Below, piece by piece: positions 1 to 42,057 of a stretch of 42,057 bases of DNA; the first letter of the stretch is position 1; each line of letters starts with the position of its first letter. A program made the translations under genes and the position numbers. The notes under the pieces were generated by a model. It was given only the letters and a program-made list of their open reading frames with translations, was not told the DNA's origin and did not search any database. Source of the DNA: Candidatus Wallbacteria bacterium GWC2_49_35 (GTDB lineage: Bacteria; Muiribacteriota; UBA9980); contig MGFH01000138.1 in assembly GCA_001791795.1 (NCBI GenBank), positions 1 to 42,057 on the forward strand, in the 5' to 3' direction.

Positions 1-950
1 AGCCTTTTGAGCATTATGTAAATGATGGTCGCCGCCACTATCAAAAATACCGACGGGAACATTATTGCCGTGTTCTGAAGGTTTTTGATCTCTTCGCTTA
101 TCACTTTGTAACTGAACTGTTTGTCGCGGTCGAAGCCGTTAGAAAATCCGTAGGGTTTAAGCATTTTTTCTATTTTATCGATCGCGGCCGGGGCGTCTGC
201 GCCTTTTTTAAACCGCACGTGGAACTGATTGTAAGAGTTTTCATAGCCGAGTATCTGCTGCGCGGCGCTTTCCTTTACATATATTATTCCGAAATCGTCG
301 GACATCGGCGCGGTTATTGATTTAAGCGCCAGTATATATTCAGGGCCGCTTACGATGCCTGAAAGTTTAAAATCGCACTGCTTGAGGTTTATTATCGTTT
401 TGATCGTGTCGCCTTTTTCCAGATTATAATAGCCGGCGAATTTATTGTTGACCAGGCATAAGAATTTGTTGTCCGAGTCGAAGTACGAGCCTTTCTGAAT
501 TAGCAAAGAGTTTATCGAGGGCGGGTTGCGGTCGGGAACCGATATCAGCCGCAGCGTTATCTTTCTGACCGAGTTTTTCCCCGTGCTGCCGATGTCGGAG
601 CTGATGAATATGCTTCCGGCGGGCGCGTTATCGCCGGTCTTTTTCGGCGGCGCGAAGGCGTTTATCTCGGCGCTTATCCGGCCTATGGCCTCGGCCACGC
701 CGTCGACCGCTTTTATTTTTTTCACCATTTCGGGTGTGATATTGCGCGCCTCGGCGTAATAGTCCAGAAAGTTGTAGCGTTCATAATAGGCTGCCACGGA
801 TTCTTTCAGGCTGAAATAAGCCATGTAGGAAGAATAAAATAGCATGATGCCGAAAAACATGACCGCGGCCACCGCGAAGAACTGGCTCTTTGAGCCCATG
901 ATCTCGCGCAGCAGCATTTTATTGAATGTAGATAAAACTTTATAATTCAC
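1..950 (-). CDS. ABC transporter permease (FtsX/MacB-like), 3' end truncated by window edge
   Basis: Own translation of the minus strand from GTG at 950: VNYKVLSTFNKMLLREIMGSKSQFFAVAAVMFFGIMLFYSSYMAYFSLKESVAAYYERYNFLDYY..., open to position 1; N-terminal TM and periplasmic domain; immediately upstream of the ATPase partner is at 957-1676. Confidence 0.8.
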   Translation of the reverse strand, partial: MNYKVLSTFNKMLLREIMGSKSQFFAVAAVMFFGIMLFYSSYMAYFSLKESVAAYYERYNFLDYYAEARNITPEMVKKIKAVDGVAEAIGRISAEINAFAPPKKTGDNAPAGSIFISSDIGSTGKNSVRKITLRLISVPDRNPPSINSLLIQKGSYFDSDNKFLCLVNNKFAGYYNLEKGDTIKTIINLKQCDFKLSGIVSGPEYILALKSITAPMSDDFGIIYVKESAAQQILGYENSYNQFHVRFKKGADAPAAIDKIEKMLKPYGFSNGFDRDKQFSYKVISEEIKNLQNTAIMFPSVFLIVAATIIYIMLKR

Positions 951-956
951 AAGGCT

Positions 957-1676
957 TTACCATACGACTTCTTCGGGCGTGACCGGATTATCGTTTTTGA
1001 CGATCTCGCTGATCTCGCCGCTGTGTATTTTAATTACCTTATTCGCCATTTTCGCTATGGGCTGGTTGTGCGTTATTATAATGACCGTTTTTCCCGTTTC
1101 CCGGTTTATCTCATGCAATAATTTTAATATCAGAACGCCCGTCGCGTAATCGAGCGCGCCGGTCGGCTCGTCGCACAGAAGCACTTCCGGATTCTTCGAT
1201 ACCGCGCGCGCTATGGCCACGCGCTGCTGCTCGCCGCCGCTCATCTGCGCCGGGAAACTCCCCGCGCGCTCCTTCAGGCCTACCTTGCCGATTACATAAT
1301 CGATATCGAGCGGCGACGGCGATATCTCCGCCGCGAGCTCCACATTCTCGCGCGCCGTTAAATTAGGCATCAGATTATAGAACTGAAAGACGAAACCAAT
1401 TTTATGACGCCGGAACATCGTCAGCTGACTCTCATTGTAACCCGTAATATCGGCCCCGTCGAAAAATACCTTCCCGCCGCTCGGCGTGTCCATGCCGCCC
1501 ATAATATTGAGCAGCGTACTCTTGCCGGAACCGCTGGGACCGAGCACTACCACGAAATCGCCGTGGTCGATCTGAAAAGTCGCCGTTTTGATGGCGTCGA
1601 CGAAAACCTCGCCCATCTGATAACGCTTCGATACTTCGCGCACGTCGAAAAGCATTTGTTTTGAATCCGCTGCCAC
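957..1676 (-). CDS. ABC transporter ATP-binding protein (LolD/MacB family)
   Basis: Walker [10 protein letters not shown], signature [14 protein letters not shown], Walker [13 protein letters not shown]-loop THN. Confidence 0.95.
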
Positions 1677-1777
1677 ACCGGCTCCTTAAAATTTATTTAC
1701 GGCCGGGCATTTTCTTGAGCCCGGCTTTTGATGCATTAGTTTAGCATATAACACGCGGCCGGTCAAGTTTTTTTGAT

Positions 1778-1815
1778 AAGGGGAGGCAAGGGAATTGCAT
1801 TCCCTTCCTCCCCTT
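1778..1815. repeat. Inverted repeat/hairpin, 17-bp stem with one bulged C
   Basis: AAGGGGAGGCAAGGGAAT-TGC-ATTCCCTTCCTCCCCTT. Confidence 0.85.
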
Positions 1816-1994
1816 AAAATCCCCTCCAACCCGCATTTTGCCTGACGCTTTATTTTTATTGTGTGCCTGTTTTCAGGTCTCGTCTTTAATATGATATGTC
1901 TGTTTGCTGTCTTTTATTGTATTCTATCCTGAATTCTATTTTTTCTTGTCTTTCCTTGTTTTGCCTTTTACTTTTGCAATACCGGCTTTCCTTT

Positions 1995-2024
1995 GCGTGC
2001 GTAGGCGCGAAGCGCCTACGACGC
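1995..2024. repeat. Inverted repeat/hairpin with GAA loop
   Basis: GCGTGCGTAGGCGC-gaa-GCGCCTACGACGC; 9-bp perfect inner stem extended across one mismatch. Confidence 0.8.
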
Positions 2025-2219
2025 GTTGCAATATCGCACCCGGGTTTGTCAGCACTTCAGCTCACGGTCGGGTAGTTCAAATTAAAAGATTTCTTTTACC
2101 AATCTAAATTAATAGATGCTAAATATAATGTAAATTTTTCTTATAGTTACTGAAAGTTGGCAAGACAGAATTAAAGGCAAATAATTCCGACCGCCAAGAC
2201 AGCGGCAGCAGCCTTCGTC

Positions 2220-2254
2220 TGCCTTAAAAGTCCGTGAAACGGACTTTTAAGGCA
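2220..2254. repeat. Perfect 16-bp inverted repeat, 3-nt loop
   Basis: TGCCTTAAAAGTCCGT-gaa-ACGGACTTTTAAGGCA. Confidence 0.9.
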
Positions 2255-2261
2255 ATGCAAC

Positions 2262-2290
2262 AAATCGTCGCAGCGCAGCTGCGACGATTT
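2262..2290. repeat. Perfect 13-bp inverted repeat, 3-nt loop
   Basis: AAATCGTCGCAGC-gca-GCTGCGACGATTT. Confidence 0.9.
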
Positions 2291-2314
2291 AACATCAGGG
2301 ATAGATGGGGGTTT

Positions 2315-2357
2315 ATAAGGGGGAAGAAAGGGCTATCAGTCCTTTCTTCCCCCTTAT
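2315..2357. repeat. Perfect 17-bp inverted repeat, 9-nt loop
   Basis: ATAAGGGGGAAGAAAGG-gctatcagt-CCTTTCTTCCCCCTTAT. Confidence 0.9.
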
Positions 2358-2583
2358 CCATTACATTGAAAAAATGAATAAAGGTATAAAATAAAAGATA
2401 AAAAATACGTTGTAACAAAAAACATGCAAAAATAATCCCGAAAAAAATAATTGATTTTTAATTTAAAATATGATAGTATAAGCTCGCGATTTTTTGTTTT
2501 ATCGTGCGGCTGTAGAGAAGGGCTGCATTCTTATAGAATTCATATTCACTTATCAAAAAATATATATGTAAGTGGCGGGTAGG

Positions 2584-2630
2584 TAATTTTCGTCCGTATA
2601 CGGAGCGGATGGAAATTATTTTTTTTATTT
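2584..2630 (+). terminator. Intrinsic-terminator-like hairpin in the 5' leader of the pyruvate kinase gene (possible attenuator)
   Basis: TAATTTTCGTCCG / CGGATGGAAATTA 13-bp stem (two G-U wobbles) followed directly by TTTTTTTTATTT; ends about 20 nt before the pyk start; alternative inner palindrome CCGTATACGG. Confidence 0.6.
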
Positions 2631-2649
2631 AATAAAATTTTAAGGAGCC

Positions 2650-4335
2650 ATGATGAACAATCTCACCAAGATAATATGCACGATAGGGCCTTCGTGTCAT
2701 TCGGTCGAAATGATCAAGAAACTTATCCAGCGCGGCATGGACGTAGCGCGGCTTAATTTTTCGCACGACCCGCACAACCTTCAGCTGGAAAAGATAAACA
2801 TGGTAAGGCAGGCTTCGGCGGAGTTGAAAGCTCCGGTCGCGATACTCGCCGACATTCAGGGCCCGAAGATAAGGGTGGCGGCGCTTGAAAATCCGATCGA
2901 GCTGGTCAGGGACTCCGATGTGACGGTGACAACTCGTGAAGGCGCATCAGGTGCAAATATAGTTCCCACCATTTATAAAAATCTTCCGCACGATGTAATA
3001 GCGGGTTCGCGCATAATGATCGACGACGGCCGTCTGGAGCTTCGAGTGACCGAGGTCGTTTCCGACACCGACGTGTTATGTACGGTAGTCAAGGGCGGCC
3101 TTCTTAAATCGAAAAAAGGAATTAACCTTCCGGGCGTGAACGTATCGGCGCCCTCGGTCACCGAAAAAGATCTCAACGACATAGAGTTTGCTCTCGACCA
3201 GGACGTCGATTATATAGCGCTGTCGTTCGTACGCCGCGCGAGCGATATCGAGCGCGTGAAGCAGATAATCCACAAACGCGGAAAGGACACGCCGGTAGTG
3301 GCCAAGATAGAGCGTCACGAAGCGATCGAAAATTTCGACGCGATACTCAAAGCAACCGACGCCGTAATGGTCGCCCGCGGCGATCTGGGCGTGGAATTAT
3401 CGCCGGAGCGCGTTCCGACGATACAGAAGACGATAATTCAAAAGTGCAATCAGGCGGGAAAGCCGGTAATAGTGGCGACGCAGATGCTCGAGAGCATGAT
3501 CGATAACCCGATGCCGACGCGCGCGGAGGCGTCTGACGTAGCCAACGCAGTCATCGATGGTGCGGACGCCATAATGCTTTCGGGCGAAACGGCCACCGGA
3601 AATTATCCGGAGGAGGCGGTTGCGGCGATGTCGAAGATATCGGAGGACGTGGAGCGTTTCGTACTAAGGAACCGGCAGAACCTGACCAAATCGTTCAATC
3701 CGATACACATGGTAGCGGACGGCTTGTGTTACGCAACGACTCACACCGCGATAGATATAGGCGCGAAGCTGGTAGTCACCTATACTGAAAGCGGGCGCAC
3801 GGCGCTGCTGATATCGAAATACCGTCCGAGCCTTCCGATTCTGGCGATAACGGTCTCCGACAAGATAAGCCGCCGCATCAATTTATACTGGGGCGTGCTG
3901 CCGGCCACGATAAGCCGCGTAACGAGCCTGGAAGAAGTTATGACGCGCTCGGAGGAAGCTGCGATCGCGAGCGGCAAGGTCAAAAACGGCGACCACATAC
4001 TGATAACGTCGGGCATCCCGTTCGGAAAAGCGGGCTCGACCAACATTATGAAGATCCAGAAAATAACGATGGCTCCGGAAGAAGCTCAGGCCGACGCGGC
4101 GAAGAGCGTAAAAACCAGGCGGCTCGCGCAGTTCGAATGCGCCGAGAGCAGGCTGAAGTTATCGTTCGACCGTTCGCTGTGCACCTCGTGCGGCGACTGC
4201 GTGGCGGTATGTCCGTTCAAGATATTCGAGATGAAAAACGGCGAGATAAATGTGATCGAGGAGAACCTCCGCGACTGCGGAAAAGACTGCCTTTGTGTCC
4301 AGTACTGTCCGTACAAGGCGATAAGCATAAGCTGA
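2650..4335 (+). CDS. pyk: Pyruvate kinase with C-terminal 2x[4Fe-4S] ferredoxin-like domain
   Basis: TKIICTIGPSC, MDVARLNFSH, ADIQGPKIR, VMVARGDLGVE, ATQMLESMI, MLSGETATG; C-terminus CTSCGDCVAVCPF...CGKDCLCVQYCPYKAI in the same frame; SD AAGGAG at 2642. Confidence 0.97.
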   Translation: MMNNLTKIICTIGPSCHSVEMIKKLIQRGMDVARLNFSHDPHNLQLEKINMVRQASAELKAPVAILADIQGPKIRVAALENPIELVRDSDVTVTTREGASGANIVPTIYKNLPHDVIAGSRIMIDDGRLELRVTEVVSDTDVLCTVVKGGLLKSKKGINLPGVNVSAPSVTEKDLNDIEFALDQDVDYIALSFVRRASDIERVKQIIHKRGKDTPVVAKIERHEAIENFDAILKATDAVMVARGDLGVELSPERVPTIQKTIIQKCNQAGKPVIVATQMLESMIDNPMPTRAEASDVANAVIDGADAIMLSGETATGNYPEEAVAAMSKISEDVERFVLRNRQNLTKSFNPIHMVADGLCYATTHTAIDIGAKLVVTYTESGRTALLISKYRPSLPILAITVSDKISRRINLYWGVLPATISRVTSLEEVMTRSEEAAIASGKVKNGDHILITSGIPFGKAGSTNIMKIQKITMAPEEAQADAAKSVKTRRLAQFECAESRLKLSFDRSLCTSCGDCVAVCPFKIFEMKNGEINVIEENLRDCGKDCLCVQYCPYKAISIS

Positions 4336-4403
4336 TATTTGAGCTGAAGAACGGCAAGATCGAGCAGAATAGAAAAAATAGATAACACGAACCAATTTTT
4401 AAG

Positions 4404-4450
4404 ATAAAACGACCGCCCGAATGATTGAAATTATCGGGCGGTCGTTTTAT
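4404..4450. terminator. Bidirectional intrinsic terminator between convergent genes
   Basis: 17-bp perfect stem ATAAAACGACCGCCCGA...TCGGGCGGTCGTTTTAT, 13-nt loop, A/T flanks, between pyk(+) and gmhB(-). Confidence 0.85.
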
Positions 4451-4451
4451 T

Positions 4452-5057
4452 TTATTTTTTATCAGTAAGGTTTCCCGAGGAACGACGGATATCTTCGATG
4501 ATCCATTTAACGGCGTCAAGGAGGTCGCCGGCCATGAAATCGGGCGTGACCTTCCAATCCTGCCGCTGGTGCTCGTATTCGCCGATGCCGTAGCCGGTCA
4601 TCACCATGACGCTTTTAAGACCGAGTTTCAGGCCGAATTCGACGTCGGATATCTTGTCGCCGACCATATAGGAGCGCGTGAGATCGATATTGAAATCATC
4701 TTTTGCCTTGAGTATCATGCCGGGTTTCGGTTTGCGGCAGTTACATTCGGTTCTGTAGGGGGGCTTTCCGGCTGACGGGTGGTGCGGGCAGTAATATATG
4801 GCGGCGACGCTCGCCCCCGATTTAGCCAGTTCGTTTTTTAGTTTTTCATGTACCTTGTTTATCATCGGCTCTTCGAAGTATCCGCGCGCGACTCCGGCCT
4901 GATTGGTGGCGACGATTGCGAGGATCCCGGCCTCGTTGAGCAGTTTGACGGCGGCCGCGGTGTTTTCGAGCAGTTTGAACCGCGAGAGGTGATTGACGTA
5001 TCCGACCTCTTCCGACATCGTTCCGTCCCGGTCAATGAAAACGGCTATTTTAGGCAT
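4452..5057 (-). CDS. gmhB: D-glycero-D-manno-heptose-1,7-bisphosphate 7-phosphatase (HAD, HisB-N-like)
   Basis: AVFIDRDGTMSEEVGYV, ATNQAGVARG, CPHHP....C.CRKPKPGM, MVGDKISDVEFG. Confidence 0.9.
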   Translation of the reverse strand: MPKIAVFIDRDGTMSEEVGYVNHLSRFKLLENTAAAVKLLNEAGILAIVATNQAGVARGYFEEPMINKVHEKLKNELAKSGASVAAIYYCPHHPSAGKPPYRTECNCRKPKPGMILKAKDDFNIDLTRSYMVGDKISDVEFGLKLGLKSVMVMTGYGIGEYEHQRQDWKVTPDFMAGDLLDAVKWIIEDIRRSSGNLTDKK

Positions 5058-5101
5058 GACATTTCCTTTCCGTTAAATAAATTATATGTTTGAAATTGAA
5101 T

Positions 5102-6229
5102 TCAGTTATTATTAATTTCGAGTTTTTCGAGCTCTTCGGATAAACTGTCGACTACGGTTTTCACGTCGATATTTTTCATGCACAGATGGTGGCCTTTGGG
5201 GCATTCGCGCTTTTTACAGGGCGCGCAGGGGACCTCCCGCCTTATTATCTTGAAGCGGCGTGAAAGCGGATAGGTCGATTTATGGTCGGTCGGCCCGAAA
5301 ACGGCGGTGACCGGCACGTCGAAAGCGGCGGCTATATGCATGGCGCCTGAATCGTTGGTGAGGAAGTGTCCGCACATAGAGATTAGCGCCATGAGTTCCC
5401 TTATGGTGGTTTTGCCGCACATGTTGAACGCGCGTCCCGGAAGGTTGCGGCATATAAGGCTTCCGATGGATTCTTCTTTGCCGGAGCCGAAGACAAGGAT
5501 CTTAAGGCCGCCGAATCTTTCGCAGAGCGCGGCCGCGGTTTCGGCGTAACGGTCAGTGAACCAGCGTTTCGCCGGTCCGAAAAACGCTCCGGGATTAATT
5601 CCGAGAATTATGTCGCGCCCGCAGAGTATATCAATTTTCGCTAATGTACCTTTCGCGCGGGCGATCTCGTCAGGCGTGAGGTAGAGTTTATAAGAAACGT
5701 TGAGGCCGGATGCGATACCCGAAAAAACCTCCGTCACGGCCGGATGCGAATCGTCGTTCGCGAAGCGCCTGAGCAGGTTCATATAATAGTAAATTTCGTG
5801 GACGCACAGAATTTCTTTTGTAACGCCGACTGCGCCGGTGAGTATGAATCCGCGGCCGCCCCTGTTATATCCGATTATTTCGCGGCAGCCGGCCTTTTTC
5901 AGGTCGAGCGCGGCGCCTATGGAGTTTGGAAGCGATATCCCCAGGTCGTATTCGAACGATTGCCTGGGCAGAAAGGCCGAGATCGCGCCGGTCAGGGCGC
6001 CGACCCCCTTCGCGCGGCGGACAACGCTTATTTTGTTGATTGCGGGATTGTTTTCGAATACCGGTGCGATGTAATCGAGCGCGGCGGCCTCGATGAAAGC
6101 ATTAGGGAACATTTCGCGCAGCATGGCAAAAAACGGCGTGCTCATGACCGCGTCGCCGAGCCAGTTGGTAGAGCGTACCAGTATTTTTTTATATTTGCAA
6201 TATTCGTATTTTCTGATGTTTAAGTCCAT
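5102..6229 (-). CDS. waaF: ADP-heptose:LPS heptosyltransferase (GT9)
   Basis: ILVRSTNWLGDAVMSTPFFAMLREMFPNA; GINPGAFFGPAKRW; LTNDSGAMHIAAAFDVPVTAVFGPTDHKSTYP. Confidence 0.9.
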   Translation of the reverse strand: MDLNIRKYEYCKYKKILVRSTNWLGDAVMSTPFFAMLREMFPNAFIEAAALDYIAPVFENNPAINKISVVRRAKGVGALTGAISAFLPRQSFEYDLGISLPNSIGAALDLKKAGCREIIGYNRGGRGFILTGAVGVTKEILCVHEIYYYMNLLRRFANDDSHPAVTEVFSGIASGLNVSYKLYLTPDEIARAKGTLAKIDILCGRDIILGINPGAFFGPAKRWFTDRYAETAAALCERFGGLKILVFGSGKEESIGSLICRNLPGRAFNMCGKTTIRELMALISMCGHFLTNDSGAMHIAAAFDVPVTAVFGPTDHKSTYPLSRRFKIIRREVPCAPCKKRECPKGHHLCMKNIDVKTVVDSLSEELEKLEINNN

Positions 6230-6384
6230 AATTTTCCGGCCGCGATTCTTTTAATTTATTAAATTTATTGTCATAGTAATCAGAGTGATTTAAGGTTCTA
6301 CGGGCCGAAAAACAAAGCGGCCGGTTTCGCAGGAAATTATATCACAAAAATATCGTCTTGTAAATTTTCAGGCCTTCATTTTTA

Positions 6385-6891
6385 TTATTTTTTTTCACAT
6401 TCGAACACTATGAAGGATATCCCGTCTTTTTCGAACCGCTTTTTCTCGCTCATTCCGATCTTCAGGGAAACTCTCTGCGATGGAAGATTACCGGCTCGCG
6501 TATATGAATAGACTTTCAGGTATCCCAGTTTCTCTAAAGCGTAATTTCTACACGCCGTGGCAGCTTCTGAGGCATAGCCCATGCCGCGGTATTCGCCGAT
6601 GACGTGAAATCCTATCTCGGGCAGCGTTTCTCCGTCGATATTCTGCATGGTGATGCCGCAGTCGCCTATAAAGGCGTTATCCTCTTTTCTGACGACCGCC
6701 CATAAACCGAATCCGGGATCGCGATATCTTTTAATGTTCCTTTCGATCCAGTCCTTAACTTCTGCCATCGAGAACGGATGCGGGTAATGTATCATCGATT
6801 CCCCGTCTGAAAGAACTTTTGAAAGCTCGCCGGCGTCGGCGGGTTCAAATTCGCGAAGTATAAGTCTTTTAGTTTCGAAAATAATTTTCAT
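6385..6891 (-). CDS. GNAT family N-acetyltransferase (RimJ/RimL-like)
   Basis: IFETKRLILREFEPADAGEL; EIGFHVIGEYRGMGYASEAATA; NLPSQRVSLKIGM. Confidence 0.9.
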   Translation of the reverse strand: MKIIFETKRLILREFEPADAGELSKVLSDGESMIHYPHPFSMAEVKDWIERNIKRYRDPGFGLWAVVRKEDNAFIGDCGITMQNIDGETLPEIGFHVIGEYRGMGYASEAATACRNYALEKLGYLKVYSYTRAGNLPSQRVSLKIGMSEKKRFEKDGISFIVFECEKK

Positions 6892-6996
6892 CGGTTAACT
6901 CCTTCGGAGAAAATTAGCGATATTGCGTGCCGCAGATGAAATACTTCACAGCACGGCGGTTGAAGAAGGAAAAGTTATTTAAAGTTCGAATAATTT

Positions 6997-8424
6997 TTAT
7001 AAAGCCTGCAAACTGAATTGGAGAATAAATCTGGTCCCGCTTCCGCGCTCGAACCAGGCCGCGCCGCGAAGCTGCCTGGCCATCATTTCAATGAGTTTGA
7101 ATCCGAAGCCGCCGGAACCTTCGGTATAGGTGGTTTCGGGAATTCCGACCCCGTCATCCTGGACGGTGATCGTCACTTTGCTATCTTTATTTTCCGCGGT
7201 TATTCTTATCGAGCCTTCGCCTCTGCCCGCGAAGGCATATTTCATGATATTGGTGAGGCATTCGTTAACGATAATTCCAATATAGGACAATCTTCTGGAA
7301 TCGATTATAAAATCGTCGATAATTTTTTCGGTTTTTATTGCCGCGCGTGTCGGAAAAATAGAGATAATTCCGTCCACCAGCGGCGAAAGGTATTGCCGGA
7401 AAGAGATCTCCATAAAATTTTCCGAGCGGTATAATTTATCGTATATCAGCATCATGCTTAGCATGCGGCTTCTGGTATCGTTGAGCGCATCCGCTGCGGA
7501 CGGTTCGCTGAGCGCATCCATCTGAAGCGATATAAGACCGTCTATGGCGTTCAAATTATTTCTTATGCGGTGATGGACCTCTTTAAGCATCATTTCTTTT
7601 TCTTCGACAAGGAGCTGAAGTTTTTCTTCGGCCAGCTTTCGTTCGGTTATGTCGGTGCATCCGCCGAAAATGCGGTGCGGCGCCGCGGCAATTTTAGACG
7701 GAATGTGTTTCGTATTGACCGCGATCCATTTTATTCCGCCGTTTTTAGTGATTATGCGCAGCGTGCAGGACCCGGAAGTTCCTTCGTTGATATTTATTAC
7801 ATTTTCGTCGAAGGCCGCAACGTCGCCGGGATGAACGAGAGATCTCCAGCAGCCCATCGCACGCAATTCTTCGAGCGTGTATCCGGTGATCCTTTCGACG
7901 GCCCCGGCCATCCAGTCGATCGTGTAGGCGCCTTCTGACGATTCGGCGCAGGAGAAGACGAAATCCGACGTCGCGTCGGAGATATATTTGTAGCGGGTTT
8001 CGCTCTCGATCATGGACTCTTCCGCTTTTTTCGTCCTGGCGTCGAAGAGTTTGAACGCCATTTTTATAGACGCGTCAAGAATGGTTGGGCCGGTGTTCTT
8101 GACCACGTATCCGTAAGATGTTATTTTTTCTGTTTTTTCGACGACTTCGGGCTCCGTATGGCTTGAAAGGAATACTACAGGAACGTTGCGTTCTTTCAAA
8201 ATAGCCTCGGCCGCCTGAGTTCCGTCGATCCCTTCGCCGAGATCTATATCCATAAGTATAAGGTCGAAAGGCTCTTTCCGGAAGCGGACGATATCCAGAG
8301 CGGCTTCGCCGTTGAGCGCCCAGACGACATTATAGCCGAGCGTTTCAAGAATTTTCTTTTCGCATGTTCCGACGGCGGTCTCGTCTTCTACCAGGAGAAT
8401 GTTCTTTTGCTTGGAATAATTCAC
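6997..8424 (-). CDS. Response regulator receiver - PAS - HisKA_2/HWE-type histidine kinase, no TM segments
   Basis: N-terminal REC (NILLVEDETAVG, LILMDIDLGEG), PAS/PAC, EVHHRIRNNLNAIDGLISLQ, HATPase VNECLTNIMKYAF, DDGVGIPE. Confidence 0.9.
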   Translation of the reverse strand: MNYSKQKNILLVEDETAVGTCEKKILETLGYNVVWALNGEAALDIVRFRKEPFDLILMDIDLGEGIDGTQAAEAILKERNVPVVFLSSHTEPEVVEKTEKITSYGYVVKNTGPTILDASIKMAFKLFDARTKKAEESMIESETRYKYISDATSDFVFSCAESSEGAYTIDWMAGAVERITGYTLEELRAMGCWRSLVHPGDVAAFDENVININEGTSGSCTLRIITKNGGIKWIAVNTKHIPSKIAAAPHRIFGGCTDITERKLAEEKLQLLVEEKEMMLKEVHHRIRNNLNAIDGLISLQMDALSEPSAADALNDTRSRMLSMMLIYDKLYRSENFMEISFRQYLSPLVDGIISIFPTRAAIKTEKIIDDFIIDSRRLSYIGIIVNECLTNIMKYAFAGRGEGSIRITAENKDSKVTITVQDDGVGIPETTYTEGSGGFGFKLIEMMARQLRGAAWFERGSGTRFILQFSLQAL

Positions 8425-8601
8425 GGATCTCCTCCGGAGAAATTTAAAAATTATGAGCGGTAAGAATTGAAAAAATCGGCACTAACGAAAAGAAAAATAT
8501 ATTTATGTTGAAAAACTCGAATATCCAGATTTATATTATACAAAAATGATGTTTATGTCAATGAATATTATTGTGATTTGATTTATGATTTTCGTTTATC
8601 A

Positions 8602-8630
8602 TTGACAAAAAAATGAAAATAAAATAAAAT
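8602..8630 (+). promoter_or_regulatory. Sigma70-type promoter TTGACA-17-TAAAAT
   Basis: TTGACA 8602-8607, TAAAAT 8625-8630, 17-nt spacer. Confidence 0.65.
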
Positions 8631-8664
8631 AATGAGATTTTACCATGCACATCCGGGAGAATTT

Positions 8665-9756
8665 ATGGGAAAAGCCGATGAAAGAAGAAAAACGCAGATC
8701 GAATTTATAAATTCCGGCGCTGAAATCGAGGTTGGCGACGCGTCCGAGGCGCCGCTGGCGATATCGGAGCTGATTGCAATCGACGGCTCGTCCGCGTATG
8801 TCGAAAAGCATATCGGGAGCGGATTGACCGCCGATATTTATAAATTGAAGATAAACGGAAAGAGTTGGAATCTGAAAAAGAAGCGGGCTGAAATACTCGT
8901 CAGAAATATCGACGGCCGGACTTCTTTTTTGAACGAAGTGCAGCGCAGGGGCGATTTTGAAAGGCTGAAGAAGGCGAATGCTCAGGCTTACAGGGGGATC
9001 GTCGATACGGCTTATGCGAGTTTAAATAAAGGCATTATTTTATCGCACTGGATAGAAGGCGTGCCCGTCAAAAAATATACGCGCGAAATATTCGCCGATC
9101 TTTTCAACACGTTATACCATATCGAAACCGCCGGTTTATTCGAATATGACCTGTGTCCCGGCAATCTGCTCCTGCAAAGTGACGGCAGCGTGCGTTTATT
9201 CGATTTCGGATATATGTATCCCTATTCGCCTTTAAAAGAATTTAATCCCGACGGAATGCAACTTCCGCTTTTTCACCCTGCCGAAAGGTTTGAAACGCGG
9301 AGTTTCATGCAACATCTTATGGATATGGAAGATGATCAAGGGATAGAAGCCGCGCTCGTCGAATATCGCTCCGAAAAAGAGGCCGCGCTCGAATATTATG
9401 AAAGAAGGATCAAATGGCTTATTGAAAATGCCGCCGATCCGGGCATCGTCGAATGGTCGAAAAGTTTCGCCGGGTTATGGAAGAAAGGACTTTCGGGCCG
9501 CGCCGAACTCGCCAAATTATACGGTACAGAGTCCATGCGCTCCTATATACTCGATATATACGACGATGTCGGCGGCCGGAGCTGCACTCGCGAAACATTG
9601 AAAAAAGTCGACAGGGTGTTATCGAAAATCGAAGCGGGCAATTCGTTTTTATTCGCCGATCCGTTGTTTTCATTGGACGGCGGTGAATTGGACCGTGACC
9701 GGCTTTTAAATAAATACACGGAAATAAAGAAGAGAGTTATTGAATATCAGTTGTGA
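8665..9756 (+). CDS. Protein-kinase-like fold protein (LPS-kinase/RIO-like)
   Basis: IGSGLTADIYKLKINGKSWNLKKKR; EYDLCPGNLLLQSDGSVRLFDFGYMY (catalytic loop + DFG). Start taken as MGKADERRK (SD-like CGGGAGA upstream); the listed ORF start 8632 lies upstream of the predicted TSS. Confidence 0.75.
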   Translation: MGKADERRKTQIEFINSGAEIEVGDASEAPLAISELIAIDGSSAYVEKHIGSGLTADIYKLKINGKSWNLKKKRAEILVRNIDGRTSFLNEVQRRGDFERLKKANAQAYRGIVDTAYASLNKGIILSHWIEGVPVKKYTREIFADLFNTLYHIETAGLFEYDLCPGNLLLQSDGSVRLFDFGYMYPYSPLKEFNPDGMQLPLFHPAERFETRSFMQHLMDMEDDQGIEAALVEYRSEKEAALEYYERRIKWLIENAADPGIVEWSKSFAGLWKKGLSGRAELAKLYGTESMRSYILDIYDDVGGRSCTRETLKKVDRVLSKIEAGNSFLFADPLFSLDGGELDRDRLLNKYTEIKKRVIEYQL

Positions 9757-9770
9757 AATCAACGCGTGCT

Positions 9771-10559
9771 TTATCGCTTGCCTTCGGCGCTCAGAAAATA
9801 ATGCTTGCAGTATTTAACGAAAACGTAAAACGCCGAAAGCACTGCCAGTACTAATCCGTGGAATCCGTCAAAAAAGCCCAGCTTTATAAAGTACTGTTTG
9901 ATGAAGCCAAACAGCGGGTTGAATATTATTCTGACCGGCGAAGGCCGCAGACGGCGGTCATGAAGGTCGCGCGCCGCGAGCGTGGTGTAGGCGTTGAACT
10001 TGTCGAAATATTGTTCGAGCGACTGATAAGTATAGTGCCACATGAAATTGTTTTTATCGATTTTGATCTTATCGCCGTGCACTTCGAAAGATTCGTGCAC
10101 CCGGGCCTTTTTGAACGAACCCGCGCCGCGCTTTATTATGCGCAGGGTATAATCAGGGAACCAGCCGGAGTGATTTATCCAGCGGCCCAGGAACGAACTT
10201 TTGCGCGCCACGAAAAATCCGGCTGCGTTATAGTGAAACGGTTCGAGTTTTCCGCCCCTGAAGTCTTCCACCCAGCGTTTAAGGTCTTCCGAAAGTTCTT
10301 CATCGGCGTCGAGCACGAAGATATAATCTTTGCAGGCGTGAGAGATAGCCATGTTTTTCTGCGAGGCGAAGTCGACGAATTTATTGTGAAGCACGTTCGC
10401 GCCGAAACTTTCGGCTATTTCAACCGTCTTATCTGACGAGCCTGAATCGAGCACGATTATTTCATCGGCCGTATCTTTAATAGATTCGAGGGCACGCCCG
10501 AGATTTTTTTCTTCGTTATAAGTTATAAAGACGTATGAGAGGCTTAACGCGTTACTCAT
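9771..10559 (-). CDS. Family 2 glycosyltransferase, LPS core (WaaE/KdtX-like)
   Basis: LSYVFITYNEEKNLGRALESIKDTADEIIVLDSGSSDKTVEIAESFGA; DADEEL; HESFEVHG; start overlaps the lpxL-like stop. Confidence 0.88.
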   Translation of the reverse strand: MSNALSLSYVFITYNEEKNLGRALESIKDTADEIIVLDSGSSDKTVEIAESFGANVLHNKFVDFASQKNMAISHACKDYIFVLDADEELSEDLKRWVEDFRGGKLEPFHYNAAGFFVARKSSFLGRWINHSGWFPDYTLRIIKRGAGSFKKARVHESFEVHGDKIKIDKNNFMWHYTYQSLEQYFDKFNAYTTLAARDLHDRRLRPSPVRIIFNPLFGFIKQYFIKLGFFDGFHGLVLAVLSAFYVFVKYCKHYFLSAEGKR

Positions 10560-11472
10560 TATCCAACCGCCACCGCTTATGGAACCAGAACCACTGTTCC
10601 GGGGCCCTTCTTACATATTTTTCTATCATAGCGGTGACGGCCTGCGTGCAGCCGGCGATGGCGGAGTCTTTATCGCCGCTTTGTATGAAATCTTTAGCGT
10701 AGATGGGCGGTTCGATATATACGTCGTGACTGCGGTAATCGTCGGAACGGATCATGAATACGCCGTAGATAGGCGCGCCCGTTTTGATCGAAAGCGCCGC
10801 AGGAAGGGATGTGCTCATGCAGTCGATGCCGAAAAATTTATTGCGTACGCCGGCGTTATCGGTATGCTGGTCGGAAACGATGCCCGCGATTTTCTTGCTT
10901 TTAATCAGCCGCATGCATTTGAGCGCGGCGTGGTTTCTGTCTAACGGCTTATTAGAAGTTACCGAGCGGAATTCGTTGATCGTCCTGTGTATTTTAATGT
11001 CGCGCTCGACGATAAGTATGCTCATGTCCACTCCGAGTTTTCCGACCAGCACAGCGAGCATTTCCCAGTTGCCCAGATGCGAAGAAATGATAACGCCGCC
11101 TTCGCGCTTCGCTATTGCGTTGCGCAGGTGTTCGAGGCCGTGGATCCGGAAATTGTCGTGAAGATTTTTAGTATGCTGGAGGTTACCCATCCACAGGAAC
11201 TCGAAAAAATTCATTACCTGAGCGATGTATACGTTTCTGACCAGCCGCTCGATCTCCTCGCCGGTTTTACAGATGCCCGCTTTTTTGATATTTTCGACGA
11301 GAGTGTTTTTGCGCAGAGGCAGCAGATAATAAAACAGGTCGCCCGCGAATTTCAGCTTCGAAAGGCTCGTGAATTTGAAACGCGAAAATATCGCCACGGC
11401 GGCTCTTAAGAGTTTATCCGCGGCCTCGTCTAAAATGTGTTTGATCGCCGGGTTATTTTTTAGTAAGCTCAT
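10552..11472 (-). CDS. Lipid A biosynthesis acyltransferase (LpxL/HtrB family)
   Basis: GGVIISSHLGNWEMLAVLVGKLG (HX4E), VSDQHTDNAGV, FWFHKRW near C-terminus. Confidence 0.9.
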   Translation of the reverse strand: MSLLKNNPAIKHILDEAADKLLRAAVAIFSRFKFTSLSKLKFAGDLFYYLLPLRKNTLVENIKKAGICKTGEEIERLVRNVYIAQVMNFFEFLWMGNLQHTKNLHDNFRIHGLEHLRNAIAKREGGVIISSHLGNWEMLAVLVGKLGVDMSILIVERDIKIHRTINEFRSVTSNKPLDRNHAALKCMRLIKSKKIAGIVSDQHTDNAGVRNKFFGIDCMSTSLPAALSIKTGAPIYGVFMIRSDDYRSHDVYIEPPIYAKDFIQSGDKDSAIAGCTQAVTAMIEKYVRRAPEQWFWFHKRWRLDNE

Positions 11473-13861
11473 TAGCCCTGTCCTTGACCGCTTTCGGAGC
11501 GGATGATTTCATTATTTCAGACTTAAGGTTCTTAGCGTCCTTTTTCTGTTTTGTCTTTATGTAAACTTCGAGCAGCCTCAGGCGCGCTTCGTGAACGACG
11601 GCCGTATCCTTATATAATATTTCTATTTTAAGAAGGTTTTTGACGGCCTCTTCGCCGTTATTCAGAGCGTCGTAAGCGCCGCCGAGTATGTAATGTATCT
11701 TCGCCAGCAGCTCGACGTCCTGCACGTCGAGCGCGAGTTGTTCGAAACTTTCGACGGCCTTCTGATAGTCTTTTTTGTCGGAGTAAAGCGAAGCTTTATC
11801 GAAACGCGTCATATATCGAACATGTTCGGGCGCGTCTTGCGAAGCCAGTATCTCGTCGAACGCCGCCATGGCCTCGTCGTATTTTAACAGCGCGGCTTTT
11901 GCGCGGCCGCCGAGTTCCTTCGCTTCGTAGACGCTGTATGAACCGCCGCCGGGCTCTTTCGCCGCCGCCAGTTCTTCGCACAAAGCCAGGCATTTATCGT
12001 ATTCTTTGATCTCAAAGTGTATCTGGGCCAGCTTGAATTTAGCGTCCAGCGTGTTGCGGGGGCTTTTAGAGACCGCCGTGATCTTTTCGAATGCCTTCGC
12101 GGCCAGGCCGTTTTCTCCCAGGGCGGAAAGATTCTTGCCCATCTTGAAAAGCGCAGGCACGAGATAGTCGGCGTCAGCGCTTGCCGTGTCGACGGCCGTG
12201 AGGATCTGCCGGTATTTTTCGGAGAGCTTTTTCATGTCTTTCAACGCGAAATAGGCGTCGCAGACCTTGAGCTCGCTTTCGAGCCACATCGGATCGGACG
12301 CGGGGACCTTCATGAACCAGCCGATCGCCTCGTCGTATTTTTTTTCGATCATCGATATTTCGCCGAGATTAAAATAACTTCTCGAAAGATAATTCGACGC
12401 CGGGAAATTCTTTACGAACTCTAACAGCGAATCGCGCGCCTCTTTGTATCTGGCGAGGTTGAAATAGGCGAGTCCTATGTTGAACGCCGCGTGCTGAGCT
12501 TTTTTAGAGCCCGGGAAACGCGATAGGAACCCGCGGAATTTATCGACGGCCTGCTCGTATTTTTTCTGATCGAAAAGTATGACGGCGCTTACGTAAAGCG
12601 CTTCGACGCTTATTTCGTCGGACGAATCCGATATCGCCGTAAAGCGCTCGTAAGCCTCGGAGAGCAGTCCGCTTTTCTGAAGCGCCATTCCGAGGTAGTA
12701 ATCGGTCTCCTGTGAAATTTTCGGTGAAAGCCCTTTTATACTTTTAACTTCTTTAAAGACCTGCGCGGCCTGCTCGTACTTTTTCAGATTGAAAAGCGAG
12801 ATTCCCAGGCGCAACCCGCAGTCGGCGCGGTTGTCGAACTTGCGCTTTTCGTTGAAGCATTTCGAAAAATATTCAGACGCCTCCCGGTAATCGGATTGCG
12901 AGTAGTGGCACCAGCCGAGCGAATAATATATTTTAGGAATGTAAGACGAGTAATCGGCGGCCGGCTCTTCGTCCGGTTCGCCGGCGCCGGATTTTTTTTT
13001 CGCGGCCTCAATATTAGCCAAAGCCTTAGAGTAATTTTCGGCCGCCTTTTTATACTGTCCGGCTGAATAGAAAATTTCGCCGAGGTTATAGTAGACCGGC
13101 GCCGCCATGGGGTCTTTATCGAATGATTTTAAGAATTTTTCGTAAAATGCCGCCGCTTCCTTTTCGTTCTTTTCGCGCAGCGCGAGATTGCCGCTGATAT
13201 AAAGCGCTTCTTTGAAGCGCGCAGTTTCGTCTTCTGACAGCCCCGCGGGGCCGTCTTCGGTCAGCTTGAAATAATCGGCGAATGCGTTTTTGGCGCCGCC
13301 GGCGTCTTTTTTCGACAGAAGATGGCGCGCGCATTTGAATACGGCGTCGCGGCTCAGATCGGGATTGGCGTTTTTATAAAGTTTCCGGAAATAGCCGTAG
13401 GCGGATTCGTCGTCGCCGAGCGCGGCTGCGGTGTAGGCGGCGGAATAATGTACTTCGCCCGTCAGTTTGGAATCAGGATATTTTTTAAGGAAACTTTCGT
13501 ATTTATCTCCGGCGCCCTTGAAATCTTCCGTCTTGTAAAGGGATTCGCCAAGCAGATAGAGCGCGTACTCGCCATAGCGGCTTTTTTCGTAAAAGGAAAT
13601 AAATTTCTGCAGTTCGGAGGCGGCCTGGCCGTATTTGTGCATGTCGAAAAGGCCTTTGGCGAACTTGAACGCACGCGCGGCTTTTTCGTCATCGGTCAGC
13701 GCGTATGCGTGCCGGGCGGGCCAGGCAGTTAAAACTAAAAGCAATAACGCCGTAAGGAGCGCTGCGGTCCTGAAATTTCTGAAGCCAGTGAAAAGATATG
13801 GTTTTTTATTCGGCTGCGCGGCATTATCCGCCGTGCGCAACTTGAAATAATGTACGCTCAA
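11453..13861 (-). CDS. Large TPR-repeat protein with N-terminal signal/TM segment
   Basis: TAALLTALLLLVLTAWPARHAYA then many TPR units (e.g. YSLGWCHYSQSDYREASEYFSKCFNE, AAFNIGLAYFNLARYKEARDSLLEFVKNFP). Confidence 0.9.
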   Translation of the reverse strand: MSVHYFKLRTADNAAQPNKKPYLFTGFRNFRTAALLTALLLLVLTAWPARHAYALTDDEKAARAFKFAKGLFDMHKYGQAASELQKFISFYEKSRYGEYALYLLGESLYKTEDFKGAGDKYESFLKKYPDSKLTGEVHYSAAYTAAALGDDESAYGYFRKLYKNANPDLSRDAVFKCARHLLSKKDAGGAKNAFADYFKLTEDGPAGLSEDETARFKEALYISGNLALREKNEKEAAAFYEKFLKSFDKDPMAAPVYYNLGEIFYSAGQYKKAAENYSKALANIEAAKKKSGAGEPDEEPAADYSSYIPKIYYSLGWCHYSQSDYREASEYFSKCFNEKRKFDNRADCGLRLGISLFNLKKYEQAAQVFKEVKSIKGLSPKISQETDYYLGMALQKSGLLSEAYERFTAISDSSDEISVEALYVSAVILFDQKKYEQAVDKFRGFLSRFPGSKKAQHAAFNIGLAYFNLARYKEARDSLLEFVKNFPASNYLSRSYFNLGEISMIEKKYDEAIGWFMKVPASDPMWLESELKVCDAYFALKDMKKLSEKYRQILTAVDTASADADYLVPALFKMGKNLSALGENGLAAKAFEKITAVSKSPRNTLDAKFKLAQIHFEIKEYDKCLALCEELAAAKEPGGGSYSVYEAKELGGRAKAALLKYDEAMAAFDEILASQDAPEHVRYMTRFDKASLYSDKKDYQKAVESFEQLALDVQDVELLAKIHYILGGAYDALNNGEEAVKNLLKIEILYKDTAVVHEARLRLLEVYIKTKQKKDAKNLKSEIMKSSAPKAVKDRANELTKK

Positions 13862-13890
13862 TTTTTACCTCCGCTCGATTTTGAAAATAT

Positions 13891-15252
13891 TTATGAACAG
13901 GTGCATTTCATCAGCACCGAGTCGCCTTCGCAGTACCAGTTCAAAAATTTGGTGTTGTGGTGGTTCAATATCTCGAAGAAATTTCCGGAGATCGAAAGTT
14001 TTACCAGGCCCGCCGGTTTTCCATCGCGGACCATGACCGCGTGCGGCGCGCTTATGGAAAAATCGCCGCTGGTGTGGTCTTGCGTGTGCATGCCGAGAAC
14101 GTCGAAAATAATGAAGCCGTCCCTCATATCGTCTAAAATGTTGTTTACGCATTCGTATTCGCCGGTTTCTATCTTGAGCTTATATTCGGAGCACTGGAAT
14201 GTGTCGGGGCTGAGATACGCAGTAGGCTGCATTTCGGCTTTTTTCGCGTATTTGAGGTCGAGCATGGGCGTCTGGAGCTTGCCGTGTTTAACGAAATAAA
14301 CCGGCTCAGAGTATACGCCTTCGTAGGTCAGAGGAATGTTGTTGACCTCGAAGTCGTCGAAATCGGGCTCGTATTTTATCGAAATGTCGTCGCGGAAAAA
14401 TTTTTCGTGCGACGAGAAGTCGCCCAGCGAGAATCGTGCCTGTTTTTCGACGACCGGCCTTCCGTAAAGGTTCGACATCAGGTATTTATTGATGAAGGAT
14501 TCGCTGACGGACGGGGTCAGTATAACGCTTTTGACCGCCGGCTTCGGAAGAGCATCTTTTTTATCGGTTTTGGCCGAAAACGCCGGATAGAACCTGAGGG
14601 CTTTTTCTATCATCGGATCTATATCTTTAAAAGTGAATATTCTTCTTTTGATGAACGAGTCGGAGTACTGGTTGTCGAGTTCGAATGCGATACCAGCCAG
14701 GCTGAAGTCGAAATCATAAACGGGCTCTCCCGCGTCGGGCCCGAGGAATATAAAGCGCCTGTTGACGGCCGCGAAGGCGTTGACGGTTATAAGTTTCGAT
14801 ACCGACCGGAGTTTAGTATCGGCGTGTTTGATGGCGTCGAATAAGAACCCTGCTTTGCCGTCGACTATTTCGGCGATTTCAGGGTCGTACATCTTATATT
14901 TCAGCGCGTCGGCGTTATCGAACACGCTTTCGTGCCACACCGCTGGCGCCCATTCGTCGTGGAAGGCCTTTTCACGCCAGCCGCCGATCTCCTTATCGAA
15001 ATTGAGGATGCCTTCGTAGTTCAAATTGACGTTCGACACTTTTTTGTCGTTCCATCGGATATATAGCGTGGCTGTGAGGCTTTTCGAGATGGAAGGCATA
15101 TTGTAGGGGCCCAGCAGTTCGTTTTCTTTCTGACCCAGGGTAAGCGATTCGTTGTAATCGGATGTCAGGCGGAAATCTTCCGCGGCGAAATCCTTGTGCG
15201 CGCGGAGCGCGGCCAGAAAATCGCAGAGTATCGTTAAAACTTTGTCTTTCAT
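13891..15252 (-). CDS. TldE/PmbA-like metallopeptidase-related protein
   Basis: Adjacent to TldD; C-terminal TSGDFSISAPHAVMVRDGKPAGLVKLSISGNFFEIL typical of the PmbA family. Confidence 0.8.
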   Translation of the reverse strand: MKDKVLTILCDFLAALRAHKDFAAEDFRLTSDYNESLTLGQKENELLGPYNMPSISKSLTATLYIRWNDKKVSNVNLNYEGILNFDKEIGGWREKAFHDEWAPAVWHESVFDNADALKYKMYDPEIAEIVDGKAGFLFDAIKHADTKLRSVSKLITVNAFAAVNRRFIFLGPDAGEPVYDFDFSLAGIAFELDNQYSDSFIKRRIFTFKDIDPMIEKALRFYPAFSAKTDKKDALPKPAVKSVILTPSVSESFINKYLMSNLYGRPVVEKQARFSLGDFSSHEKFFRDDISIKYEPDFDDFEVNNIPLTYEGVYSEPVYFVKHGKLQTPMLDLKYAKKAEMQPTAYLSPDTFQCSEYKLKIETGEYECVNNILDDMRDGFIIFDVLGMHTQDHTSGDFSISAPHAVMVRDGKPAGLVKLSISGNFFEILNHHNTKFLNWYCEGDSVLMKCTCS

Positions 15253-15294
15253 TTTATCACCTTTATACTATCGATTTTATATTCATAACCGCGG

Positions 15295-16845
15295 TTATCC
15301 GATGGTTATGCCGTCGCTGCTGTCTATTACGAGGAAGTAATTCGAGCCGCCCGACGAGGGAACGCCCTGGCCGCTTTTGCCGCAGGTGCCGAGCGCGTCG
15401 CTTTTGACCGGGCCGATGGCTGAAATTATTGAGCTCAGCGCCGAAAGGGTCTTTCCGGCGAAGATGGCGGGTTTATACATCGCCGGCGCCGCGGCCTGCC
15501 TGTTCATTTTATAAATGACCGAGCAGTTGAAGACGAAATCGCCGTTGACGGGGCTTACCTGACCGCCTTTATAGCCGAGCAGAAGCAGAGTTTCGCATTC
15601 TTCGGATAGAAGGCCGTTTTCTAAAAGCATTTTATTCACTTCGACCGGGCTGAGCTCGTAAAAGCGCCTGTCGGTTTTGACGGGTTTCGAGTATTCGAGT
15701 CTTATGTTTGTCATGCGGGGGATCGCGGGGCAGTCGAAGCCTTCGATGCGTTCCGAATTTTCGTTGGCGACTCCGGCTTCGCGCGAGGAGAAGATGTCGC
15801 ACAGGCTTTTTTCGACGACACCGTTTTTCACTATGGCCGTCTGGCCGCGGAGGTTGCCGTTGGCTCCGACCGGCTGCCATGCGTAGTCGTTGAATAGCGG
15901 ACCGTCGGTGATGTTGACCTCGTCCGGCGCGACGCGCTCGCCTTTGATGAATTTATCGTTTCTCCACAATATCGAGCCTTTGTGCAGATCGGCTTCGGCG
16001 GCGTGGCCGAACGCTTCGTGCGCGAGGCCTTTTGCCAGCGCGTAATCTATTACCACGCGGTATTTTCCGGCCTCGATCGAGGGCGCCGAGCATAATTTGA
16101 CGGCCTCGCGGGCGTAAAACTCGGACTGGCTCATAAAATCGCCGTGCAGCGCCTGATCGAAGAGGACGCTCAGGTCGGAGGAGCCGAGGCGCGCGCCTAC
16201 GCTCGCCGTCTGGCCGTTTTCTTTGGCGGTTATAGAGCTCGAAAGCGCCGCGCGCGGTATAGCGAACGCGGAGAAGGTTCCGTCGGAGCGGATTATTATA
16301 AAATCGTCGACGGCTATGGAGCAGCTGGTGGTAACGGAAAGTTTCTGCCTGTCGATCTCGCAGGTCTTTTTATTGGCGGCCTTCACTTTTGCGATTATAT
16401 CGTTCAGCGAGTATTTTTCGTATGGATGGGGATATTCGTTATTTACGATGTTTACCTGCGGCTCGAGGCTGAATATGTCGGTGTTTCTTTTTATGTCGTA
16501 AGCGGCCGACGCGCCGATGAGATTTTTAAGTGAGGCGGCGATGCCGTCGAAGTTAATATCAGGAAAAGTGTTCGTCGATATGAACGCAGAAGCGCCCTTT
16601 TCGTCGAAAGCATGAAAGCCGGCGCCGCGCCTGGAACTCGAGGTGATATCGCTGAGCTCTCCGTTTATGACGGTCACGTTCACGGTTTTTTTCTTCTGTA
16701 TCCTGGCTACCAGATATATTTTATCTTTCTTATAAAGCGATGCCGCTCCATCGTATATGGTTTTTATTACGCTTCCGTCAGGGGCCGTTTCAATGAACTT
16801 AACGGCGCCGCCGGACGCCGTGGCGGTTTTTTTCGAATGAGCCAT
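15295..16845 (-). CDS. tldD: TldD-type metalloprotease
   Basis: HEAFGHAAEAD (HExxxH), GKSGQGVPSSGGSNYFLVIDSSDGITIG C-terminus. Confidence 0.9.
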   Translation of the reverse strand: MAHSKKTATASGGAVKFIETAPDGSVIKTIYDGAASLYKKDKIYLVARIQKKKTVNVTVINGELSDITSSSRRGAGFHAFDEKGASAFISTNTFPDINFDGIAASLKNLIGASAAYDIKRNTDIFSLEPQVNIVNNEYPHPYEKYSLNDIIAKVKAANKKTCEIDRQKLSVTTSCSIAVDDFIIIRSDGTFSAFAIPRAALSSSITAKENGQTASVGARLGSSDLSVLFDQALHGDFMSQSEFYAREAVKLCSAPSIEAGKYRVVIDYALAKGLAHEAFGHAAEADLHKGSILWRNDKFIKGERVAPDEVNITDGPLFNDYAWQPVGANGNLRGQTAIVKNGVVEKSLCDIFSSREAGVANENSERIEGFDCPAIPRMTNIRLEYSKPVKTDRRFYELSPVEVNKMLLENGLLSEECETLLLLGYKGGQVSPVNGDFVFNCSVIYKMNRQAAAPAMYKPAIFAGKTLSALSSIISAIGPVKSDALGTCGKSGQGVPSSGGSNYFLVIDSSDGITIG

Positions 16846-16946
16846 ATTGTATCTCCTTAAATATTATCTTTAAATAAACGTCGAAATTAATTCAGTCGAT
16901 TTTATCAAATATAACCGAGGATGTCAATATTTTTAATGGCGCATTG

Positions 16947-16975
16947 TTGCTTTTAGATCTAATTTTTGTTATAAT
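16947..16975 (+). promoter_or_regulatory. Sigma70-type promoter TTGCTT-17-TATAAT
   Basis: TTGCTT 16947-16952, TATAAT 16970-16975, upstream of the cupin gene. Confidence 0.65.
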
Positions 16976-17014
16976 CGGCGGGCGTCTTGCGACGTGATAA
17001 CGGAGGTAAATCAA

Positions 17015-17362
17015 ATGAAAAAAATGTACGACGACGTGGAATGCCGCGTCAATAAAAATGTCCGCGGCGGCGAAGGCGAGATCGTCGCGCGGTATTACCT
17101 GAACGAAAATTCGTCGAAGCTGCGTTTCAACTCTCTGAATTTAAATGAAATGGAGCCGGGCGCGACTATAGCGGAGCATCCGCACACCGGCGAGGACGAG
17201 TTTTATTTTATCGCCGAAGGCCGCGGGACCGGTATTTTAAACGGCGAAAAATTCGAGGTCGGCCCCGGGGACGGGTTTATGTGCCATTCAGGCTCTACGC
17301 ACGGCATATTGAACAAGCTGACAAATCAGAAACTTAAATTCATATCCATATTTTTCAAGTAA
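17015..17362 (+). CDS. Cupin-domain protein
   Basis: EMEPGATIAEHPHTGEDEFYFIAEGRGTGILNGEKFEVGPGDGFMCHSGSTHGILN; GGAGG SD before ATG 17015 (ORF track start 16994 is less likely). Confidence 0.88.
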   Translation: MKKMYDDVECRVNKNVRGGEGEIVARYYLNENSSKLRFNSLNLNEMEPGATIAEHPHTGEDEFYFIAEGRGTGILNGEKFEVGPGDGFMCHSGSTHGILNKLTNQKLKFISIFFK

Positions 17363-17370
17363 AAATAATT

Positions 17371-20300
17371 TTATCTCGTCGTAAAGTTCCAGTTTAGAGG
17401 CAAAAGCGCCTGGCCGGTCGAGGATTTGATCGCGGTGGTCAGCTGTACGCTGTATTTGACGCCGTGTTCCAGATAGGACGCCGGCCTGAATATGACTTTT
17501 TTCATGCGCTGGTTGTAAAGTATCTTTCCTTCGACCTTTCCTTCGGCCCCGCTCACCACGAACGATGCTCCGTTGACGCTGGCCGCATCGAGGTCCTGGC
17601 TGAAAACCGCCGTGATAGTCGAATCGATCTTCACATTATCCATTTTTTTATTAGGATAGATAGCCACTATGAAGAAATTAGCCTTTCCGTCGCGCGGTAT
17701 GGTTCCGACGTCAGACAGGCCGGGTCCAACTTTCTTAAATCCGTCATTAGTATCGTATTGTCCGCCGCCGGAGATTTTTTCGCCGTCACGGGCGGTATCT
17801 CCGGACGCCTCAGCGGGCCGGGCCTGCGCGATGGTCTCGAGATTCGAGTCGGCGAGTATCTGTTCTATGGGTACTCCGTTGATCATGCCTTTAGGTACTG
17901 GAGGCGCCCCGCGGTTGAACGCGCTGACCTTTTCATTTTCTTTTTTCATTTCCGGCGTTTTTATTTCGGCTGTTTGAGTTTCGGCAGCGGCTGGTTCGGC
18001 CGGTTTATCTTCTGCGGGCGCGCCGCCGCTTTCGTTTTCGGCCGCGGATTCCCTTGCGCTGTCTTCACCGTATTTTTCGGCTTTTTCAAGTTTGACCATG
18101 CCTTCGCCGCCCGGATTTCTATCGAGCTTAGGCTGCCGCTGGATTGTTTCGGCGGGTATGGGGTTGGGCGAATATATCGAGTTTTCTTTGGACGGCGGAT
18201 CGCTCATCTGAGTGAAAACCGATTTCGGGTTGCGCATTTCCTGTCCGGCTATTATGCCGTCGGGTCTGGTATATATTTTATTAGTGCCGTTGAAATTGTC
18301 CGCCACGCTCTGTTTAACTTTTTCAGATGTCGCGCCGTTGGTGCGCTCGAACGCGGCCGAAGCCTCGCGCGGCGATTCGATGAAATTTGCGGCGCTTTCA
18401 AGCCCGCTTTCGTTCACGACGCCGGTTCCCGATGCGTGCGCGTCGCTTACCGGCGAGACGTTCGAAGGCAGCGCGTCGATCTGGTCGGCGAGTTTGCCGG
18501 CCGTCTTATAGTCGTCGGAAAGGAATTTCGCGATCTGGTCTTTCAGAGTTTCGCCCATGGCCTCGTCGACGATATCGGTTTTATCGACGGTGTCTTTTAT
18601 CCTTTTCGGCGAGAGATCTCCGTAGGCGCCTTTATCGGAACTGCTGACGCGGCGCTTCATTTCATCGGGCGAGTCGTCGCTTCGCATTTCGCTCATATCG
18701 GCGGTATCGGCGACGCGTTTCGAAGAAACGTTGCCAAGCGCGCTTTTATCGGACATGGACATTCTTTCTGCGACCTCGGATATCGGCACAAGATTTTTAA
18801 GATTGGTTTTTTCCGGCGAACTTTCGTTCATTTTAGATCCGAGTTCGCTAACCGCTTCAAGTGCCGCGGGGTCGTTGGAGCTCATTCCCGTCAGATTGGA
18901 CGAGCCCATGGATTTCTGTAATTTTATCTGCATATTGGCGTCGCTTCCCGCTGCTACCGAAGTTACGTTTGCGCCCGAGGCGATGCGCCCGCTGAGCCCG
19001 CTTCCGGTTTTAAACTGCCACATCATTGATTCTGAAAGGCCCATCCCTTCTATGTCTTCGATGGTTTTAGCGAGCGTCACGTTATAGACCTTGTTAGGTA
19101 CGAGCGTGCTCCAGGGCGCGAATGTGGCCTTGTTAGATTCCTGCTCATAAATTACCCTTCCCTGAACGGATTTTACGCCGTCGGTCACGAAGAACGAATA
19201 GGGGGTGATGGAGGAGGACTTCATCTTTCTGTCGAAATATACGCATACGGCCGTCGAAACGTCAATGTCGGTTTCGCCCTTTTCCGGCGTTATTTTAACG
19301 ACGGCGGGGCTTCGCTTGTTCCATGATTTGCCGACTATGAATTTCCATTTTTTCTCGCGCTGCAGATAATTGCCGGCGATATCCATAACGCCGCCGGTGA
19401 TCTGCGCGGTGTAGGCGCGCCCTTCGAAAAGCGGCTGCGCCGGAGTGAATATGGCTTTTTTCTGCAGGGAATCGTAGTAGATCTTGCCGCGCGTTTCGGA
19501 CTCTCCGTCGAGCACCCTGAAGGTGAACGAGTTGATCGAAAAATCCTTTACGGGTTCGTCGAATACGGCGGTGATCTGGGATGCCGCAGCGACGTTTTCT
19601 TCGTTGTCGCGCGGGGAGACGGCCGTGATGTTCGGTCCGACGGCGTCCCTGCCGCCCGCTTCGGGCGCCTTGAACATATCTTTGACTCTTGCCGTCGCGA
19701 CCTTTGAAATGGTCGTGAATTCCCAGGAATAATCGCGGTCGAGCCTTTCGCCGAATACGTCCTCTATTTTTTCTGAAATGGTGATCCTGTATTTGCGTCC
19801 CATCTTGAGTTTGCCGGCGGGAGTGAAGACGGCCGTGTTAGTTTTGGCTATATATTCTATCTTGCCGAAAATATATTCGTTCTGGTCCTGGAGGGCGAAA
19901 TTAAAGATATTGAACGTGCCCGGATTCATTCTTTTATTGAATCTGATCTTTATTTTTTCATCGATATTTATCATGTCGGAGGCGGGCGCCGGAAACATTT
20001 CGACGAGCTCGATCTTCTTTTCTCTGTAACCGGGCTTTTCAGCGTCATCGAGTCCGGGACCTGCGCTTTCGTCCGCGTACACTTCCGATTCTATTTCGGG
20101 TGAGGAGCCGGCGGTCTTTGCGACCACCCTGGCCATCAATTTTTTCATTCTCGGGTTTACGGTCGTTTCGCGTTCCACGGCGAGGCTTTCAACGCCGTCC
20201 ACCAGGGCCTCGTCGTCGGGTCCGCTTTCGCCGCCGGATGCGAGCGCCGCCGAAGCGGTCGCCGTTTTACCCGTTTTGAAGGTGTAAGTATATGCGCGCG

Positions 20301-21096
20301 AGAGGTTGTTTCGCGAAGCGTCGCTGATCTCCGGCGATATATTGACCTCGAAGATCGATTCGGGTTTAAGCGGATTGATCGGCGCGAATACGGCCTTGTT
20401 GACGTCTGCGTAATAGCGTATTGCGCCGATTATTTTTTCGCGGCCGCGCGTGAGCGTGATAGTATTTTCGTTGATGCTCGGCTCGAACATCCTTTTATTG
20501 AACATGACCTCTATTTTAGCGCCCGTCGGAACGTTCGAAGCCGACACGGTCGGCGAAACGTCGACTATGACCGGCGGATTCCTGTCGGTCTTTTTAACGG
20601 TTGAAAATTTCCAGACCTTGTCAGAGACCATCGTTGTGCCGTTAAGGTCTCGCGCCATGCGGCTTATGGTCACATAGTAGCCGTGATTCGCCTGGAGATT
20701 TTCCAGCGGCGCTATTACGGCCTTGCAGAGTTCGTTGTTGTATTTAACGGTGGTGGAAATGTCGGAAATGCCGTCGTTCAGTGTTACGCTGAACTCGTTT
20801 ATGTCCTCTTCGCGCATTTTTTTATTGAAGGTCGCCATTATTTTAGCGTCGAGCGCGACGTCGAGTTCGCCTTCCTCGGGATGCGTCTTTACGACGAAGG
20901 GCGCGGACGCGCCGGCGGTTTCGGCCATGGGCGGCCTGACGCCGGTCGCCGCGGAGGCGGAGCAGGCTGAAGCCGCCGTAAGTATTAATACAAGCGCGGC
21001 CGCAAGCAGCGCTTTGACGGTTATTTCTAATTTTAAATCTTTATAAGATGATTTTACCGTTTTAGTTTTGTGAAAAACTGATAGATCATACTTCAT
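17371..21096 (-). CDS. Secreted protein with six Big_5/SbsA-type Ig-like domains
   Basis: Hydrophobic leader ALLAAALVLILTAASACSASAA; repeated pattern P.V....P.....V.....I.V.FNK.M....I....F.L (five copies N-terminal, one C-terminal), long low-complexity linker. Confidence 0.85.
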   Translation of the reverse strand: MKYDLSVFHKTKTVKSSYKDLKLEITVKALLAAALVLILTAASACSASAATGVRPPMAETAGASAPFVVKTHPEEGELDVALDAKIMATFNKKMREEDINEFSVTLNDGISDISTTVKYNNELCKAVIAPLENLQANHGYYVTISRMARDLNGTTMVSDKVWKFSTVKKTDRNPPVIVDVSPTVSASNVPTGAKIEVMFNKRMFEPSINENTITLTRGREKIIGAIRYYADVNKAVFAPINPLKPESIFEVNISPEISDASRNNLSRAYTYTFKTGKTATASAALASGGESGPDDEALVDGVESLAVERETTVNPRMKKLMARVVAKTAGSSPEIESEVYADESAGPGLDDAEKPGYREKKIELVEMFPAPASDMINIDEKIKIRFNKRMNPGTFNIFNFALQDQNEYIFGKIEYIAKTNTAVFTPAGKLKMGRKYRITISEKIEDVFGERLDRDYSWEFTTISKVATARVKDMFKAPEAGGRDAVGPNITAVSPRDNEENVAAASQITAVFDEPVKDFSINSFTFRVLDGESETRGKIYYDSLQKKAIFTPAQPLFEGRAYTAQITGGVMDIAGNYLQREKKWKFIVGKSWNKRSPAVVKITPEKGETDIDVSTAVCVYFDRKMKSSSITPYSFFVTDGVKSVQGRVIYEQESNKATFAPWSTLVPNKVYNVTLAKTIEDIEGMGLSESMMWQFKTGSGLSGRIASGANVTSVAAGSDANMQIKLQKSMGSSNLTGMSSNDPAALEAVSELGSKMNESSPEKTNLKNLVPISEVAERMSMSDKSALGNVSSKRVADTADMSEMRSDDSPDEMKRRVSSSDKGAYGDLSPKRIKDTVDKTDIVDEAMGETLKDQIAKFLSDDYKTAGKLADQIDALPSNVSPVSDAHASGTGVVNESGLESAANFIESPREASAAFERTNGATSEKVKQSVADNFNGTNKIYTRPDGIIAGQEMRNPKSVFTQMSDPPSKENSIYSPNPIPAETIQRQPKLDRNPGGEGMVKLEKAEKYGEDSARESAAENESGGAPAEDKPAEPAAAETQTAEIKTPEMKKENEKVSAFNRGAPPVPKGMINGVPIEQILADSNLETIAQARPAEASGDTARDGEKISGGGQYDTNDGFKKVGPGLSDVGTIPRDGKANFFIVAIYPNKKMDNVKIDSTITAVFSQDLDAASVNGASFVVSGAEGKVEGKILYNQRMKKVIFRPASYLEHGVKYSVQLTTAIKSSTGQALLPLNWNFTTR

Positions 21097-21238
21097 AGCA
21101 TACTCGCATTTCTTAAAAAATAATTTACTCTCTTTATATTTCGTAATTAACCTGAAAAAATTTATACCTTTACATGATATATTTTCCGAATTCGACGCAT
21201 TTATTTACCGTTTCCCGCGGGACCGTTAAATAAAATCC

Positions 21239-21267
21239 TTGAAAAAAAAATAAATTTAGTTTAAAAT
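21239..21267 (+). promoter_or_regulatory. Sigma70-type promoter TTGAAA-17-TAAAAT
   Basis: TTGAAA 21239-21244, TAAAAT 21262-21267, upstream of the MFS gene. Confidence 0.55.
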
Positions 21268-21348
21268 ACACCGATTCGAATCGGCCGCATCCGGCGCGAT
21301 GCGCGAAACGCGCGCGGCGACGCCAGCGGCCCGACTGGAGCTAAAAAT

Positions 21349-22806
21349 ATGAGTTTCAAACATATCATGATAATAGTAGTGGTCGCGGTAAGCGTGTTCA
21401 TCGTAAATCTCGACGTGAGCATAACCAACATTGCCATGCCGACCCTCAACGATTATTTCAAGGTCGGAACCGGCGACACCGCTAAGATAGTGCTTTCATA
21501 CCTTCTGTCGCTGAGCGGTTTCCTTCTTATCTTCGGCAAACTTAGCGATGAATTCGGCTCGAAGAACGTTTTCGTTCCCGGAGTGCTGATCTTTATGATA
21601 GCCTCTTTCTTTTGCGCCGTATCGGAAAGTCTTCCGCTGCTTATAGCGTCGCGTTTCCTGCAGGGCGCGGGCGGCGCCATGATAGCCTCGACCTACGGAG
21701 CGATAGTGATTCAGTACCTTCCGCAGAATATCAGCGGAAAGGCCTTCGGCCTGATCACGGCGTCGGGCGGCGTCGGTTTCGCCCTCGGCGCACCGATAGG
21801 CGGTTATATTATTGAAAAAGCCAGCTGGCACTGGATATTCATGGTCAACGTGCCGGTGTGTCTGCTCACGTTACTTCTGGCTCACTATGTTTTCCGGGAA
21901 AAACCGGCCGCCGGCGAGTCCGCGGTTCAGCAATCTGCTTCCGCTCAGCCGCCGGAATCCCTTGAAAACGGCGGCGGGTTCGACTACCCCGGCGCCGTTT
22001 ATTGCTTCCTGTTTCTTGCCGCCTTCGTTTACGCCGTCAACCAGGGTAAAATGACGGGCTGGCTTTCGCCGTCGATTATATTATGCTATGCTGCTTTCGC
22101 CGTTTTCCTGCCCCTTTTCGTGATCAGGGAACGCTGCGCTCCAAAGCCTATACTGGATTTTTCGCTGCTTGCCAACAAGCATATAATAGGCGGCTTCATA
22201 GCCACCCTCGCGGTGGTCATGACGCTCGACGGGCTCAGTTTTCTTTTCCCTCTTTTCTTTGAAATTGTCAAAAAGATGACTCCCGCCGAGACCGGCCGCC
22301 TGCTTATGATCTTCCCGCTTTTATCGGTCGTGCTCAGCCCTTTCGCGGGGCACCTTTCCGATAAAAAGGGCCCTGCCGCAGTTTCGGTCTCGGCTCAGTT
22401 CTTAATAACCGTCTCGGCGGTCCTGTTTTGTTTGTTCGATCAGGAATCGGGCCTGCTGCTGGTCAATCTCGCGCTGATAGTATTCGGCGCCGGTCTCGCA
22501 CTGTTTTTTCCGTCGGTCACCGCACTTGTCATGAGCCACGCGCCGGTCGGGCGCGAAGGAATGGCCATGGCGCTTTACGCCTCGGTCAGCAACCTCGGCA
22601 GCATTCTGGGAATTTCTATTTTCGAATGGCTGTTCGCTGTTTTCAATCCGGCCGATAATACCTCTTATATTATGAACGCTTCGGATGTCGTCAGAGGTTT
22701 TAACGCCACGGCGGTGTTCGCGGCGGTAATATGCGGCGCGGGCTTTCTTGCGCTTATCACGTCGAGCGCCAAGAAGAAAAACGAAGGCGCCTCACTTCAG
22801 GCTTAA
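21349..22806 (+). CDS. MFS transporter, DHA2 (EmrB/QacA-like) family
   Basis: NLDVSITNIAMPTLNDYF, FLQGAGGAMIASTYGAI, multiple TM segments. Confidence 0.92.
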   Translation: MSFKHIMIIVVVAVSVFIVNLDVSITNIAMPTLNDYFKVGTGDTAKIVLSYLLSLSGFLLIFGKLSDEFGSKNVFVPGVLIFMIASFFCAVSESLPLLIASRFLQGAGGAMIASTYGAIVIQYLPQNISGKAFGLITASGGVGFALGAPIGGYIIEKASWHWIFMVNVPVCLLTLLLAHYVFREKPAAGESAVQQSASAQPPESLENGGGFDYPGAVYCFLFLAAFVYAVNQGKMTGWLSPSIILCYAAFAVFLPLFVIRERCAPKPILDFSLLANKHIIGGFIATLAVVMTLDGLSFLFPLFFEIVKKMTPAETGRLLMIFPLLSVVLSPFAGHLSDKKGPAAVSVSAQFLITVSAVLFCLFDQESGLLLVNLALIVFGAGLALFFPSVTALVMSHAPVGREGMAMALYASVSNLGSILGISIFEWLFAVFNPADNTSYIMNASDVVRGFNATAVFAAVICGAGFLALITSSAKKKNEGASLQA

Positions 22807-22834
22807 AACGGCCGGTCCGTTTTTTCAAACGCAA

Positions 22835-22866
22835 ATCTTTCAATCTTTCAATCTTTCAATCTTTCA
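22835..22866. repeat. Tandem repeat, 4 x ATCTTTCA
   Basis: Direct reading: atctttca repeated four times head to tail. Confidence 0.95.
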
Positions 22867-22902
22867 TTTTTCTTATCTTTGAAATTATTAATATAATATT
22901 AA

Positions 22903-22931
22903 TTGATTTATTCGCCCGTTTGTAGTACAAT
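22903..22931 (+). promoter_or_regulatory. Sigma70-type promoter TTGATT-17-TACAAT immediately before rsmH
   Basis: TTGATT 22903-22908, TACAAT 22926-22931, 6 nt to ATG. Confidence 0.55.
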
Positions 22932-22937
22932 AACGCC

Positions 22938-23909
22938 ATGAATTTCAATGAAGGTCATATCCCGGTTTTATTGGATGAATTTCTGGCTGATTTCGGCGTT
23001 CTGTACGAGCGCCATTTTCGCGACGGCCTCGACTCCTTTATCGATTTTACTTTCGGCCTTGGCGGGCATTCGCTGCCGCTGCTTGAAAAGTATGAAAGGC
23101 TGAAAATTATTGCCTTCGATGCCGATCCTGAAACCTGCCGGCTGGCCGAAGCTAAATACGCCGATCATATCCGCGACGGCCGCCTGAGCATATTAAACGC
23201 CAATTTCGTCGATTTCGACTCCGCCGTGAGCGCGGAACGGTTAAAAAGCGTATTCGGCGCGATCGCCGATTTCGGCATATCCAATTACCAGCTTTTCGAA
23301 AGCGGCCGCGGTTTTTCATTCGACGATAAAACATCGCTCGACATGCGCCTTAACCGCGAATCTGAGGGCGTATCCGCGTTCGAGGTCGTCAATGATTTTT
23401 CCGAAGGCGAGCTTGCCGACATACTTTACGGACTAGCCGACGAGACGCTTTCGCGCCAGATAGCTCACGCGGTGGCCGAGGCCAGGCGCGTAAAGAAGAT
23501 CGAGACCTGCCGGGAGTTCGCCGAGATCGTAAGAACCGTCTACAAGCGGCACCCGAAGATAAAATGCGCGGCGGACTTCGCTACCAGATCGATAATGGCC
23601 CTGCGGATATTCGTTAATTCCGAATTCGACAATATAAGGGCGCTGCTCGAAAAAACCTCAGTGCGCTTCGTAAGAAATTCATGGCTTTTCACCATAAGTT
23701 TTCATTCGAACGAAGACAGGATAGTAAAAGAATTTGTAAAGAACGAGTCGCGCGGCTGCGTCTGCCCGAAAGAGGTCATAGTCTGCCGCTGCGGCCACAA
23801 GGCTTCGGTGCGCCCCGTCAACAGAAAACCTATATGCGCCGGCGGCGAAGAACTGCGGATCAATCCCCGCAGCCGCTCGGCCAAAATGAGGATAATAGAG
23901 TTTATTTAG
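22938..23909 (+). CDS. rsmH: 16S rRNA (cytosine1402-N4)-methyltransferase
   Basis: HIPVLLDE, FTFGLGGHS, ADFGISNYQLFESGRGFSFDDKTSLDMRLN, INPRSRSAKMRIIE. Confidence 0.95.
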   Translation: MNFNEGHIPVLLDEFLADFGVLYERHFRDGLDSFIDFTFGLGGHSLPLLEKYERLKIIAFDADPETCRLAEAKYADHIRDGRLSILNANFVDFDSAVSAERLKSVFGAIADFGISNYQLFESGRGFSFDDKTSLDMRLNRESEGVSAFEVVNDFSEGELADILYGLADETLSRQIAHAVAEARRVKKIETCREFAEIVRTVYKRHPKIKCAADFATRSIMALRIFVNSEFDNIRALLEKTSVRFVRNSWLFTISFHSNEDRIVKEFVKNESRGCVCPKEVIVCRCGHKASVRPVNRKPICAGGEELRINPRSRSAKMRIIEFI

Positions 23910-23936
23910 CCCCCCGGGGCTTCGATTGGTGATCGT

Positions 23937-24335
23937 ATGGAATTCGCTAACGGCCATGTTAATAACGACGATATAGCGCTTAAAAGGCAGCTTTCGATAA
24001 AAAAAATATCGCAGAGCAAAAAGACGCTGGTGCTTTTTTATGTGCTGATCGCCGTTCTTCTTTGTACGATGGTCCTGGCTTATGTCTGGTCGTTCGTCAA
24101 GATGGTCGAGATCAGGGTCGGTCTCAATAAACTTAATACCGAATATAAAAATATAGTCAAGGAGCGCGACAACCTTATGGCCGAGCGCGCCAAACTTTCC
24201 GCCATGAACCGCATCGAGCAGATAGCCCGCACGCAGCTCATGATGAACCTTCCGACGCAGGTGGAATACGTTTCACTTCTGCAGCCCCACAAAAGTACCT
24301 CGGAAAACGAGATAGGCCCAAAAAATAATTATTAG
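23937..24335 (+). CDS. ftsL: FtsL-like bitopic division protein
   Basis: Single TM (TLVLFYVLIAVLLCTMVLAYVWSFV) + coiled coil, located between rsmH and ftsI. Confidence 0.75.
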   Translation: MEFANGHVNNDDIALKRQLSIKKISQSKKTLVLFYVLIAVLLCTMVLAYVWSFVKMVEIRVGLNKLNTEYKNIVKERDNLMAERAKLSAMNRIEQIARTQLMMNLPTQVEYVSLLQPHKSTSENEIGPKNNY

Positions 24336-24346
24336 CGCGGTTTTTT

Positions 24347-26506
24347 ATGTATGAATTCGTGGAAATAAAAAGGACCCATAAGAGCAGGCTTATATTCGTC
24401 GGCGCGCTGGTTTGCGTCTTCGTATCGCTTGTAATATTAAGGCTCTATACCGTCCAGATAAGCGAACACGAAAAATGGAAGTCCCTCGGGCTTAAAACCG
24501 TCCGCTATACGGTTTCTAAAAAGCGCGGCTCCATTTACGACCGCAATTTAAGCAAACTCGCGATCTCCTCGCCCGTTAAGTCATGCTATATATGCCCGGA
24601 AGAGGTCCTCACCAATTCCGAGGGCGTGGCCATGGAATTATCGAAACGCCTGGGGATCCCACGTGACAAGATACTTCAGTCGTCGCTTAGAAAATCGAAG
24701 TTCGTATGGATCAAGCGCGCAGTCGCTGACGAGACCGCCGAAGAGATCCAGAAACTCGGCCTGCCCGGGGTTTATTTCAAAAGCGAGTTCAAGCGCATAT
24801 ATCCTTACGGCGGCCTCGCCTCCAATCTGCTCGGCTGCGTCGGTCCCGACGGCGGCGGCATTCTTGACAATAAAGGGCTCGAAGGCATCGAGTTGGTCTA
24901 TAACAACTACCTGAAGGGTGTCACGGGCGTAATTAAAAGGCAGTTCGAATCCAGGGTAACGGCAGGCTCGAAGAACTGGGACGTCGATTCACGCTACTTC
25001 GGGGGCGTTTCGATACATCTGACCATCGACGACATTATTCAGAGCATCATCGAGAAGGAACTCGACCAGATATATAAATTCTACAAACCGAAATCGACGA
25101 TAATCATCGTCCAGAACCCGCTGACGGGCGAATTGCTCGGAATGGCCACCAGGCCGGGCTATGACGCTAACAACATCAGGGGCACCACCCCCGAGTCTCG
25201 AAAAAATCGCGCACTGGTAGATATTTACGAACCGGGCTCGACATTCAAGATACTGACCTTCGCCGGGGCGCTCGATGCCGGCGTGATCGACGAAAACGAA
25301 GTGTTCACCTGCGGCGGCTCGATCAAGATATTCGGAGACCAGTTCACCATAAAATGCCATGATTTTCACGGCAGGCAGACATATCTCGAGGCCTTCGCTA
25401 ATTCGTGCAATCCTGTTACCATACAGATCGCAATGAAAATGGGTAAAGAAAAATTTTACGAAAGCATAAAAAAAGCAGGCTTCGGCACGCCGACCAATAT
25501 TCTTCCCAACGCGGGCGAATCGGCGGGAATACTGCGCGAAACGAAGCGCTGGTCAGCCCTTTCACTGCCGTCTATGTCGATCGGCCAGGAAATAGGCGTC
25601 AACGGAGTTCAGCTGATATCGGCGGCGTCCGCGGTCTTAAACGACGGCGTTATGATGAAACCGATATTGGTGACGGCGCTCGAAGATGCGAACAGCAAGA
25701 CCATACGTAAATTCGATATAGAACCTCATATCAGGCTGTTTTCAAAAGAAACATGCGAAAAGATGAAAAAGGCCCTCAAGAAAGTTATCGTGGCCGGAAC
25801 CGGCAAAAAGGCCGCGGTCGAAGGCTATGAAATTCTCGGCAAGACCGGAACCTCGCAGAAATCGAGCGGCCGCGCTTACGAGGCCGGCAGATACTTTTCG
25901 TCGTTTCTCGGATTCATAAACGAGCCGCATTTCAAATTATCCATCCTGGTGGTCATAAACGAGCCCGAACTTCCGGCAGGCACCAAAGACGTCCACGGCG
26001 GAACGGTTGCGGCCCCTGCTTTCAAGAACGTGGCGGAAAAGATCCTCATGTATTATAACATTCTACCCGAGGAAAAGAAGATAGAAACATTCGTATCAAC
26101 GGGCGATCTGCAGAAAGCGGTCAAAATACCCGACATCGTAGGGCTTACGGCGAGCGAGGCCAGAATCAAATTCCAGGATAAGATCAGAATCCAATTCCTC
26201 GGCAACGGCCCCCTCGTCGTAAAGCAGTTCCCGAAACCCTTCAAGTTCCTTCCCATCGACGAAAGCGTGATAGCTTATCTTGGCACCAGCGAAGACCTGA
26301 ACGCCAATCAGAAAAACGAGAAGAACTTCTTTATGCCGATGCTGATAGGAAAATCGATGAAAGAGTCGCTTGAAATACTTAAAAATTACAATTTGTCCTG
26401 CGAATTTAGCGGCTCCGGTTTCGTGGCCGAGCAGAAACCCATGCCGGGCGAGCTTTTGTCCGACGATAACACCGTAAGGCTTAATTTTTCGATGAATAAA
26501 AACTAG
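24347..26506 (+). CDS. ftsI: Division transpeptidase (class B PBP, FtsI/PBP2x/SpoVD-like) with C-terminal PASTA domains
   Basis: EPGSTFKI (SxxK), NSCN (SxN), GKTGTS; C-terminal IPDIVGLTASEARI... and FMPMLIGKSMKESLEILKNYNL... PASTA-like repeats. Confidence 0.93.
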   Translation: MYEFVEIKRTHKSRLIFVGALVCVFVSLVILRLYTVQISEHEKWKSLGLKTVRYTVSKKRGSIYDRNLSKLAISSPVKSCYICPEEVLTNSEGVAMELSKRLGIPRDKILQSSLRKSKFVWIKRAVADETAEEIQKLGLPGVYFKSEFKRIYPYGGLASNLLGCVGPDGGGILDNKGLEGIELVYNNYLKGVTGVIKRQFESRVTAGSKNWDVDSRYFGGVSIHLTIDDIIQSIIEKELDQIYKFYKPKSTIIIVQNPLTGELLGMATRPGYDANNIRGTTPESRKNRALVDIYEPGSTFKILTFAGALDAGVIDENEVFTCGGSIKIFGDQFTIKCHDFHGRQTYLEAFANSCNPVTIQIAMKMGKEKFYESIKKAGFGTPTNILPNAGESAGILRETKRWSALSLPSMSIGQEIGVNGVQLISAASAVLNDGVMMKPILVTALEDANSKTIRKFDIEPHIRLFSKETCEKMKKALKKVIVAGTGKKAAVEGYEILGKTGTSQKSSGRAYEAGRYFSSFLGFINEPHFKLSILVVINEPELPAGTKDVHGGTVAAPAFKNVAEKILMYYNILPEEKKIETFVSTGDLQKAVKIPDIVGLTASEARIKFQDKIRIQFLGNGPLVVKQFPKPFKFLPIDESVIAYLGTSEDLNANQKNEKNFFMPMLIGKSMKESLEILKNYNLSCEFSGSGFVAEQKPMPGELLSDDNTVRLNFSMNKN

Positions 26507-26516
26507 GTGATTATTT

Positions 26517-28061
26517 ATGTCAATGCTTCTTGGAGAAATAATTAAATACTGCGATTCCTGCGAGATTATTAACTATAAGAGCGAGCGTGACGACGGCCTT
26601 ATTATAAGGAACATCGTTAACGACACCCGCAAGGTCGAGGAAAATTCGCTGTTCATAGCATCGCACGGCGGCAATTTCGACAGCCATAAAAATATCGAAA
26701 AAGTCATAGAAGAAGGCGCGGCCGCGCTGATCGTCGAAAGAAGGATAGACCTTTCCCGCGTCGAGATCCCCGTTATATTGACGCGCTCCTCTTTCGAACT
26801 CACGAAAAAACTCGCGGCCCCGTTTTTTGCCCATCCGTCCCGCAAGCTCAACCTGCTCGGGATCACCGGCACCAACGGCAAGACGACGACCTCTTATTTC
26901 GCGCGTTCGGTCCTTGCCCAAAAATACAGCGACTGCGGCCTTATAGGCACCATAAAATATATCATTGGCTGCGAGGAAGTGGAGGCGCCGAATACTTCTC
27001 CCGAGCCGCTGTTCTTTCAGCAGATGCTCGCGCGCATGGTCGATTACGGCCTGAAATCGGCGGTCATGGAAGTATCTTCGCACGCGATAAAACTCGGCCG
27101 TATCGAAAACACTGAATTCGACACGCTCATTTTCACCAACCTTTCAAAAGAGCATACCGAATTCCATCAGGATATGAACGATTATTTCAAAACCAAGGCC
27201 TCGCTCTTCGTGAAGATGTTCGACCCCAGGTTCAGGCATTATAAAAGATTTCCGAAGACCGCGATCGTCAATATCGACGACACCTACGGGCGCATACTGG
27301 CGAACGAACTGAAAAAAATAAGCGGCGCGAGGGTTTTCACTTTTTCACTGAAGAAGAACTCTGGCGCGGACATGACGGCGGATATCATCGCCATAAGAAT
27401 GAACGGCGCAGATTTTTACATCAATTACAAAAAAACTAAAATTCCGGTGGAACTCAAACTCACGGGCGTGTTCAACGTTTATAACGCGCTCGCGGCGGCC
27501 GCGTCTGGCGTCTGCTCGGGGCTCACGCTTTACGAGATAAAGGCGGGGCTGGAGTATCTGACCAGCGTTCCCGGCCGTTTCGAACTCGTCGAAGCGCCAG
27601 GCGTCAACGCCGGTTTCAGCGTGTTCGTCGATTTCGCGCACACGCCGGAAAGTTTTATTAACGTCATCGCTCTGGCTCGCGAACTTAATCCGGCGCGCAT
27701 TATAACCGTTTTCGGCTGCGGCGGCGACCGGTCGCGCGAAAAGCGCCCGATGATGGGCTATAACGCCGCGACCGCGAGCGATCACACCATAATAACTTCC
27801 GACAACCCGCGCGGCGAAGACCCGATGCAGATAATAAACGATATCGTTCCCGGCGCGCAGAAATCGGAAAAACCGTTCAACATTATCGCCGATCGGGAAG
27901 AAGCCATAGGCAAGGCCGTTGCGATGGCCAAAGAAGGCGACATCGTGCTCGTTCTCGGCAAGGGTCATGAAAAGTACCAGATAGTCGGTTCGGAAAAGAA
28001 GCATTTCGACGACTGCTCGACGGCGCTTAAATATTTAAAAGAACTTAAAAATTCCCAATAG
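26517..28061 (+). CDS. murE: UDP-MurNAc-tripeptide synthetase
   Basis: LLGITGTNGKTTTSYF, MEVSSHAIKLGRI, TSDNPRGEDP. Confidence 0.95.
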   Translation: MSMLLGEIIKYCDSCEIINYKSERDDGLIIRNIVNDTRKVEENSLFIASHGGNFDSHKNIEKVIEEGAAALIVERRIDLSRVEIPVILTRSSFELTKKLAAPFFAHPSRKLNLLGITGTNGKTTTSYFARSVLAQKYSDCGLIGTIKYIIGCEEVEAPNTSPEPLFFQQMLARMVDYGLKSAVMEVSSHAIKLGRIENTEFDTLIFTNLSKEHTEFHQDMNDYFKTKASLFVKMFDPRFRHYKRFPKTAIVNIDDTYGRILANELKKISGARVFTFSLKKNSGADMTADIIAIRMNGADFYINYKKTKIPVELKLTGVFNVYNALAAAASGVCSGLTLYEIKAGLEYLTSVPGRFELVEAPGVNAGFSVFVDFAHTPESFINVIALARELNPARIITVFGCGGDRSREKRPMMGYNAATASDHTIITSDNPRGEDPMQIINDIVPGAQKSEKPFNIIADREEAIGKAVAMAKEGDIVLVLGKGHEKYQIVGSEKKHFDDCSTALKYLKELKNSQ

Positions 28062-28081
28062 AAGAAAGGTAGATTATAACC

Positions 28082-29521
28082 ATGTTACTTACCAAAAAGC
28101 TGCTCAAGGAAATCAACGGTTCGCTCTCGCTGAATGCCGGCGGGTCCGGCGAAGCCGCTATCGAACTGGGGCCGCCTTCGATCGATACCAGAAAGATCAA
28201 TAAAGGCGACACTTTTTTCGGCATCGACGGTGAAGCGCGTGACGGCTGCGAGTTTTTCGAACAGGCAATCGAAAAAGGCGCCGGCTGCGTCGTATTGACT
28301 TCCAATTACCGCGAGATGTTCGAAAAATCGGAGATCGCCCGTAAACATAAAGCGGCCGGCCTTTTCGTGGCCAGCACACGCGTCGCACTCCGCCAGCTAG
28401 GTTTTTCTAACAGGCTCACTCACTCAGTGCCGTTCGTCGCCGTGACCGGCTCGAACGGGAAAACCACGACCAAGGAGCTTATCGCGGCGATACTCGGTCG
28501 GAAATACAGGGTTTTCAAAACGGCCGGCAATTTCAATAACGACCTGGGGCTTCCGATGCAGCTGATGTGCCTTGACAAGAGCCATGAGATAGGCGTCGTC
28601 GAGCTCGGAATGAGCGCGCCCGGCGAGATCGACTCGCTGGCTTCGCTTGTGCTGCCGCGCGTGGGCGTAATAACCTGCGTAGGGCCGTCGCATATAGAAT
28701 TTTTAAAGACGCTGAAGAATATAGCCAGGGCCAAGGCCGAGCTCATCCCCCGCGTCGATACGCAGGGCTGCCTAATACTCAATTACGATAATAACTACAC
28801 GCGCAAGATGTCGTCGCAGTATTCGGGCAGGTCGGTCGGCTATTCAATTTCGAACCGATCGTCTAAAATACAGGCCAAGAACGTTACCGTCAATGAAAAC
28901 GGCTTTTACGATTTCGACTGCGTCGTGAAAACCGATCTTAAAAATTATCCGCCTTTTCGCGTTTCGCTCAATCTGGCGGGCCGCCACAACGTGCTCAACG
29001 CGCTCGCCGCGATCTGCGCGGCGATAGAGTTCGGCGTTTCTACCGCGGATATAGTCAACGGTTTGAACGATTTCAACGGCGTTCAGAAGCGAATGGAACT
29101 TATTAAACTTTCCGGCGGTGTCACCGTTTTGAACGACTGCTACAACGCCAATCCTCTTTCGATGAAATCGGCCCTCGAAACGGTCTCTGAATTCAAGGCG
29201 TTTTCGGGTCGCCGCGTCGCCATACTCGGCGATATGCTCGAGCTCGGCAACTGGAGCGTCAGGGCGCATTCCGATATGGGCCGGCTGGCCGCCAAATGCG
29301 GCGTCGAGCTGCTTGTCACGGTCGGCGAAAAGTCGAAGTATACGATGCAGGCGGCCATAGAAGCAGGTTTCGCTCCGGAACGCGCCCTTCATTTCAGCGA
29401 CTCGGCGGAGGCCGCCGGGCGCGTCAGGCAAATAGTTAAAACCGGCGATTTCGTTCTGATAAAGGGATCCCGCGGGATGAAACTCGAAGTCGTTTTGAAC
29501 GCGCTTCAAGGGGAGAAATAG
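28082..29521 (+). CDS. murF: UDP-MurNAc-tripeptide-D-Ala-D-Ala ligase
   Basis: VAVTGSNGKTTTKELI, TAGNFNNDLGLP, VLNDCYNANPLSMKSAL, ILGDMLELG. Confidence 0.95.
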   Translation: MLLTKKLLKEINGSLSLNAGGSGEAAIELGPPSIDTRKINKGDTFFGIDGEARDGCEFFEQAIEKGAGCVVLTSNYREMFEKSEIARKHKAAGLFVASTRVALRQLGFSNRLTHSVPFVAVTGSNGKTTTKELIAAILGRKYRVFKTAGNFNNDLGLPMQLMCLDKSHEIGVVELGMSAPGEIDSLASLVLPRVGVITCVGPSHIEFLKTLKNIARAKAELIPRVDTQGCLILNYDNNYTRKMSSQYSGRSVGYSISNRSSKIQAKNVTVNENGFYDFDCVVKTDLKNYPPFRVSLNLAGRHNVLNALAAICAAIEFGVSTADIVNGLNDFNGVQKRMELIKLSGGVTVLNDCYNANPLSMKSALETVSEFKAFSGRRVAILGDMLELGNWSVRAHSDMGRLAAKCGVELLVTVGEKSKYTMQAAIEAGFAPERALHFSDSAEAAGRVRQIVKTGDFVLIKGSRGMKLEVVLNALQGEK

Positions 29522-29522
29522 G

Positions 29523-30602
29523 ATGTTTCATTACCTTCTTTCGGGAGCGATATCGCAGTTGACGGCCATGATATCGGTCAGGACGCTTTTCGCGGTGCTG
29601 ACGTCTTTTGTAATAACGCTTATGCTCGTGCCGATAGTCATCAGAAACATACAGAAAAGAAAGGCCGGCCAGAATATACGCGCGCTGGGTCCCGAATCCC
29701 ATCAGCAGAAAGCCGGCCGCCCCACTATGGGCGGTATCGCCATGGTCATCGCCATATGCGTCACATCGCTTATATGGTGCCAGTTGAACGAATTTGTTAT
29801 TATAATGGTCCTTAGCACGGTATGGCTTGGAACCGTCGGTTTTCTTGACGACATGCTGAAGTTCGCGAAAAAAAGTTCGGACGGTCTCAGCGCGAAAGCG
29901 AAGATGGCGCTGATACTTTTACTCGGCCTCGGCGCCGGCTGGCTGATTTATTCAACGAAGATAATGCCTTCCACACTTTTCGTGCCGGTGATCAACCGCG
30001 ATTTCGAGATAGGCTGGCTGTACGTTTTTTTCGTTACTTTCATAGTGGCCAGCTGGTCTAACGCGGTAAACCTCACCGACGGCCTCGATGGCCTCGCGAT
30101 AGGCGTAGTTATTCTGGTTTCAATAGCCCTCGGCGGTATCGCTTATATAGCCGGAAACGCAATATTTTCGAAGCACGTCGGGCTTCCATTCGTGCGCGGC
30201 GCGGGCGAACTGACCGTGTACTGCGCGTCGCTGGTCGGCGCGGGGCTCGGTTTTTACTGGTATAACGCCTCGCCGGCTGAAATATTTATGGGCGATGTGG
30301 GTTCGCTCGCCCTGGGCGGAGCGCTAGGCCTGGTTTCCGTCTTCACAAAGAGCGAGCTTCTGCTGGCGGTCATAGGCGGTATATTTGTAGTGGAGGCCCT
30401 TTCGGTGATGATCCAGGTTTTCTCGTTCCGTTACTTCGGCAGGCGCGTTTTTAAAATGAGCCCGATACATCATCATTTCGAGCTTTCCGGCTGGCCGGAA
30501 ACGAAGGTGGTCGCCCGTTTCTGGATAATAACCATCATACTGATACTTGCCGGATTGTGCATTCTGGGATTGAACACCCTGCTGGCGACCAAAACGTTAT
30601 GA
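29523..30602 (+). CDS. mraY: Phospho-MurNAc-pentapeptide translocase
   Basis: QKAGRPTMGGIAMV, NLTDGLDGLAIG, FMGDVGSLALGG, MSPIHHHFE. Confidence 0.97.
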   Translation: MFHYLLSGAISQLTAMISVRTLFAVLTSFVITLMLVPIVIRNIQKRKAGQNIRALGPESHQQKAGRPTMGGIAMVIAICVTSLIWCQLNEFVIIMVLSTVWLGTVGFLDDMLKFAKKSSDGLSAKAKMALILLLGLGAGWLIYSTKIMPSTLFVPVINRDFEIGWLYVFFVTFIVASWSNAVNLTDGLDGLAIGVVILVSIALGGIAYIAGNAIFSKHVGLPFVRGAGELTVYCASLVGAGLGFYWYNASPAEIFMGDVGSLALGGALGLVSVFTKSELLLAVIGGIFVVEALSVMIQVFSFRYFGRRVFKMSPIHHHFELSGWPETKVVARFWIITIILILAGLCILGLNTLLATKTL

Positions 30603-31003
30603 GTTCCATTATGATCTCCAGTACGCCCGAAGCGGTATTCGGGGCGATCGAAAATATAATGGCCGGCCTGGACGGGCTCGAAATGCCCGAAGAGTTTTTT
30701 TATGACGTAAAACTCATCCTGTCCGAGCTTTTCGTCAACGCCATGATCCACGGCAACGGGCAGGACCCCGCCCGGAAGATCGCCGTCGATTATTTATTCT
30801 GCGGCGAAAAGCTGAAGCTCACGATCACCGACGAGGGGGAAGGCTTCGACCACGGCAGGATATACGATCCGCTCGCCGTCGGCAACGTAATGAAATTATC
30901 AGGACGCGGGCTGTTTCTGGTAAAAAACCTGGCCGACCGCGTGGAATTCAACGAAAAAGGCAATTCCGTGACCGTCGAAAAAACTCTCGGTCAGCGAATT
31001 TAG
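30599..31003 (+). CDS. RsbW/SpoIIAB-like anti-sigma-factor-type serine kinase (HATPase_c)
   Basis: LSELFVNAMIHGNG (N box), DEGEGFDHGRIYDPL (G1), SGRGLFLVKNLADRVEF (G2); ATGA overlap with mraY stop. Confidence 0.88.
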   Translation: MSSIMISSTPEAVFGAIENIMAGLDGLEMPEEFFYDVKLILSELFVNAMIHGNGQDPARKIAVDYLFCGEKLKLTITDEGEGFDHGRIYDPLAVGNVMKLSGRGLFLVKNLADRVEFNEKGNSVTVEKTLGQRI

Positions 31004-31018
31004 AGAAAGGCAATTTTT

Positions 31019-32449
31019 ATGGCTGAAATGGAAAATGGCGCTGCCGCCGGCAGTAATTTACTTAAATCGAAAAAGGTCCTTGTTTGCGGCCTCCAGCGCA
31101 GCGGAATGGACGCCGCCGCGTTTCTTCTAAAAAACGGCGCTCGCGTTACTGTAAGCGATATAAAGAAGCCGGAGGAGCTGGGCGAGCAGACCGCGAAACT
31201 CGGCGCGCTCGGCTTCGATATTCGCTACGAGCTGGGTTTTCACTCTGAAGAGACCTTCGCGTCGCAAGATCTTATAGTTCTGAGCCCGGCCGTTCCCTGC
31301 GACTCGCCTTTCGTACTTCACGCGCTTTCAAAAGGCGTCAGAGTAGTTTCTGAAGTGGAGTTCGCCTCGTGGTATTCGCGCGCTCCTTACGCCGCCATAA
31401 CAGGGACCAACGGCAAGACCACCACCACCACTCTCGTGTATGAAATACTTAAAAATTCCAATATATTTGAAAAAGTTTATGTCGGCGGCAATATCGGTGT
31501 CGCGTTCGCCGGTTTCTCGGCTTCCATGACGCCGCGCGACGCGGCGGTACTTGAAATAAGCAGCTTTCAGATGGAGTTCGCCGAAAAATTCGCTCCGCGC
31601 GCGGCCGCGCTGCTCAATATCACCGAAGACCACCTGAACCGCCACCACGACATGCGGACTTACACCCGCATGAAAATGCGCGTTTTTCAGAACCAGAAGA
31701 GCTCCGACGTCGCCGTGCTTAACGCCGACGACGCGGCCGTGATGGCCGAAAGGGATAAGATAACTTCGAAATGCTTTACATTCACGGTAACCGGCGACGC
31801 GTCGCGCGACGTTTACGTCGAAGGCGGTTATCTGATCATAAAAACGGCGGGCGGCGCCGCCGAAAAGATAATTAAAACTTCCGGCATCGGCATCATCGGC
31901 CGCCACAATCTTTCTAACGCGGCGGCCGCGGCGGCCCTCTGCCATTATGGCTTCGGCGTCGCCCCGGAAATGATCGCCGAAACTCTCAAAAGTTTTCGCG
32001 GCGTGCATCACAGGCTCGAATTCGTCGAGGAGATCGGCGGAGTGAAGTTTTACAACGACTCGAAGGCCACCAACGAAGATTCTACGAAGGTGGCGCTCGC
32101 TTCTTTTTCCGGGCCGGTCGCGCTCATAGCGGGCGGTTCCGAAAAAGGGTCCGATTACAGCGGGCTTTCCGCCGACGTTTTAAGATCGAGCGTCAGAAAG
32201 GTTTTCGTTATTGGCCAGGTGCGCGAAAAAATAAAGGACGCCCTCGGGCGATCCGGTTTCGCGGATGTCGAGGTCTGCGATACTCTCGAAGATTGCGTCG
32301 CCAGGGCATTTGCGGTCTCGGCACCCGGCTGGACGGTGCTTCTGTCGCCGGCATGCGCGAGCCTGGATATGTTCAAAAACTACGAACACCGCGGCGACGC
32401 TTTTATCGAAGCGGTCAGAAAATTGAAGACGGCGGGGGCGGCGAAGTAA
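31019..32449 (+). CDS. murD: UDP-MurNAc-L-alanine:D-glutamate ligase
   Basis: VLVCGLQRSGMDAAAFL, AITGTNGKTTTTTLV, FYNDSKATNEDST, ALIAGGSEKGSDYS. Confidence 0.95.
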   Translation: MAEMENGAAAGSNLLKSKKVLVCGLQRSGMDAAAFLLKNGARVTVSDIKKPEELGEQTAKLGALGFDIRYELGFHSEETFASQDLIVLSPAVPCDSPFVLHALSKGVRVVSEVEFASWYSRAPYAAITGTNGKTTTTTLVYEILKNSNIFEKVYVGGNIGVAFAGFSASMTPRDAAVLEISSFQMEFAEKFAPRAAALLNITEDHLNRHHDMRTYTRMKMRVFQNQKSSDVAVLNADDAAVMAERDKITSKCFTFTVTGDASRDVYVEGGYLIIKTAGGAAEKIIKTSGIGIIGRHNLSNAAAAAALCHYGFGVAPEMIAETLKSFRGVHHRLEFVEEIGGVKFYNDSKATNEDSTKVALASFSGPVALIAGGSEKGSDYSGLSADVLRSSVRKVFVIGQVREKIKDALGRSGFADVEVCDTLEDCVARAFAVSAPGWTVLLSPACASLDMFKNYEHRGDAFIEAVRKLKTAGAAK

Positions 32450-33538
32450 GTGAAGATAAAAGAGGCCGGGTTCGACCTTGCTTTATTTTTAATAGTGGTC
32501 CTGCTTGTGTGCACCGGGATCGTCATGATCTACAGCAGCAGTTATTTTACCGCGCTCGACATGACCAAAAAATCGGGTTTTTTCCTTCAGAAACAGCTGC
32601 TGGCGCTCGGCATCGGATTCGCCATGATGCTGGTGTTTTCGCAGATCAGCTACTGGAAACTCAAAAAGGTCGCGCTGCCTTTTTTTATCGGCGTGATAGC
32701 GCTTCTGCTGGTCGTGCTGGTGCTGCCGCCGATAAAGGGCAGCAGCCGCTGGATCAACATAGGCATCTTCGGCCTCCAGCCTTCCGAGTTCGCCAAACTT
32801 TCCATAATCATACTCTTTTCGGCTATGATCGCCGGCAGGCAGGCAAGAATCGATAATTTTTCTTCTGGCATACTGCCTTTCATCGCGCTTCTGCTGCCCG
32901 TCAATCTGCTTGTTTTAAAGCAGCCCGACCTTGGAACGGCCTCGATGCTTACCGCCATCGCCTTTTTTCTTATATATATAGGCGGTGCCAATTTCGGCCA
33001 GCTCGCGCTGGTTATCGCGACATTCGCCGGGGGGGCTTTTCTGGTCATCATAAACAGCCTTTACAAGATGAAAAGGGTCGTGGCCTGGATGGACCCGTTC
33101 AAGGACGCATCCGGCTCCGGCTATCACATCATACAGTCGCTTATCGCGATAGGCTCCGGCGGCTTCAACGGCCTGGGCCTGGCGCAGTCGAAGCAGAAAT
33201 TCAGCTCGCTTCCCGAGCAGTACACCGATTTCATCTTCGCGATAATATGCGAGGAACTGGGTTTTCTCGGCGCGCTATTCGTGATCCTGCTTTACATCGC
33301 GCTGCTGTGGCGGGGCATTTATATAGCCCGCCGCGCGCCGGACCTGTTCGGTTTTCTGATGGCCTCCGGCATAACGTTTTACGTTTTCGTGCAGGCGCTT
33401 ATAAACATAAGCGTCGTTTTGAACGTCGTTCCCGTCACGGGCGTTCCGCTGCCGTTTATAAGTTACGGCGGCTGTTCTCTGCTGGTGACGCTTTCGTCGA
33501 TGGGCATACTGTTAAACATTTCAAGATATTCGAGGTAG
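32450..33538 (+). CDS. ftsW: Division SEDS protein
   Basis: GIVMIYSSS, KGSSRWINIGIFGLQPSEFAKL, PVTGVPLPFISYGGCSLL; GTG start directly after murD stop. Confidence 0.95.
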   Translation: MKIKEAGFDLALFLIVVLLVCTGIVMIYSSSYFTALDMTKKSGFFLQKQLLALGIGFAMMLVFSQISYWKLKKVALPFFIGVIALLLVVLVLPPIKGSSRWINIGIFGLQPSEFAKLSIIILFSAMIAGRQARIDNFSSGILPFIALLLPVNLLVLKQPDLGTASMLTAIAFFLIYIGGANFGQLALVIATFAGGAFLVIINSLYKMKRVVAWMDPFKDASGSGYHIIQSLIAIGSGGFNGLGLAQSKQKFSSLPEQYTDFIFAIICEELGFLGALFVILLYIALLWRGIYIARRAPDLFGFLMASGITFYVFVQALINISVVLNVVPVTGVPLPFISYGGCSLLVTLSSMGILLNISRYSR

Positions 33539-33540
33539 CG

Positions 33541-34671
33541 ATGGCAATAAAATGCATATTCACCGGCGGGGGCACCGGCGGTCACGTTTATCCCGCGCTC
33601 GCGGTGATAAAGGAATTTTTAAAAAGGCACGACGGCGCCGAGGTCCTTTACATCGGCACCGGCGGGATAGAGTCTAAAATAGTTCCTGAAAACGGCATAC
33701 CTTTTAAAATGATCAAGGCCTCGGGCCACAGCAGAAAAAGTTATCTCCCGGTTTTTCGTGAGGCGGCCTGCCTCTGGAGCGCCGTAGGAGAGGCGAAGAA
33801 GATAATACGCGATTTCCGGCCGGATTTCGTTTTCGGCACGGGCGGTTACGTATCAGCGCCGGCGGCCATCGCCGCGAAACTTTCAGGCGTGCCGGTTTTC
33901 CTGCACGAGCAGAACGCGTATCCCGGGCTCGCAAACCGCCTCATAAACTGTTTCGCCCGAAGGACGTTCACGAGCTATGAAGCGGCCGGAAGCCGGTTTT
34001 TATTTAAAGCAACGATAAAACTTACGGGCAATCCCGTGAGACGCGAAATAATCGAGGCCGGCGCGGCGGAAGCTTTTGAATTTTTTGGCCTGGACCCGTC
34101 TAAAAAGACCATACTGGCCTTCGGCGGCTCGATAGGCGCATCGTCGATCAATCGGTCGGTTGCCTCAATGATAGAAGAATTCGCCGATTCGCGAAGCGGC
34201 CTGCAGATAATATTCATTACCGGTGACCGGGATTACGCTTCCTACAAGCATTTACAGGATTCCAAAATAAATAAAAATAATTGTTTGAAATTATTCGCGT
34301 TTCTTGATAAAATATACTACGCGTTGAAGATAAGCGACATCGTGATATGCCGCGCCGGGGCGACCACTCTTTCGGAGATAACGGCCGGAGGAAACTGTTG
34401 CATATTGATCCCTTATCCGCACGCCACCGATAACCATCAATATAAAAACGCCATGGCGCTTAAAGAAAATAACGCCGCCTTCGTTATAGACGACGCAAGC
34501 CTGAACGCCACCGACGAATTGAAAAATATGGTCATAAAATTGCTTGGCGACGAGAAACTCGTCGAAGCGACTCGTAAAAACGCTCTCAGTATGGCAATGC
34601 CGAATGCGGCTTCCCTGATTTGCGACGAGATAGAGGGTTCGTTACTTACTGGACAGGGAGTTAAAAAATAA
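33541..34671 (+). CDS. murG: UDP-GlcNAc:lipid I N-acetylglucosaminyltransferase
   Basis: FTGGGTGGHVYPALAV, GTGGYVSAPA, HEQNAYPGLANR, RAGATTLSEI; start set to ATG 33541 (ORF track start 33247 overlaps ftsW). Confidence 0.95.
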   Translation: MAIKCIFTGGGTGGHVYPALAVIKEFLKRHDGAEVLYIGTGGIESKIVPENGIPFKMIKASGHSRKSYLPVFREAACLWSAVGEAKKIIRDFRPDFVFGTGGYVSAPAAIAAKLSGVPVFLHEQNAYPGLANRLINCFARRTFTSYEAAGSRFLFKATIKLTGNPVRREIIEAGAAEAFEFFGLDPSKKTILAFGGSIGASSINRSVASMIEEFADSRSGLQIIFITGDRDYASYKHLQDSKINKNNCLKLFAFLDKIYYALKISDIVICRAGATTLSEITAGGNCCILIPYPHATDNHQYKNAMALKENNAAFVIDDASLNATDELKNMVIKLLGDEKLVEATRKNALSMAMPNAASLICDEIEGSLLTGQGVKK

Positions 34672-34676
34672 ACACT

Positions 34677-36101
34677 ATGGACAAGAACAGATACACCCAC
34701 TTTATCGGTATCGGCGGAACGGGCATGAGCGGGATCGCGCAGATATTGCTTGAACTCAACTATAAGATATCCGGCTCCGACATCAAGACAAACTGTAATA
34801 CCAGAAGGCTCGAAAAAAAAGGCGCGAAAATTTCGACCGGCCACAGGGCGGAAAATTTTGACGGCCTCGATATCGGAGCCGTGGTGGTATCTACGGCCAT
34901 ATCGGACGTCAATCCTGAAATCAGCTGGGCGCGCGCGAATAATATTCCGATATACAGGCGTGCGGAAGTTTTAGGATACATATTAAACAATAAATTCGGC
35001 GTCGCCGTCGCCGGAACGCACGGCAAGACCACGACCACTTCGCTCATATCCATGCTCATGGAAAGCCACGAGCTTAATCCGACCGTCATAGTCGGCGGCG
35101 AGGTCTGCGATTTCGGTGGAAACGCCAAACTCGGCGGCGGAACCTACACGGTCGTCGAGGCCGACGAATCCGACTCCTCGTTTTTATATCTCACCCCGCA
35201 GGTCATCGTAACGACGAATATCGAAGAAGACCATCTTGATTATTATTCTGGTATCGACCAGATCAACACCGCTTTCGCCGATTTTTTCAACAAGATAAAA
35301 CCTGGCGGAACCATAATATGCTGCAGCGACAGCGCGAATATCAACCGTCTTAAGCCGCATATGCCTTCGCGCGCTAAAATCATCACTTACGGCCTCAATC
35401 CGGCCGGAAATCCCGATTTTCTGCTCGGCGATATCCGTCAGAACGGCATGGGGGTTTCGTTCGAACTCAGGCATTTAAAAAAATCCATAGGACGCTTCAA
35501 ACTTAACATCCCCGGCCTTCATAACGCACTGAACGCGACGGCCGCCATAATCGTATGTCTCGAAACTCTCGGGCTTTCGATCGATTCGGTACGCCAGAAT
35601 TTATTGAAATTCAAAGGCGTCGAGCGCAGGTTCCAGGTTATAGGCGAGGTGGAAGGCATAACTGTGGTAGACGATTACGCGCATCATCCGACGGAGATCA
35701 ACGCGGTTCTCAATACCGCCCGCTCGTCTTTCGACAAAAGAATCATAGCCATATTCCAGCCGCATCGGTTTTCGCGCACCCGCCACTTTTACGAGGAAAT
35801 GGCCGGCGCACTCAACACGGCCGACGTTGTAATACTGACCGATATATACCGCGCTTCGGAGGCGCCGATATCAGGCGTTTCATCTGAACTGATACTCAAC
35901 ACCCTTCAGAGGATGGGGAAAAAAGATTCGCTCATAATAAACGACATCAAGAACGTAGCCTGCTATACGGCGTCGATCGCCCGCAGGAACGATTTCATAT
36001 TCACCATAGGCGCCGGCGATGTCACGACTATATCGCCGGACATACTCAGGAAATTACAGGAAAAATACGCGGGCAAAAAAGCCGCGGGATTCCAGGGGTA
36101 A
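34677..36101 (+). CDS. murC: UDP-MurNAc:L-alanine ligase
   Basis: FIGIGGTGMSGIAQIL, VAGTHGKTTTTSLI, EADESDSSFL, VVDDYAHHPTEI. Confidence 0.96.
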   Translation: MDKNRYTHFIGIGGTGMSGIAQILLELNYKISGSDIKTNCNTRRLEKKGAKISTGHRAENFDGLDIGAVVVSTAISDVNPEISWARANNIPIYRRAEVLGYILNNKFGVAVAGTHGKTTTTSLISMLMESHELNPTVIVGGEVCDFGGNAKLGGGTYTVVEADESDSSFLYLTPQVIVTTNIEEDHLDYYSGIDQINTAFADFFNKIKPGGTIICCSDSANINRLKPHMPSRAKIITYGLNPAGNPDFLLGDIRQNGMGVSFELRHLKKSIGRFKLNIPGLHNALNATAAIIVCLETLGLSIDSVRQNLLKFKGVERRFQVIGEVEGITVVDDYAHHPTEINAVLNTARSSFDKRIIAIFQPHRFSRTRHFYEEMAGALNTADVVILTDIYRASEAPISGVSSELILNTLQRMGKKDSLIINDIKNVACYTASIARRNDFIFTIGAGDVTTISPDILRKLQEKYAGKKAAGFQG

Positions 36102-36119
36102 AAAAAAAACTTTTTTTTC

Positions 36120-36148
36120 TTGTAAATAAAACGGATTCCTGCTATAAT
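36120..36148 (+). promoter_or_regulatory. Sigma70-type promoter TTGTAA-17-TATAAT between murC and ftsQ
   Basis: TTGTAA 36120-36125, TATAAT 36143-36148. Confidence 0.65.
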
Positions 36149-36194
36149 ACTCCTAAATATTTTATTCTATATTGTATAGTGTACCTTTCTTTTA

Positions 36195-36279
36195 TTTAAG
36201 AACGATTTTTCCGAAGAACGCTTAAGTACTAAGCGGACCGGATTTTATGCGGGCGGACCGTCCGAAGATCGTTCTTAAA
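36195..36279 (+). promoter_or_regulatory. Structured 5' leader element upstream of ftsQ (class unknown)
   Basis: Perfect 12-bp closing stem TTTAAGAACGAT (36195-36206)/ATCGTTCTTAAA (36268-36279); internal hairpin CGCTTA-AGTAC-TAAGCG (36219-36235); direct repeat GCGGACCG (36233-36240, 36253-36260). Confidence 0.55.
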
Positions 36280-36311
36280 GATTGCGAAAGGTTTTATTTT
36301 TATGCGTTATT

Positions 36312-37085
36312 ATGGATTTGACGGGCAGAAAGTGGATAAATTTTAAAAAACTCCTGCGATTTTCGCGAAATATCTTCGCGGTTGTATTGACTGCGTTTTT
36401 ATTTCTGCTCGCTGTCTGGGAATTCAAGTATTTGATTTTTGAAACTTCATATTTCGAATTGAAGAAAATATCGATCGAAGGCAATTACACGATCGAAAAA
36501 GAAAAGATCCTCGCGCTTTCAGGCTTCAAACTTTCCGAAAATTTTCTGAAACTGAATTACCGGGCGGCCGAAAGCCGTTTGCGCGCGATGCCTAAGATCA
36601 AAGAAGTCGAGATCGTGACCGAAGGCGTCGGCGAGGTCCTCATCAGGATCAGCGAACGCGAAAGCGTCCTGTTGGTGCTTCACGAGCGTAAATTTTACGA
36701 GCTGGACGCCGAAGGTTATATTTTAAGCGCCTCGAATAAGAACGTCAGGGTCGACCTGCCCATACTTACGGGCGTGGCGATGCCTGTCACCAATATAGGC
36801 GAGAGCGTACAGGCCGAGATCAAGATCAAAAGCGTTATAAACTGGGTCGTCAACCTGGCGCCTTCGTTTCTGACCAATATATCCGAAATATGCCTGAACG
36901 GGAACGAGATAGTTTTGATTACCAATAACGGAATAAAAATCTATCCCGGCAACGCCGTAAACTTCAAGAACAATTTCGATCTGCTCACGATAGTGCTCGA
37001 GCGGTTCCAGAAGGACGGTATGAAGATAAGCTACGTGGATATGCGCTTTAACAACGAAGTAGTGGTAAAACCGATCGTAAACTAA
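36312..37085 (+). CDS. ftsQ: FtsQ/DivIB-like cell division protein
   Basis: N-terminal TM, POTRA-like FELKKISIEGNYTIEKEKILALSGFKLSENFLKL, position between murC and ftsA; ATG 36312 preferred over TTG 36282. Confidence 0.85.
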   Translation: MDLTGRKWINFKKLLRFSRNIFAVVLTAFLFLLAVWEFKYLIFETSYFELKKISIEGNYTIEKEKILALSGFKLSENFLKLNYRAAESRLRAMPKIKEVEIVTEGVGEVLIRISERESVLLVLHERKFYELDAEGYILSASNKNVRVDLPILTGVAMPVTNIGESVQAEIKIKSVINWVVNLAPSFLTNISEICLNGNEIVLITNNGIKIYPGNAVNFKNNFDLLTIVLERFQKDGMKISYVDMRFNNEVVVKPIVN

Positions 37086-37163
37086 TAAATTATTAATTGA
37101 ATCAAGATAAAGTAGTAATTAACCAACGGATTTTTTAAACGGACGGGGCAAGATATAATAAAG

Positions 37164-38402
37164 ATGTCAAAAGACGGTCTGGTTGTGGGGCTGGACGTCG
37201 GCACGACGAAAACCGCGGTCGTGGTCGGCGAAGCTTCAGAAAATAACGAAATATATATATTAGGCAGCGGCATAGCGCCGTCTACCGGAATAAAAAAAGG
37301 GATGATCATCAATATCGAGGAGACCATCAAGACTATCGAAGCGGTGGTCTCGGACGCCGAGCATATTTCGGACGCCGATATTGACACGGTTTACATAAGC
37401 GTCGGCGGATATCATATCCAGGGGCAGAACACCCGCGGAAGAATAATAATACCGCCCTCGCAGAAGGAAATAGTTTCGGAAGATAAAAGCCGCGTCCAGG
37501 AAGCGGCGCGCGCCATACAGCTGGCGGCTAATTACGAGATTCTGCACGTCATACCTAAAGAATACAAGGTCGACGATCAGGACGGGATACTCGATCCGGC
37601 CGGCATGGTGGGTTCCCAGCTCGAAGTGGAAACGCATATAATAACGGCGTCTTCGATAGCCCTGCGCAACCTGCAGAAAAGCGTCAAAGGCTCCGGGCTC
37701 AAAATAAAGGACTCGATCTCCGAAGGGCTGGCGGCCGCCGAGGCCGTGCTCACCCCTGACGAAAAAGACCTCGGCGTAGTTCTTTTGCATATAGGCGGCG
37801 GAACCACTGATATAGTGGCCTACGCCAACGGGTACGTCAAATACAGCGGAGTGCTGCCGATAGGCTCGGCCCATCTGACCTCCGATATTTCGATAGGCCT
37901 GCGCACTTCATACCAGGAAGCCGAAAAGCTCAAGATAAAGCACGGCGTTATCTGGCTCGAAGGCGCGAACCTCGACGAGAAAATAAGCGTGGCCAACGCC
38001 GGAAACGACGGCGCGCGCATGATCGAATTAAGGCAGATGGTTGAAATTATAGAGCCGCGAATGGAAGAGATGTTTGCGATGATAAAAGGCGAGATCAAAA
38101 AGATCGGGCCGGTCGCGAAGATACCTGCGGGCGCGGTGTTGAGCGGCGGCGGAGCGCTTCTGAACGGTATCGTGAAATTCGCCGAAAAAACCCTGGACAT
38201 GCCGGTGCGCATAGGAAAGCCCAACAATATAAACGGGCTTACGGATCGCGTCAACGGCCCCGCCTTTTCGGCGTGCATAGGGCTTCTGATGTACGGGTTG
38301 AAATTCCAGAACCAGCACGCCCGGCAGCCGTTCATGCGCACGGGCGGCACTTACGACGGCCTGAAAAGCTGGCTGAAGAGTTTTTTCAAAGATATTTTTT
38401 AA
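37164..38402 (+). CDS. ftsA: Cell division protein FtsA
   Basis: VVGLDVGTTKTAVVVG, HIGGGTTDIVAYANG, amphipathic C-terminal GLKSWLKSFFKDIF. Confidence 0.95.
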   Translation: MSKDGLVVGLDVGTTKTAVVVGEASENNEIYILGSGIAPSTGIKKGMIINIEETIKTIEAVVSDAEHISDADIDTVYISVGGYHIQGQNTRGRIIIPPSQKEIVSEDKSRVQEAARAIQLAANYEILHVIPKEYKVDDQDGILDPAGMVGSQLEVETHIITASSIALRNLQKSVKGSGLKIKDSISEGLAAAEAVLTPDEKDLGVVLLHIGGGTTDIVAYANGYVKYSGVLPIGSAHLTSDISIGLRTSYQEAEKLKIKHGVIWLEGANLDEKISVANAGNDGARMIELRQMVEIIEPRMEEMFAMIKGEIKKIGPVAKIPAGAVLSGGGALLNGIVKFAEKTLDMPVRIGKPNNINGLTDRVNGPAFSACIGLLMYGLKFQNQHARQPFMRTGGTYDGLKSWLKSFFKDIF

Positions 38403-38452
38403 GGCTTTTTTTGTAATGAATATTTTGGTTATATCATAAAGGGGGAATAGTA

Positions 38453-39529
38453 ATGTTCGAATTTGACGCAATGGAACAGGTTGCTGATATCAAGGTAATA
38501 GGCGTGGGCGGCGGCGGTTCCAATGCAATTAACCGGATGATAAACGCGGGCATAACCGGCGTTGAGTTCATTGCGACAAATACAGACGCGCAGGCTCTTG
38601 CGCTGTCGAACGCTAAACTTAAAATTCAGATAGGCGATAAGCTCACCAAGGGTCTCGGCGCCGGTGCAAACGCTCAGATAGGCATGAAGGCCGCCGAAGA
38701 AGACCGCGATAAAATAGCCGAAGTTCTCGACGGCTCCGATATGGTTTTCGTTACCGCCGGCATGGGCGGCGGAACCGGAACGGGCGGCGCTCCCATAGTC
38801 GCTGAAATAGCGAAGGCCAGCAACGCGCTGACCGTCGCGGTCGTCACCAAACCCTTCACTTTCGAAGGCCGCCGCAGGATGCTGCAGGCCGAAGAAGGCA
38901 TAAAAAATCTCAAATCGAAGGTCGACACGATAATTATTATCCCCAACGACAGGCTGCTGCAGGTAGTAGACCAGCACACATCGATCGTCGACGCTTTTAA
39001 AATAGCCGACGACATACTGCGCCAGGGCGTGCAGGGCATATCCGATCTTATTACCGTTCCCGGCCTGGTCAATCTCGATTTCGCTGACGTGCGCACGATC
39101 ATGACCGACGCCGGCACCGCTATGATGGGCATCGGCATCGGAACCGGCGAAAACCGCGCAACGAGCGCGGCCGAAGCCGCCATATCGAGCCCGCTGCTCG
39201 AAACCCGTATCGAAGGCGCGCGCGGCGTCCTCATAAACATCACGGGCGGCCCGGACCTTTCCTTATACGAGATCAACAAGGCCTGCGAAATTATTTACAA
39301 CAACTCCTCGCCCGAAGCAAATATCATATTCGGCGCCGTCATAAACGAAGATATGAAGGACGAAGTAAGGGTAACCGTTATAGCGACCGGTTTCAACGAC
39401 GATGAAAAAGTCGCGCCCAAGCCCAAAGAAATATCGAATATAACCAAAGTGCCAGCTGCGCGTCCGATCGTAACGCAGCCCGAAGACGAAATAGACATAC
39501 CGGCGTTTTTAAGAAAACACAAAAAATAA
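38453..39529 (+). CDS. ftsZ: Cell division GTPase FtsZ
   Basis: [28 protein letters not shown]-terminal peptide [11 protein letters not shown]. Confidence 0.98.
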
Positions 39530-39561
39530 GCCGGGCCGGCAAGTTAATTTAATAACAAAAT

Positions 39562-39591
39562 AAAAAAGGGTGTTTTAAGCGCCCTTTTTTT
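39562..39591 (+). terminator. Intrinsic terminator after ftsZ
   Basis: AAAAAAGGGTG-TTTTAAG-CGCCCTTTTTTT. Confidence 0.85.
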
Positions 39592-39663
39592 ATTGAATTT
39601 TAATTTTAAAAAAGGCCGGCCTTTTAAAAATTATCGTTTGTCGATAATCGGGTATTGATTATT

Positions 39664-41286
39664 ATGGATTACAGGTTCCTGCTTCAAAACGACAAATACA
39701 TAAAAGACGAGATCCATCTGATAAAGCCGTCCAGCGGTCATATCAGAGCATGCGCGATATACCCGAACCATTACGATACCGCGATGTCGTCGCTCGGGTT
39801 CCATTTTCTGTATGAATCGCTCAACGCGTGGCCCGAGCTTTCGGTGGAGCGCTGCTATCTGCCCGGCGAAAAAAGCATAAAGCTCGTCTGTTCGAAATAT
39901 CTTTCCTCATTCGAAACCGCCACGCCCCTGGTCAACTTCAATATTCTGGCGTTCAGCGTATCTTACGAAACCGACTTCATAAACGTTCTGAGGATACTCA
40001 AACTCGCGAAGGTCCCTTTCAGCCGCGAAGAGCGCCTGGCGGGCGGCTACCCGCTTTTAATATGCGGCGGTCCCGCTACGTTTCAGAATATAGTCCCGAT
40101 GTATGAAATATTCGACGTTTTCTCTGTGGGCGCGGGCGAGATCACAATCGGCACGGTCGTTTCGAAATATATCGAGCTGGCCGGACAAAGAAAAGGCACC
40201 AGCGAAATCAACCGCGAGATCATGCGCGCGCTCGGCGGTGCGGATAATTTCTTCGTGCCTTCGCAGTGCGCTTCGATGAAAGGCTCCAAAATTGTAAGGT
40301 GCGCCGCGCCGGCCGAAAATAAATATGCGAAAACCGTTATATTGACCCCTCACACGGAATTCAAGATGAGAGCGCTTATCGAAACCGTCAGGGGCTGCGT
40401 CAGAAGATGCAAATTCTGCATGGTCGGCAGCTGCTACGGCCGGTTCAGGTACAATCCGGCCGAAGATATCTATAAATATATCGAAAGCGTCCTTACGCAC
40501 ACTCGTAAAATCGGGCTTCTCGGACCCGCGGTTTCGGCGCATCCGGACCTTGTGGAACTCTATAAAAACACGCGCGAGCGCAAACTCGATATTTCCATGT
40601 CGTCAGTCTATATAAACGAGATAAGCGGTGAACTGATAAGGATGCTGTCTGAAAACGAGCAGAAAAACATCACCGTCGCCGTCGAAAGCGCGTGCGAAGA
40701 GGTCAGGAACGCCGTTTCTAAAAACCTTGCCGACGCCGATATATTTGAAAACCTCGATAAAGCTCTCGAATGCGGCATTAAAAACTTCAAAATTTATTTT
40801 ATACTAGGTCTTTACGACTTTTTCGGCAAAAGCGGCGGAGACGAGGCGGGTGACACGGCCGCGTTCATTGCCCGGCTGGAAGGCTATCTCACCAGGCGCC
40901 GCCCTGACGCCCGGCTTAAAATATCCATAAATCCGCTCGTCGTAAAGCCGCGCACGCCGATGTGTTATGCGATGCCTCAAAATGCGGGTTTTTTCGATTT
41001 TTATTCAGGCCCGGAATATATCACGGAACTCGAAGCCCGCTATAAGCGGATCGCCTCGGAACTTAAATCGTCGAATATCGAATTCAGCGAAAAAAACTTC
41101 GCCGACTCGGCGCTGCTCAAATTAATAAACGAATGCGGCGTTAATCTATTTGACTTTTTCGACGATTTTTTTTATAATGAGTCTAAAAATTCAAGGGCCG
41201 TTATAAAAATAATGCGCGAACGCCCCGAAGCGTTCGATCCCGCGGCCGCGGCGGAAAAATTGTTCGCGGTCGATTTCGTGAATTAA
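39664..41286 (+). CDS. Radical SAM protein (TIGR03960-like, B12-binding-like N-terminus)
   Basis: RGCVRRCKFC (CxxxCxxC), N-terminal HIRACAIYPNHYDTAMSSLGFHFLYE; ATG 39664 preferred over TTG 39655. Confidence 0.85.
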   Translation: MDYRFLLQNDKYIKDEIHLIKPSSGHIRACAIYPNHYDTAMSSLGFHFLYESLNAWPELSVERCYLPGEKSIKLVCSKYLSSFETATPLVNFNILAFSVSYETDFINVLRILKLAKVPFSREERLAGGYPLLICGGPATFQNIVPMYEIFDVFSVGAGEITIGTVVSKYIELAGQRKGTSEINREIMRALGGADNFFVPSQCASMKGSKIVRCAAPAENKYAKTVILTPHTEFKMRALIETVRGCVRRCKFCMVGSCYGRFRYNPAEDIYKYIESVLTHTRKIGLLGPAVSAHPDLVELYKNTRERKLDISMSSVYINEISGELIRMLSENEQKNITVAVESACEEVRNAVSKNLADADIFENLDKALECGIKNFKIYFILGLYDFFGKSGGDEAGDTAAFIARLEGYLTRRRPDARLKISINPLVVKPRTPMCYAMPQNAGFFDFYSGPEYITELEARYKRIASELKSSNIEFSEKNFADSALLKLINECGVNLFDFFDDFFYNESKNSRAVIKIMRERPEAFDPAAAAEKLFAVDFVN

Positions 41287-41310
41287 TAATTGAATTTCTT
41301 AAATGTTTTT

Positions 41311-42057
41311 ATGAATATGATTTTAAAAAACAGGACCGGGTCGTTTCATTTATGTTCAGCCATGGCTGCGCTGCTGATAATTTCAGGTTCCGTCGCGGCA
41401 GGTTCCGCATTCGCTGAAACCGTGGAGGCCGTTTTTATAAAACCGGCCGGTTCGCTTTACGCGCCGCTTTATCCCCGCGAGTTTTCGTCCATGGCTTCGA
41501 TCGTAGCGGCCGAAAAAGACGCAAGATATAAGCTGGTAAAAGAAATTCCCGGCGGCTATATCGTGGAATGCGAAGACGGGCTGTTCGTCGCGCCTTATCG
41601 CTGGTATGTTTTCGAAAATCTGGCTGGCGAAAGCGTCAACGCCACTAAAAATAAAGGTTTTGACGCTTCCGGTTTTTTCAGGATCGAGCTTCCGAAGGAG
41701 ATCGAGACCTCCGAGTTCTTTTTCAACAACGCGTCGATCAAATCGTTTCACAGCCTCGCTTTTCTGCTTTTTCTCAAAAACGGCCCGAAGTTCGACGGTT
41801 ACGAACAAAAACTCAGGGATTACGACGATTTTATGGCGGCAGCGGCGAAGAAAAAAACAAATCCGCCCGCCGTCGAGGCTTTCTGCGATTTTTTAAACTC
41901 GGGCGGCTCGAAAGCCGCGGTTTGCATGAAACGAAGGCTTACGGCCGAGATCGCGTACGGCCTTCTGGAGTCTCACAAGCCGGTGGTTTTCATGACCTTT
42001 GCCAACAGCGCCGCCGGCGAGATAATCGCGGCCTATTCGCTCACCGGCCGTGAGGGA
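41311..42057 (+). CDS. Predicted secreted protein of unknown function, truncated by window edge
   Basis: Own translation MNMILKNRTGSFHLCSAMAALLIISGSVAAGSAFAETVEAVFIKPAGSLYAPLYPREFSSM... open to window end; signal peptide. Confidence 0.75.
   Translation, partial: MNMILKNRTGSFHLCSAMAALLIISGSVAAGSAFAETVEAVFIKPAGSLYAPLYPREFSSMASIVAAEKDARYKLVKEIPGGYIVECEDGLFVAPYRWYVFENLAGESVNATKNKGFDASGFFRIELPKEIETSEFFFNNASIKSFHSLAFLLFLKNGPKFDGYEQKLRDYDDFMAAAAKKKTNPPAVEAFCDFLNSGGSKAAVCMKRRLTAEIAYGLLESHKPVVFMTFANSAAGEIIAAYSLTGREG

What the first reader, a model, noticed from the sequence alone, without database searches (positions are those of the whole stretch)
36102..36311. Promoter plus multi-stem structured leader between murC and ftsQ
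The otherwise compact cluster is interrupted by ~200 nt containing a near-consensus promoter (TTGTAA-17-TATAAT). The predicted ~155-nt leader contains a perfect 12-bp closing stem over 85 nt, an inner hairpin CGCTTA-AGTAC-TAAGCG and a direct repeat GCGGACCG. The closing-stem 3' arm lies ~30 nt before the ftsQ ATG, so it could control translation or elongation into ftsQAZ. It does not look like a plain terminator (no U-tract after the stem).
Basis: partly seen in the sequence, partly recalled or inferred. Interest (0 to 1): 0.6.

Follow-up and report, generated by a model that had tools for sequence, protein, structure and literature searches.

The report
Conserved ribosome-site-masking leader before ftsQ
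In one uncultured bacterial genus, a new promoter and a folded RNA leader lie just before the cell-division genes ftsQ-ftsA-ftsZ; the fold hides the ribosome-binding site next to ftsQ and probably keeps FtsQ scarce while the same mRNA still makes plenty of FtsZ.

Summary
The promoter, the stem position and several sequence blocks are conserved in all three species of the genus whose assemblies cover the spot, although four-fold synonymous sites there are only about 40% identical. The inner hairpin and the repeat are not conserved. A U-rich tract directly follows this outer helix. The Shine-Dalgarno sequence is best spaced for a conserved out-of-frame AUG (36302) that opens a 14-codon ORF overlapping the ftsQ start (36312). 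The leader occurs once per genome, only before ftsQ; in four other genera of the phylum ftsQ directly abuts murC or murB. Best explanation: a strong operon promoter with a leader that masks the ribosome-binding site and keeps FtsQ output low relative to FtsZ. Weak transcription attenuation remains a rival. It matches no Rfam family, does not look like a riboswitch or thermometer, and is a new member of a known kind.

The parts
36100..36119 (+). A-tract/T-tract (AAAAAAAAAACTTTTTTTTC) directly upstream of the -35 box; UP-element-like
   Evidence: Block AAAAAAAACTTTTTTTT conserved in three species; one copy per genome with TTGTAA attached. UP-element reading is inference.
36120..36148 (+). Sigma-70-type promoter TTGTAA-17-TATAAT with extended -10 (TGCTATAAT); predicted TSS about 36155
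   Evidence: conserved in G002 and G003, -35 through TTGTAAATAAAA invariant. TSS inferred.
36178..36192 (+). Invariant 15-mer AGTGTACCTTTCTTT containing the anti-Shine-Dalgarno ACCTTTC (36183-36189)
   Evidence: Identical in three species; only exact copy in each genome
36195..36210 (+). 5' arm of the long stem (12 perfect pairs, 16 with G-U)
   Evidence: two pairs changed on both sides (G-C to A-U), one U-U break in G003 and one mismatch in the extension in G002
36211..36263 (+). Apical domain, variable in sequence and fold (in this species two hairpins, incl. 36219-36235)
36264..36279 (+). 3' arm of the long stem
36286..36292 (+). Shine-Dalgarno GAAAGG(T), paired with 36183-36189
   Evidence: Pairing probability about 0.98-1.0 for the SD bases at 37 C in all three species; same SD motif precedes window genes at 28082 and 31019
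36293..36301 (+). Conserved U-rich spacer UUUAUUUUU, which follows the outer helix (possible terminator tail)
36302..36346 (+). Out-of-frame 14-codon ORF (MRYYGFDGQKVDKF) opened by the conserved AUG1; overlaps the ftsQ start
   Evidence: AUG1 and its SD spacing conserved in three species, peptide not conserved
36312..37085 (+). ftsQ (AUG2 at 36312); POTRA and FtsQ C-terminal domains
   Evidence: Pfam PF08478, PF03799; mostly third-position changes from AUG2 on
37164..38402 (+). ftsA, downstream gene of the unit
   Evidence: Pfam PF14450
38453..39529 (+). ftsZ, downstream gene with a strong, conserved, accessible SD (AAAGGGGG)
   Evidence: Pfam PF00091, PF12327; SD energy -10.7 kcal/mol in three species

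Best explanation
A genus-specific promoter was set in front of ftsQAZ, and its roughly 155-nt leader is a cis-acting translational brake. The invariant ACCUUUC in the 5' part pairs with the only good Shine-Dalgarno sequence, GAAAGGU, and a 12-16 bp stem with a free-to-vary apical domain brings the two strands together. In addition the SD is spaced for an out-of-frame AUG (36302), so recruited ribosomes mostly translate a 14-codon decoy. FtsQ starts 10 nt further on without an SD of its own, by weak initiation or by reinitiation after the decoy stop at 36346. The result would be a strong ftsQAZ transcript with little FtsQ and much FtsZ. Shown: the conservation, the predicted pairing in all three species, the compensated pairs, the uniqueness. 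Inferred: the TSS, the repression, the decoy and the dosage purpose.
For: Invariant anti-SD and SD blocks in three species whose four-fold sites in murC and ftsQ are only 38-47% identical. Each species folds unaided into the same outer plan, with SD bases paired at about 0.98-1.0 at 37 C. Consensus fold z -10.3, SCI 0.82 vs 0.19, 0/300 shuffles. In the 12-bp stem the only substituted columns of the two arms are exact partners, and two pairs go G-C to A-U. Opening the SD costs 5.1-7.8 kcal/mol. Predicted initiation is poor at ftsQ (opening 12-13 against SD -7.5; no SD fits AUG2) and good at ftsZ (opening about 7, SD -10.7) in all three species. E. coli needs the same grading: 147 FtsQ, 575 FtsA, 3335 FtsZ per cell (PMC4462998), and ORFs of one operon mRNA can differ up to 100-fold in translation (PMC5318159).
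Against: The anti-SD/SD helix itself never varies, so it has no covariation. With three sequences, the count of pairs changed on both sides is reached by 66 of 500 shuffles. The opening cost at AUG1 (12-13 kcal/mol) is only modestly above the mean of 19 other starts in the window (10.0, sd 3.8). The conserved AGUGU and UUU flanks are not explained by the pairing. No expression data.
Confidence: 0.55

Rival explanations
1. Regulated switch: the leader is masked by default and a trans factor (protein, small RNA or metabolite) opens the SD under some growth state, tuning division to growth.
For: The 15-nt block AGTGTACCTTTCTTT is conserved well beyond the 7 paired bases. If the SD is freed, the anti-SD can pair with ftsQ codons around 6-8 in the consensus fold.
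Against: No conserved aptamer-like core: the apical domain is the most variable part. No Rfam match. The alternative fold is about 6 kcal/mol worse and lies on codons constrained by the protein.
Confidence: 0.2
2. Transcription attenuator: the outer helix with its UUUAUUUUU tail is an intrinsic terminator that limits transcription from the new promoter into ftsQAZ.
For: The U-rich tail directly follows GAAAGGU in three species; a tail/stability score is positive in this species (+9.7).
Against: The score is slightly negative in the two relatives (-1.4, -3.3) and the formula was not made for a 110-nt stem with internal loop. The 7-bp helix has only three G-C pairs. SD-AUG spacers are often U-rich anyway. 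No conserved antiterminator found.
Confidence: 0.15
3. The structure mainly protects or processes the mRNA: a 5' stem that blocks decay from the 5' end, or an RNase III site.
For: A long imperfect duplex near a 5' end is typical of stabilising leaders (own knowledge); the sequence of the apical part is free.
Against: Does not explain why the pairing takes in exactly the SD, or the invariant anti-SD block.
Confidence: 0.08
4. Only the promoter matters; the leader fold is a by-product.
For: Promoter blocks are as conserved as the leader blocks.
Against: Fold z-scores in every species and in consensus, partner-matched changes.
Confidence: 0.02

Closest known systems
RBS-sequestering 5' leaders with long-range anti-SD/SD pairing (translational control by mRNA structure)
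   Same: SD masked by an upstream complementary stretch across a folded domain
   Different: New sequence family before ftsQ, no known effector, SD feeds an out-of-frame overlapping AUG
E. coli ftsQAZ promoters (ftsQ1p gearbox, ftsQ2p)
   Same: Promoter placed directly before ftsQ that drives ftsQ-ftsA-ftsZ (PMC4462998 for ftsQ1p)
   Different: Sigma-70-like extended -10 promoter with A/T tract and a structured leader in an otherwise gene-free gap; no homology claimed
Overlapping-ORF reinitiation, as at the RNA-phage MS2 lysis gene (own knowledge)
   Same: A start codon tens of nt upstream of the stop of an overlapping out-of-frame ORF, without a good SD of its own
   Different: Here the first ORF has only 14 codons; coupling is untested
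Riboswitches and RNA thermometers
   Same: Masked SD in a 5' leader
   Different: No conserved aptamer core; predicted SD pairing barely changes up to 65 C

Membership tests
RBS-sequestering translational leader | SD base-paired in the predicted fold of every homologue | tested here: met
   Pairing probability about 0.98-1.0 at 37 C in three of three species
RBS-sequestering translational leader | Complementary strand conserved or covarying | tested here: met
   ACCTTTC and GAAAGGT invariant; inner stem has two compensated pairs. No covariation in the SD helix itself.
RBS-sequestering translational leader | Translation rises when the pairing is broken and falls when it is restored | not testable with these tools
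   Needs reporter fusions
Known Rfam family | Score above the gathering threshold of a covariance model | tested here: not met
   No match in the window; only a chance-level PrfA hit, 19.6 bits vs 88
Ligand riboswitch | Conserved aptamer core | tested here: not met
   Apical domain unconserved in sequence and fold between three species
RNA thermometer | SD helix melts near physiological temperature | tested here: not met
   Predicted SD pairing at least 0.88 at 65 C in all three (model energies only)
Intrinsic terminator / attenuator | Stable stem directly followed by a U-tract | tested here: inconclusive
   UUUAUUUUU follows the outer helix; score +9.7, -1.4, -3.3
Intrinsic terminator / attenuator | Mutually exclusive conserved antiterminator | tested here: not met
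   With the SD strand blocked, only a weaker pairing with ftsQ codons appears
Sigma-70 extended -10 promoter | TTGACA/TGnTATAAT-like boxes, 16-18 nt spacing, conserved | tested here: met
   10 of 12 matches, spacing 17, TG present; conserved
Sigma-70 extended -10 promoter | Mapped transcription start | not testable with these tools
   No transcript data

The most novel reading that the evidence does not exclude
The leader is a two-part translational governor for the divisome: an anti-SD mimic plus an SD-fed out-of-frame decoy ORF makes ftsQ translation a fixed small fraction of ftsZ translation from one promoter, possibly opened by a cell-cycle or growth signal that recognises AGUGUACCUUUCUUU.
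Probability: 0.2. Interest if true: 0.6.

Novelty: new member of a known kind. Interest (0 to 1): 0.42.

Why it matters
Division genes that share one mRNA need very different protein amounts (in E. coli about 147 FtsQ to 3335 FtsZ per cell, PMC4462998). How other phyla set this ratio is, as far as I know, mostly unstudied. A conserved leader that masks the first gene's ribosome site while the operon has its own strong promoter is a concrete, testable answer in an uncultured lineage.

Tried and rejected
Rfam scan: nothing. Copies of the leader elsewhere in its own genome, the genus or the phylum by DNA, covariance model and patterns: only the ftsQ site in three species; weak model hits (E 0.24-0.92) in other genera are chance-level, and the near matches to the 15-mer that I looked at lie in apparent coding sequence. 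Scan of the genome collection with FtsA: no further genus members beyond the three already held; the record for G001 starts inside ftsQ. A first alignment had G003 on the wrong strand and was discarded. FtsQ starting upstream of 36312: an in-frame TGA in G002 excludes it there. A prfB-like +1 frameshift from the 14-codon ORF into ftsQ (UUU UAA): not conserved in G003 (UAU UAA). Leader-peptide arrest: the peptide is not conserved. Thermometer: predicted pairing hardly melts. Paper searches found nothing on structured ftsQ leaders and no paper naming ADurb.Bin243; a recalled 'ftsZ-DE' motif was not found in the library.

Full report
Observation. The gap between murC (stop 36099-36101) and ftsQ (ATG 36312) holds TTGTAA-17-TATAAT with a TG extension, a perfect 12-bp stem 36195-36206/36268-36279, a small hairpin and a GCGGACCG repeat. 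A promoter match of this quality is expected about once in such a region by chance, so its weight comes from conservation. The fold is well below shuffles.

Relatives. NCBI leaves ADurb.Bin243 as unclassified Bacteria. A third relative (G001) begins inside ftsQ, so its leader is not assembled. Four-fold degenerate sites in murC and ftsQ are 38-47% identical between species, so neutral sequence is near saturation. Against this, several blocks stand out: the A/T tract and -35 region up to TTGTAAATAAAA, CCTGYTATAAT, AGTGTACCTTTCTTT, and GAAAGGTTTTRTTTTTATG.

Structure. The 12-bp stem is not the outermost element. ACCUUUC (36183-36189) pairs with GAAAGGU (36286-36292), with a 5 x 6 nt internal loop between this helix and the long stem. 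Each of the three sequences folds this way without being forced, and the SD bases are paired with probability of about 0.98-1.0 at 37 C. In the 12-bp stem the substituted columns in the two arms are exact partners; two pairs change on both sides (G-C to A-U) and one of these is broken in G003. The shuffle control for that count alone is weak with three sequences (66/500), but the consensus fold is strong: -26.4 kcal/mol against -3.7 +/- 2.2 in column shuffles, SCI 0.82 against 0.19, 0/300.

Start codons. The SD GAAAGG also serves other genes in this window (before 28082 and 31019). It lies 10 nt before an AUG at 36302 and 20 nt before the ftsQ AUG at 36312. Both AUGs, and their spacing, are kept in all three species; the seven bases between them are not. 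From 36312 onward changes fall mainly on third positions of the ftsQ frame, so ftsQ starts there. In G002 an in-frame TGA excludes an upstream start. AUG1 therefore opens a 14-codon ORF that ends at 36346 inside ftsQ. Its peptide is not conserved; its start and SD are.

Reading. A strong promoter followed by a masked SD, an out-of-frame start and an SD-less ftsQ start predicts low FtsQ synthesis from an abundant mRNA. ftsZ on the same strand has a nearly invariant, accessible AAAGGGGG SD (-10.7 kcal/mol, opening about 7 kcal/mol), whereas ftsQ AUG1 pays 12-13 kcal/mol for an SD worth -7.5. In E. coli the ratio is about 147 FtsQ: 575 FtsA: 3335 FtsZ (PMC4462998), and translation within operons can differ 100-fold (PMC5318159). 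I take this graded-dosage brake as the most likely function, and regulation by a signal as second. The opening cost is only modestly above that of other starts in the window, so strong repression should not be assumed.

Attenuation. A terminator score is positive here and slightly negative in the relatives. It stays a rival.

Origin. The leader is found once per genome and nowhere else in the phylum sample. In four other genera of the phylum ftsQ directly abuts murC or murB; in three of them (G022, G005, G004) a gene that looks like murB by position and sequence precedes ftsQ (not profiled gene by gene). In this genus murB lies on another contig. The promoter and leader thus probably arose in the lineage of this genus at the place where murB sits in several relatives.

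Classification. No Rfam family matches. It works like an RBS-masking translational leader and fails the tests tried for riboswitch and thermometer. It is a new member of a known kind, not a new kind.

Noticed in passing
38423-38452 (upstream of ftsZ): The ftsZ translation start region TTTTGGTTATATYATAAAGGGGGAATAGTA is nearly invariant in three species, with an unusually strong SD.
   Followed up: partly
36099-36312: In three genera of the phylum a murB-like gene lies immediately before ftsQ; in this genus murB is on another contig and the leader occupies the place. MurB was not found in the window's own 77%-complete genome.
   Followed up: partly
L066:1: The G001 contig breaks inside the 5' part of ftsQ, close to the leader, and no close murC orthologue was found in that genome.
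   Followed up: no
36327-36337: If the SD strand is freed, the anti-SD can pair with ftsQ codons around 6-8 (AGAAAGTGG) in the consensus fold.
   Followed up: no
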